Shown here piece by piece: positions 1 to 64,000 of a stretch of 64,000 bases of DNA (position 1 is its first letter; the number at the start of each line of letters is the position of its first letter). The notes under the pieces are model-generated. The model did not search any database. It had not been told where the DNA came from and worked only from the letters and a program-made list of their open reading frames with translations. The stretch is from Pseudomonas sp. Irchel 3A7 (lineage in GTDB: Bacteria > Pseudomonadota > Gammaproteobacteria > Pseudomonadales > Pseudomonadaceae). The stretch lies in assembly GCF_900187565.1 (NCBI RefSeq), contig NZ_FYED01000004.1, positions 248,001-312,000 of the forward strand. The letters are read 5' to 3'. The translations under genes were made by a program, and so were the position numbers.

Positions 1-33
1 GGCGTAGTTGCCTGACACAACACAGTATCCCTT

Positions 34-122
34 GTGGGAGCGAGCCTGCTCGCGAAGGCGGAGGGTCAGATCACATCAATATTGAATGTGCCGACCTCTT
101 CGCGAGCAGGCTCGCTCCCACA
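34..122. repeat. REPIN, class A (inverted REP pair)
   Basis: Two REP hairpins face each other: GTGGGAGCGAGCCTGCTCGC on the left and its reverse complement on the right, about 45 bases apart. It lies just downstream of the leftward phospholipid operon. The rest of bases 1-140 shows no gene. Confidence 0.9.
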
Positions 123-140
123 GGGTAAGTTGTCTGCAGG

Positions 141-1085
141 TCAAGCGGAGAAGAAATACCGCGTCAGATGAAAGAAGATCGGCGCCGCAAAGCAGATCGA
201 GTCCATCCGGTCGAGCATACCGCCATGCCCCTTGATCATGGTGCCCCAGTCCTTGGCGCTGAGGCTGCGTTTGATCGCCGACATGACCAGTCCACCGAGG
301 AACCCCATCACCACGATCACCAGGGACATCAACAACGACTGCCAGAAACTGAAGGGTGTCATCCAGTACATGCAACCGCCGATCAGCGTGGCGGACAGCC
401 CGCCACCCACCAGGCCTTCCACGGTTTTTGACGGGCTCACCAGTGGCGCGACCTTGCGTTTGCCGAAAAGCTTGCCGAAGACGTACTGCAACACATCGCT
501 CAGCTGAACGACGAACACCAGGTAGAACAGCAGCAATGCGTTCTGCCCGGTGAAACCCCGCAGATCCAGAAGCAAAAGCGCCGGCGCGTGGCTGATGCAA
601 TAAATGCAGATCATCACCCCCCACTGGATCTTCGCCGTTCTTTCCAGAAAGGCATCCGTGTCCTGGCTCAGCACCGCAATCGCCGGCAGCAGCAGGAAGG
701 CATACACCGGAATCAACAAGGTGAACATCGAGTACCAGTGGGTGCCGATCAGCAGATACTGCAGCGGGATCAGGATGAAAAATGCCGAAAACAGTGCGTT
801 ATGGTCACCCAGTGTCGTCGGGGTCAGGGTGATGAATTCCCTGAGCGCAAACAGCGATATGAAACCAAACAGGACCACCGTTGCATTCGGCCCCAGCAAC
901 CAGGACACGAAGAAGATGATCACCATCCCCCACCAGGCATTCACCCGCTGGTTCAGGTTTTCGATGGTGGAGATCGCGCTTTCGGTCGTGGCCCGTTTGG
1001 CCAGGACTTGACCAATGACGGACGCCACCGCCAACAAACAGGCGATGGCGGCAAAGAACCACAGGAATTTTTCTTCAAGACTCAT
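141..1085 (-). CDS. Phosphatidate cytidylyltransferase (CdsA family)
   Basis: A 314-residue multi-pass membrane protein predicted to convert phosphatidate and CTP to CDP-diacylglycerol in the inner membrane. Near the C-terminus it has the full CdsA signature: an SAIKR segment, AKD, GHGG and DRMDS, which supply the metal-binding and catalytic aspartates. Hydrophobic segments run through most of the chain. The start overlaps the stop of the upstream plsC-type gene by 4 bases, so translation is probably coupled. It is the last gene of a leftward three-gene phospholipid operon. The essential housekeeping cdsA usually sits elsewhere in Pseudomonas, so this may be a second, accessory copy. That point is inference. 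Confidence 0.9.
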   Translation of the reverse strand: MSLEEKFLWFFAAIACLLAVASVIGQVLAKRATTESAISTIENLNQRVNAWWGMVIIFFVSWLLGPNATVVLFGFISLFALREFITLTPTTLGDHNALFSAFFILIPLQYLLIGTHWYSMFTLLIPVYAFLLLPAIAVLSQDTDAFLERTAKIQWGVMICIYCISHAPALLLLDLRGFTGQNALLLFYLVFVVQLSDVLQYVFGKLFGKRKVAPLVSPSKTVEGLVGGGLSATLIGGCMYWMTPFSFWQSLLMSLVIVVMGFLGGLVMSAIKRSLSAKDWGTMIKGHGGMLDRMDSICFAAPIFFHLTRYFFSA

Positions 1086-1681
1086 TTCGACAGCCTCACG
1101 ATGGCGTCACGCGCCCGCTCCAGGAACACCTGTTTTTCTTCGCCTGCGATTCGTGGCAGCGGGTTGCCGATGCGGATCGTGCAGATGATCGGCAACGGTA
1201 CGTGTTTGCCTTTGGGCATGGAGCGATGGAGGTTTTCCAGGTAGATGGGCACCAGGTCGACATCGGGAAAGGACTCGCTCAACCGGTACAACCCGGATTT
1301 GAACGCCCCCGGCAATGCCTGGGTCGAGCGAGTGCCTTCCGGGAAAATGATGATCGAATGGCCGGCCCGCACCACATCGAAGATTGGCTCCAGCACATTG
1401 GTGCCCGGTGCCGGATTGCGTTCGATCAGGACCGCATTGAGCCCCCGCTGGGAGATGTACGAGAGAAACCGGTTCTTGCCCCAGTAATCGGCAGCGGCGA
1501 CCGGCTTCACATTGACCCTGGCTTCAGGGGGCAGGGCCGCGATGATCGCCAGGGTGTCCATGTGGCTGGTGTGGTTGGCGAAGTAGATGCGCTGGCGCGT
1601 AAGATCCGGCGGGCTTTCCCAACGGGCGGTGACGCCGATCAGCAGTCGAAGCACCGCGATCAGGGCATTACTGATCCACAT
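1082..1681 (-). CDS. 1-acyl-glycerol-3-phosphate acyltransferase-like protein (PlsC family)
   Basis: A 199-residue acyltransferase. It carries the NHTSHMDT box (the H-x4-D catalytic pair) at about residues 31-38 and the FPEGTRS box that binds the glycerol-phosphate. The likely role is acylation of lysophosphatidate or a related lysolipid at the inner membrane face. One N-terminal hydrophobic stretch may anchor it. It overlaps the upstream CDP-alcohol phosphatidyltransferase by 14 bases and the downstream cdsA-like gene by 4, so the three genes form one transcription unit. The family is certain; the exact acyl acceptor is not. Confidence 0.9.
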   Translation of the reverse strand: MWISNALIAVLRLLIGVTARWESPPDLTRQRIYFANHTSHMDTLAIIAALPPEARVNVKPVAAADYWGKNRFLSYISQRGLNAVLIERNPAPGTNVLEPIFDVVRAGHSIIIFPEGTRSTQALPGAFKSGLYRLSESFPDVDLVPIYLENLHRSMPKGKHVPLPIICTIRIGNPLPRIAGEEKQVFLERARDAIVRLSK

Positions 1682-2300
1682 GGCCGGCCTCCTTCAGTTG
1701 CCTGGAGATCGCCAGGGTTCGGGTAACGCAGGTGGCGGCTGCACCGATGGCGATGATGACCAGCGTCAACAACAGCACATAGTGCGTGTCATACACCTTG
1801 GTTTCGATGGCATTGAGCACCAGGCCGACGGTCATTACAGCCATCCGGTGCTGTTTGGCCATAGGACCCATGAAGTTCTGCTTCAGGCCGATGGAACCAC
1901 CGAACACCCGGACATAGGCCGTCAGCGCGGCGGCCAGGGCGGCAAACCAGCCGAGCTCCGGCTGCGCAATGGCGTAGCCGAGCCCGACAACCAGCAGGCT
2001 GTCGGCGATACGGTCGGGGAATTCGTTGTAGAGGCTGCCGATGTCGGATTGTTTTCCGCCTTCGATGGCCACCATGCCGTCGAAGAGATTGCACAGCAGG
2101 CGTAGCTGAATGGCGACGGCGCAGCAGATCGAGCCGATGACACCGTTATCGATATTCAGCGCAACCGCACCCGCGAGGGCAAAGAGCACGCTGGCGACGG
2201 AGATCTGATTGGGCGAAATGTCGCGTTTGACCAGCAGGTCGGTGATGCGCTTGGCCCAGCCCGCAGAGCGCGCCTTGATTGGCCTTCTGTTGTCGTCCAT
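1668..2300 (-). CDS. CDP-alcohol phosphatidyltransferase family protein with atypical active-site motif
   Basis: A 210-residue membrane protein of the CDP-OH-P transferase fold, first gene of the plsC-cdsA operon. The family motif is D-x2-DG-x2-AR-x8/9-G-x3-D-x3-D. Here the matching stretch reads N71-LF-DG-MV-AI, then G88-SLY-N92-EFP-D96. The first Asp is Asn71, the Arg is Ile79 and the third Asp is Asn92, while Asp74 and Asp96 remain. The rest of the protein has several hydrophobic helices as expected. The genes beside it imply a role in making a phospholipid from CDP-diacylglycerol, but the altered metal and substrate ligands leave the reaction open. The phosphatidylcholine synthase at 10.7 kb keeps the canonical motif. 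Confidence 0.8.
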   Translation of the reverse strand: MDDNRRPIKARSAGWAKRITDLLVKRDISPNQISVASVLFALAGAVALNIDNGVIGSICCAVAIQLRLLCNLFDGMVAIEGGKQSDIGSLYNEFPDRIADSLLVVGLGYAIAQPELGWFAALAAALTAYVRVFGGSIGLKQNFMGPMAKQHRMAVMTVGLVLNAIETKVYDTHYVLLLTLVIIAIGAAATCVTRTLAISRQLKEAGHVDQ

Positions 2301-2383
2301 CGCTTAGTATTCCGGTCGCTGGATTTTTACTAAGCGTATATGCAATCAGCAGTGGCACAGGTTTTTCCTGCGAACCCTACATC

Positions 2384-2473
2384 TGTGGGAGCGAGCCTGC
2401 TCGCGAAGAGGGTGTGTAAGGTTCATCAATGGTAACTGACACTCCCTCTTCGCGAGCAGGCTCGCTCCCACAG
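2384..2473. repeat. REPIN, class A
   Basis: An inverted pair of GTGGGAGCGAGCCTGCTCGC hairpins lies between the phospholipid operon and the 3' end of the sensor kinase gene. Confidence 0.9.
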
Positions 2474-2505
2474 TTAGAAGCTGCACCAGCGGTAACGGAG
2501 ATTTT

Positions 2506-3816
2506 TTACCCCTTCAGCTTGAGCTCGGCGCACAAACCCCCACCTTCACGATTGCTCAGGGTCAGCGATCCCCCGATCGCCAACGCCAGCTGCTGTGCAA
2601 TCGCCAGGCCCAGGCCGGTGCCACCGGTGCTGCGGTTACGTGAGTTCTCCACGCGATAGAACGGCTCCATGACCTGGGCCAGTTCCGCTTCGGCAATGCC
2701 GGGACCCCGGTCCATGACTTTGACCGACACGCTGCCGTCAGCCTTTTTTTCTACCAGCAATTCGGCGGCGCCGGCGAATTTCAGGGCGTTGTCCGTCAGG
2801 TTCACCAGCACCCGGCGCAAGGCGTGGGGGCGGGTGTCGATGACGGCGGCGCTCTTGCCGCTCAACTGAACGTCCTTGCCCACGTCCTGATAGTCGAACA
2901 CCAGGCTGTCGAGGAACGAGTCCAGATCGGTACGGCGACTTTCTTCGGTGGCGCCATGGACGCTGCGGGCATAGGCCACGCCTTCACGCACCAGATGTTC
3001 CATCTCGCCCAGGTCGTTCCACAGTTTGTCTTTTTCCACGCAATCGTCCATGAACTCGGCGCGCAGTTTCATCCGGGTGATCGGCGTTTGCAGGTCGTGG
3101 GAGATCGCCGCCAGCAGTTGCATGCGTTCCTTGAGGTAGGCGGCGATGCGCGCCTGCATGGCGTTGAAGGCCTTGGCCGCGTGGGCCACTTCGGTGGGGC
3201 CTTTTTCGTCCAGCAGCACCGGGTGGGTGTTGGGGTCGAGGGTGTCCACGGCCTCGGCGAGGCGGGTGAGGGGGCGAATGGCAATTCGCACGGCCAGCCA
3301 GGTGCAGGCGATCATCAGCGCCAGTTGACCGAGCAATACGAAGGGCAGCCAGGGCGACAGCGGCTGCATCGAAGGGCGCACATCGATGGTCACCGGACTG
3401 CCGTCGGCCAGTTTCAGATGGACCTGAAAGCGTTTCTGCGGGCCGGGAACGTCGGTCACGGTCATGGGGTATTCCATGCCGATGGCGTCCTTGATCGAGG
3501 TCACGGCGATGGGCGCCTCGGGCATGTCCATGTCCATGGAGGTACCCGGCGAGCCGTCATCGAGCAGATAGCGGTAATTGCGCCGGTCCAGTTGTTTCAG
3601 CCAGCCTGCGCGCTCTTCGGCCGGTAAGCGGTCAAGGATGGCGATGGACGTCGAGACGTCGGTTTCGAGGTTGCCGAGCATGGTGTTTTTCGCGCTTTCG
3701 TAGCGCTCGTAGTACTGCGCGCCGAAGGACAGCGCCTGGGCGAGGATCAGGCCGATCAGGAAAATCAGCGACAACCGAGAGGCCAGGGTGCGAGGCCAGC
3801 GCATCGAGAGATTCAT
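2506..3816 (-). CDS. Two-component sensor histidine kinase
   Basis: A 436-residue inner-membrane kinase that should phosphorylate the response regulator encoded just upstream. A first membrane helix spans about residues 12-34. A periplasmic sensor domain of roughly 115 residues follows, then a second helix at about 155-178 and a HAMP linker (RPLTRLAEAV). The HisKA box LAAISHDLQTPITR has phospho-acceptor His240. The ATP-binding domain shows an N box (NLTDNALKFA), G1 (DRGPGI) and G2 (GGTGLGLAI). Its start overlaps the regulator gene's stop by 4 bases. The signal is unknown. The sensor domain contains a Met/Asp-rich patch (MDMDMPE, residues 94-100) that could bind a metal, which is speculative. 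Confidence 0.93.
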   Translation of the reverse strand: MNLSMRWPRTLASRLSLIFLIGLILAQALSFGAQYYERYESAKNTMLGNLETDVSTSIAILDRLPAEERAGWLKQLDRRNYRYLLDDGSPGTSMDMDMPEAPIAVTSIKDAIGMEYPMTVTDVPGPQKRFQVHLKLADGSPVTIDVRPSMQPLSPWLPFVLLGQLALMIACTWLAVRIAIRPLTRLAEAVDTLDPNTHPVLLDEKGPTEVAHAAKAFNAMQARIAAYLKERMQLLAAISHDLQTPITRMKLRAEFMDDCVEKDKLWNDLGEMEHLVREGVAYARSVHGATEESRRTDLDSFLDSLVFDYQDVGKDVQLSGKSAAVIDTRPHALRRVLVNLTDNALKFAGAAELLVEKKADGSVSVKVMDRGPGIAEAELAQVMEPFYRVENSRNRSTGGTGLGLAIAQQLALAIGGSLTLSNREGGGLCAELKLKG

Positions 3817-4553
3817 GCGGGTGCTCCCACGATTTCCACCGGCAGGGAAAACACATAGCCCTCGCTGCGAACCGTCTTGATGTAGGCCGGTTCGCGGGCG
3901 TCGTCCAGCAGGCGCTGACGCAGGCGGCTCACCAGCAGGTCGATGGAACGATCGAACAGGTCGGCGTCGCGGCCCTGGGTCAGGTTGAGCAACTGGTCGC
4001 GGTTGAGTACCCGTTGCGGGTGGTCGAGGAACACTCGCAGCAAGCGGTATTCGGCGCCGCTGAGGGCGACCATGGTGCCATCGCCGTCGAGCAGGTGGCG
4101 GGCCGAGGTGTCCAGGCGCCAGCGCCCGAAGGCCAGCAGGCGACTGGTTTCAGTCACCACCAGGTTCGGAGGCAGCATCCGCGTGCGGCGCAGTACGGCA
4201 TTGATGCGGGCCAGCAGTTCGCGGGCGGCGAACGGCTTGACCAGGTAATCGTCGGCGCCCATTTCCAGACCGATGATGCGGTCGGTTTCATCGTTGCGGG
4301 CGGTGAGCATCAGTATCGGGGTGGCTTTGTGTTTACCGGCGCGCAGCTCGCGGCAGAGCATCAGGCCGTCGTCCCCCGGCATCATGATGTCCATCACGAT
4401 CAGGTCCACCGGGGTGGATTCGAGGAAGGTACGCATCTGGCGACCATCCGCCACGACCGTGGTACGCAAGCCGTTCTTCTTCAGATAGTTGCCCACCAGT
4501 TCCCGGATCTCGCGGTCATCGTCAACGATGAGAATGTGATCGACGTGTTCCAT
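3813..4553 (-). CDS. OmpR-family response regulator
   Basis: A 246-residue regulator with an N-terminal receiver domain (acidic pocket DDD at 11-13, phospho-acceptor Asp55 in VMDIMMPG, conserved K in LVKPF) and a C-terminal OmpR/PhoB winged helix ending in the wing YIKTVRSEGY. It is the first gene of the regulator-kinase pair. It is divergent from a small exported DUF2790 protein across a 307-base spacer that contains direct TGTATC repeats spaced one helical turn apart, as expected of OmpR-family sites. The specific system (for example glucose or metal sensing) cannot be assigned from sequence. Confidence 0.93.
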   Translation of the reverse strand: MEHVDHILIVDDDREIRELVGNYLKKNGLRTTVVADGRQMRTFLESTPVDLIVMDIMMPGDDGLMLCRELRAGKHKATPILMLTARNDETDRIIGLEMGADDYLVKPFAARELLARINAVLRRTRMLPPNLVVTETSRLLAFGRWRLDTSARHLLDGDGTMVALSGAEYRLLRVFLDHPQRVLNRDQLLNLTQGRDADLFDRSIDLLVSRLRQRLLDDAREPAYIKTVRSEGYVFSLPVEIVGAPA

Positions 4554-4625
4554 GGGGGCTTGCCTCTATCAAATGGGGGATGTCGCTCAGTCTATCGAGC
4601 CTTGGCCCGCTCGCCTTCAGGCGTT

Positions 4626-4709
4626 TGTATTGGAGTGTATCTGTCTTGTCGATGGATACACACGGACAAAAAAACGCGAATTTCCCCCCGGTTTGTATCG
4701 CTCTGTATC
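4626..4709. promoter_or_regulatory. Candidate response-regulator boxes (tandem TGTATY repeats)
   Basis: Two pairs of direct repeats lie in the divergent spacer. TGTATT-N4-TGTATC is at 4626-4641 and TGTATC-N4-TGTATC at 4694-4709, each with a 10-base period. Inverted GATAC copies follow at 4655, 4723 and 4765. The arrangement fits OmpR-family dimer sites and could serve the regulator gene, the DUF2790 gene, or both. The rest of 4554-4860 shows no gene. Confidence 0.5.
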
Positions 4710-4860
4710 CCGGCGCGGTTCAGATACGTACCGATTTACAGACGCCATTTCCCGACACATACGGGATACCTCGCACGCTTTTAATAGGTTCCATCGAGGC
4801 AAACCCAAACCGCCTCGGCCCAACTTACGAACTACCTATTGAAACCTTGAGGAATCCGCC

Positions 4861-5124
4861 ATGAACAACAAAGCCATCTTCGCCGCTTGCCTGTTTGCCG
4901 CCCTGAACATCTGCACCTTCTCGGCCCGTGCCGAAGCCGATATGGGCGCTCAAACCTACACCTACGGCACGCAACTGGACATCAAGAAAGTGGTGTCGCT
5001 GAAACAGGACACTTCGGCTTCCTGCGGGGTGGTCGATGCGCAGCTGACTTACCTGGATTCGCACAACAAAACCCAGGTCCTGGACTACCGCAAGATTTCC
5101 GACAGCTGCAACGCGGACAACTGA
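4861..5124 (+). CDS. DUF2790 small periplasmic protein
   Basis: An 87-residue exported protein. A Sec signal peptide occupies about residues 1-24, with cleavage after ARA. The mature part contains the DUF2790 core: QTYTYGTQLDIKKV, a Cys in SCGVV and a second Cys near the end (DSCNADN), which may form a disulfide. The function of the family is unknown. It lies divergent from the OmpR-type regulator and is probably controlled by it. A second small exported protein and a DipZ-like redox protein follow on the same strand. A paralogue is present at 54.0 kb in this window. Confidence 0.85.
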   Translation: MNNKAIFAACLFAALNICTFSARAEADMGAQTYTYGTQLDIKKVVSLKQDTSASCGVVDAQLTYLDSHNKTQVLDYRKISDSCNADN

Positions 5125-5172
5125 GTCCTGCGATCACCCGTTACTGATGCCATTTCAAGCGAGGAAACAATC

Positions 5173-5427
5173 ATGAACAACGTCAGCCGATTCCTGACCG
5201 CCATTGCCTTCTCCGTCGCCGGTGCCGCGGCACACGCCAATGCCGCTGTAGAGCAAAGCGCTTGCGGCAGCAGCACCTGCTTCCAACTGACGCCGGTGGA
5301 AAAGCAGAGCGCTGATGCCCTTCTCGCCGAGGACGGCTATAACCGCACGCCTCAGGGGCAGGTGGTGGCCGAAAACGGCTCCAGCCGCACGACCCAGGGC
5401 AAATGGCTGGAAGAGCAATCCGCGTGA
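5173..5427 (+). CDS. Small exported protein of unknown function
   Basis: An 84-residue protein with a Sec signal peptide (about residues 1-24, cleavage near AHANA). The mature part has two close cysteines (ACGSSTC) and two similar short segments, NRTPQGQVVAENG and SRTTQGKWLEE, suggesting an internal duplication of an R-T-x-QG motif. A good ribosome site (GAGG, 9 bases upstream) supports the start. It follows the DUF2790 gene by 48 bases and is probably co-transcribed with it. I do not recognise a named family. Confidence 0.7.
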   Translation: MNNVSRFLTAIAFSVAGAAAHANAAVEQSACGSSTCFQLTPVEKQSADALLAEDGYNRTPQGQVVAENGSSRTTQGKWLEEQSA

Positions 5428-5449
5428 GTCCAGAACACCACCGATCCAC

Positions 5450-5539
5450 TGTGGGAGCGAGCCTGCTCGCGAAGGCGGCAGCACATTCAATATCAATGTG
5501 ACAGTCAGATCGCTTTCGCGAGCAGGCTCGCTCCCACAG
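5450..5539. repeat. REPIN, class A
   Basis: An inverted REP pair between the small exported protein gene and the dipZ-like gene. Confidence 0.9.
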
Positions 5540-5582
5540 GGGACGGGTGTGAGTTGCCACCCTCTTTATTCAAGGTGATCCC

Positions 5583-6809
5583 ATGTTCCTAATCGCTTTC
5601 CTGGGCGGCATATTGACCGTCCTCAGTCCTTGTATCCTGCCGGTCGTGCCGTTCCTGTTCGCCGGCGCCGACCGCAAGCGTTCGTCGATCCTGCTGACCC
5701 TCGGCGGCATGGCCTTGACCTTTGCCCTGGTCTCCAGCCTGGCCGTGGTCAGCAGCGAATGGGTGATACAGGCCAGCAACGCCGGCCGCCATGTGGCCCT
5801 GATCGTGATGGTGCTGTTTGCCCTGTCGCTGATCTCCGCCCGGGTCGGTGACTGGCTGGCACGTCCGTTCGTACTGCTGGGCAATCGCCTTGACCCGAAC
5901 AGTCGCAAAGTCTCAGGTCCCTTGGGGTCGCTGATGATCGGCGTCGCCACCGGCCTGCTCTGGGCGCCATGTGCCGGACCGATCCTCGGGGTGATCCTCA
6001 CCAGTGCCATGCTGCAAGGCGCCAATGCCAACACCAGCCTGTTGCTGGTGGCCTACGGTCTGGGCAGCGCTTTGTCCCTGGGCGTCCTGATCTTCGCCGG
6101 TCGCGGCCTGGTCAATCGCTTGAAACCGTCGATCCCGGTGACGGGCTGGCTGCGTCGTGGCGCCGGTGTCGCGGTGCTGGCCGGTGCAGCGGTGATCTCC
6201 ACCGGTGCCGACAACGTGCTGCTGGCCAACACGTCCTCGGAAGGCATCGGCAAGGTCGAGAAAGGCGTGCTGGAAACCGTGCCGAAAGTCGTCGATTACT
6301 TCGTCAGCAAGGTCAAGGCCGATTCCATGGACAACGCCCAGGGCGCGATGCCGTCGCTGTCCGGCGCCGTGGAGTGGATCAACTCGCCGCCACTGACCAA
6401 CGAATCGCTCAAGGGCAAAGTGGTGCTGGTGGACTTCTGGACCTTCGACTGCATCAACTGCAAACGCACTCTGCCTTACGTGAAGGACTGGGTGAAGAAA
6501 TACGAGAAGGACGGCCTGGTGGTGGTTGGCGTACACACCCCTGAGTACGGGTTTGAACGCATCATCGACAACGTCAAGGACAAGGTGAAGGAGTACGGCA
6601 TCACCTACCCGGTGGCGATCGATAACAACTACGCGATCTGGCGCAACTTCGACAACCAGTACTGGCCCGCGCACTACCTGATCGACGCCAAGGGGCAAGT
6701 GCGTTTCACCCACTTCGGTGAAGGTCGCTACGATGATCAGGAGAAGATGATCCAGCAGTTGCTGGAAGAGGCCAAGGCTGACGCCAAGACCCCCGTTCCA
6801 GCTGTGTAA
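5583..6809 (+). CDS. DipZ-like CcdA-thioredoxin fusion protein
   Basis: A 408-residue membrane thiol-disulfide protein. The N-terminal half is a CcdA/DsbD-type electron-transfer domain with about six helices and the paired cysteines C17 (LSPCILP) and C130 (APCAGP). A linker follows, then a periplasmic thioredoxin/TlpA-like domain from about residue 260 with active site C290-x-x-C293 in WTFDCINCKRTLPYV. It should carry reducing equivalents from cytoplasmic thioredoxin to periplasmic substrates, as in cytochrome c maturation or disulfide repair. The two Cys-containing exported proteins just upstream are possible partners, which is inference. A strong terminator follows 14 bases after the stop. 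Confidence 0.9.
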   Translation: MFLIAFLGGILTVLSPCILPVVPFLFAGADRKRSSILLTLGGMALTFALVSSLAVVSSEWVIQASNAGRHVALIVMVLFALSLISARVGDWLARPFVLLGNRLDPNSRKVSGPLGSLMIGVATGLLWAPCAGPILGVILTSAMLQGANANTSLLLVAYGLGSALSLGVLIFAGRGLVNRLKPSIPVTGWLRRGAGVAVLAGAAVISTGADNVLLANTSSEGIGKVEKGVLETVPKVVDYFVSKVKADSMDNAQGAMPSLSGAVEWINSPPLTNESLKGKVVLVDFWTFDCINCKRTLPYVKDWVKKYEKDGLVVVGVHTPEYGFERIIDNVKDKVKEYGITYPVAIDNNYAIWRNFDNQYWPAHYLIDAKGQVRFTHFGEGRYDDQEKMIQQLLEEAKADAKTPVPAV

Positions 6810-6820
6810 CCCCGCAACGA

Positions 6821-7810
6821 TCAATGGCTCACAGGCACTGCACTGTGAGCCATTTTTTTATCCTGACTTCGCCGCCACGCCGCCGGCGGCGCGCCATACT
6901 CCCGTCGAAAGGCCCGACTGAACGCCGTGTCGGTCTGATAGCCCACTTCTTCGGCGATGCGGATCAAGGAACTGTTGCTGCTGCGTAACAGGTTGGCCGC
7001 CAACAACATGCGCCATTGCGTCAGGTACTGCATCGGCGAAACCCCGACCAATTGCTGAAAGCGTTCGGCCAATACCGACCTTGAGGTGCCGGCAGTGCGT
7101 GCCAGCTCATCCAGGGTCCAGGTCTGGCAGGGTTTTTTGTGCATGGCGTTGAGGGCGGCGCCGACGATCCGGTCGCTGACACCGGCCAGCCAACCGGTGC
7201 GGCCCTTGCCGTGTTCGTGCATGTACAGGCGCAGCACTTCGATGAACAACACCTCGGCCAGCTTCGCCAGCACGCCTTCGTCGCCAGGTCTTGGCGAGCG
7301 GGCTTCGGCCAGGGCGTAACGCACGGAAGATTCCAGCCAGATGCCGGCATTCGAGCCGCGCACATTGACTCGCACCACTGGCGGCAGTCCCGTCAGCAGC
7401 ATCCCCGCCAGCCGCGTATCGCAGGCCAGATAACCGCACACCAGTCGCGTCACCGCGCCGCCACCGCCATAGCTCAGTTGCCGTGGTCGCCGCGCCAGGA
7501 CTTTATCCAGACGCCCGCCACTGGCCGGCGTCAATCCGGGGCTGGAGCTCATGCGGTGGGCATCGCCCTGAGGGAAAACCACGACGTCGCCGGCGGTCAG
7601 CAGCAGGGGCGGATCGTCCCCCAGTTCGACGTAACACTCGCCCTCGGTGATCAGGTGAAAGATCACCACCCGTTCGGCATTCGGCTCCAGAAACGGTGCG
7701 GCGGTGTCGGCCGTCGGCGATTGGTAGCACCAGGGCGCTGTGAACCTGGCGTTGATGAAAATGGCGCCGACCAGGCGGACGACGCGCAGGGTCTGTGACA
7801 GGGCATCCAT
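6821..7810 (-). CDS. AraC-family transcriptional regulator (cupin + HTH)
   Basis: A regulator of about 329 residues. The N-terminal half is a cupin-like sensing domain of the AraC-binding type (FHLITEGECYVEL, AGDVVVFPQGDAHRM). The C-terminal 100 residues form the double HTH with the AraC signature, ending in RRSQDKKM. I place the start at the ATG at 7810 (MDALSQ), which has GGAA seven bases upstream; an in-frame start at 7903 would add 31 poorly conserved residues. It is divergent from the DUF4242-methyltransferase pair, its likely target. The last codons are encoded by the dipZ terminator stem. Confidence 0.9.
   Translation of the reverse strand: MDALSQTLRVVRLVGAIFINARFTAPWCYQSPTADTAAPFLEPNAERVVIFHLITEGECYVELGDDPPLLLTAGDVVVFPQGDAHRMSSSPGLTPASGGRLDKVLARRPRQLSYGGGGAVTRLVCGYLACDTRLAGMLLTGLPPVVRVNVRGSNAGIWLESSVRYALAEARSPRPGDEGVLAKLAEVLFIEVLRLYMHEHGKGRTGWLAGVSDRIVGAALNAMHKKPCQTWTLDELARTAGTSRSVLAERFQQLVGVSPMQYLTQWRMLLAANLLRSSNSSLIRIAEEVGYQTDTAFSRAFRREYGAPPAAWRRSQDKKMAHSAVPVSH
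6823..6859 (+). terminator. Rho-independent terminator of the dipZ-like gene
   Basis: A perfect 12-bp stem AATGGCTCACAG / CTGTGAGCCATT with an 8-base loop is followed by a T tract at 6853-6859. The stem sits inside the last codons of the convergent AraC-type gene. On the other strand the stem is preceded by A residues but not followed by T residues, so it acts mainly rightward. Confidence 0.9.
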
Positions 7811-8006
7811 GGGGGTATTCCCGTGTGGGCAGACGGTTGTGAGTGATGAGCTTGATTGTGAGCCTGTCGTTGCCAGGCATGGAATCTCCGGACGATCGGA
7901 CAAGGTTGGCCGACGATCGGGCAGGACGCCGGCGCGCGCCGGAGCGATAGTTCGCCTACAGGGTCACTGCCGACCCTGTCATCAATAACAAGAATGAGAG
8001 GTTGCC

Positions 8007-8276
8007 ATGCCGAAGTTCGTCATAGAACGCGAGATACCAGGCGCTGGAACACTGTCAGAAAGGGATTTGAAGGCCGCTTCGCAAAAGTCCTGCAGGACCT
8101 TGCGCGATATGCCGCAGGTGCAGTGGCTGCAAAGTTATGTCACCGGTGACAAGCTGTACTGCGTGTACATCGCGCCGAGCGAAGAGCAGATCATGGAGCA
8201 CGCCAGGCAGAGCGGTTTCCCGGCCAATCGCATTTCCCAAGTCACGTCCATCATCGATCCGACCACGGCAGAATAG
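8007..8276 (+). CDS. DUF4242 domain protein
   Basis: An 89-residue protein matching the DUF4242 fold: FVIEREIPGAG at the start, a central VQWLQSYVTGDKLYCVY strand pair and EEQIMEHARQSGFPANRI near the end. Some members of this ferredoxin-like family bind nickel; the function here is unknown. It has no signal peptide, so it is cytoplasmic. It is divergent from the AraC regulator and 37 bases upstream of a methyltransferase gene, so the pair is probably one operon. Confidence 0.85.
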   Translation: MPKFVIEREIPGAGTLSERDLKAASQKSCRTLRDMPQVQWLQSYVTGDKLYCVYIAPSEEQIMEHARQSGFPANRISQVTSIIDPTTAE

Positions 8277-8313
8277 GCCGGGCTGCGTGCCAACCCGCAA
8301 CGGAGCGGAATTC

Positions 8314-9126
8314 ATGAGTACACCCATTGATCTTACTGCCTTGAAGAACCGTCAAATGGCCGCCTGGGCCAGTGGCGACTATGCCGTGATCGGCACCACC
8401 CTGCAGATTGTCGGTGAGCAACTGGCCGAAGCCTGCGACCTGCTGTGCGATGAACAAGTGCTGGATGTCGCCGCCGGCAATGGCAACGCCACGTTGGCCG
8501 CTGCGCGCCGGGGTTGCCTTGTGACCTCGACCGACTACGTGGCCGCGCTGCTCGAACGCGGCGAGGACCGGGCGAGGGCTGAACGCCTCAATGTCACCTT
8601 TCAAGTGGCCGATGCCGAAGCGCTGCCTTTTGAAGACGCCAGTTTCGATGCCGTGCTTTCCACCTTCGGCGTGATGTTTACGCCGGACCAGCCCAAGGCG
8701 GCTGCGGAACTGGCGCGGGTCTGTCGGCCCGGAGGGCGGATCGGCCTGGCCAACTGGACGCCGGAAGGTTTCGTCGGCCAGATGTTCAAGACCCTGGGCA
8801 AGCACATGCCGCCACCACCGGGCGCGCAACCGCCCTCGCAGTGGGGCACCGAAGCCTGGTTGCACACGCACTTCGACGAGCGCAACTTCCTGGTCCAGGT
8901 GACGCGCAAGACTTTCAACTTCCGCTATCGCAACGCCGGGCATTTCATCGACACCTTCCGCAGCTGGTACGGCCCGGTGCACAAGGCGTTCGCGGCGCTG
9001 CCCCCGGACGGCGCCAAGGCCCTGGAAAACGACATGACCGAACTGCTGAACCGCCTGAACCGGGCGGGGGAGAAGTCGCTGGTGGTGCCGAGTGAGTACC
9101 TGGAGGTGGTGATCACAAGGCGTTAA
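8314..9126 (+). CDS. Class I SAM-dependent methyltransferase
   Basis: A protein of about 270 residues with a Rossmann-type SAM site: motif I VLDVAAGNGNATLAAARRG, an acidic strand end (TSTDY), motif III-like DAEALPFEDASFDAVLSTFG and the post-motif RVCRPGGRIGLANW. This is the UbiE/COQ5-like Methyltransf_11 group; the substrate is unknown. I chose the ATG at 8314 with CGGAGCGG upstream, because the longer open frame from 8137 overlaps the DUF4242 gene. It is the second gene after the DUF4242 protein. Confidence 0.88.
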   Translation: MSTPIDLTALKNRQMAAWASGDYAVIGTTLQIVGEQLAEACDLLCDEQVLDVAAGNGNATLAAARRGCLVTSTDYVAALLERGEDRARAERLNVTFQVADAEALPFEDASFDAVLSTFGVMFTPDQPKAAAELARVCRPGGRIGLANWTPEGFVGQMFKTLGKHMPPPPGAQPPSQWGTEAWLHTHFDERNFLVQVTRKTFNFRYRNAGHFIDTFRSWYGPVHKAFAALPPDGAKALENDMTELLNRLNRAGEKSLVVPSEYLEVVITRR

Positions 9127-9140
9127 GCCGACGGAAATCC

Positions 9141-9171
9141 CTGTGGGAGCGGGCAAGCCCGCTCCCACAGG
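9141..9171. repeat. Single REP hairpin between convergent genes
   Basis: CTGTGGGAGCGGGC and its complement form one hairpin between the methyltransferase and universal stress protein stops. No T tract follows, so any terminator role would be weak. Confidence 0.8.
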
Positions 9172-9193
9172 GTTTGTGTCTAACCCAGATTAA

Positions 9194-10120
9194 TCACTCA
9201 TCCAGCCGCTCGGTGTACACCACCCACACACTGCACGGCATTTTGTACAGCAGGTGTTCCACCGTGCTGCCGATCAATCGCCCCATGCCGCGATGGCCGA
9301 GGCGGCCCATGACGATCACGTCGACGTCATAGGCATCGGCGTAACGAGTCAGGACCTTGGCCGGGCTGCCCATGATCATGTGTCGCTGGGGGCCTGCGAT
9401 GCCGTTGCGTTCGGCCAGTTCGTTGAAGGCTTCCAGCTGGGCGTCATACAGGGTCTTGTTCTTGGTCGAGGAGAAGAACGCCGAGCCGTTGTCGAAGCCG
9501 AATTCGTCGGAGCTGATGGACGAAAGATCGTAGGCGTAGACCACGTCAAGCTCGGCATTGCAGGCACTGGCCAGTTTCGAGGCTTCGTGCAGGATCCGGT
9601 CGTTGAAACTTTTGTAGTGGTCATCGCGGTGGAAGGGGTCGACCGCGGCCACCACCTTGCGGGGCAGGGCATTAACCGCGTGGCTGACGAAGTGTAAAGG
9701 CACCGGACACTCGCGCAACAGGTGAATATCCAGCGGGGTGAAGATCAGCCGCGACAGCAGCGACTGGTGCTCCAGTGCCTTGATCAGCACGTCCATCGGC
9801 TGTTCCTTGAGGTGGATCAGAATCTCTTCCAGCGGTTTTTCTACCCACGCCACTTCGGTGGTGACGTGCACGCCGATTTTGCGCAAGGGCCGGGCCTGGT
9901 CTTCGAGCCACTGGCGGTGGCGATCGACATAGCCCAAACGCATCTGTTCCAGCGCCTTTTCATTGACCAGACTGGCCGTGGCCAGGCCTTCCAGATAATC
10001 GAACGCCACGATGTGCAGCGCCGCGTCTTCAGCCTTGGCCAGCGCCGCCGCCCGATCGAAGGCGGGGCTGTGTTCCATCAGTGGCGAAGTCACCAGCATG
10101 AAACGTGATTGCTCGGACAT
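9194..10120 (-). CDS. Universal stress protein with two UspA domains (UspE-like)
   Basis: A 308-residue cytoplasmic protein built of two UspA domains, about residues 1-150 and 155-305. The second domain keeps the nucleotide-binding loop G-x2-G-x9-G-S/T in VMGRLGHRGMGRLIGSTVEHLL. Tandem Usp proteins of this size occur in stress and low-oxygen regulons of Pseudomonas. It stands alone, with a spacer holding a REPIN upstream and a REP hairpin after it. Confidence 0.9.
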   Translation of the reverse strand: MSEQSRFMLVTSPLMEHSPAFDRAAALAKAEDAALHIVAFDYLEGLATASLVNEKALEQMRLGYVDRHRQWLEDQARPLRKIGVHVTTEVAWVEKPLEEILIHLKEQPMDVLIKALEHQSLLSRLIFTPLDIHLLRECPVPLHFVSHAVNALPRKVVAAVDPFHRDDHYKSFNDRILHEASKLASACNAELDVVYAYDLSSISSDEFGFDNGSAFFSSTKNKTLYDAQLEAFNELAERNGIAGPQRHMIMGSPAKVLTRYADAYDVDVIVMGRLGHRGMGRLIGSTVEHLLYKMPCSVWVVYTERLDE

Positions 10121-10219
10121 GACAAACCTCCCGGGGGGCGTTCGGCTTGTTAAGTATTGACCATGATTGGCGGCTATAGAGGCCGGTCATCGGTAGTCCC
10201 AGGTAATTACACAAGACCC

Positions 10220-10311
10220 TGTGGGAGCGGGCTTGCCCGCGATAGCGGAGTGTCAGTCGATATTAATATTGGCTGATACGCCATCATCGCGGGCAAGCCC
10301 GCTCCCACAGG
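10220..10311. repeat. REPIN, class A (GCGGGCTTGCCCGC variant)
   Basis: Inverted REP pair with the core GGAGCGGGCTTGCCCGC in the spacer between the Usp gene's 5' end and the DUF488 gene's 3' end. Confidence 0.9.
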
Positions 10312-10324
10312 GTGTGTGTAATTA

Positions 10325-10720
10325 CTAGAGCGCTATAACAACCTTTGCCCCTCTGGCTTCCAGCAGCTCACGCAACACCGAGCGATGACAGTGCGCCTCA
10401 TCCTCGCAGTAACAACCCACGGCCAGGGAGGTGTGATGGGACAGGGCGGCCAGCAGATCCAGCATCTGGCTGGCGGCCGGCTGCTTCATTTCTGCCTTGA
10501 ACTTGCGCACGAACGCCGCCCAGGCCTTGGCATCTCGTGCCGCCAATGCTTCGGCAACCAGTTCCGCGCTGGGCGACAGCAACGGCTGCCACACATCATA
10601 GAAATCCCGCGTGGCGAACTCGGCCTTCGGTACGCCACGGGGAGGGCGGCGCACGGTGCCCAGGCGCAGACCTTCGTCGGGTTTTCGCGGCGAACCGAGT
10701 CGCACGATATGGATAGGCAT
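10325..10720 (-). CDS. DUF488 family protein
   Basis: A 131-residue cytoplasmic protein with the DUF488 features: an N-terminal VRLGSPRK strand, a central FYDVWQPLL helix region and a C-terminal Cys/His cluster CYCEDEAHCHRSVL. The cluster suggests metal binding or a redox role. The function is unknown. It follows the phosphatidylcholine synthase gene by 4 bases and is probably co-transcribed with it. Confidence 0.85.
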   Translation of the reverse strand: MPIHIVRLGSPRKPDEGLRLGTVRRPPRGVPKAEFATRDFYDVWQPLLSPSAELVAEALAARDAKAWAAFVRKFKAEMKQPAASQMLDLLAALSHHTSLAVGCYCEDEAHCHRSVLRELLEARGAKVVIAL

Positions 10721-10724
10721 GGCG

Positions 10725-11483
10725 TTACTTGAGCCGCGATCCGTCGAACCACTCCAGCGCGGTGCGCCAGAAGCAGATCCCCAGAAAATAGGCCGACATC
10801 AATAGCCAGAGCCCCATCACCAGCGGGTTGATCACCGGATGGTTGATCACCAGCGACAGGCTGCACAACAGCCAGATCGCCGTCACGGCAATGTTGATCG
10901 GCATGAAGCGGCGCACACGGAACGGGTGCAGGAATTTCATGCGGGTCAGGGTCAGCAAGGCCAGGCCGATTACCGTCAGGAAGGTGATCCACGGCGACGG
11001 CGCGATGATGTACAGGCACAGGGCGACCACGTTCCACGCGGCGGGGAAGCCCTGGAAGTAGTTGTCCTTGCTTTTCATATTGACGTTGCAGAAACAGAAC
11101 AGCGACGACACCAGAATCAGCGACACGGTCAGCAGCAGCGTGTAGTCCGGCAGCGGGATGTAGCGATAGATGAACAGCGCCGGGATGAACACATACGTCA
11201 GGTAATCGATGACCAGATCGAGGATCGAGCCGTCGAAACTCGGCAGCACCGACTGCACATTGACCTTGCGCGCCAGTGCGCCGTCCAGGCCATCGACGAT
11301 CAGCGCCACGCCCAGCCACAGCAGGCAATTGGTCGGCTGGTTATCGAGCAGGGCAAGGGTCGCGAGGAAGGCGGTGACCACGCCGGTGGCGGTAAAACCA
11401 TGGGCTCCCCACGCTTTGAGCCTGGCGATGTGTAGAGTCGATATCACGGGGGCGTTCTCCAGAAAGTGAAGCAAGCCAGTCAT
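10725..11483 (-). CDS. pcs: Phosphatidylcholine synthase
   Basis: A membrane protein of about 252 residues that condenses CDP-diacylglycerol directly with choline to give phosphatidylcholine. It has the intact CDP-alcohol phosphotransferase motif: DGLDGALAR, a spacer, then G-SIL-D-LVI-D. The motif spacing, about eight hydrophobic helices and length match bacterial Pcs rather than phosphatidylserine or glycerophosphate synthases. I placed the start at the ATG at 11483; an in-frame TTG at 11510 would add nine residues. It is the upstream gene of a pair with the DUF488 gene. Choline supply links it loosely to the BCCT transporter elsewhere in the window. Confidence 0.88.
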   Translation of the reverse strand: MTGLLHFLENAPVISTLHIARLKAWGAHGFTATGVVTAFLATLALLDNQPTNCLLWLGVALIVDGLDGALARKVNVQSVLPSFDGSILDLVIDYLTYVFIPALFIYRYIPLPDYTLLLTVSLILVSSLFCFCNVNMKSKDNYFQGFPAAWNVVALCLYIIAPSPWITFLTVIGLALLTLTRMKFLHPFRVRRFMPINIAVTAIWLLCSLSLVINHPVINPLVMGLWLLMSAYFLGICFWRTALEWFDGSRLK

Positions 11484-11584
11484 CGCCTTCAGTATCGAGG
11501 GCGGCGGCAAACCGGGTCGGGTTGCAGGTATCGACCGGGTATCCGGGAATAAGGTTCACCACCTATGAATCTTAGCTGCGCCGC

Positions 11585-11613
11585 AAAAAAAGACCCCGGA
11601 TAAATCCGGGGTC
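11585..11613 (-). terminator. Rho-independent terminator of the lyase-symporter operon
   Basis: A perfect 10-bp stem GACCCCGGAT / ATCCGGGGTC with a 2-base loop at 11592-11613. On the minus strand it is followed by seven T residues (11585-11591). It lies 35 bases past the symporter stop. Confidence 0.92.
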
Positions 11614-11647
11614 AAGGTGGGTTATCTGAATCGATCCGTCTGACGAT

Positions 11648-12949
11648 TCACAGCGCCGCCTCCGGATTGCGACCAAATACCCGGTTATATTCAGCCTTCG
11701 CGGTCTGCTCGGTAAATTCGCCCGACCACTTGGATACCACCACTGTCGCCACGCTGTTACCGATGGTGTTGCAGGTGGCGATGGCCATCGACATGAAGCG
11801 GTACACCCCGAACAGCAAGGCCAAGCCTTCGACCGGCAGCACGCCGATCGCGGTCACCGTCGCGGCAAACACTACAAAGCTGCCGCCCGACACCGCTGCC
11901 GCGCCTTTGGATGTCACCAGCATGATGGCAATGGTGCCCAGTTGCTGTTCCCAACTCATCGGTACGCCATAGGCGTTGGCGATGAACAGCACGCACAGCG
12001 ACATGTAGATGGAGGTGCCATCGAGGTTGAAGGCATAACCGGTAGGCAAGACCAGGCCGACGCTCTGCTTGGAACAACCGAATTTCTCGAGTTTTTGCAG
12101 CAGGCGCGGCAGGGCGCTTTCCGACGATGCCGTACCCAGCACGATGAAAATCTCATCCTTGATGTACTTCAGGAAGCGCCACAGGCTGAACCCGGAAATC
12201 CGGCAGACGACCCCCAGCACCACGAAGATGAAGAACGCGACACAGACGTAGAACATCAGCACCAGGTTGGCCAGCGACATCAGCACGGCGGTGCCATTGG
12301 CACCCACGGCGTAGGCCACGGAACCGAAGGCGCCGAGCGGGGCGAACTTCATGATCAGGTTGATGAACTCGAAGAAGCATTCCGATACCCGGTTCAAGCC
12401 ATCCTCGATGACACTGCGCCGCTCGGGCTTGAGGGCCAGCAGGGCAAAGCCGAACAACACCGAGATCACCAGCACTTGCAACAGTTGGCCACCGGCGAAC
12501 GCACCGACGAAGTTGTCCGGGAAGATCCCGTAGATGAAGTCCATGGTCGACGCCGGCGCGTGACCCTTGGCGACCGCCGCACTGGCGGCTGCGGCGGTGG
12601 CGCTGCTCGGATGAGCGTCGTGCATGCCGGAGCCGATGTTCAACAGGTTGCCCCACAGCAGACCGATAGCCAGGGCCAGGGTGGAGACGATTTCGAAGTA
12701 GATCAGCGCGCGCAGGCCGACCTTGCCGACCCGCTTGATATCACCTGCCGAGGCGATGCCATGGACCACGGTGAAAAACACCAGCGGCGCGACGGCAGTC
12801 TTGATCAGTTTGAGAAAAATATCGCCCAGAATCTTGAATTTGGCGGCGAGTTCCGGCGCGAGAAAACCGAAGGCAATGCCCAGAATCATGGCGGCGATGA
12901 CCTGGAAGGTCAGGTCCTTGTAGAACGGTTTTTTGTTGAGGGTGGTCAT
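11648..12949 (-). CDS. DctA/GltP-family cation symporter with altered substrate site
   Basis: A 433-residue dicarboxylate/amino acid:cation symporter with eight helices and two re-entrant hairpins. HP1 shows GTASSESALPR (about 272-282), TM7 keeps the sodium motif N308-L-D-G-T, and HP2 has TSKGAAAVSGGSF. TM8 reads GVYRFMSMAIATCN. The Arg that binds the substrate side-chain carboxylate in acidic-substrate members is Ile390, and the preceding Asp is Tyr383. This predicts a substrate that is not a typical C4-dicarboxylate. The start at 12949 (MTTLNKK) is preferred over 13003. It is downstream of a fumarase/aspartase-family lyase, so it probably imports that enzyme's substrate. Confidence 0.9.
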   Translation of the reverse strand: MTTLNKKPFYKDLTFQVIAAMILGIAFGFLAPELAAKFKILGDIFLKLIKTAVAPLVFFTVVHGIASAGDIKRVGKVGLRALIYFEIVSTLALAIGLLWGNLLNIGSGMHDAHPSSATAAAASAAVAKGHAPASTMDFIYGIFPDNFVGAFAGGQLLQVLVISVLFGFALLALKPERRSVIEDGLNRVSECFFEFINLIMKFAPLGAFGSVAYAVGANGTAVLMSLANLVLMFYVCVAFFIFVVLGVVCRISGFSLWRFLKYIKDEIFIVLGTASSESALPRLLQKLEKFGCSKQSVGLVLPTGYAFNLDGTSIYMSLCVLFIANAYGVPMSWEQQLGTIAIMLVTSKGAAAVSGGSFVVFAATVTAIGVLPVEGLALLFGVYRFMSMAIATCNTIGNSVATVVVSKWSGEFTEQTAKAEYNRVFGRNPEAAL

Positions 12950-13020
12950 GTCTGCGATCTCGTTGTTGTTATTGGCGAGCGGTAGGCAGAAGGGCTCGCT
13001 CATGGCGAGCCCCGCAACGA

Positions 13021-14376
13021 TCAGCGCTTGACGCGACCCTCGCGAGCCAGGGCGATATCGACCATCTGCGGCGCAAGACCCAGATAATTGGACGGGTCGG
13101 TGAGGCGCTTGAGTTCCTCGATATCCAGTTGCGCGGTGGCTTCACCCTGAGCGAGCAGGGCGTCGAGCAGGCTGGTGCCTTCGTCGTTGGCCAAGCGGCA
13201 CGCGGCATACACCACATCGTGGGCGACCTGACGGCCCAGCGCCGGAGCCAGTCCCATCATCACCGCTTCGGCGACGATCAGGCCCTGGGTCATGTCGAGG
13301 TTCTTGCGCATGCGCTCGGTGCGCACTTCCAGCCCGGCCAGCATGAATTTCGCCTGACCCAGGGACGCCGCGCTCAAGGCGAAGGCTTCAGGAATGGCGA
13401 TCCATTCGGCCTGCCATGGGCCGGTGGAGCGTTCGAAATCCTGGATCATCGCGTCGAGCATCAGGCCGGCTTGCTGGCGCACACCTTTGGCGGCGGCGTA
13501 CATCAATTCGCAGGAAATCGGATTGCGTTTCTGCGGCATGGTGCTGCTGGCGCCACGGCCCTTGACGAACGGTTCGTACACTTCGCCCAACTCGCTGGTC
13601 ATCATCATCATGACGTCCAGGGCAATCTTGCCCAGCGAACCGGTGACCAGTCCGAGGAAATTCAAGGTTTCGGCCAGACCGTCGCGGGCCACGTGCCAGG
13701 TGGCTTGCGGCACGCCCAGGCCGAGTTCGGCCATCAGTGCTTCCTGCACTTCCAGGCCTTTGTCGCCCAGGGACGCCAAGGTGCCCGCCGCACCGGCGAA
13801 CTGGCCGATTTCCACCCGTGGACGCAGCTCCACAAGGCGTTCGGCATGGCGGTCGAACATGCTCAACCACACCGCACATTTGTAGCCGAAGGTGATCGGC
13901 AGCGCGTGTTGCAGGTGGGTACGCCCGGCCATCGGGGTATCGCGGTAACGCTTGGCCAACCCGGCAAGCAGGCCGCGCACGGCCTGGATGTCGCGTTCGA
14001 CAATCGCCAGCGCCGCACGGACTTGCAGGACCACGGCGGTGTCCATGATGTCCTGGGTAGTGGCGCCCCAGTGCACGTAGCGTCCAGCCTCGCCACAGGT
14101 TTTCGACAGCTGTTCCACCAGCGGCAGGATCGGGTAGCCGACGATTTCGGTTTCGTGCTGCATCAATGCCAGGTCGAGGGACGCGTAGGTGGCCCGTTCG
14201 GCGATCTGCTCGGCAGCCTCATGCGGAATCACGCCGCAGCGGGCTTCGGCGCGCGCCAGCGCCACTTCCACTTCGATATAGCGTTCGATCAAGGCTTTGT
14301 CGGAAAACACGCCGCGCATCTCGGCGGTGCCGAACATGTCGCGAAAGAGGGCGGAGTCGAAGACGGTGCTGGACAT
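13021..14376 (-). CDS. Fumarase/aspartase superfamily lyase (PcaB/adenylosuccinate lyase-like)
   Basis: A 451-residue all-helical lyase. It carries the superfamily signature GASSTMPQKRNP with the catalytic loop Ser, and an upstream HWGATTQDIMDT region and TH-LQHA box typical of the adenylosuccinate lyase and carboxymuconate cycloisomerase branch. The reaction is elimination or cycloisomerisation of a carboxylate substrate; which one cannot be told. No pca genes are present nearby. It is divergent from a GntR/UTRA regulator across a perfect dyad and is followed 71 bases later by a DctA-like symporter. Together they look like a small uptake-and-lyase operon under GntR control. Confidence 0.88.
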   Translation of the reverse strand: MSSTVFDSALFRDMFGTAEMRGVFSDKALIERYIEVEVALARAEARCGVIPHEAAEQIAERATYASLDLALMQHETEIVGYPILPLVEQLSKTCGEAGRYVHWGATTQDIMDTAVVLQVRAALAIVERDIQAVRGLLAGLAKRYRDTPMAGRTHLQHALPITFGYKCAVWLSMFDRHAERLVELRPRVEIGQFAGAAGTLASLGDKGLEVQEALMAELGLGVPQATWHVARDGLAETLNFLGLVTGSLGKIALDVMMMMTSELGEVYEPFVKGRGASSTMPQKRNPISCELMYAAAKGVRQQAGLMLDAMIQDFERSTGPWQAEWIAIPEAFALSAASLGQAKFMLAGLEVRTERMRKNLDMTQGLIVAEAVMMGLAPALGRQVAHDVVYAACRLANDEGTSLLDALLAQGEATAQLDIEELKRLTDPSNYLGLAPQMVDIALAREGRVKR

Positions 14377-14405
14377 GAGTTAATCCTGATATGTTTGTTA
14401 TTGAT

Positions 14406-14426
14406 CGGACATATCTAATATGTCCG
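14406..14426. promoter_or_regulatory. Perfect dyad, candidate GntR operator
   Basis: CGGACATAT-CTA-ATATGTCCG is a perfect 9-bp inverted repeat in the divergent spacer between the lyase and the GntR gene. A possible rightward -35 (CGGACA, 14406) and -10 (CATAAT, 14429) with a 17-base spacing would place the dyad across the core promoter, as expected for repression. Confidence 0.7.
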
Positions 14427-14483
14427 TACATAATTCTTACGTGCTCACTGATACACTGTCAACTCGGTGAACGTTCGGGACTG

Positions 14484-15230
14484 ATGAAAGGTATGAGCCA
14501 GACGCGCTATGCGGTCGTTGCAAAAGACTTGATGGAGGGCATTTCCAGCGGGCGCTACCCGGTCGGGACGCTGCTGCCGACGGAATTCGAGCTGTGCGAG
14601 CTGTATGACGTGAGCCGACATACGGTGCGGGCGGCCATCACGCAATTACAAAACCAGGGGCTGGTGTCCCGGCGCAAAAGAGTCGGTACGCGGGTCGAAG
14701 CGTCGTCACCTCAAGGGGGATACTCGCAATCGCTGGCCTCGGTGTCGGACCTGGTTCACCTGGCCGAAACCCAGATTCGCAGCATTCAGCATGTGCACCA
14801 CTTTGTCGCCGACATCGCCCAGGCCCGGCGTCTGGGGCTGGAGCCCGGCGAGCATTATTTTTGCGTCTCGAGCATCCGGGTCGATCAGCAAAACGCCCGG
14901 GCACCGCTGTGCTGGACCGACGTCTACGCTCAGGACATTTACGCTGAGGTGATCGAGTTGGCCGAGCAACACCCGGACGAACTGATTGCCGCGCTGATTG
15001 AGCAGCATTTCGCCCGAACCATCGATGTGGTGGATCAACAAGTGCGAGCGGTCCTGCTGACGCCCGAAATCGCCAAGAGCCTGAATGCAGAGCCGGGCTC
15101 CCCCGGTTTGAACATCATTCGCCAATATCGCGACGAGGACGGCGGGTTGATGGTGGTGTCCGAAACCACCCATCCCGAGGACCGTTTTACCCTGGTCACT
15201 CAGATGAGGCGCGAGCGCACATCGGCCTAG
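14484..15230 (+). CDS. GntR-family (HutC/UTRA) transcriptional regulator
   Basis: A regulator of about 248 residues. The N-terminal winged helix (YAVVAKDLMEGISSGRYPVGTLLPTEFEL as the first helices, then VSRHTVRAAI as recognition helix) is followed by a UTRA ligand-binding domain that ends in RFTLVTQMRRER. I place the start at the ATG at 14484; 14493 is also possible. The frame stays open to 14391 but would then cover the operator. It is divergent from the lyase-symporter operon and is the natural candidate to bind the dyad at 14406-14426, with a pathway intermediate as inducer. Confidence 0.9.
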   Translation: MKGMSQTRYAVVAKDLMEGISSGRYPVGTLLPTEFELCELYDVSRHTVRAAITQLQNQGLVSRRKRVGTRVEASSPQGGYSQSLASVSDLVHLAETQIRSIQHVHHFVADIAQARRLGLEPGEHYFCVSSIRVDQQNARAPLCWTDVYAQDIYAEVIELAEQHPDELIAALIEQHFARTIDVVDQQVRAVLLTPEIAKSLNAEPGSPGLNIIRQYRDEDGGLMVVSETTHPEDRFTLVTQMRRERTSA

Positions 15231-15340
15231 CGCGAACGCTAGCCGGCATGATGTTGGGGGTCGGCTGAACGGTGCTGGCACAATTGCCGGCGAGGACTAT
15301 TGTTGCCTGACGGATCACTCCCTTCGATGAGGATGTCGTC

Positions 15341-16090
15341 ATGAACACCAGCGATCTGCTCGAACAATTACTGCGCGGCGGCCAGGGCGCGATGCCGCGA
15401 CAGGGTGGTGGGGCATCTGCTCAAGGCGGTTTGGGTGACCTGGGCGGATTGCTCGGCGGCCTGCTGGGTGGCGGCGGTGGCGGTGGTGCCGGCGCCGGCG
15501 CGGGTGGAATGGGCGGGCTGGGCGGACTGCTCGGTGGCCTGCTGGGCGGTGGCTCGCCGATGGGCGGTTCCCCTCAGGGCCGTTCCGGCGGTGGCACCAA
15601 CTATGCCGCGCTGGCTTCGCTGGGGATGATGGCGTTCCAGGCGTATCAGGCCTGGCAGCGCAGCCAGGCCGCACAGCAGCAACAGGCACCGCAACAGGCG
15701 CTGCGCACGGTGGATCTGTTGGCCGGCCCGGAAGTCGAGGAGCATAGCCATGCGATCCTGCGGGCACTGATCGCGGCAGCCAAGGCCGACGGCCGGATCG
15801 ACCCGGCCGAGAAGCAGATGATCAGCACCGAAATCGGCCGTCATACCGATGATCCGCAATTGCAGCAGTGGCTCGACGATGAAGTCGCCAAGCCGCTGGA
15901 CCCTGCCGAGGTGGCACAATCGGCCACCGACCCCGGCATGGCCGCCGAGATGTACCTGGCCAGCGTGATGCTGGTGGACGATCAGCAGGATGCCGAGCGC
16001 AATTATCTGGATGAGCTGGCGGCGGCGTTGCAGATTGATCCGGATTTGCAAGTGCATCTGGAGCAGCAGGCGAGGGGTGGGGCTGTCTGA
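15341..16090 (+). CDS. DUF533/TerB-like membrane-associated protein
   Basis: A 249-residue protein. After a short amphipathic start it has a long Gly-rich stretch (residues 25-90) with repeated GGLLGGLLGGG blocks interrupted by AGAGAGGMGG. A Gln/Ala-rich helix follows and then a C-terminal DUF533 (TerB-like) domain of about 120 residues with LIAAAKADGRIDPAEKQMI. It resembles E. coli YebE, an envelope-stress protein of unknown function. A good ribosome site (GAGG) precedes the ATG. The Gly-rich part is low complexity and may form a membrane-inserting segment. Confidence 0.85.
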   Translation: MNTSDLLEQLLRGGQGAMPRQGGGASAQGGLGDLGGLLGGLLGGGGGGGAGAGAGGMGGLGGLLGGLLGGGSPMGGSPQGRSGGGTNYAALASLGMMAFQAYQAWQRSQAAQQQQAPQQALRTVDLLAGPEVEEHSHAILRALIAAAKADGRIDPAEKQMISTEIGRHTDDPQLQQWLDDEVAKPLDPAEVAQSATDPGMAAEMYLASVMLVDDQQDAERNYLDELAAALQIDPDLQVHLEQQARGGAV

Positions 16091-16127
16091 TGGTGTGAAA
16101 CCGCCGGATTCAGGTCGGCTGACAGGA

Positions 16128-16387
16128 CGCCTTCGCGAGCAGGCTCGCTCCCACAATGGGGCTGTGGTGTGAGCAAAACCCTGTGGGAGCGAGCCTGCTC
16201 GCGAAGAGGCCGGCACATCCGGTATCAATGCCGACGGTCAGTCCGCTATCGCGGGAAGCCCGCTCCCACAATGGGGCTGTGGTGTGAGCAAAACCCTGTG
16301 GGAGCGAGCCTGCTCGCGAAGAGGCCGGCACATCCGGTATCAATGCCGACGGTCAGTCCGCTATCGCGGGCAAGCCCGCTCCCACAA
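16128..16387. repeat. Tandemly duplicated REPIN block
   Basis: A REP arm is followed by two head-to-tail copies of a unit of about 115 bases, starting near 16147 and 16262. Each has a class A REP, a spacer and a GCGGGCAAGCCCGC-type arm. In the first copy one base is missing from the second arm (GCGGGAAGCCCGC). This block fills the spacer between the DUF533 and cupin genes. Confidence 0.85.
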
Positions 16388-16392
16388 CGCGG

Positions 16393-16833
16393 TCAACCTG
16401 CTGGTTTCGGTACCAGGAAGGTAACGCCATAGCGCTCGGCGACCTCGAATATCCTCGGCAGATCCTCAGGCACCTTGAACCGGTCCATCGCCGCAAAAAA
16501 CTGCCCGCCACGCGGATCGGAGACCACGCCGATCATCTTCGCGGTGGTGCTGATGTTCTTGTAGGCATGGATCGCCCCGGCAGGGATATGCACATAACCC
16601 CCGGCCGAGACGGTGGTGGATTTGCCCTCGACCGTTACTTGAACCTGGCCGTCCACCACGTAAAACGCTTCATCCCACGGATGAAAGTGCGGTGGCGGGC
16701 CGCCCCCTTGCACGCCTTCCTGAATATGCATTTCAAAGGGTTTGCTCAGATCCCCGCCGGCCAGGACCGTAATTGCCTCGCCGACGACGCTATAGGGTTC
16801 CGGGGGGACTTCGATGACGTGAGTCGTGCGCAT
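16393..16833 (-). CDS. Cupin domain protein
   Basis: A single-domain cupin of about 146 residues with motif 1 PPPHFHPWDEAFYVVDGQVQV (metal-binding His and Glu) and motif 2 GGYVHIPAGAIHAYKN. It lacks a signal peptide. The start at 16833 has GGAGAG eight bases upstream. The substrate is unknown; many such proteins are quercetinase-like or pirin-like sugar-binding proteins. It is monocistronic between a repeat block and the divergent ligD gene. Confidence 0.85.
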   Translation of the reverse strand: MRTTHVIEVPPEPYSVVGEAITVLAGGDLSKPFEMHIQEGVQGGGPPPHFHPWDEAFYVVDGQVQVTVEGKSTTVSAGGYVHIPAGAIHAYKNISTTAKMIGVVSDPRGGQFFAAMDRFKVPEDLPRIFEVAERYGVTFLVPKPAG

Positions 16834-17015
16834 GATTGCTCTCCGGGGATGAAGCGGCACCCGCTGATTGTATGCCCTTGAAGGTCCGCCGGAAGCCGCA
16901 CGCCGGGGCCGTCTGTCCGGGCGGTTTCACCGTCAATGGAATTTTTACGCACACGGCTCGCTCTGCTGAGGGAGAGACGCGCTGATTGCGCGTCCTGCAG
17001 CGATCAGGGTGAGCC

Positions 17016-19613
17016 ATGAACAAGGACCTGGACGACTACAACCGCATGCGCGATTTTTCGGCGACGTCAGAGCCGGCCGCCGTCAAACGCTCAGGCAGGA
17101 AAAACGCCAAGGATCATGCCTTGCAATTTTGCATCCAGAAGCACGACGCTTCGCGCCTGCATTATGACTTTCGCCTGGAACTCGATGGCGCGCTCAAGAG
17201 CTGGGCGGTGCCCAAGGGGCCGTCGCTGGACCCCAAGGTCAAGCGCCTGGCGGTGCATGTCGAAGACCATCCGATGGACTACGCCACGTTCGAAGGCAGC
17301 ATTCCCGAAGGACATTACGGCGCCGGCGACGTAATTGTCTGGGACCGTGGCGTGTGGATCCCCCAGGACGACCCGGCCAAGGCCTACGCCAAAGGCCGGC
17401 TCAAGTTCGAACTGCAAGGCGAAAAACTTGCCGGCTTGTGGAATCTGGTGCGCACGCACATGCCGGGCAAGCAGGAACAATGGTTCCTGATCAAGCATCA
17501 GGACGGCGCCGCCCGACCCGAAGAGGACTACGACGTGGTCGCCGCCGAGCCGAACAGCGTGCTCAGCGATCGTTCTATCGTGGCCAAGGCACCGAAGGCC
17601 GGCAAGTCCACCCGACCCAAGGCGGTGAAGAAGCCGGTTGCCCCGGCACGCAACGAAAAGTCTGCACCACTCACGGGTGCACACAAGGCCAGATTGCCGG
17701 TTCAGATCAAGCCGGAACTGGCGACATTGGTGGAAAAGGCCCCGGACGGCCAGTGGAGTTATGAGGTCAAGTTCGACGGCTACCGGATCATGGCGCGCAT
17801 CGACCACGACGAGGTCAGACTCTTCACCCGCAACGGCCACGACTGGACCCACAAATTGCCCGGCCAGGCCAAGGCGCTGGCAGGGCTGGGGCTGGAGTCG
17901 GGCTGGCTCGACGGCGAAATGGTGGTGGCCGACGAGCAGGGCGTGCCCGACTTCCAGGCACTGCAAAATGCCTTCGATGCCGGTCGCAGCGGCAGCATCC
18001 TCTATTACCTCTTCGACTTGCCCTACCTCAACGGCGTGGACCTGCGCGAGGTTCCGGTCGAAGAGCGCCGGGCGGCGTTGGCGACAGTGCTTAAAGCCAG
18101 TCAGGATCCGTTGCTGCGCTTCTCCGACAGCTTCGGCGAAGACCCGCAGGCCTTGCTCAACAGTGCCTGCCAGATGCGCATGGAAGGGCTGATTGGCAAG
18201 CGCCTGGGTTCGCCTTATGTGTCCCGGCGCAGCGGCGACTGGATCAAGCTCAAGTGCAAGCATCGGCAGGAATTCGTCATCGTCGGCTTCACCGATCCCA
18301 AGGGCTCGCGCAGTGCCTTCGGGGCCTTACTGCTGGGCTTGCACGACCGTGACAGCGGCGAGTTGCGTTACGCGGGCAAGGTCGGCACCGGCTTCACCGA
18401 GGCCACTCTGGGCAGCATTCATGAGCAACTCAAACCGTTGCAGACGAAGAAACCGGCGGTCGCCAATCCCCCCGACGGTGCTGAAGTCAGAGGTGTGCAT
18501 TGGCTCAAGCCCAGCCTGCTGGCGGAAGTGGCCTTTGCCGAAATGACCAAGGAGGGCTCGGTGCGTCATGCGGTGTTCCATGGCCTGCGCGAAGACAAAC
18601 CTGCCAAAGATATTACCGAGGAGCGTCCGACCGCCGTGAAAACTCCCCCTGCAAAAAAACGCGCCGCATCCACACCTGTCGCAACGCAAAAGAAAGCCGA
18701 ACCTGCACCGTCGCAACTCGGCCTGGCCGCAGGCAAGGTACGCATCACTCACCCGGACCGGGTCATCGACGCCAGCAGCGGCACCACCAAAGTGCAACTG
18801 GCGGAATATTACGCCAGCGTCGCCGAGTGGATTCTTCCGCAGCTCAAGGATCGACCGGTGGCATTGGTGCGTGCACCGGATGGCATTGCCGGCGAGCTGT
18901 TTTTCCAGAAAAACGCCGAGCGCCTGGCCATCCCCGGCATCACTACCCTGGACCAGGCGCTCACGGGCCAGCCGATGATGGTCATCAACAATGCCGAAGC
19001 CCTGGTTGGCGCGGTCCAGATGAGTACCGTGGAGTTGCACACCTGGAACGCTACTTCGGACAAGCTCGACAAACCCGACCGCTTCGTCCTTGACCTGGAC
19101 CCGGACCCGGCGCTGCCGTGGAAGCGCATGATCGAGGCCACCCAATTGACCTTGTCGGTACTCGATGAACTGGGGCTCAAGGCGTTTCTCAAGACCAGCG
19201 GCGGCAAAGGCATTCACCTGGTGGTGCCGCTGACCCGCAAACTCGGCTGGGATGAGGTCAAGGACTTCAGCCACGGGATTGTCAGCCATATGGCGAAGAT
19301 GCTGCCGGAGCGCTTTTCCGCCGTATCGGGGCCGAAGAACCGGGTCGGGCGGATCTTCATCGATTACCTGCGCAACGGGCTGGGCGCCACCACCATCTGC
19401 GCCTACGCCGTGCGCACCCGGGAGGGACTGCCGGTGTCGGTGCCGATCTTTCGTGAAGAGGTGACCGAGCTCAAGGGCGGTAACCAGTGGAACGTGCACA
19501 ACGTGCACGAACGCCTGGCGGAAGTGGGCGACGGACCTTGGGCGGACATGAAGAAAACGAGGCAGACGATCACCGCCGAGATGCGACGGCGGGTCGGGAT
19601 GAAAAAGACCTGA
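17016..19613 (+). CDS. ligD: ATP-dependent DNA ligase D
   Basis: An 865-residue three-domain repair enzyme for non-homologous end joining. The N-terminal 3'-phosphoesterase (about 35-165) keeps the metal and phosphate residues H43, H49, D51, R53 and H85. The central ligase domain (about 230-530) has the nucleotidyl lysine K252 in EVKFDGYR and the downstream motif GLIGKRL. A Lys/Pro/Ala linker leads to the C-terminal polymerase domain (about 580-865) with DLDPDP metal carboxylates and LKTSGGKGIHLVVP. The domain order matches Pseudomonas LigD. No ku gene is present in this window, so the partner must lie elsewhere. Confidence 0.96.
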   Translation: MNKDLDDYNRMRDFSATSEPAAVKRSGRKNAKDHALQFCIQKHDASRLHYDFRLELDGALKSWAVPKGPSLDPKVKRLAVHVEDHPMDYATFEGSIPEGHYGAGDVIVWDRGVWIPQDDPAKAYAKGRLKFELQGEKLAGLWNLVRTHMPGKQEQWFLIKHQDGAARPEEDYDVVAAEPNSVLSDRSIVAKAPKAGKSTRPKAVKKPVAPARNEKSAPLTGAHKARLPVQIKPELATLVEKAPDGQWSYEVKFDGYRIMARIDHDEVRLFTRNGHDWTHKLPGQAKALAGLGLESGWLDGEMVVADEQGVPDFQALQNAFDAGRSGSILYYLFDLPYLNGVDLREVPVEERRAALATVLKASQDPLLRFSDSFGEDPQALLNSACQMRMEGLIGKRLGSPYVSRRSGDWIKLKCKHRQEFVIVGFTDPKGSRSAFGALLLGLHDRDSGELRYAGKVGTGFTEATLGSIHEQLKPLQTKKPAVANPPDGAEVRGVHWLKPSLLAEVAFAEMTKEGSVRHAVFHGLREDKPAKDITEERPTAVKTPPAKKRAASTPVATQKKAEPAPSQLGLAAGKVRITHPDRVIDASSGTTKVQLAEYYASVAEWILPQLKDRPVALVRAPDGIAGELFFQKNAERLAIPGITTLDQALTGQPMMVINNAEALVGAVQMSTVELHTWNATSDKLDKPDRFVLDLDPDPALPWKRMIEATQLTLSVLDELGLKAFLKTSGGKGIHLVVPLTRKLGWDEVKDFSHGIVSHMAKMLPERFSAVSGPKNRVGRIFIDYLRNGLGATTICAYAVRTREGLPVSVPIFREEVTELKGGNQWNVHNVHERLAEVGDGPWADMKKTRQTITAEMRRRVGMKKT

Positions 19614-19628
19614 TTACACACCCCCAAC

Positions 19629-19742
19629 GTGGCGAGCGAGCTTGCTCGCGTTCGACTGCGTAGCAGTCGCCAAAACCGGTCATTGCGAACCGTTTTTTTG
19701 GGGCTGCTGCGCAGCCCAACGCGAGCAAGCTCGCTCGCCACA
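19629..19742. repeat. REPIN, class C (GTGGCGAGCGAGCTTGCTCGC)
   Basis: An inverted pair of GTGGCGAGCGAGCTTGCTCGC-like hairpins with an inner GGCTGCTGCGCAGCC hairpin lies between ligD and the DUF3313 lipoprotein gene. It differs from the GTGGGAGC class found elsewhere. Confidence 0.85.
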
Positions 19743-19759
19743 TCAATCTACGGCCAGTG

Positions 19760-20434
19760 TTAGTGGATAAACGCCTGGAAGTCAGTCCCCAGCTTGTCGA
19801 TGGCTGCCTTGAAATCCTGCGCGGTGATTTTCTGGCTTTCGTTCGAGAGCTGCTTTCCGAATACCTTGCGCACGACCTTGGCCACGGTCTGGTTGTTTTT
19901 CGTGTCGATGAACTCGGCTTCGATGAACAGCTCGGTGTCCTGGTCCCGGTGACCGGTGGCTGCTTGTGTCGCCCCGACCACGGCGGCGATGGGCACCACT
20001 TCATACCATTTCATGCCTTCGTTCGAGGCGCTGACGCCGGTGATGGCCGCGCGCATGATCAAGGTTTTCGAACCGGCCGGTGCGGCGCTTGCGCTGGTGA
20101 CCACGCGGTATTTCTGCCCCAGCGTGGCTTTGGCCTTGTTGGTCATGTAGTTCTGAATATCCGTGAGCGTCTGCCGGTTGACGCGCTCATCGGGCTTGGG
20201 CGCCGGATAGAGTTCCAGCCGGTTGAACACCACGGTGTCATAGGCATTGGGGTTCCACGACGGGCTCACCCAGCGCATCGCCGTTCCGCCGCTGGGGGTC
20301 GTGACTTCTTGCAGGTTGTTGTAGTTGGGCAGGAAGCCGGAGTACTGCTCCCGTTCGGTGACTTTCGAGGTACAACCACTGAGCAGCAGTCCGGTCAGTG
20401 CGGCGCCGACGAGCAAATTTCGGGACAGGTTCAT
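19760..20434 (-). CDS. DUF3313 lipoprotein
   Basis: A 224-residue predicted lipoprotein. The signal peptide ends in the lipobox LLLSGC with Cys21 as lipidation site. The mature part matches DUF3313: EQYSGFLPNY, MRWVSPSWNPNAYDTVVFNRLELYP and a VVGATQAATGHR stretch in the middle. The residue after the Cys is Thr, so outer-membrane sorting is expected. The function is unknown. It follows the FadL-type gene by 44 bases on the same strand and may be co-transcribed. Confidence 0.87.
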   Translation of the reverse strand: MNLSRNLLVGAALTGLLLSGCTSKVTEREQYSGFLPNYNNLQEVTTPSGGTAMRWVSPSWNPNAYDTVVFNRLELYPAPKPDERVNRQTLTDIQNYMTNKAKATLGQKYRVVTSASAAPAGSKTLIMRAAITGVSASNEGMKWYEVVPIAAVVGATQAATGHRDQDTELFIEAEFIDTKNNQTVAKVVRKVFGKQLSNESQKITAQDFKAAIDKLGTDFQAFIH

Positions 20435-20478
20435 GATGCGGTGTGCTCCTTGGATCAGTCGTTTTCGTTAGCGGGCTA

Positions 20479-21747
20479 TCAGAAACGCCAGGTCATGTTC
20501 CCGGTCACGGCTTGAATCCAGGCATTGTCGAACTGACCGGAAGTTCGATTGCCCGATGCAGACTTGGTCTGGTCCACCGGCATGTCGCCGAGCCAGACCA
20601 TGGCCCAACTGACGTTGACGTCAGTGTCCTTGTTCAGTGCATAGGTGGCGCCTGTCGCCAGCCGCCAGGATTCGGCCATGGGCACGGTGAAGGTGCGGTC
20701 GCCGTCCGACACGGCACTGCTGTCGTAAGCCACGCCGAAGTTCCACAACAATTGCGGGGTGGCCTGCAATTGCGCACCGAGCGACAGGTGCCAGGTGTCT
20801 TTGTAGTTGGCGTCGACGGTGGTCGAGCGGGCATCGTTGGCCGACGTGTCGACCTGGACGGCGATCTCGCCGAATTCTGACCAGTCCTGCCAGTTGACCG
20901 AGGCGAGCAAGGCCCATTGCTGGTCCAGTTGCTGGAACAGGCTCAAGGTGAGGGTCTGCGGGACTGTCATGTCGAGTTGGGTCTGGGTGCCGTCCAGGCG
21001 TCGTAACAACGGGCCGTCGCCCTTGACGTCGAGACCGTCCTCGAACTCCAGATCGAGCTTGCTGGTGTAGGCCAGGCCAATGCGGGTGCCAGGCTGCGGG
21101 GCATAAATCACCCCCACGTTCGCGCCGAAGCCCCAATCCTTGTCCTTGTATTTGAACTGGCCGTCGCTGCGGTCGGTGAAGCCGAACGGTGAGCGGTCAA
21201 TGGCGGTCTGGGCTTGCAGCATGCCGTACATGGCCTTGACGCCGACGCCTACCGACCATTGCTCGTTGAAGCGGTAAGCCACGCTCGGCACCAACGACAG
21301 TCCGAGCAGGCTGGAATTCTGCGCGAAGTAACGCCCGGACCATTCGTTGTCGTAATTGACCGCCAGGCCGAAATCGCCGTATTGGCCGAAGCCCACGCTC
21401 CAGTGATCATCCAGTTCATGGCTGATGAAAAAACTGCCGCCAGGCATCGGGTCGAGGGCATTGCCACTGCCGCTGCCCGCGACGTTGGTGTCATCGTCGC
21501 GATCGAATTTGAGGTTGCCGTAGAGCACCTGCAAGCCACCAGTGATCTGCGTACCCGCCAGGTAACTCATACCGGCCGGATTGCTGGCAATGGTGGATGG
21601 ACCCTGGGCGCGTGCTGCGGCACCGGCGTTCGCCAGGCCGGCGTTATCGGTGCCGATTTCGTAGAGCATGATGCCGCCAGCCCAGGCGTGCTGACAGCAC
21701 AAGGCGAGAAGGGCTACGACGGGCAGAGCAGATACTTTTTTCTGCAT
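20479..21747 (-). CDS. FadL/OmpP1-type outer membrane transport protein
   Basis: A protein of about 422 residues with a signal peptide (about 1-22, cleavage after AWA). The mature N-terminus GGIMLYEIGTDNAGLANAGAAARA followed by STIASNPAGM is the FadL hatch region, which binds hydrophobic substrates. The remainder alternates beta strands and ends in Phe (MTWRF), typical of outer-membrane barrels. It should import long-chain fatty acids or another hydrophobic compound. The start at 21747 is chosen because residues upstream are encoded by a REP repeat. It is followed by the DUF3313 lipoprotein gene. Confidence 0.9.
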   Translation of the reverse strand: MQKKVSALPVVALLALCCQHAWAGGIMLYEIGTDNAGLANAGAAARAQGPSTIASNPAGMSYLAGTQITGGLQVLYGNLKFDRDDDTNVAGSGSGNALDPMPGGSFFISHELDDHWSVGFGQYGDFGLAVNYDNEWSGRYFAQNSSLLGLSLVPSVAYRFNEQWSVGVGVKAMYGMLQAQTAIDRSPFGFTDRSDGQFKYKDKDWGFGANVGVIYAPQPGTRIGLAYTSKLDLEFEDGLDVKGDGPLLRRLDGTQTQLDMTVPQTLTLSLFQQLDQQWALLASVNWQDWSEFGEIAVQVDTSANDARSTTVDANYKDTWHLSLGAQLQATPQLLWNFGVAYDSSAVSDGDRTFTVPMAESWRLATGATYALNKDTDVNVSWAMVWLGDMPVDQTKSASGNRTSGQFDNAWIQAVTGNMTWRF

Positions 21748-21853
21748 GGTGTCGGTACCCGGAAACCGTCCCCCGACGGCTCCGCAAAAGTGGTGTCCCC
21801 GCGAAAAGAGCGTAGGTTCAAATCGATAAAAAGCCAGTAAGCACCGTGCATCC

Positions 21854-21958
21854 TGTGGGAGCGAGCCTGCTCGCGAAGAGGTCATCCCATCCAGCATTCA
21901 TGTTGACTGACCCACCGCTTTCGTCGGAACGCCGCCCGGAGCCGGCTCGCTCCCACAG
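21854..21958. repeat. Chimeric REPIN
   Basis: The left arm is a standard class A REP. The right arm has its CGCGAGCA half replaced by the 20-base motif CGTCGGAACGCCGCCCGGAG (21922-21941), then GCTCGCTCCCACAG. It lies between the FadL-type and FecA-type genes. Confidence 0.8.
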
Positions 21959-21980
21959 TTGGATGTTGTCAGTCGAGTGA

Positions 21981-24320
21981 TTAAAACCGATAGTTCAGGC
22001 CCAGGGTCAACGAGCGTTCCGGCGCCGGTTGGCGACCCCATGGGCTGGTGTCGATGCCACGGAAGTAATACTCGCGGTTGAACAGGTTGCTGACCCCGGC
22101 CGAGGCGGTCAGGGTGCTGTGGTCCTGCAGCTTGAATTCCCGTTCTATCGCGGTATTCCACACCCAATAGGCCGGGAGCTTGCCCACGGATGCGGTCGCG
22201 TCTTCGTCACCGGAATTGGCGGCATCGGTGTAGGCGCTGCTGACGAACAGGCCGTCGAGGCTGTAGGTCCAGTGTTCGGCGAAGCGGTAACGGCCATCGA
22301 TATTGAATTGATTACGCGAGGCGTACGGTACTTCGTTGTCCTTGAAATCGCCGTTGCGCTGCCTGGCATCGAGGTAGGCGTAGCTGGCGTGCAGGTCCAG
22401 ATCGGGCAGCGCCGACGGGGTCCAGAACACTTCGGTTTCGATGCCCTGGTGACGGGTGCTGCCGAGGTTGACGAAGCGGTCGGTGGTGGCGTTGTAAACG
22501 ATCTGGTCGCTGAAATCGATGCGGTACACACCGAAGTCCACGCGCAAACCTTGCCACGGCGTGTAACGCACGCCCGTTTCATAGTTCCAGGCCAGTTCGG
22601 CGCCGACGTCGCCTTCCTTGACGATCTGCGTGACCTGCGGCGGGCGCAGGGATTTTTGCGCGTTGGCATAGACGAACCAGTCATCGCTGGCCTGGAAGCC
22701 AACGGTCAGGCCCGGCAGCCATTCCTCGGACTTGTTCTCGTGTTGGAAACCGGTGATGCCGTCGTCGTAGTTCATGGTCGCGTTTTCATAACGCACGCCC
22801 GGGGTGATGGTCAGGCGGTTGTCGAACAGGCCGATGGCGTTGCTGAGGTAAAACGCCTTGGCCTCGTCGTCGAAGGTCCAGTCGCGGAACGGCGTGGTCT
22901 TGCCCGTGGCCAGGCTTTGCCGGTTGACCTTGTAGTCGATGTCTTCACGCACGTAACGCGCCCCCAGCAACCAGGTCTGGCTGAGTCGGTCGCCGTCGAT
23001 GCTCATGCTCAGGCGCGGTTCGCTGCCCCAGACCTTGAAGTCCCGCGGGCCGTCCTGCCTGGTCACTGCCGCGCCGTCCGGGGTGAAGGGCAGGCCGACC
23101 ACGAAATTGCGGTAGCTGTTGTGGGCGAAATTCGTCCAGCTGAACTCCACCGAGTCGAACGGGCCGATGGCGCCGAGCTGTTGCGTGTACGTGCCCCAGA
23201 CCCGGTCGGTGTCGCCTTCGAAACGGTCCAGCGGCCGGGTCGACTGGCGCGGATCGTCCTTGTAGTCCTTGACGCTCAGCGCACCGGCCAGGTCCATGTC
23301 GGCCTGGTAGCGCTGCACGCCGAAGCTCAGGTCGCGGTCATCGTCGATGTTCCATTGGCCGCGCAGGCGATAGTTCTGGATATCGCTGTCGGAATGTTCG
23401 CGGGCGGTGTCGCCGTTGAGGGTGTTGAGGTCCAGTTGCAGGCCGAAATTGTCGGTCAGATAGCCGCCGGTGCCGAGGTAGGTGTCCCACAGCTGGTGGC
23501 CGCCGGCGTTGAAGGTGGTGCGCTCCTGCAGGGTGGTTTCCCACTCCTTGGGGATCGGCTTGCTGATGAAGTTGATCACCCCGCCGACGTTGTTCGGGCC
23601 GTATTGCACGGCAGCACCACCGCGCACGACATCGATGCGGTCGACCGTGGCCAGGGTCACCGGGAACAGCGACAAACCGGTCTGGCCATAAGGCGCCAGG
23701 GCCAGGGGAATGCCATCGGACAAGGCCTGCACCCGGCCGCTGCGGCTTTCATACAGGCCGCGCACGGAAATCTGCGGCAGGGCGCCGGTGCCTGTTTCAT
23801 CGAAGATCTTTACGCTCGGTACCCGTTGCAGCGCATCGTCCACGCCACGCACGCTGGCTTTATGCAGGTCGGCTTCCTTGACCATCGAACGGCTGCCGGC
23901 GTAGGAGAGGACTTCCGGGTCGGTCGCGCCGCCGAGCACATCGCCACGGATCACCATGGGGGCGATGTACTCGACTTCGGCGGGCTTGATGGCGACGGGC
24001 TCCGGTGTTTGAGCCGGGACGATGACGAAGGTGTGCTCGTCGCGCACCTGGGTTTTCAGGCCGCTGTGGTCGAGCAATCGCGCCAAGGCCTGCTGTGGCG
24101 TGTAGCTGCCCTTGAGCGCCTTGGTGGTTTTGCCAAGCGTGATGTCGCTGGCAAAGATAATCTGCACCGACAATTGCCGTGCCAGCGCATTGAGCGCCTT
24201 GTCCAGGCGGGTGCCCGGCAGGTCAAGTTCAACCTTTTCCTGCGCGTGAGCCGTTGCCCCGAGGGCGAGCAACAGGCTGGCGGCGAGGGCGGACAGTGGC
24301 AAAGGCCGGCGGTGCTTCAT
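21981..24320 (-). CDS. TonB-dependent transducer receptor, FecA-like
   Basis: A 779-residue outer-membrane receptor for ferric chelates. After a signal peptide (about 1-26) comes an STN signalling domain (LPGTRLDKALNALARQLSVQ onward, to about 100), then the plug with IDVVRGGAAVQYGPNNVGGVINF, then a 22-strand barrel ending in Phe (LTLGLNYRF). The plug is close to E. coli FecA (LAPYGQTGLSLFPVTL), which fits ferric citrate or a related chelate, but the ligand is not proven. The start at 24320 has GGAA upstream; the open frame continues into a repeat island. With the FecR and ECF sigma genes upstream it forms a cell-surface signalling set. Confidence 0.93.
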   Translation of the reverse strand: MKHRRPLPLSALAASLLLALGATAHAQEKVELDLPGTRLDKALNALARQLSVQIIFASDITLGKTTKALKGSYTPQQALARLLDHSGLKTQVRDEHTFVIVPAQTPEPVAIKPAEVEYIAPMVIRGDVLGGATDPEVLSYAGSRSMVKEADLHKASVRGVDDALQRVPSVKIFDETGTGALPQISVRGLYESRSGRVQALSDGIPLALAPYGQTGLSLFPVTLATVDRIDVVRGGAAVQYGPNNVGGVINFISKPIPKEWETTLQERTTFNAGGHQLWDTYLGTGGYLTDNFGLQLDLNTLNGDTAREHSDSDIQNYRLRGQWNIDDDRDLSFGVQRYQADMDLAGALSVKDYKDDPRQSTRPLDRFEGDTDRVWGTYTQQLGAIGPFDSVEFSWTNFAHNSYRNFVVGLPFTPDGAAVTRQDGPRDFKVWGSEPRLSMSIDGDRLSQTWLLGARYVREDIDYKVNRQSLATGKTTPFRDWTFDDEAKAFYLSNAIGLFDNRLTITPGVRYENATMNYDDGITGFQHENKSEEWLPGLTVGFQASDDWFVYANAQKSLRPPQVTQIVKEGDVGAELAWNYETGVRYTPWQGLRVDFGVYRIDFSDQIVYNATTDRFVNLGSTRHQGIETEVFWTPSALPDLDLHASYAYLDARQRNGDFKDNEVPYASRNQFNIDGRYRFAEHWTYSLDGLFVSSAYTDAANSGDEDATASVGKLPAYWVWNTAIEREFKLQDHSTLTASAGVSNLFNREYYFRGIDTSPWGRQPAPERSLTLGLNYRF

Positions 24321-24344
24321 GGACGGTGTTCCTTGGAAAGTGAG

Positions 24345-24386
24345 GGCTGTACTGACTAGCCGCCACGAGCGCGGGAAAACCCTACC
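24345..24386 (-). promoter_or_regulatory. Candidate ECF-sigma promoter of the FecA-like gene
   Basis: On the minus strand a GGTAGGGTTTTCCCGCG block lies about 50-66 bases upstream of the start, followed by GGCTAGTC. It resembles promoters of receptor genes read by iron-starvation ECF sigma factors. It is on the receptor side of the repeat island, so the receptor need not depend on the sigma-fecR transcript. Confidence 0.3.
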
Positions 24387-24437
24387 TGTGTCTTTGAAGT
24401 TTTTTTGCTTGTGGTGGGTGCTTTGGGTGTGCAGATG

Positions 24438-25076
24438 GATTGGATCGGGTGTATATCCAATGCTTCGGTAACGGCCGCTTAGGGTTTCGCCCTTACGGCG
24501 AGTCACTTGGAGAAGCGCCGATGGAGGTCGTCACAGGTTGACGGACAGGCTCAGGGCTTGGGGTGGCGTCCACCGCAAAAGCAAAAAGCGAGGCGGCCTA
24601 GTAGCCGACCTGATTGCATGCTTGTCCGCGATCCTCTTGTGGGAGCGAGCCTGCTCGCGAAGACGGTCCGGCAGCCAACCTGATTTTAGCGGGTGTGGAG
24701 CAATGCTTGCTCGCGATGAACGCCCAGACAGCGCGATCCTCCAGACAGGGCGCGTTATCGTTGACGTCCTTCGCGAGCAGGCTCGCTCCCACAGTGGAAT
24801 GAGCACATCTGCCGAAGCCAGGTCGGCTGTCAGGCCGCCTCGCTTTGCTTTTGATCCAGGCGCCCCGTTAAACCACGATGGCCCATCGCGGCGGCCCACG
24901 GAGCAATGCTGGAGTGAGGGCATGCCGAGCCTGGGCGAGGCACCGAGTGGTGGGGCAAGAGCGCTTTGGTTACTTTCGTCTGGGCCGGCATTCCGGATTT
25001 TCGAAAGTGACTCGCCGTAAGGGCGAAACCGCCAGCAGCCGTTACCGCAGCAACGGATATGCCCCCAATCCCATTT
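24438..25076. repeat. Nested palindromic repeat island I
   Basis: Outer inverted arms lie at 24438-24508 and 25005-25076, sharing TTTCGCCCTTACGGCGAGTC and CGGTAACGGC. Inner inverted arms lie at 24578-24612 and 24819-24852, sharing GCGAGGCGGCCT and GCCGACCTG. Class A REP arms occupy the centre (24638-24793). A stretch with CCACGATGGCCCATCGCGG at about 24870 also recurs in island III. No credible gene is inside. It separates fecR from the FecA-like receptor gene. Confidence 0.8.
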
Positions 25077-25111
25077 CTTGCGAGCGAACAGCCTCACATC
25101 TCTATCGGCGT

Positions 25112-25948
25112 TTATTTCTTCGTTGCCTTGCGCCGCACATGCAGGGTGCCATCGAACTCGGTGCTGAGGCTCAGCGGCAATATGCTCGGCAACAGGTTCA
25201 GCAGGTCCTCGACGTTGCGGTTATCGAATACGCCGCTGATCGGCAGGCTGGCCAGGCTCGGGTCATCAAGGACAATCGCCGGCTTGCGGTAACGCTGGAT
25301 CTGCGCAAGGGCTTCGGCCAGCGGTGTGCGCTCGAAGATCAGCCGGCTGTCCTTCCAGGCAATGGCCGCGTCGGTGTCGACGGTGACCGGTGACTGCAGA
25401 AGCTTTTGGCGCACGTCGACCTGCTGACCTGGCACTAGCTGCACGCTGTGCCCGGCTTCGGTGGTGTCATTGACGCTGACGGCACCGCGCACCAGAGTCA
25501 CCCGCACCGCGTCATCGAAATGGCTGACGCTGAACAGCGTGCCCAACACATTGACCTGTGCGACACCGGCATCGACCTGGAAGGGGCGGACAAGCGTTTT
25601 GGACACCTCGAACAGCGCCTGTCCGGTTTGCAGTTGCACCCGCCGTGAGCGCAGGTGCCAGGCGACCGTGACCCGGCTGTCGCTGTCGAGGGTCATGCGG
25701 CTGCCGTCGACCAGTTTCACCACCCGGCGCTCGCCGATCACGGTGTGGTACTGCTCACGCTGATACGCCGGATCGAACCACGCCAACCCCGCGCCCAGCA
25801 GCACCAGCAACACCGTTGCGCCGAGTGCCTTGCGTGGCTTGCGCGGGGTAGGCGTTGGCATCGGAAAGCGGTTGCGCAACTCTTCTCGGTGGCGGGCCAG
25901 GGCTTCTTCTTCGCGGGACAATGGCGTTGGGGCTGGCGATTGGCTCAC
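25112..25948 (-). CDS. FecR-family anti-sigma / signal transducer
   Basis: A 278-residue inner-membrane protein. The cytoplasmic N-terminus (about 1-40) carries basic residues and would hold the sigma factor. One helix (KALGATVLLVLLGAGLAWF, about 40-58) crosses the membrane. The periplasmic FecR domain has VVKLVDGSRMTLDSDSRVTV and FEVSKTLVRPFQVDAG, and the C-terminal part (secretin/STN-like, PLAEALAQIQRYRK) contacts the receptor signalling domain. Its start overlaps the sigma gene stop by 4 bases. Repeat island I begins 35 bases after its stop, before the receptor gene. Confidence 0.92.
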   Translation of the reverse strand: MSQSPAPTPLSREEEALARHREELRNRFPMPTPTPRKPRKALGATVLLVLLGAGLAWFDPAYQREQYHTVIGERRVVKLVDGSRMTLDSDSRVTVAWHLRSRRVQLQTGQALFEVSKTLVRPFQVDAGVAQVNVLGTLFSVSHFDDAVRVTLVRGAVSVNDTTEAGHSVQLVPGQQVDVRQKLLQSPVTVDTDAAIAWKDSRLIFERTPLAEALAQIQRYRKPAIVLDDPSLASLPISGVFDNRNVEDLLNLLPSILPLSLSTEFDGTLHVRRKATKK

Positions 25949-26484
25949 TGGGCACGCTCCGTGTCATCGGGTATGGCACGATCAAGGTGGGCGCGACAGG
26001 CGGCCAGGCCCAGACGCAGGTGTTTTTCCACGGTCTTCAAGGAAATACCCATCCGCGCCGCCACTTCGGCCTGGGGCAATTCGTGGATTTTATGCATGAC
26101 GAACACCATCTGGCAGCGTGACGGCAGTTCGCCAATGGCCTGCGCCAGACGCTCGAACTCCCGGGCCGCTTCATACTGCCGGGCGGGCAACGGCGCCTGG
26201 CAAGTCGCTTCGGGCAACTCGGGCATGGCCACCACCCAGGCCTGGTGGCGCCGCTCGCTGCGATAACGACTCACCGCCTGATCGTGGGAAATCTTGCGCA
26301 GCAGCGCCAGGGGCGTATGGACGTTGTCCTTTTCGCGTTTCTCCAGCAACTGCACGCAAACGTCATGCACCACCTCGCGAGCAAACCCCCGATCACCGAA
26401 GCGCCGACGAACATGGTCGACCAGTTCGTCGTAATGACGCACCAGGGTGCTGATCAGCGAGGGTTTGACAGGATCGAAGGGCAT
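25945..26484 (-). CDS. ECF sigma factor, iron-starvation (FecI-like) type
   Basis: A sigma-70 family factor of about 179 residues. Region 2 is at about 8-75 (LVRHYDELVDHVRRRFGDR, then DVCVQLLEK). Region 4 has the HTH LPQAEVAARMGISLKTVEKHLR. It should direct RNA polymerase to the FecA-like receptor promoter when the receptor-FecR relay signals ferric chelate. The start at 26484 is preferred to 26517, which would overlap the candidate Fur box region. It is coupled to fecR by an ATGA overlap. The candidate Fur box upstream implies repression in iron-replete cells. Confidence 0.92.
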   Translation of the reverse strand: MPFDPVKPSLISTLVRHYDELVDHVRRRFGDRGFAREVVHDVCVQLLEKREKDNVHTPLALLRKISHDQAVSRYRSERRHQAWVVAMPELPEATCQAPLPARQYEAAREFERLAQAIGELPSRCQMVFVMHKIHELPQAEVAARMGISLKTVEKHLRLGLAACRAHLDRAIPDDTERAQ

Positions 26485-26521
26485 GACAGACCTGAGGCGA
26501 GGCAGAGCGACAGGCAATATA

Positions 26522-26540
26522 AATGAGAAAGCTTTTCATT
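26522..26540 (-). promoter_or_regulatory. Candidate Fur box upstream of the ECF sigma gene
   Basis: AATGAGAAAGCTTTTCATT is a 19-base imperfect palindrome with the AATGA...TCATT ends of Fur sites, 38-56 bases upstream of the sigma start. The gene function makes iron repression likely. Confidence 0.55.
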
Positions 26541-26615
26541 CATAGTCCGCGCAATACAGTCTGTCTTGAATAGGAACAGGGAGGCGGCGAACGGCGCTCG
26601 CCGCCTGCCTGGCGG

Positions 26616-26894
26616 TTATTTTCCGGAAACGCCTGCCAGCAGCGGCGCCATCTGTTCGTCGGTCAACGCGACCTGGACTTCCATTTTCATGAGGTCGCTC
26701 CAGTCCAGTACCCACTTCTGGATCAATGCCGGGTCACCGGCCTCGGCCACGCCAAAGCCCGCCGCGCCGCCGACGGCGTACCAGCGCCCGATCAGCTTGA
26801 CGCCTGCGGGGGGCGCGCCACCGGTCTTGAGGAAACGCTCGATCGCACGGTTGCGATTTTCCGGACTCAGTGTCCAATTGACTATGAATAACAT
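26616..26894 (-). CDS. DUF3303 small protein
   Basis: A 92-residue protein with MLFIVNWTLSPENRNRAIERF at the start, GRWYAVGGAAGFGVAEAGD in the middle and KWVLDWSDLMKMEVQVALTDEQ at the end. This matches the DUF3303 family, a ferredoxin-like fold related to GYD/YCII dimers. The start at 26894 has a near-consensus AGGAGG six bases upstream, which decides against the longer frame from 27038. The function is unknown and it appears monocistronic. Confidence 0.85.
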   Translation of the reverse strand: MLFIVNWTLSPENRNRAIERFLKTGGAPPAGVKLIGRWYAVGGAAGFGVAEAGDPALIQKWVLDWSDLMKMEVQVALTDEQMAPLLAGVSGK

Positions 26895-27099
26895 CGGCCA
26901 CCTCCTGTTGCGCATCGGCACCTGATTTCCTTGGCGCACCTGGCTGGCGCCGGGGCCAGGTTTGCACTCGGTTTCCAGTTCCGTCCTGGCTGGTGTGCAG
27001 CGAAATCTCCCATGTGAAGGCATAGCAGCGCGCCGCATCGCGTGTACGACCGCTGATCCTGTTCCAGGGGATTTTCGAGGTTGGAAAAAGCTGTCTGTT

Positions 27100-27639
27100 T
27101 CACCAGCGAAACATGGGCAGTGGACGCAGCGGGGAACGGATGAATTGACGGGCGGACAGCCTGATCAGCATGGCGTGGAAACCGTGATCAGCAAACGTCG
27201 ATTGCACGGTTTTGATGAACGCCCGGGGAAGGCCGAAGTGCACCAGTCCCAAGGACACATCGATCAGGTCGGCTTGCCTGAAAGGCTCGACGGTTGCCGT
27301 GTGGGAGGACCGATAGGCGCGCACCTTGTGGTGTTCCAGAATCAAGGCGCTCACTTCGCCGGCCAGCTCCGTGCGGTGCCGGGTTTCGAGGTAATGCATG
27401 GCCAGGCCAACTGACGGCGGCAGGTAGTCGAGGGTGTCGTCGGTCCAGATGCCCAGGTCGTGGAACGCCGCGGCGATCTGCACCGCGTCACCGGGCGGGC
27501 CTTCAGTCCCGCTGAGCGCGCAATAGAAATTCAACACCCGATAGATGTGATTGCGATAGCCCGGCAAGTCAGGGCCGATCGCCAGCGCGAACGAGGTGAG
27601 TATCTCGTCGGTGATGGGGAATTCGAGAATGGGGTTCAT
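27100..27639 (-). CDS. HD-domain protein
   Basis: A 179-residue cytoplasmic protein with an HD phosphohydrolase-like core: VQIAAAFHDLGIWTDDTLDYLPPS contains the HD pair, and LEHHKVR supplies further His residues. A basic, Phe/Arg-rich tail ends the chain. The start ATG overlaps the stop of the upstream 136-residue protein gene, so the two are co-translated. Its substrate (a phosphorylated nucleotide or lipid) is unknown. Confidence 0.8.
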   Translation of the reverse strand: MNPILEFPITDEILTSFALAIGPDLPGYRNHIYRVLNFYCALSGTEGPPGDAVQIAAAFHDLGIWTDDTLDYLPPSVGLAMHYLETRHRTELAGEVSALILEHHKVRAYRSSHTATVEPFRQADLIDVSLGLVHFGLPRAFIKTVQSTFADHGFHAMLIRLSARQFIRSPLRPLPMFRW

Positions 27640-28049
27640 CACGCATCCCGCAACAGGTCGTTGGCGTTGAGCACGTCGTAGGCGATTTCCGGGCGCTTTT
27701 CCATGGCGCGGCGGATCGCGGCCGGAATGGAAGCGCGGGTTTTGCGGCACAGTCCCGGCAGATCGCCGACGTAGATGCCGATGCCGCGCATGGTTCGCAC
27801 TTCGTTGAAACTGGGGACGATGTCGACGCGGATACCCAGTTGCTCGAACATCCGCCGTTGCAGGTGTTCCAGGTCCTGGAAGCTCGAAAGGTTTTCCAGG
27901 CGCTCGATCAGGCGTTTTTCTTCCGTGCGGGTCAAAAACAGAATTCGCACGTCCGCCCCCGGTGTTTCCAGCAACGGGTCACGCCCGCAATCGCAGGCAC
28001 CGGGCGGGCAGGGTTGGCGGATCTGAGCAGAGAGGGTCATGGGGTTCAA
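27639..28049 (-). CDS. Cys-rich N-terminus protein of unknown function
   Basis: A 136-residue protein that I do not recognise. The N-terminus has four clustered cysteines (CPPGACDCG plus one following Arg-Asp-Pro), which may bind a metal; strictly three are in this run, C14, C19 and C21. The middle reads RILFLTRTEEKRLIERLENLSSF and the end contains RASIPAAIRRAMEKRPEIAYDVLN, suggesting an alpha/beta fold. It starts at 28049 or 28040. It is translationally coupled to the HD-domain gene, so the two probably act together. Confidence 0.65.
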   Translation of the reverse strand: MNPMTLSAQIRQPCPPGACDCGRDPLLETPGADVRILFLTRTEEKRLIERLENLSSFQDLEHLQRRMFEQLGIRVDIVPSFNEVRTMRGIGIYVGDLPGLCRKTRASIPAAIRRAMEKRPEIAYDVLNANDLLRDA

Positions 28050-28122
28050 TCATAGAGCGCTGTGATCGACTTTGCCCATAGGGTTTTGGACTGATGGAAA
28101 TCTATTGTGGGATGAGGTCCCT

Positions 28123-28211
28123 TGTGGGAGCGAGCCTGCTCGCGAAGGCGGTGGCACATTCAAAATCGATGTGTCAGAAAGTCCGTCTTCGCGAGCAGGC
28201 TCGCTCCCACA
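28123..28211. repeat. REPIN, class A
   Basis: Inverted REP pair between the Cys-rich protein gene and the 3' end of the decarboxylase gene. Confidence 0.9.
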
Positions 28212-28230
28212 TGGGGCAGGCGTGAACCCG

Positions 28231-30516
28231 CTATTTCAAGACCAGCATCCGATAAACCCCGGCCTCGACTTCGATCCCATGAGTGTCATGGGTGAAGCCG
28301 GGGAAGGATTTGTCGAAGGCTTCCAGCGCCTTGAGATAGGCCAGCAACGGTCCATCTGCGGCCCCGGCGTTCTCGCCCGGCATCAGCAACGGAATGCCCG
28401 GTGGGTACGGCACGATGCCGGTGGCGGCGATGCGACCGGCGGCTTCTTCCAAAGTAACCCGTTCGATGTCGTTGCGTACCAGTTTCTCGTAAGCCTCCAC
28501 CGGGCTGAATTCGGCCTTGGGCAGTGTGCCGAAGGCGTGGGCCATGTGGGCGGTGGTCTTGTGTTTCTTCATGGCGGCAAAGATTTCGTCGGCCAGGTCC
28601 TTGAGGCCCATGCCGGCGTAACGCGTCTGGTTGCCGGCCAGCAGGTCCGGCAGGCTCAACGCCAGTTCAACGTTGTCGTCATAGTCGCGTTTGAAGTCGA
28701 GCAGGGCATTGACCAGCGTGCCCCATTTGCCTTTGGTGATGCCGATGGAGAACAGGAACAGGATGGTGAAGTCCGTGGTTTTCTCGACAACGATGCCCTG
28801 GCGCCCGAGGTATGCCGTGAGTACACAGGCCGGGATACCCGAGGCGAGCAGGTTGCCGTCCTCGCCCATGCCAGGGGTGAGCACCGAGACCTTGATCGGG
28901 TCCAGCATGCAGTAGCCATCCTCGATGTTGCCGAAGCCGTGCCATACCTCGTTCGGGTGCAGCACCCAGCAATCGGGTTCGGTTTTCAGCCGCGACGGGT
29001 CTACTTCGTGGAACGGCACCGAGGCATTGCCCACCTGCACCGAGGGCGGCTGCCAGCAGGTGAAGAACCAGTCGTTCTTGCTCGCCATCTCGTTGTGCAT
29101 GCGTGAGATGACCTGACGAAAGGCGACGGCTTCTTCGATGGATTCACTGGTCAGGATCTGCCCGCCGGGTGCTTCCATCATCGCCGCACTGACGTCGCAG
29201 GAGGCCATGATCGCGTAGTTCGGCGAGGTCGAGGCGTGCATCATGAACGACTCGTTGAAACGTGCATGGTTGATCGGATTGCGGCCGTTGCGCACATGAA
29301 TCATCGAGGCTTGGGACAGGGCCGCCAGCAGCTTGTGGGTCGATTGCGTGGCAAACACGGTGGGCCTGGAGTCGTCGTGATCGTCCGGGCTGCCATGCAT
29401 GGCGAAACGCTCGCGATACAGCGGGTTGAACCGCGCATAACCGTACCAGGCTTCATCGAAATGCAGGCGGTCGACGCTCTGGCCCAACAGCTGTTCGACG
29501 CGGGTGACGTTGTAGGTCAAACCGTCGTAGGTGGAGTTGGTGACGATCGCGTGCACGGGCGTTGGGTCGATGCCGGACTTGACCAGCGGGTTGTTGGCGA
29601 TAGCCGTTTTCACGCCTTCGGCGCTCAGGGTTTGCGGCAGGATCGGGCCGATGATGCCGTAGCGGTTGCGGGTCGGCACCAGGTAGGTCGGGATGGCGCC
29701 GGACAGGGTCATCGCATGTTCGGCGGACTTGTGGCAATTGCGGTCGCACAGGGCGATCTGATTGCGCGTGACGCTGGCCATCAGGATGACGCGGTTGGAA
29801 GTCGAGGAGCCGTTGGTCACGTAATAGGTGCGATGTGCACCGAAGACCTTGGCGGCATAACGCTCACCCTGGCCGATGGGGCCGCTGTGATCGAGCAGCG
29901 AACCGAGTTCGCCGACGGAAATCGACAGGTCGGAGCGCAGCAGGTTTTCGCCGAAGAATTCATAAAACGCGCGCCCGGCGGTGCTCTTCAAAAACGCCGT
30001 GCCACCGGCGTGGCCGGGGGTGTGCCAGGAGTATTCATAGGTGTTGGAAAACTTCACCAGCGCGCCGAACATCGGTGGCAGCGCGGCTTGGCGATAGCGC
30101 TCGATGGCCGCCAGAATACGGCCGCTGAGGAAACGGCTGGTGTCTTCGGGCAGCGACATGAAGTCATCGGCGTGTTGCATGACCCGCAGCGGTATATCGG
30201 ACGCGGTACTACGGTTGCTGACCAGAAACACCGGTACGCGGGTATTGCGCTCGCGCAGGCTGGTCAGCAGTTTGATGCATTCGTCATTGCCTTCGCTGTT
30301 GTCCATTTCCCAACTGAGCAGCACGCACTGGATGGCCGGGTCCGAGCGCAGGATCGACGTGGCGTCACTCAAGCTGTCCGAGGTCAGTACCCGGATCGAG
30401 CGTTCCTCCACATCATTGACCAGCTGATTCAGCGCCCGCCCGAAGCCCGTGCGAATGTCTGCCGGGTTGCTGACCAGCAGCGCGAGCATGCCGAGGGTGT
30501 GTGCATGTTCCATCAT
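28231..30516 (-). CDS. Biodegradative Orn/Lys/Arg decarboxylase (AdiA-like)
   Basis: A 761-residue PLP enzyme that removes CO2 from a basic amino acid. It has an N-terminal wing domain (about 1-140), a linker, the PLP domain with Lys395 in FATQSTHKLL, the pocket LHFDEAWYGYARFNP and DRNCHKS, and a C-terminal domain with PYPPGIPLLMPGE. Length and motifs are closest to the AdiA arginine decarboxylase branch, but LdcA lysine and ornithine enzymes are also similar. Its start (GGAG eight bases upstream) overlaps the stop of a PotE-like antiporter gene. The pair should import the amino acid, export the amine and consume protons. Confidence 0.92.
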   Translation of the reverse strand: MMEHAHTLGMLALLVSNPADIRTGFGRALNQLVNDVEERSIRVLTSDSLSDATSILRSDPAIQCVLLSWEMDNSEGNDECIKLLTSLRERNTRVPVFLVSNRSTASDIPLRVMQHADDFMSLPEDTSRFLSGRILAAIERYRQAALPPMFGALVKFSNTYEYSWHTPGHAGGTAFLKSTAGRAFYEFFGENLLRSDLSISVGELGSLLDHSGPIGQGERYAAKVFGAHRTYYVTNGSSTSNRVILMASVTRNQIALCDRNCHKSAEHAMTLSGAIPTYLVPTRNRYGIIGPILPQTLSAEGVKTAIANNPLVKSGIDPTPVHAIVTNSTYDGLTYNVTRVEQLLGQSVDRLHFDEAWYGYARFNPLYRERFAMHGSPDDHDDSRPTVFATQSTHKLLAALSQASMIHVRNGRNPINHARFNESFMMHASTSPNYAIMASCDVSAAMMEAPGGQILTSESIEEAVAFRQVISRMHNEMASKNDWFFTCWQPPSVQVGNASVPFHEVDPSRLKTEPDCWVLHPNEVWHGFGNIEDGYCMLDPIKVSVLTPGMGEDGNLLASGIPACVLTAYLGRQGIVVEKTTDFTILFLFSIGITKGKWGTLVNALLDFKRDYDDNVELALSLPDLLAGNQTRYAGMGLKDLADEIFAAMKKHKTTAHMAHAFGTLPKAEFSPVEAYEKLVRNDIERVTLEEAAGRIAATGIVPYPPGIPLLMPGENAGAADGPLLAYLKALEAFDKSFPGFTHDTHGIEVEAGVYRMLVLK

Positions 30517-31922
30517 GGTTGAATCTCCAGCGTTGCTTTTTTCAAGCGGTGAACCGGCACCGGTTCGCCAGTGATGTGCCGTGCGCTGACAGTTTGCGTC
30601 GGCACGCTGTTATTGATGGCTTCGAGCCGGATCAGGCGGTTGTTGACGAAGCCGAATATCGTGTAGCCGAAGATAGTTGCCAGGCCGCCCAGCATCAGCG
30701 CCTGCTCCCCGGAGCTGTAGAGCGCCAGGTAGCTGTAGGCCGCCGCGACCCAGGCCACGATGTTGGTGACCAGCGCTTTGCCGGCGGGCACGTTCGACAC
30801 TTTTTGCAGGGTCATCAGGGCGGCCATGGACAGGATATACGGCACCAGATTGGTGACCACCGCGAGGTTGACCAGGGTGTCGAACTGCTTGCTCAGATCC
30901 GGGCTGATGGTCAGCAGGCCCAACGCCGTCTGCGCGGCCAGCAGCACCAGCATGCCGATAATCGGTGTGCCGGACTTGTTGACCTTGGCAAAGATCGACA
31001 GGAAGTAGCCGGTATCTGCCGAGCTTTTGTAGACCTGGGCGATGGTGAACTGCCAACCCAGCAGCGAACCGATACACGCCAGCACCATCAGGCTCATCAC
31101 GATGTCACCGACCAGCGGGGTGAACATCTTGGCGAAAACCAGCCCGAACGGGGCGGTGGAGGCGGCGAGTTCGGGGTTGTCGACGATGCCGGCGATGACG
31201 TTGGTGGAAACGATGTAGATCACCGCCGCGCCGAGGGTGCCGCCGAGGACTGCGATCGGCACGTTCTTTTCGGGGTTTTCCACCGCGTCGGTGTTGGCAC
31301 AGGCCGATTCCAGGCCAAGGAACGCCCACAGGGTGATCGCCACCGAGGCGCCCGCGGCTTCGAACCAGCTCTTGTCGTGGGGATTCCAGCCGGCGGCATA
31401 GATACTACTGTCGAACCAGAACCAGCCGACGGTGGACACCAACACCACCGGCGCAATCACTCCCCACACCGTGACGGACCCGATCCGCCCGGTAATGCGC
31501 GCGCCGCCAAAGTTGGCAAAAGTGGTGATCCACAGCAGCGCGAAAGTCGCCAGACCCACCTGCAGGGAATCCAGCTCGATATGGAACAGCTCCTGGATGT
31601 AGCCGACCGCCGTGATGCTGATCGCCACGTTGGCAATCAACAGCGATAGGCCATAGGTGTAGTTGGTGAGGTAGTTGCCAGCCTTGCCGAAGGTGTACTC
31701 CGCATAACCACCCATGCCACCTGTTTTGTGACTGAGCATTCCGCAACGGGCAAAGGCATAGGCCAGTGCGAGGGATCCGGTGGCTGTCACCAGCCAGGAA
31801 AGAATGGAAATGGCGCCGACTTCCGCCAGTTTTGACGGTAGTAGCACTATGCCTGAACCCAACATGTTGACGGCAGTCAACATTGTCAGTTGCCCCACAC
31901 TCATTTTCTTCGCGACTGACAT
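30513..31922 (-). CDS. potE: Putrescine/ornithine-type antiporter (PotE-like)
   Basis: A 469-residue APC-superfamily antiporter with 12 predicted helices. Long blocks match E. coli PotE: NMLGSGIVLLPSKLAEVG, GGMGGYAEYTFGKAGN, LWAFLGLESACANTDAVENP and TLGAAVIYIVSTNVIAGIV. It should exchange a basic amino acid for its decarboxylated amine across the inner membrane. It is the first gene of an operon with an AdiA-like decarboxylase (4-base overlap). Whether the pair handles ornithine/putrescine, arginine/agmatine or lysine/cadaverine is unresolved. A C-terminal tail of about 30 residues extends past PotE length. Confidence 0.88.
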   Translation of the reverse strand: MSVAKKMSVGQLTMLTAVNMLGSGIVLLPSKLAEVGAISILSWLVTATGSLALAYAFARCGMLSHKTGGMGGYAEYTFGKAGNYLTNYTYGLSLLIANVAISITAVGYIQELFHIELDSLQVGLATFALLWITTFANFGGARITGRIGSVTVWGVIAPVVLVSTVGWFWFDSSIYAAGWNPHDKSWFEAAGASVAITLWAFLGLESACANTDAVENPEKNVPIAVLGGTLGAAVIYIVSTNVIAGIVDNPELAASTAPFGLVFAKMFTPLVGDIVMSLMVLACIGSLLGWQFTIAQVYKSSADTGYFLSIFAKVNKSGTPIIGMLVLLAAQTALGLLTISPDLSKQFDTLVNLAVVTNLVPYILSMAALMTLQKVSNVPAGKALVTNIVAWVAAAYSYLALYSSGEQALMLGGLATIFGYTIFGFVNNRLIRLEAINNSVPTQTVSARHITGEPVPVHRLKKATLEIQP

Positions 31923-32107
31923 TCCATTGCCCCATTAGTTGGCAGAAGAGACTCATAGCTATAGCAAGGGATTGAAATGTCGCAAGAAAATGACTTTTGT
32001 CTGATGACCCGGATCAGTGTTTTCCCGATAAGGCATTATGCTGGCCCCCAGGTTGCTCGCTTGTCGCCAGAATCGCTGCAATTTCAGGCGCTTAGGGTGG
32101 AAAGTGA

Positions 32108-32437
32108 ATGCGCAATATATGGATCGCGCTGATCTCGGTTGGCGTCGCGGGTTTTGCAGTGATTGCCCAGGCCAAAGAACTGAAGCCCAATGATCGTTAT
32201 ATGTGCAGTTGGGGGGCGGGGACGGCGGCTAGAGCACAGGAACTCAAGTTATCCGGGGTTTCCTTGTATGCGGCGCGGCAGAAAATTCAGTCTTACAAGT
32301 TTTCCAAATCGTGGATGCGGATGATGGCGATGGGGATTACCGAGCAAACTTACGACAGCCCGACGAGGATCAAGCCTGCGGCGGTTCGGGAGAGTTTTTA
32401 TGAGGATTGTGTGAGGTATAAGTTGGCGCGTAAGTAG
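32108..32437 (+). CDS. Exported protein of unknown function
   Basis: A 109-residue protein with a signal peptide (about 1-22, cleavage after AQA). The mature part begins KELKPNDRYMCSWGAGTAARAQELKL and ends ESFYEDCVRYK, with two cysteines that probably pair. It is a conserved Pseudomonas-type periplasmic protein, but I cannot assign a family. A ribosome site (GGTGGAAAG) supports the start. Repeat island II begins 3 bases after the stop. Confidence 0.75.
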   Translation: MRNIWIALISVGVAGFAVIAQAKELKPNDRYMCSWGAGTAARAQELKLSGVSLYAARQKIQSYKFSKSWMRMMAMGITEQTYDSPTRIKPAAVRESFYEDCVRYKLARK

Positions 32438-32440
32438 TTT

Positions 32441-32925
32441 GGGATGTGGGGGATATATCCATTTCTTCGGTAATGGCAGCTGGCGGTTTCGCCCTTACGG
32501 CGAGTTACTTTGGAAAAGCCTGTACGGACCGGACACAGGGTTGACGGGTGCGCCGGATCCCTTGTGGGAGCGAGCCTGCTCGCGAAGGACGTCAACGATA
32601 ACGCGCCCTGTCTGGATGATTGCGTTGTCTGGACGTTCATCGTCGGAACGCCGCCCGGAGACAAGCATCGCTCCTGAAGCAGAATGAATACATCCGCGAA
32701 ATCAGGTTGGCAGTCGGGCCGTCTTCGCGAGCAGGCTCGCTCCCACAGTGGAATTTGCACATCCGCCAAAGTCAGGTCGGCTGTCAGGCCGCCTCGTTTT
32801 GGCTTTGCGAGGTGCTCACCCCCTTGAGAGGCTTCGTTCCGGTTCTGCGCAGTGGGCAACCCGGCATAGATGTAAGAGCGGAACCATTAGTGGCCGTTAC
32901 CGAAGAAATGGATATGTACACCTTC
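32441..32925. repeat. Nested palindromic repeat island II
   Basis: The left outer arm (32441-32510) contains TTTCGCCCTTACGGCGAGTT; the partial right outer arm (32883-32925) contains GGCCGTTACCGAAGAAATGG. Inside are class A REP arms (32561 and 32722), the 20-base motif CGTCGGAACGCCGCCCGGAG (32641-32660) and one inner arm with GTCGGCTGTCAGGCCGCCTC. A further lone REP arm follows at 32950-32977. No gene is seen from 32438 to 33107. Confidence 0.78.
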
Positions 32926-33107
32926 AAAAATCACGTCGCCTGACACAAAGCCTTCGCGAGCAGGCTTGCTCCCACAGGATGATCTTTGTCGGATCGAGCA
33001 CCCGGTTGACCAGCGACGTCTATATTGAATGACCGGCATCAGCCCGGAACACCGAATTTCTGATTCACCTGAAAGTGCATAAACCTCATTTCAATCAGGA
33101 GATCATC

Positions 33108-33524
33108 ATGACCCAGCTCGACAAAGTACTGTATACCGCCAAAACCCATACCACCGGCGGCCGGGACGGCGCGTCCAGGAGCTCCGACGGCATTCTCGAT
33201 GTGAAACTGTCGTCACCGGGCACCAATGGCGGGGGGACCAATCCGGAGCAACTGTTCGCCGCCGGTTGGTCAGCCTGCTTTATCGGCGCGATGGGTGTGG
33301 CGGCCAAAGAGTTGAAGGTGGCGCTGCCCAAGGATGTGGCCGTCGATACCGAAGTTGACCTGGGCACCAATGAAGGTGGCTACCTGCTGCAAGCCCGGCT
33401 CAATGTCAGCCTGCCGGGACTGGATCGTGAAACCGCGCAGAAACTCGTCGATACCGGGCACAAGTACTGCCCGTATTCGAAAGCCACGCGCAACAACATC
33501 AACGTGGTGGTCAAGCTCGTCTGA
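33108..33524 (+). CDS. ohr: Organic hydroperoxide resistance protein
   Basis: A 138-residue cytoplasmic peroxidase that reduces organic hydroperoxides. The catalytic cysteines are C57 in GWSACFIGAM and C121 in HKYCPYSKATR. The N-terminal KVLYTAKTHTTGGRDGASRSSDG with its Arg is the Ohr hallmark, separating it from OsmC. The start at 33108 has AGGAG nine bases upstream, so the in-frame start at 33075 is not needed. No ohrR regulator gene lies next to it. Confidence 0.95.
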   Translation: MTQLDKVLYTAKTHTTGGRDGASRSSDGILDVKLSSPGTNGGGTNPEQLFAAGWSACFIGAMGVAAKELKVALPKDVAVDTEVDLGTNEGGYLLQARLNVSLPGLDRETAQKLVDTGHKYCPYSKATRNNINVVVKLV

Positions 33525-33529
33525 GTTGA

Positions 33530-33580
33530 AATAAAAAGGTCTTGGCGACAACATTCGGCAGCAGTGTCGCCAGGGCCTGA
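33530..33580 (-). terminator. Orphan terminator-like hairpin, copy A
   Basis: A stem with TTGGCGAC (33542) pairing with GTCGCCAG (33573) surrounds a 16-base loop. On the minus strand it is followed by CCTTTTTAT. It is nearly identical to the hairpin at 34936-34985, yet no minus-strand gene lies upstream of it. From 33581 to 34246 I see no supported gene; the stretch is AT-richer than its surroundings. Confidence 0.5.
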
Positions 33581-34246
33581 ATACATTCGATGGCGAACGG
33601 ATGTAAGTGTGTTGAGCGGTTGTGATTTAAACTATTTCGCAAGATATTGAAGTGCGAAGTTGGTTCGTCGGGTGAGGCAAACATGCACTTGTCTCGTGCC
33701 GGTCTGTCTTGGGGATCCAATCTTTTCAAAAATAGTATGACTGTTTTAATGGCAAGGGCGTAGTGACAGTTGCTCTTCGTTTTTGCTTGTGTAGCAACTA
33801 GCGGATCCAATTAATTATGTCGATTGTCATGTAAGTTAACCAGCTCAGTTAGAATGGGCGTCGACGGGGAAGTTGATGGGTTAATACCGTTGCCACTGGC
33901 CCTCCCGCCTGCGACCGCTTGTCGGTGGCAAGATCAAAAAATGAACATTCCTGGGCTGCGGCCCTCAGATTCTGCAGCACGTCATCCCATGGCCTGCTCT
34001 TGAAATCGCAGAAAAGCAGTGGAACCCGAACCTCAAATGCAGTGAATGCAAATGGGGATTTTTTTACCAAAAAATTGAGAGGCGCTAACTAAGCTGTCAC
34101 CCATTCCTTAACTGGAACAATAGGATTTCGATAATAAACCTGTTGTTTGGTTTTCTTGTATGAGCAAGGTCGTTCAGGGTTGTTCAAAAGAAATTCCCTG
34201 TTGATTGGCCGATCTGTACTGTCGAATAAGGTGGAGAAAAATACCC

Positions 34247-34903
34247 GTGGCGATAAATACAATTATGAGCCTGATCGAACATAAAGAATTCATGGAGTTT
34301 TTGCGGTTGGGTGTCCTTTACGCTCATTTGCTCGCCTGTTGTGTGGCGATTGGCTTAGTGCTGACCAGTGATATTGCGATGGTCAGGGATATATTGAAAC
34401 GCAAGGCGTTCACTGAACATGATCATGCCCACATGGAGAGTCTTCAGCGGTCTGTCGTCATGGCATTGATCGGTCTATGGGTGACAGGCACCGCCATCAT
34501 CGGCATCGATTACCTGGGCAAAGGCATGGAGTACTTCATGAATCCCAAGCTTCACGCCAAGGTGATTATTGTCCTGCTACTGACGTACAACGGTATTGTG
34601 CTGCACCGCCTGGTATTGCCGGCGCTGCAAAAGGCAGGCTCCTTGCTCAACCTCGGGTTCAGTGCGCGGATGCTGGCGCTGTTTTGTGGTTCGCTGTCGG
34701 CGGTGTCCTGGATGTATGCCGCCTTGCTCGGTGTCGGGCGTCCGCTGGCCTGGAAGTATTCTCTCTCCGAACTGTTGATGGCGTATCCGCTGCTGATCGT
34801 GCTGGGCTTCCTGACGATGCTGGCGCTGACGCAGCGAGCCAAGCGCCATAACACGTTCATTGCGCCGCAGTGGGCAAGTGCAGGCGCGCACCAGGCCAGG
34901 TAA
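34247..34903 (+). CDS. DUF2214-like integral membrane protein
   Basis: A membrane protein of about 218 residues with about six helices, including LGVLYAHLLACCVAIGLVL, VVMALIGLWVTGTAIIGIDYL, KVIIVLLLTYNGIVL and LLMAYPLLIVLGFLTMLAL. Conserved His, Lys and Asp residues lie at helix ends. I place the start at a GTG at 34247, which has GGAG ten bases upstream; the ATG at 34265 (MSLIEHKEF) lacks a visible site. The function is unknown and the DUF2214 link is tentative. Upstream DNA is AT-rich. Confidence 0.7.
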   Translation: MAINTIMSLIEHKEFMEFLRLGVLYAHLLACCVAIGLVLTSDIAMVRDILKRKAFTEHDHAHMESLQRSVVMALIGLWVTGTAIIGIDYLGKGMEYFMNPKLHAKVIIVLLLTYNGIVLHRLVLPALQKAGSLLNLGFSARMLALFCGSLSAVSWMYAALLGVGRPLAWKYSLSELLMAYPLLIVLGFLTMLALTQRAKRHNTFIAPQWASAGAHQAR

Positions 34904-34935
34904 GACACAAGCGCCTGCCTCGTGGGCGCTGATGT

Positions 34936-34985
34936 AAAAAAGGCCCTGGCGACAATTTTCGGGAGCAGCGTCGCCAGGACCTGAA
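34936..34985 (-). terminator. Rho-independent terminator of the LOG gene (hairpin copy B)
   Basis: The stem CCTGGCGAC / GTCGCCAGG (34945-34978) has a 16-base loop and is followed on the minus strand by GGCCTTTTTTAC. It lies 10 bases past the LOG gene stop. Loop and stem are nearly the same as copy A at 33530-33580. Confidence 0.85.
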
Positions 34986-34994
34986 AGCTGCACA

Positions 34995-35600
34995 TCAATC
35001 GTTGACGGGCACCGGTCCGATCCATTTGGTGACGGTCGGTGCCTGCCACCTTTCAAGCGCATCGATCAGGGCCGAAGGGTCGGTGTCGAACATCAGCATC
35101 TCGCTGTGTTCGGCTTTCATGAAGCCTTCCTTCACCGCGTGATCGAGCAGGCTGCGCACCGGATTGAAAAATCCACCGATGTTCAGGCACGCAACAGCTT
35201 TTCGGTGTTCACCCAGTTGCGTTAGCGTCGCCGCTTCAAACAATTCCTCAAAGGTTCCCAGCCCGCCCGGCAAGGCAATAAAGGCATCGGCGCATTCGCT
35301 CATGCGCGCCTTGCGGCTGCGCATGTCCTGTGTCACTTCAAAGCGGGCCAGCCCTTCGTGCACATGCCCGAGTTCGAACAGCAGGCGCGTGATGATGCCG
35401 ATGACCTGACCGCCCTCGGCGAGCACGCTATCGGCGATGACACCCATCAAGCCCTTGCGGGTGCCGCCATACACCAGGCGCAAATTGCGCCGGGCGATCT
35501 CCCGGCCCAAGGCGCGGGCGCCTTCGACATAATCGGGATTGAAGCCGTCGTTGGAGCCGCAGAACACGGCAATGCTGCGCAGGGCAGAAGCGTTGGTCAT
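34995..35600 (-). CDS. LOG family protein (cytokinin riboside phosphoribohydrolase-like)
   Basis: A 201-residue Rossmann-like protein of the TIGR00730/LOG family. It has the nucleotide motif YGGTRKGLMGVIAD near residue 40, the arginine segment MRSRKARM and PGGLGTFEELFEA, which together form the active site for nucleoside monophosphate N-glycosidase activity. The usual motif is PGGxGTxEE; here Thr is followed by Phe. It is monocistronic with a clear terminator. In bacteria the physiological substrate is often unknown. Confidence 0.9.
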   Translation of the reverse strand: MTNASALRSIAVFCGSNDGFNPDYVEGARALGREIARRNLRLVYGGTRKGLMGVIADSVLAEGGQVIGIITRLLFELGHVHEGLARFEVTQDMRSRKARMSECADAFIALPGGLGTFEELFEAATLTQLGEHRKAVACLNIGGFFNPVRSLLDHAVKEGFMKAEHSEMLMFDTDPSALIDALERWQAPTVTKWIGPVPVND

Positions 35601-35625
35601 CGAATGTTTCCTGGTGGAGGCGGGT

Positions 35626-36258
35626 TCAGGCCGGTACTGGCGCGGGACTGGAGAAATGCCGCGCGACTTCGCGCTCGGTTTTTTCCCGGGTGGCGTTCAA
35701 GATTTCCGGTTTTTGCCCGGTCCCCTCCACGGTGAAAAACCTCAGGTCGCGCAAGCCGATGCTCGCCAGTACGGTCGTCAGCCAAGGCCGCAAGAAGTCC
35801 GGTTGCTGGGCGTCGACGCCGGTGAACGTGCTGCCTGAGGCGACAGCGATAAACACCGGCCGATCGCGCAGGGCGCCGACCTTGCCTTCAGCGGTGATGC
35901 GAAAGGTTCGGTCTGCCTGGATCACATGGTCGAGCCAGGCCTTCAACGCCGAGGGCACCATCAGGTTGTGCATGGGGGTGGCAATCACGACGCAGTCGGC
36001 GTTTTCCAACTCGCGAATCAATTGCTCGGACTGCCACAGGGCGCCGCGGGTGGCCATGGTGCTGGACGGGTCGCGGCGTTTGCTCACCGCTTCGGCATAG
36101 TCGGCATCGATATGCGCAAGCCCGGTGACGCCACGCTCGGTGATCATGAAATCGCTGATGCGATGGCTGTCGATCAGGTGCTTGATGAGGGTTTGCGAGA
36201 GCCGATAGCTCTCGGAGGCTGTCCCTCGCGGGCTGCAAATCACGCGCAGTATTTTCAT
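35626..36258 (-). CDS. FMN-dependent NAD(P)H oxidoreductase (AzoR/flavodoxin-like)
   Basis: A protein of about 210 residues with the flavodoxin_2 fold. KILRVICSPRGTASESYRLSQTLI binds the FMN phosphate, VVIATPMHNLMVPSALKAWLDHV covers the isoalloxazine, and AVASGSTFTG follows. It probably reduces quinones or azo compounds using NAD(P)H. The start at 36258 has AAGGG upstream; residues before it from 36294 look like leader. It lies divergent-free, following the MocR gene's 3' end with a spacer of about 110 bases. Confidence 0.87.
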   Translation of the reverse strand: MKILRVICSPRGTASESYRLSQTLIKHLIDSHRISDFMITERGVTGLAHIDADYAEAVSKRRDPSSTMATRGALWQSEQLIRELENADCVVIATPMHNLMVPSALKAWLDHVIQADRTFRITAEGKVGALRDRPVFIAVASGSTFTGVDAQQPDFLRPWLTTVLASIGLRDLRFFTVEGTGQKPEILNATREKTEREVARHFSSPAPVPA

Positions 36259-36370
36259 GGGACCCTTCGCTGTTGGTGGAGGCAGGGTCTGCATGATGTG
36301 GCCGCTTGGACTAGCGACAAAGAGCCAAGAATTGCCTGCTTGACCAGGCCATGATTCTGGGCGGGCGCGG

Positions 36371-37792
36371 TCAGATCAACGCCAGAATGCGTTTCCCCAG
36401 CTGTTCGGCGGCGGCCTGCGAGTCGATGTTGGCGAAACCCAGCATCAGCCCGCACAGTGTTGGCGAAGCGATGCAGCATTCACTCAGGGGTTCGGCGTAA
36501 ATACCCGCCTGCAGCAGGCGTTCGACCAGCTCAAGGTCTGACTGAGGCTGCGCAAGCCGCAGATTCAGGTGCATACCGCCGGGTTGGGCATCGATGTGGA
36601 TGTGGTCGCCCAAGACTTTCTTCAGCCCTCTCACCGTCGCTTCGCGGCGTTCGCCGTAGAGTTTGCGCATGCGCTGGATATGCCGGGCGAAATGGCCGTC
36701 GGTCATGAACGTCGCGACGATGGCCTGGGTCAGTTCCGGGCAGCCTCCGAAGAAGGTCTGGCTGATTCGCTCGAAGCGTTCGACCTGCCCGGGTGGCACC
36801 ACCAGATAGGCGAGGCGGATACCGGGAAACAGCACTTTGCTGAAGGTGCCGGCATAGAGTACGCGACCATCGCGATCCAGGCTCTTGAGCGCGGGCAGCG
36901 GTCGGCTGACATAGCGGTATTCGCCGTCGTAGTCGTCCTCGATGATCCACGCTTGCCGGCGGGCCGCCCATTCAAGCAGCTCCAGGCGCCGCGGCAGCGA
37001 TAGCGACACGCACAGCGGGCTCTGATGAGCCGGTGTGACCACGGCGGCGCGTGCGTTCGGTGTTTGGCTGACGCCCTGTGCGACCTGCATGCCGTCCTGG
37101 TCCACCGGAACCGGGGCAAGCTGGAGGTGCAAATGTTCCAGTAACTGGCGAGTAGGGGGGTAACCCGGATCCTCGACGAGGATCTGGTCGCCCGGATTGA
37201 GCAGCGCGTGAACGATCAACCCCAGGGTGTTTCGATAGCCCGTGGTCACGAACACTTGCGAAGGCTGGCAGGTGATGCCGCGCGCCACCTGCAGGTAGGT
37301 GGCAATCGCATTGCGCAATGACTCCAGCCCCTTGGCCGACGGGGCAGCCATGTCCGGAATCTGTGTGGCACGCACGCATCGCGCGCCGATCTGCGCCCAG
37401 ATTTTTCGCGGAAACGCATCCAGCGCGGGCAGCGCCATTTGAAAGGGCAGCACGGGCGCCTTGTGCCGGATCGACGCAGCGGTGGGTGAACTCGAAGGCT
37501 GTTCGGTCCGGGCACTACCAGTCCTGACATTCACCCCCTCGGCCACCACCGTGCCGGCCTGGCCACGGGATTGAATGTAACCTTCAGCCGCCAGCAGCGA
37601 GTACGCGGTATCGATCGTGCCGCGTGCCAGCCCAAGCTCTTTGGCCAGTGCCCGGGCCGCAGGAATGCGCTCGCCTGGCACCAGCACACCCTCGCAAATC
37701 GCTCTGCGGAACCGCCAGTAGATTTGCCGGTAAATCGGCTCAGTCGACGTGGGATCGAGAGGGGAAAGGTTTGTGAGGGCGGGGTTTGTCAT
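36371..37792 (-). CDS. MocR/GabR-type PLP-dependent transcriptional regulator
   Basis: A regulator of about 473 residues. The N-terminal GntR-type winged helix (PIYRQIYWRFRRAICEGVLVPGERIPAARALAKELGLARGTI) is followed by a class I aminotransferase-like domain. The latter keeps EDDYDGEYRY and the PLP lysine in AGTFSKVLFPGIR. Such regulators sense PLP-bound amines or amino acids. I place the start at 37792 (MTNPAL); ATGs at 37819 and 37831 are in frame, and none has a good ribosome site. It is divergent from an AhpD-like gene, its probable target. Confidence 0.9.
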   Translation of the reverse strand: MTNPALTNLSPLDPTSTEPIYRQIYWRFRRAICEGVLVPGERIPAARALAKELGLARGTIDTAYSLLAAEGYIQSRGQAGTVVAEGVNVRTGSARTEQPSSSPTAASIRHKAPVLPFQMALPALDAFPRKIWAQIGARCVRATQIPDMAAPSAKGLESLRNAIATYLQVARGITCQPSQVFVTTGYRNTLGLIVHALLNPGDQILVEDPGYPPTRQLLEHLHLQLAPVPVDQDGMQVAQGVSQTPNARAAVVTPAHQSPLCVSLSLPRRLELLEWAARRQAWIIEDDYDGEYRYVSRPLPALKSLDRDGRVLYAGTFSKVLFPGIRLAYLVVPPGQVERFERISQTFFGGCPELTQAIVATFMTDGHFARHIQRMRKLYGERREATVRGLKKVLGDHIHIDAQPGGMHLNLRLAQPQSDLELVERLLQAGIYAEPLSECCIASPTLCGLMLGFANIDSQAAAEQLGKRILALI

Positions 37793-37911
37793 GGGCTGGC
37801 TCTGGGAAAAAGCAATCATGGCCCATGACATTAGCTGGAATATGGATCTTTTCCAATGGGCCAAGCAGCCCCACGATGCAGTCCTCCAAACAGCAAATCC
37901 GAGGATTGATC

Positions 37912-38367
37912 ATGACTCAACGTATCGACTACGCCAGCGCTGCCCCTGAAGGTTACAAGGCTTTCGGCAACGTGTACGGCTACCTGCTCAAGACCGGCTT
38001 GCCCACCGAGCTGATCGACCTGGTTTACCTGCGGGTTTCGCAAATCAACGGCTGCGCGTTTTGCATCGACATGCATTCGCGGGATTTGATCAAGCTTGGC
38101 GTTGCCGTTGAAAAAATGGTGCTGGTGCCGATCTGGCGCGACGCCGGGGATGTATTCACCTACCGCGAACGTGTGGCCCTGGCCTGGGCGGAATGCGTCA
38201 CGCAAGTCGCTGATACCGGCGTGGCCGATGCCGACTATGCCGCCGTGGCGGCGGTGTTCAGCGAAAAGGAACTGGCGGACCTGACTTACGCCATCGGCTT
38301 GATGAACGCCTTCAATCGGTTCGGCGTGGCGTTCCGTTCGAAACCGGCGGCCGCTGAAAAAGCCTGA
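37912..38367 (+). CDS. Carboxymuconolactone decarboxylase/AhpD-family protein
   Basis: A 151-residue protein of the AhpD-like alkylhydroperoxidase fold. The active-site motif INGCAFCIDMHSRD (C-x-x-C and the following His) is intact. It starts at 37912 with GAGG eight bases upstream. It probably detoxifies peroxides or acts on a related carbonyl substrate. It is divergent from a MocR-type regulator, a common pairing. Confidence 0.9.
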   Translation: MTQRIDYASAAPEGYKAFGNVYGYLLKTGLPTELIDLVYLRVSQINGCAFCIDMHSRDLIKLGVAVEKMVLVPIWRDAGDVFTYRERVALAWAECVTQVADTGVADADYAAVAAVFSEKELADLTYAIGLMNAFNRFGVAFRSKPAAAEKA

Positions 38368-38373
38368 CCCGTT

Positions 38374-38499
38374 GTGGCGAGCGAGCTTGCTCCGGGCGGC
38401 GTTCCGACGCTGGGCTGCGCAGCGGCCCCAAACGGATTTTGTGAGTGCTTCGCACTCAAGCGGGACGATGCGGCGCTCCGACGAGCTCCCTCGCCACAG
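38374..38499. repeat. REPIN, class C, with the 20-base chimeric motif
   Basis: GTGGCGAGCGAGCTTGC on the left and GAGCTCCCTCGCCAC on the right form the outer arms. CTCCGGGCGGCGTTCCGACG (38390-38409) is the reverse complement of the motif found at 21922, 32641 and 44011. An inner GCTGCGCAGC hairpin is present. Confidence 0.8.
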
Positions 38500-38532
38500 G
38501 TTTCTCATTGACCCTCGAAGGAGTTGAATCAC

Positions 38533-38853
38533 ATGGCCTGGGCACTGCTTGGCATCGCTGGCATTCTGGAAATCGCCTTCGCCTTCTACATGAAGGGCTC
38601 CGAAGGTTTCACACGGCTGGTCCCCGGCGTCCTGACGGTCGTCACCGGCCTGTCGAGCGTCTTTCTGCTTTCACTCTCGTTGCGCACCTTGCCGGTGGGC
38701 ACGGCGTATGCGGTATGGACCGGCATCGGCGCGGCGGGTACCGCGATTGTCGGTATGGCGTTGCTGGGCGACTCCACGGCGCCGCTGCGGATACTCTGCA
38801 TCGGCGTGATTCTGGCCGGGGTCATCGGGCTCAAACTGGTGTCAGCCCATTAG
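38533..38853 (+). CDS. sugE: SMR guanidinium/quaternary ammonium exporter (Gdx/SugE)
   Basis: A 106-residue, four-helix small multidrug resistance protein. Glu in GILEIAFAFYMK is the central transport carboxylate, and KGSEGFTRLVPG plus LPVGTAYAVWTGIGAAGTAIVG match the Gdx/SugE subgroup, which exports guanidinium with proton exchange, rather than EmrE. The ATG at 38533 has AAGGAG nine bases upstream. Its stop overlaps the stop of the convergent LysR gene. I see no guanidine riboswitch in the short, repeat-filled leader. Confidence 0.9.
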   Translation: MAWALLGIAGILEIAFAFYMKGSEGFTRLVPGVLTVVTGLSSVFLLSLSLRTLPVGTAYAVWTGIGAAGTAIVGMALLGDSTAPLRILCIGVILAGVIGLKLVSAH

Positions 38854-39758
38854 CTGTCCTCGACGTTGTCGATGTGCTTGAAGCGTTCGATCAGAAAGTC
38901 GATCAGGCTGCGCACCCGCGCCGATAAATGCAGCTGTTGCGGGTACACCGCATACACGTCGGCGCGGGTTGGCGTCTGGTCTTCCAGCACCAGGCGCAAG
39001 CGGCCACTGCGCACATAGCGGGCGATGTCCCATTCGGCCCGCAGCAATATCCCGAACCCCTCCAGCGCCCAGTTCAGGGCCACCTCGCCATCGTTGCAAC
39101 CCAGGGCGCCATGCACCTTGATGTTGTCGGTGTGCCCGCCGTTGGTGAAGCTCCAGACGCCATAGGGCGACTCGTTCTGCCGGATGAAAATGCAGTTGTG
39201 GTTTTGCAGGTCGCTGAGCTTCTGCGGGGTGCCGAATTTGTCCAGGTACAACGGCGAGGCACACAGCAAGCGGCGGTTGGAGGCGATCTTGCGTGCATGG
39301 AAAGCCGCGTCGGGCAGGGTGCCGAAGCGAATGCCCAAATCGAAGCCGTGGGTGGTCAGGTCCAGCGGGTGGTCGCTGATCTCCAGCTGAATTTCCACTT
39401 CCGGGTATTGCGCGTAGAACGCGGCGAGGGCAGGGCCGATGTGGCGGCGGCCAAAGCCGAGGGAAGCATTGACCCGAATCAGGCCCTTGGGTGTCGCGCG
39501 GCTGCTGCTGACCAACTGCTCAAGTTCATTGATCTGGGTGAGGATGCGCGCCGCCTGGGAGAAATACAGCTCGCCTTCGGAGGTCAGGCTCATCGAGCGC
39601 GTGGTGCGGTTGACCAGGCGGATGCCCAGGCGCGCTTCCAATGCCGTCAGGCGCTTACTCACCGCCGGAGGCGTGATGCCCAACTCCCGAGCGGTCGCCG
39701 CGAGGCTGCCTTTGTTGGCCAACAGGTAGAAAAAAGACAAATCCAGGGTTTGGCTCAT
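38850..39758 (-). CDS. LysR-family regulator (DmlR-like)
   Basis: A 302-residue regulator with an N-terminal HTH (LAATARELGITPPAVSKRLTALEARLG) and a periplasmic-binding-like effector domain (LIRVNASLGFGRRHIGPALAAF onward). It is divergent from a D-malate/tartrate dehydrogenase gene followed by dctA. The arrangement mirrors E. coli dmlR-dmlA, so it probably activates that operon when its substrate is present. A perfect 10-bp inverted repeat in the spacer is its likely site. Confidence 0.92.
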   Translation of the reverse strand: MSQTLDLSFFYLLANKGSLAATARELGITPPAVSKRLTALEARLGIRLVNRTTRSMSLTSEGELYFSQAARILTQINELEQLVSSSRATPKGLIRVNASLGFGRRHIGPALAAFYAQYPEVEIQLEISDHPLDLTTHGFDLGIRFGTLPDAAFHARKIASNRRLLCASPLYLDKFGTPQKLSDLQNHNCIFIRQNESPYGVWSFTNGGHTDNIKVHGALGCNDGEVALNWALEGFGILLRAEWDIARYVRSGRLRLVLEDQTPTRADVYAVYPQQLHLSARVRSLIDFLIERFKHIDNVEDS

Positions 39759-39776
39759 TCGTAACTCAAAGTTATT

Positions 39777-39821
39777 TATGTAGTGATTTGGAGGAACTCA
39801 CACCTATTTGTTCACTACATA
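39777..39821. promoter_or_regulatory. Inverted repeat in the lysR-dehydrogenase spacer
   Basis: TATGTAGTGA at 39777-39786 and TCACTACATA at 39812-39821 are perfect 10-bp arms with 25 bases between them. They lie just upstream of the LysR start and 75 bases before the dehydrogenase start. Confidence 0.6.
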
Positions 39822-39895
39822 TACTCCGCTCACACCCTGCCTGAACAGTCCGGTTCGACGGGAACAACAAGAAATCGACAAGAGTGGAGTCAACA

Positions 39896-40951
39896 ATGAG
39901 CGCATACAAAATCGCTGCAGTGCCAGGTGACGGTATCGGTGTGGAAGTGATCGCCGCAGGCGTCGAGGTGCTGCAGGCCCTGTCGAAAAAATCCGGCTTT
40001 GAACTGGATTTCAAACACTTCGACTGGAACTCCGATAACTACCTGAAGAACGGCTACTACATTCCCGAAGGTGGCCTGGAAGAACTGAAAACCTTCGACG
40101 CGATTTTCTTCGGTGCGGTCGGTGCGCTCAACGTCCCGGACCACATTTCGCTGTGGGGCCTGCGCCTGCCGATCTGCCAGGGCTTCGACCAATACGCCAA
40201 TGTGCGTCCAGCCCGCGTGTTGCCGGGGGTGAAAAGCCCGCTGCACAACGGTGACCAGATCGACTGGGTGGTGGTGCGGGAAAACTCCGAAGGCGAGTAC
40301 TCCGGCAACGGCGGCCGCGTGCACCGTGGCCTGCCGGAAGAAGTCGCCACCGAAGTCTCGGTGTTCACCCGGGCCGGGGTCGAGCGCATTCACCGCTTCG
40401 CCTTCGAACTGGCGCAAAGCCGCCCGCGCAAACACCTGACCATGGTCACCAAGTCCAACGCCCAGCGCCACGGCATGGTGCTGTGGGACGAGATTTTCTA
40501 CGAAGTGGCCAAGGACTTCCCGGACGTGAAGATCGACAAGGAGCTGGTCGACGCCGTGACCACGCGCATGGTGCTCAAGCCGTCGACCCTGGACGTGATC
40601 GTCGCCACCAACCTGCACGCCGATATCCTCTCGGATCTGGCCGCCGCGCTGTCCGGCAGCCTGGGCATAGCGCCGACCGCCAACCTCAACCCTTCGCGAA
40701 AATTCCCGTCGATGTTCGAGCCGATCCACGGCTCGGCCTTCGACATCACCGGCAAAGGCGTGGCCAACCCGATTGCGACCTTCTGGACCGTGGCCATGAT
40801 GCTCGAACACCTGGGCGAAGCCGCTGCGGCGAAACACCTGATGTCGGCCATCGAGGCCGTCACCGAAAGCGGTTTGCATACCCCGGACCTGGGCGGCAAC
40901 GCCACCACACGGCAGATCACCGACGCGGTGATTGCGTTGATCAACCGCTGA
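39896..40951 (+). CDS. Tartrate/D-malate dehydrogenase (TtuC/DmlA family)
   Basis: A 351-residue NAD-dependent beta-decarboxylating dehydrogenase related to isopropylmalate dehydrogenase. It shows AVPGDGIGVEVI at the N-terminus, the substrate loop SLWGLRLPICQGFDQYANVRPARVLPG, the catalytic region VRENSEGEYSG, and NLHADILSDLAAALSGSLGIAPTANL for metal and NAD binding. These blocks are very close to tartrate dehydrogenases of Pseudomonas putida. The substrate could be D-malate or tartrate. The ATG at 39896 has GTGGAG six bases before it. A dctA-like gene follows after 107 bases. Confidence 0.92.
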   Translation: MSAYKIAAVPGDGIGVEVIAAGVEVLQALSKKSGFELDFKHFDWNSDNYLKNGYYIPEGGLEELKTFDAIFFGAVGALNVPDHISLWGLRLPICQGFDQYANVRPARVLPGVKSPLHNGDQIDWVVVRENSEGEYSGNGGRVHRGLPEEVATEVSVFTRAGVERIHRFAFELAQSRPRKHLTMVTKSNAQRHGMVLWDEIFYEVAKDFPDVKIDKELVDAVTTRMVLKPSTLDVIVATNLHADILSDLAAALSGSLGIAPTANLNPSRKFPSMFEPIHGSAFDITGKGVANPIATFWTVAMMLEHLGEAAAAKHLMSAIEAVTESGLHTPDLGGNATTRQITDAVIALINR

Positions 40952-41058
40952 TATTTTCCAGCGATTCAAAGTAGTACTGCGGCACAACGCCCGGGGGCGG
41001 ACATGCGTTTCCGACCCCAGGGCATTTCCTGACAACAATAAAAAATCAGGGCCCTGTC

Positions 41059-42402
41059 ATGAAAAGAATATTCGGCAAACTCTACGTACAAGTACTCCTC
41101 GCCGTGATCCTCGGTGCCATCGTCGGGGTCTTCGTACCCGAAACCGGAACCGCGCTCAAACCCTTGGGCGACGCGTTCATCAAACTGATCAAGATGCTCC
41201 TCGCGCCGGTGATTTTCCTGACGGTGGTTACGGGCATCGCACGCATGGATAACATGAAGGAACTGGGCCGGGTCGGCTTTCGCGCGCTGCTGTATTTCGA
41301 AGTGGTATCGACCCTGGCGCTGGTGCTCGGGTTGGTGGTGGTCGATGTGTTCAAACCCGGTGCCGGCATGAACATTGACGTCGCCACGCTCGATACCGCC
41401 AGCATCGCCACGTACACCACGGCAGGCAAGCATGCCTCGTTCATGGACTTCGTCATGAACATCATCCCCGACACCATTGTCGATGCCTTCGCCAAGGGCA
41501 ACGTCCTGCAAATCCTGCTGTTTTCCATTCTGCTGGGCATCGCCCTGGCCCATGTCGGACCGCGCGGCAAAGCGTTCGTCGACACCCTGGACAGCCTGAT
41601 GCAGGGCATGTTTCGCATCGTCAACATGGTCATGCGCCTGGCGCCGATCGGCGCATTCGGTGCCATTGCATTCACCATCGGCAAGTACGGTTTTGGTTCG
41701 CTATTCTCCCTGGGCAAGCTGATGGCTTGCGTGTACCTGACCTGTGCGGTGTTTGTGATTTTTGTGCTGGGGCCGATCTGCCGCTACAGCGGTTTCAGCC
41801 TGTGGAAATTCCTAAAGTTCATCAAGGAAGAACTGTTCACCGTGCTGGGCACCAGCTCTTCGGAATCGGTGCTGCCGCAGATGATCTCCAAGATGGAAAA
41901 GGCCGGCGTTTCCAAACCCGTCGCCGGGATGATCATTCCCTCCGGCTTGACCTTCAATCCGGACGGGCAGGCCATCTACTACACCATCGCGGCGATTTTC
42001 ATTGCCCAGGCGACCAACACGCCACTGACCCTGACCGATCAATTGATCGTGCTGGCGGTGCTGATGTTCACCTCCAAGGGCTCGGCGGGCGTCACCGGTT
42101 CCGGCTTCATCATTCTGGCGGCCACGCTGTCGTCCCTCGGTACGATTCCGGTGGCGGGCATGGTGTTGCTGCTGGGTGTTGATCGGTTCATGTCGGAAGC
42201 GCGTGCGATCACCAATACCATCGGCAATGGTGTCGGCACCATGGCGATTGCCAAGTGGGTGGGGGCGCTGGATACGGTGAAAATGCACAAGGCGTTGAAT
42301 GGGGAGGTGGTGGAGGTAGGGCAGGTGAATGATGTGATTGTGCCGACATCGGTAGTGGCTGCTCCTTTGTCGGTGAGCCTCAAAAATGCCTCTCGGGCAT
42401 AG
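41059..42402 (+). CDS. dctA: C4-dicarboxylate:cation symporter, DctA-type, with altered TM7 motif
   Basis: A 447-residue inner-membrane symporter of the DctA family. HP1 [14 protein letters not shown]2 [13 protein letters not shown] and TM8 [14 protein letters not shown], with the carboxylate-binding Arg382, are canonical. The TM7 sodium motif, usually N-x-D-G-T, reads N300-P-D-G-Q304: Pro replaces the hydrophobic residue and Gln replaces Thr. The bases (AAT CCG GAC GGG CAG) are clear. It follows a D-malate/tartrate dehydrogenase and should supply its substrate. Repeat island III starts directly after the TAG stop. Confidence 0.9.
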
Positions 42403-42926
42403 GATTGGGTACATATCCATTCCTGCGGTAACAGCTGCAAACGGTTCCGCCCTAACGGCGGGTCATTTGGAAAAGCCTGTAGGAGCGAGCTTGCTCGCGA
42501 AAAACGTCTGGACGACGCGATCATCCAGGCAGAGCGCGTTATCGTTGACGTCCATCGCGAGCAAGCTCGCTCCTACAGAAATGCGCTCGGCCTTCCGACG
42601 GGGCAGATCAAAAGCAGAGCAAAGCAAAAGCGAGGCGGCCTGACAGCCGACCTGGGTTGCGGGCCTATCTGCGATCCAACTGTGGGAGCGAGCCTGCTCG
42701 CGAAGGGGTCGTGTCAGTCACCATTAATGTTCGCTGTCAGACCGCTTTCGCGAGCAGGCTCGCTCCCACAGGGGATTGGCGTACATCTGCAAAAGCCAGG
42801 TCGGCTGTCAGGCCGCCTCGCTTTGGCTTTTGATTGCAGGCGCCCCGTTAAACCACGATGGCCCATCGCGGCGACCCACGACCATTGGTCGCCCTCACTC
42901 AAATAATGGATATGCGCCCAATCCCC
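42403..42926. repeat. Nested palindromic repeat island III
   Basis: The left outer arm (42403-42470) has GCGGTAACAGCTG and GCCCTAACGGCGGGTC. A class B REPIN (CTGTAGGAGCGAGCTTGCTC) is at 42477-42578. The inner arm GCGAGGCGGCCTGACAGCCG lies at about 42630. A class A REPIN is at 42680-42771. The inner right arm with GGTCGGCTGTCAGGCCGCCT is near 42800, and the partial right outer arm at 42881-42926. No gene is seen between 42403 and 43015. Confidence 0.8.
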
Positions 42927-43015
42927 AAGCGCGCCTGAAGCCGCCGCTGTCCACCTCCACCACCAAGGGCTAAACTCCCGCGATAAAACCAAAACAACGA
43001 CGTGACCTTGCCTGT

Positions 43016-43924
43016 ATGAAAATCCATCCTCTGCCGCCACTCAATAGTCTGGTCGCGTTTGAAGCCGCCGCGCGCCACTTGAGTTTCACCCTGGCCGCGC
43101 AAGAATTGAACGTGACCCAGGGCGCAATCAGCCGCCAGGTACGCCTGCTCGAAGATTACCTGGGTAAGGTCTTGTTCGAACGCACGACCCGCACCATTCA
43201 CCTGAGTCCGGCAGCCAGTCAATATTACGAAACGGTTCGCGCCTCCTTGCTGCAAGTGGCGCAGGCCACTGGTGAAATTCGTCATTGGCAGGGCGCCGAG
43301 CAAGTGACGGTGGCCACCAGTACGGCGATGGCGTCGCTGTGGTTGCTGCCCAAAGTGACCGAGTTTCAACGTGAAAACGAAGAGATCGATCTGCGCATCA
43401 TCGCCCATGATCAGGTCAAGGATTTCTCGCGCCTGGATTGCGACCTGGCGTTGTATTACTGCAGTACGCCGCCGCGGGAAATGCAGGTCACGCCTCTTTT
43501 TTCCGAAGAGGTCTACCCGGTGTGCAGCCCCGCGTACCTGGCGAAACATCCGGCCTTGAACACGCCTGCCGACCTGGCGGCCTGCACCTGGCTGGTCCTC
43601 GACGATCCGCAGCGGGACTGGATCGGCTGGTCCGAATGGTTCCAGAGCCAGGGGCTGAAAAACGTCGAGCCCAAGCGCCGGATCAATATCAACAGTTATT
43701 CGATGGTGATCCAGTCGGCCATGAATGGGCAGGGCATTGCGCTGGCCTGGTCGAACCTTGTCGATGACTACCTGCAAAGCGGCGCGCTGGTGCGGCCGCT
43801 GGATGCCGTGTTGCGCACCGATGCGCAGTTTTGCCTGCTTGAACCGCTGTCCCGCGGCGGTATGCGGCAAAGCGTGAAACGTTTTCGTAGTTGGCTGATG
43901 AATCAACTCCCGTCGACGCCGTAA
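43016..43924 (+). CDS. LysR-family regulator (GcvA-like), next to the Rieske cluster
   Basis: A 302-residue regulator. The HTH SFTLAAQELNVTQGAISRQVRLLEDYLGK and the start KIHPLPPLNSLVAFEAAARHLSF are GcvA-like; the effector domain begins near VTVATSTAMASLWLLPKV. It lies on the same strand as the Rieske operon, 293 bases upstream, separated by a REPIN. A perfect LysR-type dyad lies in front of the Rieske gene, so this protein is its probable regulator. The inducer is unknown. Confidence 0.9.
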   Translation: MKIHPLPPLNSLVAFEAAARHLSFTLAAQELNVTQGAISRQVRLLEDYLGKVLFERTTRTIHLSPAASQYYETVRASLLQVAQATGEIRHWQGAEQVTVATSTAMASLWLLPKVTEFQRENEEIDLRIIAHDQVKDFSRLDCDLALYYCSTPPREMQVTPLFSEEVYPVCSPAYLAKHPALNTPADLAACTWLVLDDPQRDWIGWSEWFQSQGLKNVEPKRRININSYSMVIQSAMNGQGIALAWSNLVDDYLQSGALVRPLDAVLRTDAQFCLLEPLSRGGMRQSVKRFRSWLMNQLPSTP

Positions 43925-43930
43925 CACCAC

Positions 43931-44048
43931 CTGTAGGAGCGAGCTCTGCTCGCGAAAAACGTCCAGACAACGCGGTCATTCAGACAGCACTTTTGATCGT
44001 TAACGACCATCGTCGGAACGCCGCCCGGAGACAAGCTCGCTCCTACAG
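43931..44048. repeat. Chimeric REPIN, class B
   Basis: The left arm is CTGTAGGAGCGAGCTCTGCTC. The right arm carries CGTCGGAACGCCGCCCGGAG (44011-44030) before AGCTCGCTCCTACAG. It lies between the LysR gene and the Rieske operon promoter region. Confidence 0.82.
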
Positions 44049-44077
44049 AGCGTATGTGTTACTTCGAAAAAGTGTCT

Positions 44078-44100
44078 ATTCATGATCAAAGGTCATGAAT
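44078..44100. promoter_or_regulatory. LysR-type dyad upstream of the Rieske operon
   Basis: ATTCATGA-TCAAAGG-TCATGAAT is a perfect 8-bp inverted repeat with a 7-base centre, containing T-N11-A type spacing. It lies 117-139 bases upstream of the Rieske start, where LysR activators usually bind. Confidence 0.65.
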
Positions 44101-44216
44101 CCCTCCCGAAATATCGTTTGTCGACACCCCTCCCGTTTTCCGAAACTTGCCGCCAGCGGACCTGGCCAGCGAGCCTGCCGAACATTCCAAACCGTGCCCA
44201 GCAGGGGAAAACAATA

Positions 44217-45404
44217 ATGAGCACCATCCAGCAAATTCCTGTGCATCACCTTGAAACTGTCCTCAATCCGATTCATGAAGCCACCGGCCTGAGCAACGAG
44301 TTCTACACCGAACAACGGTACTTCGAACTCGAGCGCGATCAGGTCATGGGCAAGACCTGGGCCTGCGTTGGTTTTGCCAGTGATCTGGGCAAGGCCGGTT
44401 CGGTCAAGCCGATCGACTTCATGGGCCTGCCGCTGCTGTTGATGCGCAATCGCGAAGGCCTGGTGCAGGTGTTCCATAACGTGTGCAGCCACCGCGGCAT
44501 GAAGCTGGTGGAGGAGGCCGGTGAGGTGCAAGGCGTCATTCGCTGCCCTTACCACTCCTGGACTTACGACCTCAACGGCAGCCTGCGCGGCACGCCTCAC
44601 GTCGGCGGTATCGATCAGCACAAGGATGAGCGTTTCGCCTGTGAGAAACACGGTTTGAAAGCCATTCGCAGCGCCATCTGGATGGACATGGTGTTCATCA
44701 ACCTGTCCGGTGATGCGCAGCCGCTCGAAGACATGCTCGCCCCGTTGACCCAACGCTGGACCCAGTTTCTCGGGGAAGACGGTATGAGCCTGCTGCGCCG
44801 TCGTCCCGGCCACGACGCCACCACGCTGGACATCAACTGCAACTGGAAGCTGGCCGTAGAGAACTACTGCGAGGCCTATCACTTGCCGTGGGTACACCCG
44901 AGCCTGAACTCGTATTCGCGTCTGGAAGATCACTACAACATCATTTTCGACGAACACTTCGCCGGCCAGGGCAGCTACGCCTACAACCTGTCGGACGTGG
45001 CCGGAACGCACCTGCCGAAATTCCCGGGCTGGCCGCTGGACCGCCTGCGCAATGCCGAATACGTGGCGTTTTTCCCGAACGTCTTGCTCGGCATCCAGGC
45101 TGACCACGCCTTCGCCATGCAGCTTGAACCGGTTTCGCCGGGACGCACCATCGAGCACTTGCGCCTGTTCTATGTCGGCGACGAAGCCGCGAGCAGCGCA
45201 GAGTTCAGCGCCTGCCGCGATGCGATCCTGGAATCCTGGAAAGTGGTGTTCGCCGAAGACATCAGCTCGGTCGAAGGCATGCAGAAGGGCCGGCATTCCC
45301 CAGGCTACAAGGGCGGCGCGTTCTCCCCGGAAATGGACATCCCGACGCACTTCTTCCACCAGTGGGCCGCACGTCAATTGCTCGCCACCACGCCGTCTGC
45401 CTGA
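44217..45404 (+). CDS. Rieske non-heme iron oxygenase, alpha subunit (quaternary-amine type)
   Basis: A 395-residue oxygenase. The Rieske cluster ligands are C90-x-H92 and C110-x2-H113, 17 residues apart. The mononuclear iron site has H222 and H227 in ENYCEAYHLPWVHP. The bridging residue before the first His is Glu219, where naphthalene-type dioxygenases have Asp. Glu occurs in the CntA/GbcA carnitine and glycine betaine group, so C-N bond cleavage or N-demethylation of a methylated amine is likely. AGGGGAAAA precedes the ATG at 44217; the longer frame from 44082 would cover the regulatory dyad. It opens an operon with aldehyde dehydrogenase, rubredoxin-reductase and amine-oxidase genes. Confidence 0.9.
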   Translation: MSTIQQIPVHHLETVLNPIHEATGLSNEFYTEQRYFELERDQVMGKTWACVGFASDLGKAGSVKPIDFMGLPLLLMRNREGLVQVFHNVCSHRGMKLVEEAGEVQGVIRCPYHSWTYDLNGSLRGTPHVGGIDQHKDERFACEKHGLKAIRSAIWMDMVFINLSGDAQPLEDMLAPLTQRWTQFLGEDGMSLLRRRPGHDATTLDINCNWKLAVENYCEAYHLPWVHPSLNSYSRLEDHYNIIFDEHFAGQGSYAYNLSDVAGTHLPKFPGWPLDRLRNAEYVAFFPNVLLGIQADHAFAMQLEPVSPGRTIEHLRLFYVGDEAASSAEFSACRDAILESWKVVFAEDISSVEGMQKGRHSPGYKGGAFSPEMDIPTHFFHQWAARQLLATTPSA

Positions 45405-45416
45405 GGAGGTTGTCCC

Positions 45417-46862
45417 ATGTATCCGATAGCCTCTCACTGGCTCAACTACATCGACGGGCAATGGAGTGACAGCGTCCAGCGCCTGACGGTGAACAACCCA
45501 GGCTCCGCCGAGCCGTTGGCGACCATCGCCCAGGCCACCGTGGCCGATGCCGAGCGTGCCGTGCAGGCGGCCCGACGCTGCGCTGACAGCGGTGAGTTGA
45601 CCCGGGTGCGTCCGGCGCAGCGGGTCACCTGGCTGCTGCGTATCGCCGAGGAAATTCGTGCCGTGGCGGATGAGGGCGCCTGGGTGCTCTGCCAGGAAAA
45701 CGGCAAGCGCCTGATCGATGCCAAGGACGAGTTCATCGAGGCGGCGCGCTACTTCGAGTACTACGCCGGCATGGCGGACAAGATCGAAGGCACCTCGATC
45801 CCGCTGGGCAACGGTTACATGGATTTCACGCTGTACGACCCGATGGGCGTGTCGGCGCAGATCGTGCCGTGGAACTTTCCGGTGTCGATCTGTGCCCGTT
45901 CGCTGGCGCCGGCCCTGGCGGCCGGCAATGCGGTGGTGATCAAGTCGCCTGAGCTTTCACCGCTGGGCATGTGCGTGCTGATCCGCGCCATTGCCAATGC
46001 CGGTTTGCCCCAGGGCGCGGTCAACCTGATTTGCGGTCGTGGTCGCGAAGTCGGTTCGCATCTGGTGAGCCACCGTGGCGTCGATCAGATCGTGTTCACC
46101 GGTTCCGTGCCGACGGGCCAGTCGATTTTGCGCGATGCCGCTGCGCATGCGATTCCCAGCGTGATGGAGTTGGGCGGCAAGTCGGCGGCGATTGCCTTTG
46201 CCGACGCCGATCGCGAGCAGCTGCTGGCCAGCGTCAAGTCGGGCATTTTCTTCAATGCCGGCCAGGTCTGTTCGGCGATGTCGCGGCTGCTGGTGCAGCG
46301 CGATATTTATGAAGACGTTGTAGAGGCAGTCGTCGCCCTGGCCGAAGGGCTCAGTGTCGGTGAAGGCTTTGAAAACGCCGACCTCACACCAGTGGTCAGT
46401 GCCGGGCAACTGGCGGGCATCGAAGCCTTGTGCCGACGTGCCGTGGAGGACGGCGCCATCGCGGTCACCGGGGGCGAAGCCTTCGCCGAGCGTGCCGGGC
46501 ACTTCATGCGTCCGACCGTGTTCCGCGATGTCACGCCACAGATGTGCATTGCTCAGGAAGAAGTGTTCGGACCGGTGTTGGCGATCATGCCGTTCGACAC
46601 CGAAGAAGAGGCCATCGCCATCGCCAACGGCACCGAGTTCGGCCTGGTGGCCGGGGTGTTCACCCAGGACATCAGCCGCGCCATGCGCTGCACCCGTCGC
46701 TTGAAATCCGGCCAGGTGTTCGTCAACGAATGGTACGCCGGTGGCATTGAAACGCCGTTTGGTGGCGTCGGTTTGTCGGGCTTCGGCCGGGAAAAGGGTC
46801 AGGAAGCCTTGTACAGCTACGTGCGCACCAAAAACGTGGCGATCCGGATCGCCGGGGAGTGA
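45417..46862 (+). CDS. NAD(P)-dependent aldehyde dehydrogenase
   Basis: A 481-residue aldehyde dehydrogenase with PWNFP at 151-155, the general base E251 in VMELGGKSAA and the catalytic C285 in FFNAGQVCSAMSR. It oxidises an aldehyde to the acid with NAD(P). In this operon it follows the Rieske oxygenase by 12 bases with an AGGAGG ribosome site, so it probably takes the aldehyde released by that enzyme or by the FAD-dependent oxidase downstream. This parallels malic semialdehyde oxidation in carnitine breakdown, but the substrate is not shown. Confidence 0.93.
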   Translation: MYPIASHWLNYIDGQWSDSVQRLTVNNPGSAEPLATIAQATVADAERAVQAARRCADSGELTRVRPAQRVTWLLRIAEEIRAVADEGAWVLCQENGKRLIDAKDEFIEAARYFEYYAGMADKIEGTSIPLGNGYMDFTLYDPMGVSAQIVPWNFPVSICARSLAPALAAGNAVVIKSPELSPLGMCVLIRAIANAGLPQGAVNLICGRGREVGSHLVSHRGVDQIVFTGSVPTGQSILRDAAAHAIPSVMELGGKSAAIAFADADREQLLASVKSGIFFNAGQVCSAMSRLLVQRDIYEDVVEAVVALAEGLSVGEGFENADLTPVVSAGQLAGIEALCRRAVEDGAIAVTGGEAFAERAGHFMRPTVFRDVTPQMCIAQEEVFGPVLAIMPFDTEEEAIAIANGTEFGLVAGVFTQDISRAMRCTRRLKSGQVFVNEWYAGGIETPFGGVGLSGFGREKGQEALYSYVRTKNVAIRIAGE

Positions 46863-46867
46863 GCACC

Positions 46868-48271
46868 ATGTTCAAGACTTGGCTTTGCATTGTCTGCGGT
46901 CTGATATACGACGAGGCGTTGGGCTGGCCCGAGGATGGCATCCTCGCCGGTACGCGCTGGGAAGATGTTCCCGAGGACTGGGTGTGCCCGGAATGCCACG
47001 TCGGCAAGGCTGATTTCGAGATGCTCGATATCAGCGAGTACACCGAGGCGGCTGCGGCTGTCAGCGTCCCGGTCAGCGCGCCGCCACTGGCCGTGCCTGT
47101 TATCCCTGCGTTACTGCGCCAGCCGGTCGTCATCATCGGCAGTGGTTATGCCGGTTATGGCCTGGCCCAGGCATTGCGCAAGGCCGATCCCGAGGTCGAG
47201 ATCCGCGTACTGACCCAGGAGTCCGGGCACCTGTATTCGAAACCGGCGCTGTCGATCGGTTTATCCCAGGGCAAAAGTGCCGAGGCGTTGTCCGGCGAAT
47301 CACCCTTGGCGATCGAACAGCGGCTGAACATCCGCGTTTATCCCCATTGCAAGGTGCTGGGCATCGACAGCGCGAAGCGACGCTTGCGCACCAGCTTCGG
47401 TGAGATGGAGTACGGCCAACTGGTCCTCGCCAGCGGTGCCCAGCCTATCCGCCTGCCGATCCAGGGCGAGACGGCGGCCATGCTCAGCGTCAACAACCTG
47501 CAGGATTACCACGGCTTTCGTGAGCGTCTGACCGGCGTGCAGCGTGTGGCGATTCTGGGTGATGGCCTGATCGGGTGCGAGTTTGCCAATGACCTGGCCC
47601 ACAACGGTTTCAGCGTGGATGTCATCGGCCTGGGTCGCTGGCCGATGGAACGCCTGTTGCCCGCCGAAGCGGGGCAGGTCCTGCAAAACGCACTGGGTGA
47701 CTTGGGGGTGAAGTGGCATCTGCAAAACACCGTCGAGGCCATCGAAGCGAGCGGGCAGGGCTATGCCCTGAAACTGGCGGGAGGCCAAATCCTTGAGGCT
47801 GATCTGGTGTTGTCGGCGGTCGGGCTGCGTCCTGATCTGAGCCTGGCGCAGAGCGCTGGCCTGGCGGTCGGACGCGGCATTCAAGTCAATGCCCGGCTGC
47901 AAACCTCGGCACCGGGTATCTACGCCTTGGGCGATTGCATTGAGATCGACGGCCAGTTGCTGCCTTATCTGGCGCCGATCAACCAGGGCATTCAGGCACT
48001 CAGCAAAACCTTGCTCGGCCAGCCCACCGACGTCGACTACCCGTTGATGCCGGTGACGGTGAAAACCCCGGCCGTGCCGCTGTGCCTGTTGGCGCCGGCG
48101 ATGGCCGGAGAAGGGCAATGGCGATGCACGCCGACGCCAGACGGTATGAGCGCCGGTTTCTATGACGCCGAGGGCCGGCTCAACGGCTTTGTCCTGCTCG
48201 GTCGCCAGGCGCAAACGCAGCGCAGCGCATTGCTGCAGTCCTGTCAGAACTCTCAGCAGGCTGTCGCCTGA
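46868..48271 (+). CDS. Rubredoxin fused to FAD/NAD(P)-dependent rubredoxin reductase
   Basis: A 467-residue fusion. Residues 1-53 form a rubredoxin with iron ligands C7, C10, C40 and C43 (CIVCG and CPECHVG). After an Ala/Pro/Val-rich linker (about 58-80) comes a pyridine-nucleotide-disulfide-type reductase with FAD motif VVIIGSGYAGYG (91-96 core), NAD motif AILGDGLIGCEFA and YALGDCIEI. Electrons should pass from NAD(P)H through FAD to the rubredoxin. No other reductase or ferredoxin gene is in the operon, so it is the likely donor to the Rieske enzyme. GGGGAG precedes the ATG at 46868. Confidence 0.92.
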   Translation: MFKTWLCIVCGLIYDEALGWPEDGILAGTRWEDVPEDWVCPECHVGKADFEMLDISEYTEAAAAVSVPVSAPPLAVPVIPALLRQPVVIIGSGYAGYGLAQALRKADPEVEIRVLTQESGHLYSKPALSIGLSQGKSAEALSGESPLAIEQRLNIRVYPHCKVLGIDSAKRRLRTSFGEMEYGQLVLASGAQPIRLPIQGETAAMLSVNNLQDYHGFRERLTGVQRVAILGDGLIGCEFANDLAHNGFSVDVIGLGRWPMERLLPAEAGQVLQNALGDLGVKWHLQNTVEAIEASGQGYALKLAGGQILEADLVLSAVGLRPDLSLAQSAGLAVGRGIQVNARLQTSAPGIYALGDCIEIDGQLLPYLAPINQGIQALSKTLLGQPTDVDYPLMPVTVKTPAVPLCLLAPAMAGEGQWRCTPTPDGMSAGFYDAEGRLNGFVLLGRQAQTQRSALLQSCQNSQQAVA

Positions 48272-48281
48272 GGCTGGAACC

Positions 48282-49610
48282 ATGAAAAATTCGATCAATT
48301 TGCCTTATGACGATGCGAGCTGCGGCTGGTACGCAGCATTGCCCGAGCAGCCGGCGTGCAAGCGCTTGTCCGGCGAACAGCGTGCAGACTTTGCGGTAGT
48401 GGGGGCGGGCTTTGCCGGCCTGGCCGCGGCCCGTCGCCTGGCCCAGCATCACCCCGAAGCGCGCATCATTTTGGTGGATGCGCAGCGGGTCGCCCATGGT
48501 GCCTCGGGGCGCAACTCGGGGTTCGTGATCGACTTGCCCCACAAGTTCGCGCTGGAGCATCCGGACCCGGCACACAAGCAACGTTTGCTGTCGCTCAACC
48601 GTTCGGCCATTTCACAGTTGCAGGGCCTGGTGCAAACCCACGGTATCGAGTGCCAATGGTCCCATGCCGGCAAGTATCAAGGCGCGGTGGGCCCGCGTGG
48701 CCTGGCGTATCTGGATCACTTCGAGCGGCTGATGAGCGACCTGGGCGAACCCTTTCGCCGGGTCGACTCAAAAGAGCTGGCCGGCGTACTGGGCACCCAA
48801 CATTACAGCGGCGCGATCTACACGCCAGGCTGCTACCTGATGCAACCTGCCGCGCTGGTCACCGGCCTGGCGCGCACGCTGCCGGGCAATGTCGAGTTGC
48901 TGCAAGAGTCGCCCATCCAGCGACTGGAGCGCGACGGTCGGGGCGGCTGGATTTTGCATGGCACCAACGGCGTGATCCGCACACCGCAACTGTTGCTGGG
49001 CACCAGTATCTTCACCCAGGAGTTTGGCTATCTGCGCAATCGCCTGTTGCCGGTGATGACCTTCGCCAGTTGGACCCGTCCGCTGACCGATGCCGAACTG
49101 GCCACCTACGGCGGTCAATTGGACTGGGGCCTGACGCCGGCGGACCACGCCGGTACGACGGTGCGCATGACCCAGGACCGCCGCTTGATCATCCGTAACA
49201 CCTACAAGCACGTGCCCAAATATGGCCGAAGCACCAGCGATGCCATGCGCTCAAACGTGCACGATGCGCATCGCAAGGCCTTCCAGGCGCGCTTCCCGCA
49301 ACTGGCCGACGTGCCGTTCAGCCACACCTGGGGCGGGGTGTATGCGATCTCACGCAACTTCACCAACTTCTTCGGCGAGCTGGAGCCGGGCGTCCACGCC
49401 TCGGCGTGCGACAACGGTGTCGGTGCGGCCTGGGGCACGATTTCCGGCACCTTGCTGGCGGATCTTGCCGTGGGGGCCGACTCCGTACAGTTGAACGACA
49501 TCCGCGCGGTGACCGGCATGCCGTCGCTCAACCCGCCGGAGCCGTTCCTCGGCCTGGGTGTTCGCTCGCGAATTCGCTTGGCGGCCTGGAACAGCCGGAG
49601 CGAGTTATGA
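48282..49610 (+). CDS. FAD-dependent amine oxidoreductase (DAO family, PuuB-like)
   Basis: A 442-residue flavoprotein. The FAD site is VVGAGFAGLAAARRLA (41-46 core) followed by an acidic strand end (LVDAQ) and GASGRNSGFV. The C-terminal part has YAISRNFTNFFGELEPGVHASACDNGVGAAWGT, as in PuuB-like gamma-glutamylputrescine oxidases and sarcosine/glycine oxidases. It probably oxidises a primary, secondary or N-methyl amine produced in the pathway. The ATG at 48282 has GAGG nine bases upstream. It overlaps the cupin gene start by 4 bases. Confidence 0.88.
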   Translation: MKNSINLPYDDASCGWYAALPEQPACKRLSGEQRADFAVVGAGFAGLAAARRLAQHHPEARIILVDAQRVAHGASGRNSGFVIDLPHKFALEHPDPAHKQRLLSLNRSAISQLQGLVQTHGIECQWSHAGKYQGAVGPRGLAYLDHFERLMSDLGEPFRRVDSKELAGVLGTQHYSGAIYTPGCYLMQPAALVTGLARTLPGNVELLQESPIQRLERDGRGGWILHGTNGVIRTPQLLLGTSIFTQEFGYLRNRLLPVMTFASWTRPLTDAELATYGGQLDWGLTPADHAGTTVRMTQDRRLIIRNTYKHVPKYGRSTSDAMRSNVHDAHRKAFQARFPQLADVPFSHTWGGVYAISRNFTNFFGELEPGVHASACDNGVGAAWGTISGTLLADLAVGADSVQLNDIRAVTGMPSLNPPEPFLGLGVRSRIRLAAWNSRSEL

Positions 49611-49978
49611 GTAAGCCCGAGAAAGGTAAAAGCCGGGTGTTGCGCATCGACCACCAGGACCTGGATTTCACTTTCCGTGGCGGTCCGCCCGGTGCCGCCT
49701 GGGTCGCCCGTGCCCTGAGCAATGAAATCTCGCCGAACATCGGCGTGGGTTTTGCCCGTTGGGAGGGCGCGCAAGTGGCCTGGACGGTGCTGTATGACGA
49801 GGTGATTTTCGTCATCGAGGGCTGCTTTGAACTGCAGGTCGGCGACGAGCTTTTCCAGGTCACACCCGGGCAGTTGCTGTGGATTCCCGAAGGAACCGCG
49901 TTGGTGTACGGCGGGCATGCCTTGTTTGGCTATGTGGTGCATCCGGGTAACTGGAAGCAGCTCCACGGTTTGACTTGA
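49607..49978 (+). CDS. EutQ-like cupin protein
   Basis: A 123-residue single-domain cupin with VLYDEVIFVIEGCFELQVGDELFQVTPGQLLWIPEGTALVYGG, close to the EutQ type used in ethanolamine utilisation. A conserved Glu stands where many cupins have metal-binding His. The role is unknown; it could bind or sense an amine intermediate or act as an auxiliary enzyme. Its start overlaps the stop of the DAO gene by 4 bases, and a hairpin follows 10 bases after the stop. Confidence 0.85.
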   Translation: MSKPEKGKSRVLRIDHQDLDFTFRGGPPGAAWVARALSNEISPNIGVGFARWEGAQVAWTVLYDEVIFVIEGCFELQVGDELFQVTPGQLLWIPEGTALVYGGHALFGYVVHPGNWKQLHGLT

Positions 49979-49987
49979 GTCATCTGA

Positions 49988-50013
49988 CCGTGGCCTGCGG
50001 TTGCAGGCCACGG
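49988..50013 (+). terminator. Stem-loop between cupin and MFS genes
   Basis: CCGTGGCCTGC-GGTT-GCAGGCCACGG is a perfect 11-bp stem with a 4-base loop, followed only by GTTT. It may attenuate or stabilise the operon mRNA rather than end it fully. Confidence 0.55.
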
Positions 50014-50046
50014 GTTTCGCGATCTCATTTTCCGGGAATCAGCACC

Positions 50047-51321
50047 GTGTTTGGACTGACGAAGATGTTCGGCGCGCTCTATTTGGCCAGCCTGTTGATG
50101 CAGCTGGGATCGACGTTGCTGATGACTTACCTGGCGCTGCGCCTGAATGGATCGGGAGCGGCCGAAACCGCGGGCGGTGCGTTGATGGCCGCCAATGCCC
50201 TGGGCATGGTGCTGGGTGGTTGGGTCGGGCGTAGCCTGATCGCGCAGGTGGGGCACATTCGAACTTACGCGGCCTGTGCCGGCATCATTGCGGCGGCGGT
50301 ATTGGCCCACGAATTCAGCGCGTCATTGCCTTTTTGGCTGGTGCTGCGAGCGCTCGTCGGGCTGGCGATGATGTGTCAATTGATGGTGATCGAAAGCTGG
50401 CTCAACGACCAGGCCAGGACCGAACAGCGCGGCAGTGTCCTGGCGCTGTACATGGTCGCCAGTTACGTCGGCATGATGCTCGGTCAATTGGCCTTGAGTC
50501 TTGATGAAGGGTTGGGCATCCGTGCGTTGCTGGGTGTGGCGATGGTGTTCGCCTTGTGTTCGGTGCCCGTGGCACTGACCCGTAGCGCGCATCCGACGGC
50601 GGTGCCGGCGGCCTCCATTGACCTGGGATTGTTCCTGCGGCGGATTCCGCAGTCGCTGGTGACCATTCTGGTGTCCGGGATGATCAACGGAAGCTTCTAC
50701 GGACTGGCCGCGATCTATGCCAGCAAGCAGGGGTTGGGAACGGCGCAGGTCGGGCAGTTCATGGCCTTGACCATCGGCGCCGGGCTGTTGGCCCAGTTGC
50801 CGTTGGGCTGGCTGTCGGATCGATTGCCCCGTGCCAGCCTGATCCGCGCCGTGGCGGTGTTGTTGATTCTTGTCAGCCTGCCGCTGGCGGTCAATCAAAG
50901 CCCTTCGTTTGCCACCTTGCTGTGGTTCGGCGCGGGCATCGGCTTCTTGCAGTTCTGCCTGTACCCGCTTGGCGTGGCGCTGGCCAATGACAACATGGAG
51001 CCGCCGTTGCGTGTGTCGCTCTCGGGCATGCTGTTGATCACGTTTGGCGTCGGCGCCTGTTTCGGGCCGTTGATCGCGGGTGTGCTGATGGAATACCTCG
51101 GTGCGTCGAGTTTTTACTATTTCTATGCCGGCAGTGCCTTGCTGCTTGCATTGCTGGTGGGCCAGAGAAAAATCACCGGCAAGCACCTGCAAAAGGATGC
51201 GCCGCTGCATCACCCGGTGACGCCCAACGGGATTGCCAGCTCAAACCTGGTGTCGGTAGTCGAGCCTGTGGGCGAGGGCACGCCCTTGTGTAGGAGCGAG
51301 CTTGCTCGCGATGGTCGTTAA
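50047..51321 (+). CDS. MFS transporter
   Basis: A protein of about 424 residues with 12 predicted helices and MFS loops (GWVGRSLIAQVGH after TM2, PLGWLSDRLPRASLI after TM8). It resembles the YcaD-like branch. I use the GTG at 50047; ATG at 50065 is also possible. The last 12 residues (starting at Cys in PLCRSELARDGR) are encoded by a class B REP repeat, so the native C-terminus has probably been replaced. It is in line with the amine-catabolic genes and may import the substrate or export a product. Confidence 0.82.
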   Translation: MFGLTKMFGALYLASLLMQLGSTLLMTYLALRLNGSGAAETAGGALMAANALGMVLGGWVGRSLIAQVGHIRTYAACAGIIAAAVLAHEFSASLPFWLVLRALVGLAMMCQLMVIESWLNDQARTEQRGSVLALYMVASYVGMMLGQLALSLDEGLGIRALLGVAMVFALCSVPVALTRSAHPTAVPAASIDLGLFLRRIPQSLVTILVSGMINGSFYGLAAIYASKQGLGTAQVGQFMALTIGAGLLAQLPLGWLSDRLPRASLIRAVAVLLILVSLPLAVNQSPSFATLLWFGAGIGFLQFCLYPLGVALANDNMEPPLRVSLSGMLLITFGVGACFGPLIAGVLMEYLGASSFYYFYAGSALLLALLVGQRKITGKHLQKDAPLHHPVTPNGIASSNLVSVVEPVGEGTPLCRSELARDGR

Positions 51322-51389
51322 CGATAACGCGTGCTGTCTGAATGAACGCGTTATCCGGGCGTTTTTCGCGAGCAAGCTCGCTCCTACAG
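51289..51389. repeat. REPIN, class B, overlapping the MFS gene end
   Basis: TGTAGGAGCGAGCTTGCTCGCG and its complement surround a centre with GTTAACGATAACGCG and AACGCGTTATCC. The left arm starts inside the MFS gene and contains its stop codon. The spacer from 51390 to 51613 holds no gene. Confidence 0.85.
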
Positions 51390-51613
51390 GACTGTAGGTC
51401 ATAGGCGGTTTATTGATGCGTTTTTCTCATGAGTCGGTGACTAAATATGGTTTGAACGGTGGTTTGGTTTCAATCATCTTGGCAATGCTGCCAAAACCGA
51501 GATAGACCGGAATTAACCTGCGGATAAAGCGTTCCGGCGTCAGTCGATGCCGGGCGATAAACATCCTGCGGAACACTATCTACACCCTTAAACAAAAACA
51601 AAAGGGGAAAACA

Positions 51614-53296
51614 ATGCGTGCGCAATCCGGCATGTTGAAAGGCCTTAATCCGAATGTGACAGTGGCTTCCATATTAGCAGTGATCATTTTCGTTCTATTT
51701 TGTGCATTTAAAGATGAGCAGGCAGCCAAGGCCTTTGAGATGGCTTCGGTGTTTATTCTGCATAACTTCAAGTGGTATTACATCGCACTGATCAGTGGTG
51801 TACTTGGCCTGTTGCTTTATATCTCCATCAGCCGTTTCGGCACGCTCAAACTGGGTCGCGAACATGATCGGCCCGAGTTCAGCTTCGCCTCATGGATTGC
51901 GATGCTGTTCAGTGCGGGTATGGGCATCGGCCTGATTTTCTGGTCCGTCGCCGAACCGATGCTGCACTATGCGGACAACCCGTTTTCCAAGGGCTTGACC
52001 GATGAATCGGCGACCCTGGCCATGCGTATCACGCTGTTCCACTGGGGCCTGCACCCTTGGGCCATTTTCTCGATGATCGGCCTTAGCCTGGCCTACTTTG
52101 CCTACCGTAAAGGCTTGCCGCTGGCGCTCCGTTCACTGCTTTACCCACTGATTGGCGATCGTATTTATGGATGGATCGGTCATGTCGTCGACATCATGGG
52201 CGTTGTCATTACCGCCTTTGGTGTTTCCCAGTCGCTTGGCCTGGGTGTTGTGCAGATCAATACCGGATTGCACCAAGTGTTTGGTATTCCGGTCAGTGTC
52301 GGATTGCAGTTATCCATCATCCTGTTTGTCAGTATTGTTGCCTGTATATCGCTATTGGCCGGCCTGTCAAAAGGCATGAAGCGTATTTCCACGCTTAATA
52401 TGTACTTGTCTTTCATATTGATGCTGGCGGTACTTGCCATTGGTCCAACCCGCTACATTCTGAACTTGATGTTTGAATCCACCGGCGACTATGTGCAGAA
52501 CATTGTCGGCCTGAGTTTCTGGATGGACGCGCAGAAGGACACCGAATGGCAAAACTGGTGGACGGCGTTCTACTGGCCATGGTGGATGACCTGGGGGCCT
52601 TTCGTCGGGTTGTTCATTGCGCGAATTTCCAAAGGCCGGACCATTCGGGAGCTGGTGGTCGGGGCGCTGCTGGTGCCGACGATGGTGACCATTCTGTGGA
52701 TGTCGGTGTTCGGTGGCGCGGCGCTGAAGAATGAGCAACAGGACAAACAGGCTTACCAGGCGTCCGTCGCGGCTCAAGTGGTCACTCAAGAACAACCGAA
52801 GTTCGAAGGCGGCACGGTACTGCTCGCCACCAAGAAAGAAACCACCGCGGCCATGTTCACCTTGCTGCAATCGCTCGATGGCCAGGCCATTGGCGCCGCG
52901 TTGTCGATCCTGGTCTGCGTGTTGCTCGGGGTGCACTTTGTCACCACGGCGGATGCCGGAACCCAAGTGTTGTGCACCCTGTGTGCGCTGGGCAGCACCA
53001 ATCCACCCAACTGGATCAGATTGCTCTGGTGCATTCTGGAAGGGGCCATTGCGGCGGGGTTGTTGCTGGCCGGCGGATTGAAAGCCATTCAGATGGCGAG
53101 CATCGCGGCGGGTCTGCCGATTGCCATGTTGCTGCTGGTGATGTCTTACACGTTGATTCATAGCTTGCGCAAGGAGATGCCGGCAGTTCCTGCGAGGACA
53201 CCGGCGGTGGGTGATTTGCCGGAACAGGTTGAGCGTCGTGACGTGGAACCGGTTGTGAACAAGGCGGGTTCGCTTGCTGCGGCGCAGGCTTATTGA
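51614..53296 (+). CDS. BCCT-family transporter (betaine/carnitine/choline)
   Basis: A 560-residue, 12-helix transporter. TM3 has AGMGIGLIFW (102-110), the sodium-linked BetP-type glycine motif. TM8 has the aromatic substrate box WPWWMTW (321-327), which binds trimethylammonium groups, followed by GPFVGLFIARISKGRTIRE. A long insert of about 60 charged residues lies near 375-430 between late helices. It should import a quaternary or methylated amine, fitting the Rieske operon just upstream. AGGGGAAAA before the ATG matches the site before the Rieske gene. It probably has its own promoter after the REPIN. Confidence 0.92.
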   Translation: MRAQSGMLKGLNPNVTVASILAVIIFVLFCAFKDEQAAKAFEMASVFILHNFKWYYIALISGVLGLLLYISISRFGTLKLGREHDRPEFSFASWIAMLFSAGMGIGLIFWSVAEPMLHYADNPFSKGLTDESATLAMRITLFHWGLHPWAIFSMIGLSLAYFAYRKGLPLALRSLLYPLIGDRIYGWIGHVVDIMGVVITAFGVSQSLGLGVVQINTGLHQVFGIPVSVGLQLSIILFVSIVACISLLAGLSKGMKRISTLNMYLSFILMLAVLAIGPTRYILNLMFESTGDYVQNIVGLSFWMDAQKDTEWQNWWTAFYWPWWMTWGPFVGLFIARISKGRTIRELVVGALLVPTMVTILWMSVFGGAALKNEQQDKQAYQASVAAQVVTQEQPKFEGGTVLLATKKETTAAMFTLLQSLDGQAIGAALSILVCVLLGVHFVTTADAGTQVLCTLCALGSTNPPNWIRLLWCILEGAIAAGLLLAGGLKAIQMASIAAGLPIAMLLLVMSYTLIHSLRKEMPAVPARTPAVGDLPEQVERRDVEPVVNKAGSLAAAQAY

Positions 53297-53320
53297 TCAA
53301 CAGCTGTAGCCATTTCACTT

Positions 53321-53820
53321 GTGGGAGCGAGCCTGCTCGCGAATGCAGTGTGTCATTGAGCATAAATGTTGACTGACACGCCGCATTCGCGAGCAGGCTC
53401 GCTCCCACAGTTTGATCTTCAGTGAACGCGAAACCTGCGACCGCCGAAGGTCCTTTGTGGGAGCGAGCCTGCTCGCGAAGAGGCCGGTACATTCAACATC
53501 CATATCGACTGACCGGACGCCTTCTCGAGCAGGCTCGCTCCCACAGTTTGATCTTCAGTGAACACGAAACCTGCGACCGCCGAAGGTCCTTTGTGGGAGC
53601 GAGCCTGCTCGCGAAGAGGCCGGTACATTCAACATAGAATCTCCTACAGTTTGATCTTCAGTGAACGCGAAACCTGCGACCGCCGAAGGTCCTTTGTGGG
53701 AGCGAGCCTGCTCGCGAAGAGGCCGGTACATTCAACATAGAATCTCCCACAGTTTGATCTTCAGTGAACGCGAAATCTGCGACCGCCGAAGATCCTTTGT
53801 GGGAGCGAGCAGGCTCCCAC
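53321..53820. repeat. REPIN array with tandem 103-base units
   Basis: A full class A REPIN (53321-53410) is followed by four copies of a unit starting TTTGATCTTCAGTGAAC at 53411, 53547, 53650 and 53753. The second and third units are 103 bases long and differ at two positions; the first is 136 bases because it keeps the second REP arm. The last ends in a shortened hairpin GTGGGAGCGAGCAGGCTCCCAC. From 53821 to 54002 I see only the leader of the DUF2790 gene. Confidence 0.88.
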
Positions 53821-54002
53821 ATTCGGACAGAGTGCATCGGCAAAAAATGCAGGTCCATTCCTCTCCATTTTGACAACAGTGTTTGTCCCGCCCAGCACTG
53901 TTTGGCATCGGGTCAAAGCCCTAGCATCGTCTCTACCGAATGAACCCATACCAAGGGTTCACAAGGCCCAAGCCAACAAACTTGAACGAGACGGTGACCC
54001 CC

Positions 54003-54275
54003 ATGAACATCTCAAAAATCGCAATTGTTCTCGCGCTCGCTTGCATAGGTGCGCAGGCCTTTGCCGAAGAAAGCCATGCCAAGCCGCAAGCCGGCAAGCC
54101 GGCGGTCGAGACCTATACCTACGGATCGAAACTGGACATCAATAAGGTCATCACCCTCAGCGATGTACCGAACGAATGCGGCCCGGTGCCGGCGCAAATG
54201 ACCTATGAAGACTCGCAAGGGCAACGCCATGTCCTGCAGTATCAAGTCATGGGCAGCGGGTGTTCTAACGGTTGA
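54003..54275 (+). CDS. DUF2790 small periplasmic protein (second copy)
   Basis: A 90-residue exported protein with a signal peptide (about 1-21, cleavage after FAE/AFA). The mature domain ETYTYGSKLDINKVITLSD, one Cys in NECGPVP and one near the end (GSGCSNG) match DUF2790 and the copy at 4861. A short Pro/Lys-rich segment precedes the domain. The function is unknown. It stands alone after a large repeat array and before a convergent LysR gene. Confidence 0.85.
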   Translation: MNISKIAIVLALACIGAQAFAEESHAKPQAGKPAVETYTYGSKLDINKVITLSDVPNECGPVPAQMTYEDSQGQRHVLQYQVMGSGCSNG

Positions 54276-54315
54276 GTGCTGTGCGGGCGGTGGAGGGTCG
54301 ACACTCCATCCGGAC

Positions 54316-55263
54316 TCAGACGTTTTTGGCGTTGAACGACGTGCGGGCAATTTTTTCATCGGCAGCCAACAACCCGGGAATGTAGTCCTTCAAGAACTCC
54401 ACCCAGGTTTTTATTTTTGCATCGACGAATTTTCGTGAAGGGTAGATGGCAAACAGATTCAACTCTTCAAAATGATACTCGGGCAGTACTCGCACCAGAG
54501 TGCCTGCCTTGAGCCCGGCAACGGCAGACGCCACCGGCTGGATGCCGATGCCCATGCCACGGGTGAGGGCGACGGTCATGGCATCGGCGGTGTTGACGTG
54601 AAACGGCGACTCCGGGGTGTTGACGGTCTCCACGCCTTCGGGTCCTTCAAAGACCCAGTGCTGGACCGGCATGACCGTGTGGACGATTCTCAGGCAATCG
54701 TGCGCACCCAGCGAGCCCGGCGTGTCGGGTGTTCCGCGTTTTTTCAGGTACGCCGGCGAGGCGCAGAGAATGCTGTAGGTGATCCCCAGCCGCTGAGCGA
54801 CAAATCCCGAGTCGGGCAGGTCCCGCGCCAGCACGATCGACATGTCATAGCCTTCCTCCAGCAAGTCGGGCAGCCGATTGGTCAAGGTCAGATCAAACAA
54901 CACTGACGGATGCGTCTCGCGGTATTTGGCGATGGCATCGATCACGTAGTGATTGCCGATGGCCGACATCGCGTGAATCTTCAAGCGGCCGACGGGGTTG
55001 ATCTGTGCCGTGCCCGCTTCCTCTTCCGCTTCGCGCACCTCTTGCAGAATCTTCTCGCAGCGCTGCAGATATCGCATGCCGGCCTCGGTCAATGCCAGGC
55101 GCCGGGTCGTGCGATTGATCAAGCGTGTCTGCAACCTGGCCTCCAGGCTCGACACGGCTTTGGACACGTTGGTCGTGGTGGTGTCCAACAGCTGGGCCGC
55201 TGCCGTGAAGCTGCCGCTCTGGGCGACCGCCATGAAAAAACGCATGGTCTGGAAAACATCCAT
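54316..55263 (-). CDS. LysR-family regulator
   Basis: A protein of about 315 residues with an N-terminal HTH (SFTAAAQLLDTTTTNVSKAVSSLEARLQ) and an effector domain starting near INPVGRLKIHAMSAIGNHYVI. It belongs to the CrgA-like LysR group. The start at 55263 has GAGG eight bases upstream. It lies just downstream of an aldo-keto reductase gene on the opposite order, 105 bases away on the same strand, and may regulate it. Confidence 0.9.
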   Translation of the reverse strand: MDVFQTMRFFMAVAQSGSFTAAAQLLDTTTTNVSKAVSSLEARLQTRLINRTTRRLALTEAGMRYLQRCEKILQEVREAEEEAGTAQINPVGRLKIHAMSAIGNHYVIDAIAKYRETHPSVLFDLTLTNRLPDLLEEGYDMSIVLARDLPDSGFVAQRLGITYSILCASPAYLKKRGTPDTPGSLGAHDCLRIVHTVMPVQHWVFEGPEGVETVNTPESPFHVNTADAMTVALTRGMGIGIQPVASAVAGLKAGTLVRVLPEYHFEELNLFAIYPSRKFVDAKIKTWVEFLKDYIPGLLAADEKIARTSFNAKNV

Positions 55264-55368
55264 CGGTGTCACCTCAGGGGGGAAGTCAAAAATTATAGGG
55301 GCTGGCCGGCACAACGATGGATCAGGCCAAAAAAGAGCGGCTGTGTGAAGAGCCGCTCCTGTGCCAGG

Positions 55369-56319
55369 TTACTTTTTCCGGGGAATGAACCCCGGGACAC
55401 CGGTTTCAACCACCGAGTTGAAGCGAACCCGGGTGGTGATGTCCTGGCGGATTTCATGCATGGCCCTGTGGGGCAGGGTCGAAATGTCGCGGTTTTCCTG
55501 AATGTGGCTCAGGGTGGCCGAGGTGGTCAGGAACGCCACGCCGCGTTGCACCGCCCAGGCCAGGGCCACTTGTGCCGGGGTCTTCTGCAAGCGCTGGGCG
55601 ATACCGGTGATCACCGGTTCTTCCAGCACGTTCGGCTCCATGCCATGGCCGAGGGGGGCAAAGGCCAGGACGATGATCCCGTGCTGTTGGCAAAACTCGA
55701 GCAGTTCCCATTCCGGCAGGTAAGGGTGGGATTCGACTTGCACCACGGCGGGTTTGATCCGCGCCACGGCCACGATCTCTTTCAGCGCCTCCAGGGTGAT
55801 GTCGGACAAACCGATGGACTTGCAGCGACCTTCATCCACCAGAGATTCAAGTGCCCGCCAGGTGTCGATCAGGGTCACGCCCGAGTCATAGAGGACATGG
55901 CCAAAAACATCTCGGGGATCCTGATCGTCACCGGCTTGAAAGGCGAATGGCGTGTGGATCAGATAGCAGTCGATGTAGTCCACCTGAAGCCGGCGGCAAC
56001 TGGCTTCAAAGGCCGGCACCACCCGCTCCGGACGATGGTTGGTGTTCCACAGTTTGGTGGTGATGAACAAGTCCTCGCGCCGCGCCTTGCCGGCGTCCAT
56101 GAAGGCCTGCAGGGCCACGCCAACCTGTTCTTCATTGCGATAACGCTCGGCGCAATCGAAATGCCGGAACCCGGCTTCCAGCGCGTGGGTGATCGCCTGG
56201 GTGGTGACGCTGAGGTCTTTGAACAGGGTGCCGAAACCCACGGCGGGCATCTTTCCTGCACCGTTGTTCAGGGCAAAGGCGGTATCTCGAAGGTCATCGT
56301 GAAAGGCTTCGTAGGACAT
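55369..56319 (-). CDS. Aldo/keto reductase
   Basis: A 316-residue NADPH-dependent reductase of the TIM-barrel AKR fold. The catalytic tetrad is visible: Asp and Tyr in HFDCAERYRNEEQVG, Lys in FITTKLWNTNH and His in CYLIHTPF. The signature LVDEGRCKSIGLSDI is present. It reduces aldehydes or ketones; the substrate is unknown. GGAG stands seven bases before the ATG. It is upstream of a LysR gene on the same strand. Confidence 0.92.
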   Translation of the reverse strand: MSYEAFHDDLRDTAFALNNGAGKMPAVGFGTLFKDLSVTTQAITHALEAGFRHFDCAERYRNEEQVGVALQAFMDAGKARREDLFITTKLWNTNHRPERVVPAFEASCRRLQVDYIDCYLIHTPFAFQAGDDQDPRDVFGHVLYDSGVTLIDTWRALESLVDEGRCKSIGLSDITLEALKEIVAVARIKPAVVQVESHPYLPEWELLEFCQQHGIIVLAFAPLGHGMEPNVLEEPVITGIAQRLQKTPAQVALAWAVQRGVAFLTTSATLSHIQENRDISTLPHRAMHEIRQDITTRVRFNSVVETGVPGFIPRKK

Positions 56320-56393
56320 GAATTGACTCCACTCTCAGGGGGCCACGACCGCAAGCGCGGACGTGGCCTTTCATAAATTGGTTTTTGATTAAC

Positions 56394-56517
56394 CTGTGGC
56401 GAGGGGATTCATCCCCGCTCGGCTGCGCAGCAGTCGTAAATCCAGACAACTCGATTTGCCTGAATGAATGCTGGGGCTGCTTCGCAGCCCAACGGGGATG
56501 AATCCCCTCGCCACAGG
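56394..56517. repeat. REPIN, class C (GTGGCGAGGGGATTCATCCCC)
   Basis: CTGTGGCGAGGGGATTCATCC on the left pairs with GGATGAATCCCCTCGCCACAG on the right, around an inner GGCTGCGCAGC and GGGCTGCTTCGCAGCCC pair. It separates the aldo-keto reductase from the efflux operon end. Confidence 0.87.
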
Positions 56518-56546
56518 TTTCTTGTTTGTCTGAACGTTTTTTGCGT

Positions 56547-58019
56547 TTATTGGTATGACGTGCTGCCTGTTTCACGGCTGGCAACGCGCTGCTCAAACAC
56601 ACCCGCGCAATTCCCGCCCAGCGCCACAAACAACTGCACCGTGTCCAGGTACTGCGCCGTTTTCGCCCGGATATGCCCCAGCAAGGCCTGCTCATAGGCA
56701 CGTTCCGCCTCCAGCACCTGGAGGATGCTGTTCTCGCCCTGGGCGTAGGCTTGCTGGTTCAAGCGAAAACTGGTTTCGGCGGCGCGCAACGCGTCGTCCT
56801 GCGCCCGGTATTGTTCGGCGTCATGGTTGATCGCCTGCAGCGTGTCGGCGACCTGGCCGAACGAGCTGATAACCGTTTGTTGGTAGCTGGCGAGCGTCGC
56901 GTTGTAACCCTCCACGGCGGCCTGGCGTTCAGCCTTGAGCGTGCCGCCATTGAAGATCGGCCCGGCAATCCCCGCCGCGAAGCCCCAGAGTGCCGCGCCG
57001 CCATTACCGGAAGCGGCCTGGGCCAGAGACGCGGACAACGTCACCTTCGGATAGAGATTGGCGGTCGCCACGCCCACGGCGGCGCTGGCGATATGCAACT
57101 CGGCCTCGGCTTGCTGCACGTCCGGCCGGGCGCGGGCCATCTCGGATGGCAAACTCACGGGCACACTGGCCGGCAGGGTGAAATCAGCCAGGTCGAACGG
57201 CGGAGGGATCCAGTCGGCAGGGCCTTTGCCGGTCAGAATCGACAGCGCATGACGTGCGGCATCACGCTGCTGGGCCAGGGGCGGCAACAGGGTGCGGTCC
57301 TGGGCCAGCCGCGTTTCGGCCAGCGACACATCGACCTGCGTGGTGCTGCCGTTGATATGCGCGGCGCGCACCAGTTCGAGGTTTTTGCTGTCATTGGCCA
57401 GCAGTTTTTCCACGGCCTGAATTTGCGCATTGGCCGACGCAACCAGCAAGGCCTGGCTGGTCACATCGCTGGTCAGCTTCAGGTACGCCGCGTCGTAACG
57501 ACGCTTTTGCAGATCGGCGAACGCTTGCTGCTGTTCGACCAACCGCTTGTTGCCACCGAACACATCCAGGTCGAAACCGACCCGTGGCCCGATCGCATAG
57601 AAGTTGTCGGTCGCTGGCGCCTTGGCGTTGTGCAGCCGTTGGCGACCGGCCGTTGCGCCGAAGTCGACCTGCGGATACAGCGCACCTTCTGCGGCGGCCA
57701 CGGAGGCGGAGGCCTGGCGAATGGTGGCATCGGCGGCGACTAACTCAAGGTTGCCGTCGATGGCACGGCGTACCACCTGGTCGAGCTTGGGCGAGCGCAA
57801 GGCCGACCACCAGTGGCCGCTGACTTTCCTGCCCGGTTCGATGCGCTGCCCGCCGTCCTGGCCAAGACGCTGCTCGGCCTGTTGGTCATAGTGCTGCGAC
57901 GGGCTATCGGCCGGGGTCTTGAAGTCAGGGCCGACGGTACAGGCGGACAGGAACACCAGTACCGAGAGTGCGCTGAGCTTCGCCGGGAATGGCGTTTGAA
58001 ACGGATGACTGGATATCAT
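56547..58019 (-). CDS. Outer membrane efflux lipoprotein (NodT/OprM family)
   Basis: A 490-residue outer-membrane channel. The signal peptide ends in the lipobox FLSAC. Two OEP repeats follow (LDQVVRRAIDGNLELVAADATIRQA and the second near NLYPKVTLSASLAQAA), giving a TolC-like tunnel, ending with ALGGNCAG. The ATG at 58019 has GGAG nine bases upstream. It is the last gene of an EmrA-EmrB-OprM-like operon and completes the path from inner membrane to outside. Confidence 0.92.
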   Translation of the reverse strand: MISSHPFQTPFPAKLSALSVLVFLSACTVGPDFKTPADSPSQHYDQQAEQRLGQDGGQRIEPGRKVSGHWWSALRSPKLDQVVRRAIDGNLELVAADATIRQASASVAAAEGALYPQVDFGATAGRQRLHNAKAPATDNFYAIGPRVGFDLDVFGGNKRLVEQQQAFADLQKRRYDAAYLKLTSDVTSQALLVASANAQIQAVEKLLANDSKNLELVRAAHINGSTTQVDVSLAETRLAQDRTLLPPLAQQRDAARHALSILTGKGPADWIPPPFDLADFTLPASVPVSLPSEMARARPDVQQAEAELHIASAAVGVATANLYPKVTLSASLAQAASGNGGAALWGFAAGIAGPIFNGGTLKAERQAAVEGYNATLASYQQTVISSFGQVADTLQAINHDAEQYRAQDDALRAAETSFRLNQQAYAQGENSILQVLEAERAYEQALLGHIRAKTAQYLDTVQLFVALGGNCAGVFEQRVASRETGSTSYQ

Positions 58020-58037
58020 TGGGCACACTCCACAAAA

Positions 58038-59522
58038 CTATTGGGTCGCAGCGGGTTTGCGAAGAAAGACAACCAGCGGGCTCACCACCAGCATCGCCAC
58101 CAGCAAAATCTTGAACTGGTCGACAACAGCGATGAACGCGGCCTGGTGGGTGATCAGGTGGTTCAGCCCTTCAAGTGCCGGTAAGGGCAGCGACGCCGTG
58201 CCGAAATGTGCAACGGCATGAAAGGGCGTCACATGGCTGGCCATCGCCAGGTGCATCGCCTGGGTGTTGTTGAAGAAGTAGATCTGCACAATCGCCACGC
58301 CCAGGGTGCTGCCATACACACGCAACAGGTTGAAAACACCGGTACCTTCCGGGCGCAGCGTGGGGGCGAGGGTGCTGAACGCCACCTTGGCCAGGGCCGC
58401 CATCGACATGCCGATGCCGACACCCTGGATCGCACCGGCCAGCGCGACCGGCGGCCAGTCCATCAGCGGTGAATAGCCGAGCATCAGCCAGTTGGCATAG
58501 ATCACCAGGGCGACGCCGATGGCCACGAACAGCCGGCGGTCGAAACGCTCGGGAAGTCGTCCTGTCAGCAGGAACGCTCCGACCAGTCCCGCGCCGCGCG
58601 GCAGGGTCAGGGCGCCGGTGGTGTCAGGCGGATAACCGAGAATTTCATCGAGCATCGGCGACGTCAGCGCCATGGTCGACAGCAGCACGAAACCGATGGC
58701 GAAAAAGATCAGCGTCGACAGCACGAAATTGCGATCAGTGAACAGGTGCTTGTTGAAGAAGTGCACCTTTCGGGTCAGCACATGCACGATGAACAGATAC
58801 AACCCAAGCCCACTGGCCAGTGCCTCGATCCAGATTTCGGGCGAGTCGAACCAGTCCATGCGTTCGCCTCGGTCGAGCAGCATTTGCAGGCTGATCATCG
58901 CCAGGGTGAAGCTGCCGAAGCCAAAGAAATCGAATGGCGGTGCTTTCTCGGCTTTTTTCTCGGCCAGCAGCAGCGCAATCACCATGAAGATGTACGCTGA
59001 CAACGGCAGGCTGATGTAGAAGATCGGCCGCCAGTCGAAATGCTCGGCGATCCAGCCACCGATGCTCGGGCCGGTAGCAATGCCCAGGAGCACGATCGCC
59101 GTCCAGGTTGCGCCAAATTTCATGCGCTTTTCAGGTGCCAGGGTCTCCAGGGCAATCCCCATCGAAAGCGGTGCCAACACACCACTGGCCAGGCCCTGGA
59201 TGATCCGTGCGCCGATGAATTCCAGCGGCGTCGTTGACGCCGTCCCGAGCAGCAGGCCGAGCACGAAAACCGCCAGCGCAACCTGATACAGCCGCTTCAC
59301 GCCAAAGCGCGCGGCGAGCCACTGGGCAATCGGCATCGTGATGGCGCTGGCCGCCAGGTACGCGGTGAAAATCCAGCCGGCCTGGTCGTCGGTCATCGAC
59401 AGACTGCCTTGAATCAACCTGAGCACCGCATTGGGCAACGGCAGGTTCGCCGATTGCATGTAGGTCGCCAGCAGCACGGCGAATCTCAGCGAGCCCGCGG
59501 CTCCATCAGTCTTGGCGTTCAT
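58038..59522 (-). CDS. DHA2-family MFS drug:proton antiporter (EmrB-like)
   Basis: A 494-residue, 14-helix MFS exporter. DDQAGWIFTAYLAASAITMPIAQWLAARFGVKR is the DHA2 N-terminal pattern, and motif C appears in GIATGPSIGGWIAE. It exports hydrophobic toxicants using the proton gradient and works with the HlyD-type adaptor whose stop overlaps its start by 4 bases and with the OprM-like channel 18 bases downstream. Confidence 0.92.
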   Translation of the reverse strand: MNAKTDGAAGSLRFAVLLATYMQSANLPLPNAVLRLIQGSLSMTDDQAGWIFTAYLAASAITMPIAQWLAARFGVKRLYQVALAVFVLGLLLGTASTTPLEFIGARIIQGLASGVLAPLSMGIALETLAPEKRMKFGATWTAIVLLGIATGPSIGGWIAEHFDWRPIFYISLPLSAYIFMVIALLLAEKKAEKAPPFDFFGFGSFTLAMISLQMLLDRGERMDWFDSPEIWIEALASGLGLYLFIVHVLTRKVHFFNKHLFTDRNFVLSTLIFFAIGFVLLSTMALTSPMLDEILGYPPDTTGALTLPRGAGLVGAFLLTGRLPERFDRRLFVAIGVALVIYANWLMLGYSPLMDWPPVALAGAIQGVGIGMSMAALAKVAFSTLAPTLRPEGTGVFNLLRVYGSTLGVAIVQIYFFNNTQAMHLAMASHVTPFHAVAHFGTASLPLPALEGLNHLITHQAAFIAVVDQFKILLVAMLVVSPLVVFLRKPAATQ

Positions 59523-60640
59523 CAGCCATTACCTGCGGTTAACAGCGATTTGAGCGGGCTCCACCAGGGCGTGCGGTGGCCGGTGTCGACTTTCACGGTG
59601 GCGCTGGTGCCGGAAAACAGCGGCAGGGCAGGGTCCGGTTCATCCAGTTCGAGACGCACCGGTACCCGCTGGACCACCTTGACCCAGTTGCCGGTGGCGT
59701 TTTCCGGCGGCAGCAGGGCGAAGTCCGAACCGGCGCCGGGGCTCATGCTGGTGACGTGGGCCTTGAACACGCGATCCGGGTAGGTATCGATGTTGATGGT
59801 CGCTTCCTGGCCCGGACGCATATGCGTAACCTGGGTTTCGCGGAAGTTGGCCTCGACCCAGACCTCGTGATCGGAAATCAGCGCAAAGGCTGGCGCGCCG
59901 TTGTTGAGGTAGTTGCCCACCTGCAGATCGTCGACCTTGGCCACGATGCCGTCGGCGGGTGCATAGACCGTGGCGTACGACAGGTAAAGCTGCGCCTCGT
60001 CCAGCTGCGCCTTGGCCTCACGCACTGTCGGGTGGCGGTCGGCTTCGATGCTCGGGTTGCCATTCAAAGCCACTACGGTGCTGGCGATCTGTTGTTCGAT
60101 AGACGCGATGCGCTGACGTGAAATCTTCAGGTCGGTTTCCGCGCGCTCGTAAATGGCCCGGGAAACGAACTCGGTCGCCACCAGTGCTTTCTTGCGGGCG
60201 AATTCCTTCTGGTCGAAGTCCGCCGACTCTTTGGCCGATTGCAACTCAGCCTGCTGCTGGCGGTAGCTGGCCTTGAGGCCATCGATGCGCAGCCGCGCGA
60301 CGCTCAACTGCGCCTGGGCACGGTCGATGGCGATCTGCAACGGTTTGGGGTCGATGCGAAACAGCACATCGCCCTTGTGCACCGGCTGATTGTCTTTGAC
60401 GGCGATTTCCACCACCTGCCCGGAAATCCGTGCATTGATCGAGGCCTTGGCCACCCGGGCGTAGGCGTTATCAGTGGTGACAAAGGGCTCGCCCGCCACG
60501 TATTTGGCATAGCTGATGACAGCGAACAGGGCAGGTACGCCCACCATCAGCCAGGGGCGCAGTGTTTCCTTGAGCGGTTTCTTGATCCGCTCTGGGTGCT
60601 CGAAGGTCTGGGTAGCCGGGATATCGAACTGCTGGGTCAT
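59522..60640 (-). CDS. HlyD/EmrA-type membrane fusion adaptor
   Basis: A 372-residue periplasmic adaptor with one N-terminal helix (LMVGVPALFAVISYAKYVAG, about 32-50). A biotinyl-lipoyl-like strand pair follows (ARISGQVVEIAVKDNQPVHKGDVLFRI), then a long coiled coil (about 95-210) and the second half-motif APADGIVAKVDDLQVGNYLN. It links the EmrB-like pump with the outer-membrane channel. GAGG precedes the ATG at 60640. It is the first gene of the operon and is divergent from a TetR regulator. Confidence 0.93.
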   Translation of the reverse strand: MTQQFDIPATQTFEHPERIKKPLKETLRPWLMVGVPALFAVISYAKYVAGEPFVTTDNAYARVAKASINARISGQVVEIAVKDNQPVHKGDVLFRIDPKPLQIAIDRAQAQLSVARLRIDGLKASYRQQQAELQSAKESADFDQKEFARKKALVATEFVSRAIYERAETDLKISRQRIASIEQQIASTVVALNGNPSIEADRHPTVREAKAQLDEAQLYLSYATVYAPADGIVAKVDDLQVGNYLNNGAPAFALISDHEVWVEANFRETQVTHMRPGQEATINIDTYPDRVFKAHVTSMSPGAGSDFALLPPENATGNWVKVVQRVPVRLELDEPDPALPLFSGTSATVKVDTGHRTPWWSPLKSLLTAGNG

Positions 60641-60788
60641 GAACACACCTCAAACCGAATAATTGCCGTGAGAAAGCAAACCCGCGTGCGGTGGGGAGGG
60701 TGGCTCCGCCGCACCTGTTTCGTCGCTGCAATACCCGGTTCGAGCTTCGCTACAACAAACGTGAAAGGCAGGAACTTCTGGTTCCTTA

Positions 60789-60861
60789 ATTTTGTGCGAT
60801 GATGTAAGAATATCCACGCGCCCACCTTCCCACAAGGATTTTGTACGACATGGCACAAAAT
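60789..60861. promoter_or_regulatory. Candidate TetR half-sites in the emr-tetR spacer
   Basis: ATTTTGTGC at 60789-60797 and its perfect complement GCACAAAAT at 60853-60861 lie 55 bases apart. A further ATTTTGT at 60838-60844 pairs with ACAAAAT (60855) over a 10-base gap spanning the TetR start codon. Binding here could repress both directions. Confidence 0.5.
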
Positions 60862-61476
60862 AAAGCGACAGAAGGCAAAGGCCGCGGCCGGCCCCGCGCC
60901 TACGATCCGCAGACCGCGTTGCGTCAAGCGCTGGATGTGTTCTGGAACACCGGCTACTCCGGCGCTTCCCTGGACAGCATCGCCACGGCGGCGGGCATGA
61001 ATCGACCCAGCCTCTATGCGGCCTTCGGCGACAAACACGCGCTGTACATCAAGGCGCTCGAGCAGTACTGGGAGACGGCCGCCGCCGACATGCAGGCCGC
61101 GCTGACCGATACCGAGTTATCACTGCGTGACGCATTGATGCGTTTCTATGAGGGGCAGTTGGCGATTTACTTTTCGGGCGAAGGCCAGCCGCGCGGCTGC
61201 TTTGCCATTGGCACCGCGACCACCGAGGCGGTTGAGGATCCGCAGATACGCGAAGTGCTGTCAGACCGGCTCAGCCGGCTCGATGCCGATCTGGAAGTGC
61301 GCCTGCGAAGGGCCATCGAAGCCGGCGAGTTGAAAGGCGACGTTGACGCGCTGGCGCTGGCGGTGCTCGCCTCATCCCTGCTGCACAGCATTTCGATCCG
61401 TGCGCGGGCGGGCAAATCCAGGGACGAGTTGACCGGGCTTGCGCGCAACGCGGTCAACGTGATCTGCGGCAGCTGA
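60850..61476 (+). CDS. TetR/AcrR-family regulator
   Basis: A 208-residue repressor. The HTH is ALDVFWNTGYSGASLDSIATAAGMNRPSLYAAFGDKHALYIKAL, preceded by a basic GRGRPRAYDP arm. The C-terminal ligand domain has one Cys in PRGCFAIGTAT, typical of the NemR/AcuR-like branch that may sense electrophiles. It is divergent from the efflux operon, its likely target. The ATG at 60850 is used; a TTG at 60841 is in frame. A mug gene follows 7 bases after. Confidence 0.9.
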   Translation: MAQNKATEGKGRGRPRAYDPQTALRQALDVFWNTGYSGASLDSIATAAGMNRPSLYAAFGDKHALYIKALEQYWETAAADMQAALTDTELSLRDALMRFYEGQLAIYFSGEGQPRGCFAIGTATTEAVEDPQIREVLSDRLSRLDADLEVRLRRAIEAGELKGDVDALALAVLASSLLHSISIRARAGKSRDELTGLARNAVNVICGS

Positions 61477-61483
61477 GGTCGAT

Positions 61484-61993
61484 GTGAGCGAGGGACTCGA
61501 AGACATTCTGGCTGAACGGCTTGCGGTGGTTTTTTGCGGGATCAATCCAGGGGTGATGGCCGCCGCCCAAGGGCATCATTTCGCGGGGCGGGGCAATCGT
61601 TTCTGGCGCACCTTGCATCTGGCCGGATTCACCCCGGAGCAAATGCGCCCGGAACAGGACCGGACGATCCTGCAATATCAGTGCGGCCTGACCACCGTGG
61701 TGGAGCGGCCGACCGCGTGCGCCGACCAACTGTCGCAGCATGAATTCATCGCAGCGGCAGCGGAGTTCGAAGGCAAGATCGCCCGTCATGCGCCACGCTT
61801 TGTGGCGTTTCTTGGCAAGGCAGCGTATGCGGCACTGTCGGGGCAGCGAGATGTGGCGTGGGGATTACAGGCCAGGACTTTCGGCCATGCCTCGGTGTGG
61901 GTCCTGCCCAACCCGAGCGGACGCAATCGCGCCTTTACCCTTGATCAACTGGTGGATGCGTACCGCCAACTCAGGTTGACGATCGCTCAGTAG
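61484..61993 (+). CDS. mug: G/U mismatch-specific DNA glycosylase
   Basis: A 169-residue DNA repair enzyme that removes uracil or ethenocytosine opposite G. Motif 1 is FCGINPGVMAAAQGHHFAGRGNRFW, with the catalytic Asn in GINPG, and motif 2 is VLPNPSGRNRAF. Length and motifs match the Mug/TDG family. The start is a GTG at 61484, 7 bases after the tetR stop, so the two are probably co-transcribed. Its 3' end overlaps the convergent cytochrome gene by 7 bases. Confidence 0.93.
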   Translation: MSEGLEDILAERLAVVFCGINPGVMAAAQGHHFAGRGNRFWRTLHLAGFTPEQMRPEQDRTILQYQCGLTTVVERPTACADQLSQHEFIAAAAEFEGKIARHAPRFVAFLGKAAYAALSGQRDVAWGLQARTFGHASVWVLPNPSGRNRAFTLDQLVDAYRQLRLTIAQ

Positions 61994-62508
61994 TTCATGC
62001 CGTCGTCGATGGCGATGCCTTGCGCACGCATGGCCTTGATCAAATCGGCGCGGGTGCCGGGCAGGTTGAGCATGGTTTCGGCGCGCAGTGCCGCGACTTC
62101 TTCGGCGCTGTAGGGCTGGTAATGCGCAGGCATGCTCGCGCCCGCCATGCCGTCTTCGCGCATCAGCCAGTTGAGCAGGTCCGCCAGTTGCGCATTGTTC
62201 AGCGCCGACTGCGACATGCCCGGCACGCGCACCAGGAATTCGCGGCCGCCAGGGACTTTCAGGAAGTTACCGACAAAGCCTTTCATCCGCGGCGTGTCGT
62301 TGGCCGCTGAACCCGTGCCGTCGCCCAAATGGCAGCCGGCGCACTGCAACTGGTAATTCACGCCGACGCTGTAGCCGGCATCGCTGATGGCTTTTTGCGG
62401 GGCTTCGTTGCCGGGTGCATGACCTTGGTTGGGATTGGGAATGGCCCGGGCTTGTGCGAGTGGAGTGGTCATGAGGCAGACAAGACCAACAATCAGCAAC
62501 CTGCGCAT
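61987..62508 (-). CDS. Periplasmic c-type cytochrome of the amine dehydrogenase locus
   Basis: A 173-residue exported cytochrome with a signal peptide (about 1-21, cleavage after AQA) and one heme motif C56-AG-C59-H60. A likely axial Met lies in VPGMSQSALN or REDGMAGASM. It should accept electrons from the aralkylamine dehydrogenase or its copper or heme partner in the periplasm. AGAGG precedes the ATG at 62508. A terminator and a REPIN separate it from aauA, so it has its own promoter or relies on read-through. Confidence 0.85.
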   Translation of the reverse strand: MRRLLIVGLVCLMTTPLAQARAIPNPNQGHAPGNEAPQKAISDAGYSVGVNYQLQCAGCHLGDGTGSAANDTPRMKGFVGNFLKVPGGREFLVRVPGMSQSALNNAQLADLLNWLMREDGMAGASMPAHYQPYSAEEVAALRAETMLNLPGTRADLIKAMRAQGIAIDDGMNY

Positions 62509-62533
62509 AAAAAAACCTCTGCTGGCGATTTTG

Positions 62534-62633
62534 TGTAGGAGCGAGCTTGCTCGCGAAAAACTCAAGGACGACACGGGCTCCAGGGAGAACGCGTCATCGT
62601 TCACGTCCATCGCGAGCAGAGCTCGCTCCTACA
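62534..62633. repeat. REPIN, class B
   Basis: TGTAGGAGCGAGCTTGCTCG and a complement with one extra pair (GAGCAGAGCTCGCTCCTACA) lie between the cytochrome gene and the aauA terminator. Confidence 0.85.
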
Positions 62634-62637
62634 TACA

Positions 62638-62669
62638 AGAAAAAACGCCGGTTGCGTGAGCAACCGGCG
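62638..62669 (-). terminator. Rho-independent terminator after aauA
   Basis: A perfect 10-bp stem CGCCGGTTGC-GTGA-GCAACCGGCG (62646-62669) is followed on the minus strand by TTTTTTCTTG. It lies 11 bases past the aauA stop. Confidence 0.92.
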
Positions 62670-62679
62670 GTACAACGCG

Positions 62680-63201
62680 TTAAACCGCCACGCCACGAAT
62701 GATCGAAACGGTGCAGTGATAGATGTGCGATTTGGCGGCCAGGCACCAGTTCACATCGTTGTTGTTGAACGGGCGGTAGGCCGGTTCTTCACTGTCGTTT
62801 CGGGTGCAGGCGCACTGGGCGCAGCTTTGCTTACCGCAGCAGTCGTTGTACGAAATGATGTAGTCCTTGCCGTCGGCCGGGTTGCGGCAGGTACCAATCC
62901 AGGTGACTTGCGAGGCCTCGGTGCCCGGTGGGCAGGAGGTCACCGAGCCACCGCAGCAGCTGCACAGAAACCCGTCAATGGAGCAGTAGCGCCAGTAGTC
63001 GCAGCTGTTCGGATCACCGGGGTCGCCGGCTTTCGGGTCAGTGGCGGCCAGCGCCTTGCTGGTACGGTCCAGCGGCAGCAGCACGGGAAGAGCGGCACCG
63101 GCAACGATCAGCGAGCCCATGCGGGCCAGCAGTTTGCGGCGCGAAGTGGTGTCGGCGACACGGCGCGAGGAGCGCTCGAACAACAGATCCAACAGTTTCA
63201 T
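62680..63201 (-). CDS. aauA: TTQ amine dehydrogenase light chain, aralkylamine type (MauA family)
   Basis: A 173-residue periplasmic catalytic subunit that deaminates primary aromatic amines such as phenylethylamine. The leader holds a twin-arginine motif (SRRKLL), so it is probably exported folded. The TTQ cofactor tryptophans are W101 (VTWIGTC) and W152 (VNWC), with the maturation/catalytic aspartates D76 (SIDGFLC) and D120 (YNDCCG). Fourteen cysteines follow the leader. DGFLCSCCGG and CCGK-x2-C-x2-C-x-C match Alcaligenes aralkylamine dehydrogenase better than Paracoccus methylamine dehydrogenase (DGNICDCSGG). It lies after aauE and aauD and ends with a strong terminator. Confidence 0.92.
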   Translation of the reverse strand: MKLLDLLFERSSRRVADTTSRRKLLARMGSLIVAGAALPVLLPLDRTSKALAATDPKAGDPGDPNSCDYWRYCSIDGFLCSCCGGSVTSCPPGTEASQVTWIGTCRNPADGKDYIISYNDCCGKQSCAQCACTRNDSEEPAYRPFNNNDVNWCLAAKSHIYHCTVSIIRGVAV

Positions 63202-63219
63202 GAAGGTCTCCCTGCCTTA

Positions 63220-63840
63220 TCAGTGGCTATGGCCGTGGCTGTGGTCGTGGTCGTGGGGCTGCGCATTGAGGTATTGCTGCAGCGTGGCGTGCTTGAGGTG
63301 CTCGACTTCGAACAGGCTGTCCAGGTGCTCGCGGGAGTTCACCAGGCCTTTGGCGCGCAGGGTGCCGGACTTGTCGATCAGCGCGGCGTACGGCAGCTTG
63401 CCGATCTGGTAGGTCATGCCCACTTCCGGACCGACCACGTAAGTGGCGTCTTCCAGTTTGTGTTCGCGGATCAGCGCTTGCTGGGCGTCCATGTCGCCGT
63501 CGCTGACGAACACCACGTCCAGAGTGCTGGCCTGTTCCTTGGCGATGGATTTGATCGCCGGCAGCAGCGACTTGCAGATCGGGCAGGTCGGCGAGAGGAA
63601 GAACAGCAGTTGCGATTTCTCGCCGGCATAACCGAAGTTCACCGGGCGACCGTGACGATCGGCAGCGGTCACTTGCGGTGCGGCTTCGTTGACAGCCACG
63701 CCTTTGTCCATCATCAGCGCACCGGCCGGGGCCAGACGGCCGTGGAGCACGCCGATCTGACGAACCAGGCCCATGACGACGAACGCCACGGCCACCAGCA
63801 ATACCCAGAGCAGAACGTTGGAAACGATCAAGCCTTCCAT
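63220..63840 (-). CDS. aauD: MauD/AauD thioredoxin-like maturation protein
   Basis: A 206-residue periplasmic protein with an N-terminal membrane helix (about 7-27) and a thioredoxin fold with C86-PI-C89 in FLSPTCPICKSLLP. MauD proteins help form the disulfides of the small subunit. A His/Asp tail (HDHDHSHGHSH) ends the chain and may bind metal. It lies 18 bases upstream of aauA and 5 bases downstream of aauE, in the conserved order E-D-A. Confidence 0.93.
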   Translation of the reverse strand: MEGLIVSNVLLWVLLVAVAFVVMGLVRQIGVLHGRLAPAGALMMDKGVAVNEAAPQVTAADRHGRPVNFGYAGEKSQLLFFLSPTCPICKSLLPAIKSIAKEQASTLDVVFVSDGDMDAQQALIREHKLEDATYVVGPEVGMTYQIGKLPYAALIDKSGTLRAKGLVNSREHLDSLFEVEHLKHATLQQYLNAQPHDHDHSHGHSH

Positions 63841-63845
63841 TTTGA

Positions 63846-64000
63846 TTACCTACCAATCAATTTGAGCAGAAGAGGAGAGTTCGCCGCCAGGCCATCGGCC
63901 GCGGCGTAGATGAGCAGCGCGACAGCGGCAGCGGCCAGGGTCACGAAGCCATCGAACACAGTCATGTCGCGGACAATCGGCGCCACACTGGCCAGCAGCG
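63846..64000 (-). CDS. aauE: MauE/AauE membrane protein, C-terminal part (cut by window end)
   Basis: Only the last 51 codons are present. They read DMTVFDGFVTLAAAAVALL, then IYAAADGLAANSPLLLKLIGR and TAA, a hydrophobic helix with a short tail typical of MauE, a DoxX-like membrane partner of MauD. The gene continues beyond base 64000. Order and spacing with aauD and aauA support the call. Confidence 0.8.
   Translation of the reverse strand, partial: LLASVAPIVRDMTVFDGFVTLAAAAVALLIYAAADGLAANSPLLLKLIGR

Follow-up and report, generated by a model that had tools for sequence, protein, structure and literature searches.

Probable decayed miniature elements with paired, outward-facing arms and a predicted triple-helix pseudoknot RNA in Pseudomonas sp. 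Irchel 3A7

TwoAYGGAY (Rfam RF01731) has been described as a probable RNA of unknown function (PMC2864571) and was predicted to bind CsrA (PMC4333381), according to the accessible parts of these papers. Those parts, like the accessible parts of PMC11701678, PMC7657543 and PMC11661157, say nothing of inverted pairs, MITE ends or a triple helix in connection with this motif. A further paper, as far as its accessible text goes, treats a class of mobile or repeat motifs and takes a single long stem as its worked example (PMC11109978). REPs, REPINs and BIMEs, with their RAYT, are known as dispersed, intergenic, inverted structured pairs (PMC3116915, PMC2817692, accessible parts). The islands studied here share these properties and have REPs nested inside them, but their arms have a far greater length and predicted RNA strands that face outward, are mostly unlike each other and occur in hosts where the ends are different. 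The accessible part of another study describes R178 and R200 of P. fluorescens, two intergenic repeats with units of 101 bp and 320 bp and tens of copies (PMC2718517); R178 has internal inverted repeats. The islands resemble these repeats in such features and may be related to them. When diagnostic sequence strings of the family were searched in the literature, no paper was matched, and its absence from print is limited to such string searches.

The window, a stretch of 64,000 nucleotides of the Pseudomonas sp. Irchel 3A7 genome, contains three islands (I, II and III). Their coordinates and the presence of an inverted pair at each, as given in the initial annotation, were confirmed by repeat search. 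Read outward, the arm consists of P1a, a loop strand c', G[GC]TT followed by b', P1b, a' followed by RA[GC]T, and a terminal hairpin H1. The features are the following, where R1 is a covariance model built from copies of this genome:

24439 to 25074, no strand: island I, two inverted arms of RNA type that enclose inner arms and two paired REPs (repeat search and R1)
24451 to 24547, RNA strand minus, outward: left arm of island I (R1 match of 63.6 bits on the plus strand; alignment)
24585 to 24612, plus: inner arm of island I, left copy (repeat search)
24638 to 24662, plus: REP of island I, left of the pair (repeat search; motif scan)
24769 to 24793, minus: REP of island I, right of the pair (repeat search; motif scan)
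24819 to 24846, minus: inner arm of island I, right copy (repeat search)
24873 to 24891, plus: CCACGATGGCCCATCGCGG of island I, a putative GGA-loop hairpin remnant, judged by eye against other copies
24953 to 25062, RNA strand plus, outward: right arm of island I (R1 match of 89 bits on the minus strand; motif scan)
24959 to 24967, plus: loop strand c' (GAGCGCTTT), the predicted third strand of the triple helix (sequence; offset-6 mirror statistics)
24968 to 24978, plus: P2 5' strand GGTTACTTTCG (sequence; covariation)
25002 to 25012, plus: P2 3' strand CGAAAGTGACT (sequence; covariation)
25013 to 25025, plus: terminal hairpin H1, CGCC-GTAAG-GGCG (sequence; compensatory changes at two pairs)
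32448 to 32922, no strand: island II, a decayed inverted pair (R1 matches at 32453-32545, plus, and 32811-32917, minus)
42402 to 42924, no strand: island III, a decayed inverted pair (R1 matches at 42411-42499, plus, and 42817-42915, minus, weak)
42853 to 42871, plus: CCACGATGGCCCATCGCGG remnant of island III (motif scan)

According to the repeat search, the outer inverted arms measure 70 nt in island I (24439-24508 and 25005-25074, 84% complementary), 51 nt in island II (32448-32498 and 32872-32922, 78%) and 20 nt in island III (42402-42421 and 42905-42924, 90%). The common motifs were mostly as previously described, but only in island I are all of them found on both sides. TTTCGCCCTTACGGCGAGTC (up to four mismatches) is present at both ends of island I and only at the left of islands II (one mismatch) and III (three mismatches), whereas CGGTAACGGC (up to one mismatch) marks both ends of islands I and II, and island III has it on the left alone. 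GCGAGGCGGCCT is found on either side in islands I and III, but in island II on the right only (one mismatch), and the same goes for GCCGACCTG. There is one REP pair in island I, one in island II, which has another REP just to its right, and two in island III. The proposed order outer-inner-REP-inner-outer is complete in island I and incomplete in II and III when all named motifs are required, while CCACGATGGCCCATCGCGG is indeed common to islands I and III. R1 matched six times in the window, once per end per island, the weakest being the right end of island III (E=7.6e-4). In the motif scan the pseudoknot motif was retained by one of the six arms, the right arm of island I; in the alignment the left arm of this island retains the terminal hairpin, and its second hairpin is degenerate.

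The initial annotation had stated that the islands code for nothing credible. This holds for protein: for five open frames of 153-188 aa overlapping the islands, no Pfam hit passed the curated cut-off (a single one, with an E of 0.0064, fell below it), and a simple codon-based gene caller called no gene inside 18 arm pairs from the fetched loci. What the statement overlooked is a predicted structured RNA. Omega-RNAs of the IscB/TnpB kind were also looked for, and the loci given Rfam searches contained no HEARO or IS605-orfB RNA match. Island III starts at the stop codon of an SDF symporter gene (41059-42402). Island I lies in the gap 24321-25111 and parts a fecR-like gene (25112-25948, minus strand) from the downstream TonB-receptor gene (21981-24320, minus strand), so that joint expression of the two may be affected. 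Elsewhere in the window, many REP copies are present throughout, with six REPs in alternating orientation at 53321-53717.

When searching the genome (6.52 Mb) with up to two mismatches, the 20-mer TTTCGCCCTTACGGCGAGTC was found at 29 places against 0 for a reversed-pattern control, a recurrence far beyond chance. R1 was built from 25 genome copies, which match by construction, and gave 38 arm matches in this genome with the building copies included. The refuting outcome named in the initial annotation, copies at these three loci only, was therefore not what we found. Besides the islands, the copies comprise island-like pairs, many solo arms and two tandem duplications. The latter consist of arm plus REP and lie at C5:42490/42949 (459-bp period) and C18:241650/242173 (523-bp period; loci L017, L023, L026 and L027). 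A set of solo arms (L001, L002, L010, L015, L016 and L025) has a different body with a CATCCGGGG...CCCCGGATG stem; in these, GTTCGAC and GGCGC hairpins replace the GGA hairpins, and the dispersed copies are nearly alike.

With this genome counted, R1 carriers were 53 of the 59 genomes of the genus and 29 of the 398 genomes of the phylum (15 of 212 genera); at E 0.01, they were 44 of 369 genomes of the class (36 of 272 genera). The strict motif was found in 20 of the 398 phylum genomes, all from the class to which this genome belongs, and the control gave 0 hits. Carriers among the matches listed include Methylobacter, Thiobacillus, Variovorax, Paracidovorax, Xanthomonas, Lysobacter, Solimonas and a Cystobacterineae MAG. 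One query against E. coli gave no match. Plasmids and phages were rejected as chief carriers, with 1 and 4 plasmid records in two queries and 0 phage records in one; among viral contigs, 14 matching stretches were found on 13 contigs. Four loci of Variovorax sp. JS1663 (L150, L157, L185 and L195) have the motif in their first 71 bases, apparently at a contig end, which makes the repeat a probable cause of assembly breaks.

Mapping of the copies relative to gene ends, which had been proposed as a check, gave an intergenic placement that is not restricted to gene tails. Over 114 elements the orientation of the flanking genes, as judged with the simple codon-based gene caller, was mixed: -- 7, +- 6, ++ 3 and -+ 2 for arm pairs, and -- 33, ++ 26, +- 25 and -+ 12 for solo arms. 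An exclusive tail-tail rule is ruled out by this count.

The structure of the arm was examined in the alignment of the 25 copies. In total, 97.6% of the cells were paired compared to 91.5% in shuffled alignments, and 25 double-change cells were observed against 9.0 in shuffles; sliding the partners abolished the covariation signal. In the second hairpin, one pair is G-C in 18 copies and C-G in 7, and another is A-T in 15 and C-G in 10. The first hairpin varies less, with T-A 23 and C-G 2 at one pair and C-G 24 and T-A 1 at another. These four pairs and one more account for the 25 double-change cells. Further pair types in this alignment showed no gain over chance (9 against 9.1 shuffled). Since the structure had been drawn from the same sequences, a recount was made that covered every locus, left one or both bases of each tested pair free and took each distinct arm once. 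Among the 213 distinct arms, S1-S2 was GC in 187, CG in 21 and other in 5, and X-X' was AT in 186, CG in 23 and other in 4. Opposite a U fixed by the pattern, G was found 127 times, A 84 times and T twice. The outermost stem pair joined G with T in 170 of the 213 arms and G with C in 36. Such G.U pairs would be A.C mismatches on the other strand, which is why the outward strand is taken as the RNA strand. The compensatory changes and the G.U wobbles thus support an RNA on this strand. A fold of whole solo arms obtained with RNAalifold (A2) had a double change at 5 of 90 pairs and an unfavourable covariation term of +1.15; this fold rests mainly on unvarying pairs and was therefore discarded as evidence.

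Upstream of the pseudoknot, some copies carry hairpins with GGA loops. In 75 arms with non-redundant upstream regions, 70 such hairpins lie on the RNA strand and 15 are antisense, some of the latter belonging to the partner arm. At least two were found on the RNA strand in 24 of the 75 arms, compared to 2 of the 75 for the antisense strand. Nine TwoAYGGAY matches were found in distant copies, in left as well as right arms, and all nine were on the outward strand. Two of these exceed the gathering score of 43 bits (45.1 in L065 and 43.9 in L070), and the other seven, in L065, L069, L070, L071 and L073, fall below it. Island I and L015 had no Rfam match to TwoAYGGAY, the window and seven loci of this genome had none at the gathering threshold, and five loci of Methylobacter, Xanthomonas, Variovorax and Thiobacillus had none. 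The matching copies resemble TwoAYGGAY in the AYGGAY-loop hairpins on the outward strand, and differ from it by the pseudoknot and H1, which are outside the matched stretches.

The arms could instead be regulatory RNAs binding RsmA/CsrA (sponges), useful to the host and spread as a MITE, with a pseudoknot that only stabilises them. The 24 arms with at least two GGA-loop hairpins, the CATGGATG loops in relatives of the same genus, the ACATGGATGT loops in Xanthomonas copies and the CsrA binding predicted for TwoAYGGAY in the accessible part of PMC4333381 all agree with this explanation. On the other hand, there are hosts whose arms have the pseudoknot and H1 but no such hairpins, and 51 of the 75 arms have none or one, so that an RsmA role cannot be general. 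We consider such a sponge quite unlikely as the explanation of the family as a whole.

In telomerase RNA and the SAM-II riboswitch, a pyrimidine loop 1 runs parallel to the purine strand of stem 2, crosses the deep groove and forms U.A-U and C+.G-C triples. The same loop-1/stem-2 triples and deep-groove crossing are predicted for the arm of the islands; here they would be repeated in a bacterial mobile element, and the stem and loop strands have diversified together between copies. The strand c' is a mirror image of b', not a copy of it. When reversed c' was compared with the stem strand over 8 nt, the identity at offset 6 was 0.798 against 0.591 (sd 0.0145) for shuffled strands; none of 500 shuffles attained this value, the highest being 0.635. 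The test counted each of 78 distinct stems once, irrespective of phylogeny. They came from 464 arm rows that included duplicates, and the arms were chosen regardless of c': each had 30 nt or more upstream, was free of N and had a P2 no shorter than 11 nt. Offsets 5 and 8 were slightly over their shuffles (0.553 against 0.499 and 0.506 against 0.465, respectively), and the remaining offsets among 2-9 were at or under theirs. An earlier run with 55 stems gave 0.811 against 0.608. For 48 informative stems the mirror identity was 0.807, attained by 0 of 2000 shuffles, whereas comparing the second A-run with the stem strand in direct orientation yielded 0.505 for the best of three shifts, and a direct copy was rejected.

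At offset 6, a T of P2 faces T in 355 of 364 cells and a C faces C in 43 of 50, again irrespective of phylogeny. Counting against the prediction, a G of P2 faces C 27 times, G 8 times and T 5 times. The T-T and C-C facing is the pattern that U.A-U and C+.G-C triples would leave if c' lay parallel to the purine strand a'. The upstream complement of the hairpin loop, P1, is longer than expected by chance (5.91 against 4.92 nt, sd 0.14; 55 stems), but it is weaker than P2, as it runs for only 4 nt in 8 of the 55 stems and 3 nt in 2. P1 is the weakest part of the predicted fold, and with an L3 of about 0-1 nt a long P1 would be sterically tight.

Mirror repeats are also what intramolecular triplex DNA (H-DNA) requires, and they are present here around GGTTAC. 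As the family is mobile and its arms lie near the element ends, the arms could be DNA-level structures, hairpins or H-DNA, that serve transposition or replication and have no RNA function. Yet the spacer GSTT pairs with RAST and covaries with it, and its G.U pairs would not match if the other strand were read. Moreover, many copies of this genome have pyrimidine runs of no more than 2-7 nt, which is short for H-DNA, and the terminal repeats in Methylobacter and in G190, a genome of the same genus as the window, are other sequences that lie outside H1. The strand asymmetry of the GGA loops, 70 to 15, argues in the same direction. The offset of 6 agrees with an H-type pseudoknot whose loop passes across the deep groove of an A-form helix and needs no linker, and an RNA is therefore favoured over an intramolecular DNA triplex. 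In our view the DNA-level explanation is unlikely, and the triple-helix pseudoknot RNA remains the preferred reading of the arm.

The arms occur mainly as divergent pairs. Among 51 distinct adjacent pairs less than 1.5 kb apart, 43 diverge, 4 are in tandem and 4 converge. In 36 of the 43 divergent pairs the first 12 stem bases differ, and in 7 they are identical. A simple palindrome or cruciform was therefore rejected as the whole story: the inverted pairs seen by the initial annotation are real, but one arm of a pair is not simply complementary to the other. G190 harbours 143 motif copies, of which 100 arms were listed; these form 37 adjacent pairs less than 2 kb apart, all 37 divergent, and among the matches listed every one of the 37 joins a GCTT-type with a GGTT-type arm. 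Outside G190, the 32 divergent pairs comprise 7 of mixed type, 23 of type GGTT-GGTT and 2 of type GCTT-GCTT. The mixed rule is thus limited to G190, and elsewhere most pairs still differ in the stem. Convergent arms approximately 170-240 bp apart were seen at three Xanthomonas loci and two similar ones (L154, L167, L174, L247 and L249), and in L154 and L167 both convergent arms carry GGGACATGGATGTCCC hairpins.

The divergence within pairs also bears on the idea that the islands are ordinary REP/BIME mosaics with inverted duplications, in which the structure is a by-product of palindromes copied by RAYT. REPs do lie inside the islands, and at 10 of the 29 loci of this genome a REP starts 59-63 bases left of the outer end. 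Such mosaics do not account for the 36 of 43 pairs that are unlike in their stems, nor for a family that extends to Methylobacter, Thiobacillus, Variovorax and other hosts in which its ends are quite different, and we regard this explanation as very unlikely. Because the arms of a pair mostly differ in the stem, they do not resemble copies that have been kept together as a palindrome.

Signs of mobility were found for island I and for relatives of the family. Between the same two genes that flank island I, the gap measures 791 bp here and 76 bp in the relative G419, which is an empty site at the same gene junction and answers the presence/absence check proposed earlier; no clear target duplication was seen there. 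For island III, the orthologues of the left gene have no island beside them in 9 of 9 cases; the right neighbour differs in this orthologue set, so no empty site can be claimed. In Methylobacter the arm sits in units bounded by the repeats ACTGATGTTACGC...GCGTAACATCAGT. Of 11 such units, 8 have the arm motif, with lengths of 316-321 bp in seven and 521 bp in the eighth, and the rest are two 1107-bp copies and one 135-bp unit without the arm motif. Exact target duplications of 5 bp were found in 4 of the 11 units and of 6 bp in 3, and 6 of the 8 units with the arm motif have an exact 5-6-bp duplication. By their ends, there are three 1107-bp units, which have the same repeats as the arm units; the one that was read (L318) encodes a 353-aa DDE transposase (PF13546, E 2.5e-15).

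At the ends of the G190 elements stands a long repeat of quite another sequence, which starts with GGTTCTTCGCGGAATC. In the 11 elements with both ends, the numbers of equal bases per 8-bp flank were 8, 8, 8, 8, 8, 7, 7, 7, 5, 5 and 5, so that at least 7 of 8 bases are equal in 8 elements. These 8-bp AT-rich duplications are, we presume, reminiscent of ISL3-type elements. An arm is carried by 19 of the 20 repeat loci, and the last one is without an evident transposase. Two longer elements (L440 and L441; G190 C1 1389400-1392000 and 2558350-2561050) contain an IS110-family gene between the arms, which are spaced 1859 and 1970 bp apart. They were rejected as autonomous forms, as the same IS110-family gene occurs in both, on a common 1455-bp stretch with 98.4% identity, and is read as an insertion into the element. 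This gene stands at the corresponding place in the two loci, as if the element centre were its target. A search for an autonomous copy with the ends of this genome found none, all 25 matches being known arm copies.

The family thus agrees with MITEs in its terminal inverted repeats, its 5-6-bp or 8-bp duplications, its size of mostly less than 1 kb, its mostly geneless content and, in Methylobacter, repeats common to a transposase-bearing copy. Terminal inverted repeats with target duplications are found in the Methylobacter and G190 copies, and ends common with an autonomous element in Methylobacter only. It differs from MITEs in having an RNA-like cassette that recurs with unrelated ends across hosts. 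The proposal that the islands are a composite non-autonomous mobile element is supported by the 38 dispersed arm matches, the empty site of island I in G419 and the MITE anatomy of the relatives. For the alternative of the initial annotation, a nucleoid or recombination site, the analysis gave no support. Target-site duplications, which were to be looked for, were found only in these relatives, in Methylobacter (7 of 11 units, exact 5-6 bp) and in G190 (8 of 11, at least 7 of 8 bases).

Islands I-III are therefore probably decayed copies of a non-autonomous transposable element with a structured-RNA cassette. We regard them as decayed representatives of a MITE variant with a predicted structured RNA. 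The statistics of the sequences establish P2 covariation, a strand preference, one strong mirror offset, a majority of pairs that diverge and, in two hosts, mobility together with transposon ends. From these we infer that the arm RNA is made and folds as predicted.

An intact element would have two arms with their RNA strands pointing outward. Each arm RNA would form an H-type pseudoknot and, beyond it on the side of the element edge, H1, with GGA-loop hairpins before the pseudoknot in some copies, and c' would lie in the deep groove of P2 as U.A-U and C+.G-C triples. The element ends would be acted on in trans by transposases. Whichever side transcription came from, it would read the near arm as antisense and the far arm as sense, so that each read-through RNA would end in a folded sense arm. 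For island I, where both neighbouring genes are on the minus strand, the left arm would be the sense one. The knot and H1 may stabilise or terminate the read-through RNA, and GGA hairpins, where present, may recruit RsmA/CsrA. Insertion would thereby become tolerable near genes from both directions, and the unlike stem sequences would keep the two arms from pairing together.

More tentatively, and with rather more doubt than confidence, we suggest that the family represents a widespread undescribed class of selfish elements. The conserved core of such an element would be a diverging, mutually non-pairing RNA pair instead of a transposase, each RNA with a triple-helix pseudoknot at its end, and this cassette would move between unrelated ends and act as a two-way end protector or transcription insulator, with TwoAYGGAY as one of its domains. 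The orphan Rfam motif TwoAYGGAY would gain a larger architecture and a genomic home. An RNA triple helix is predicted in many Pseudomonadota from the coupled variation of three strands, and the islands may be used as a marker set for presence/absence tests. The findings raise the questions why the same RNA-like cassette occurs in mobile elements with different ends, and why G190, the best-sampled genome, always has two different outward arms among the matches listed.
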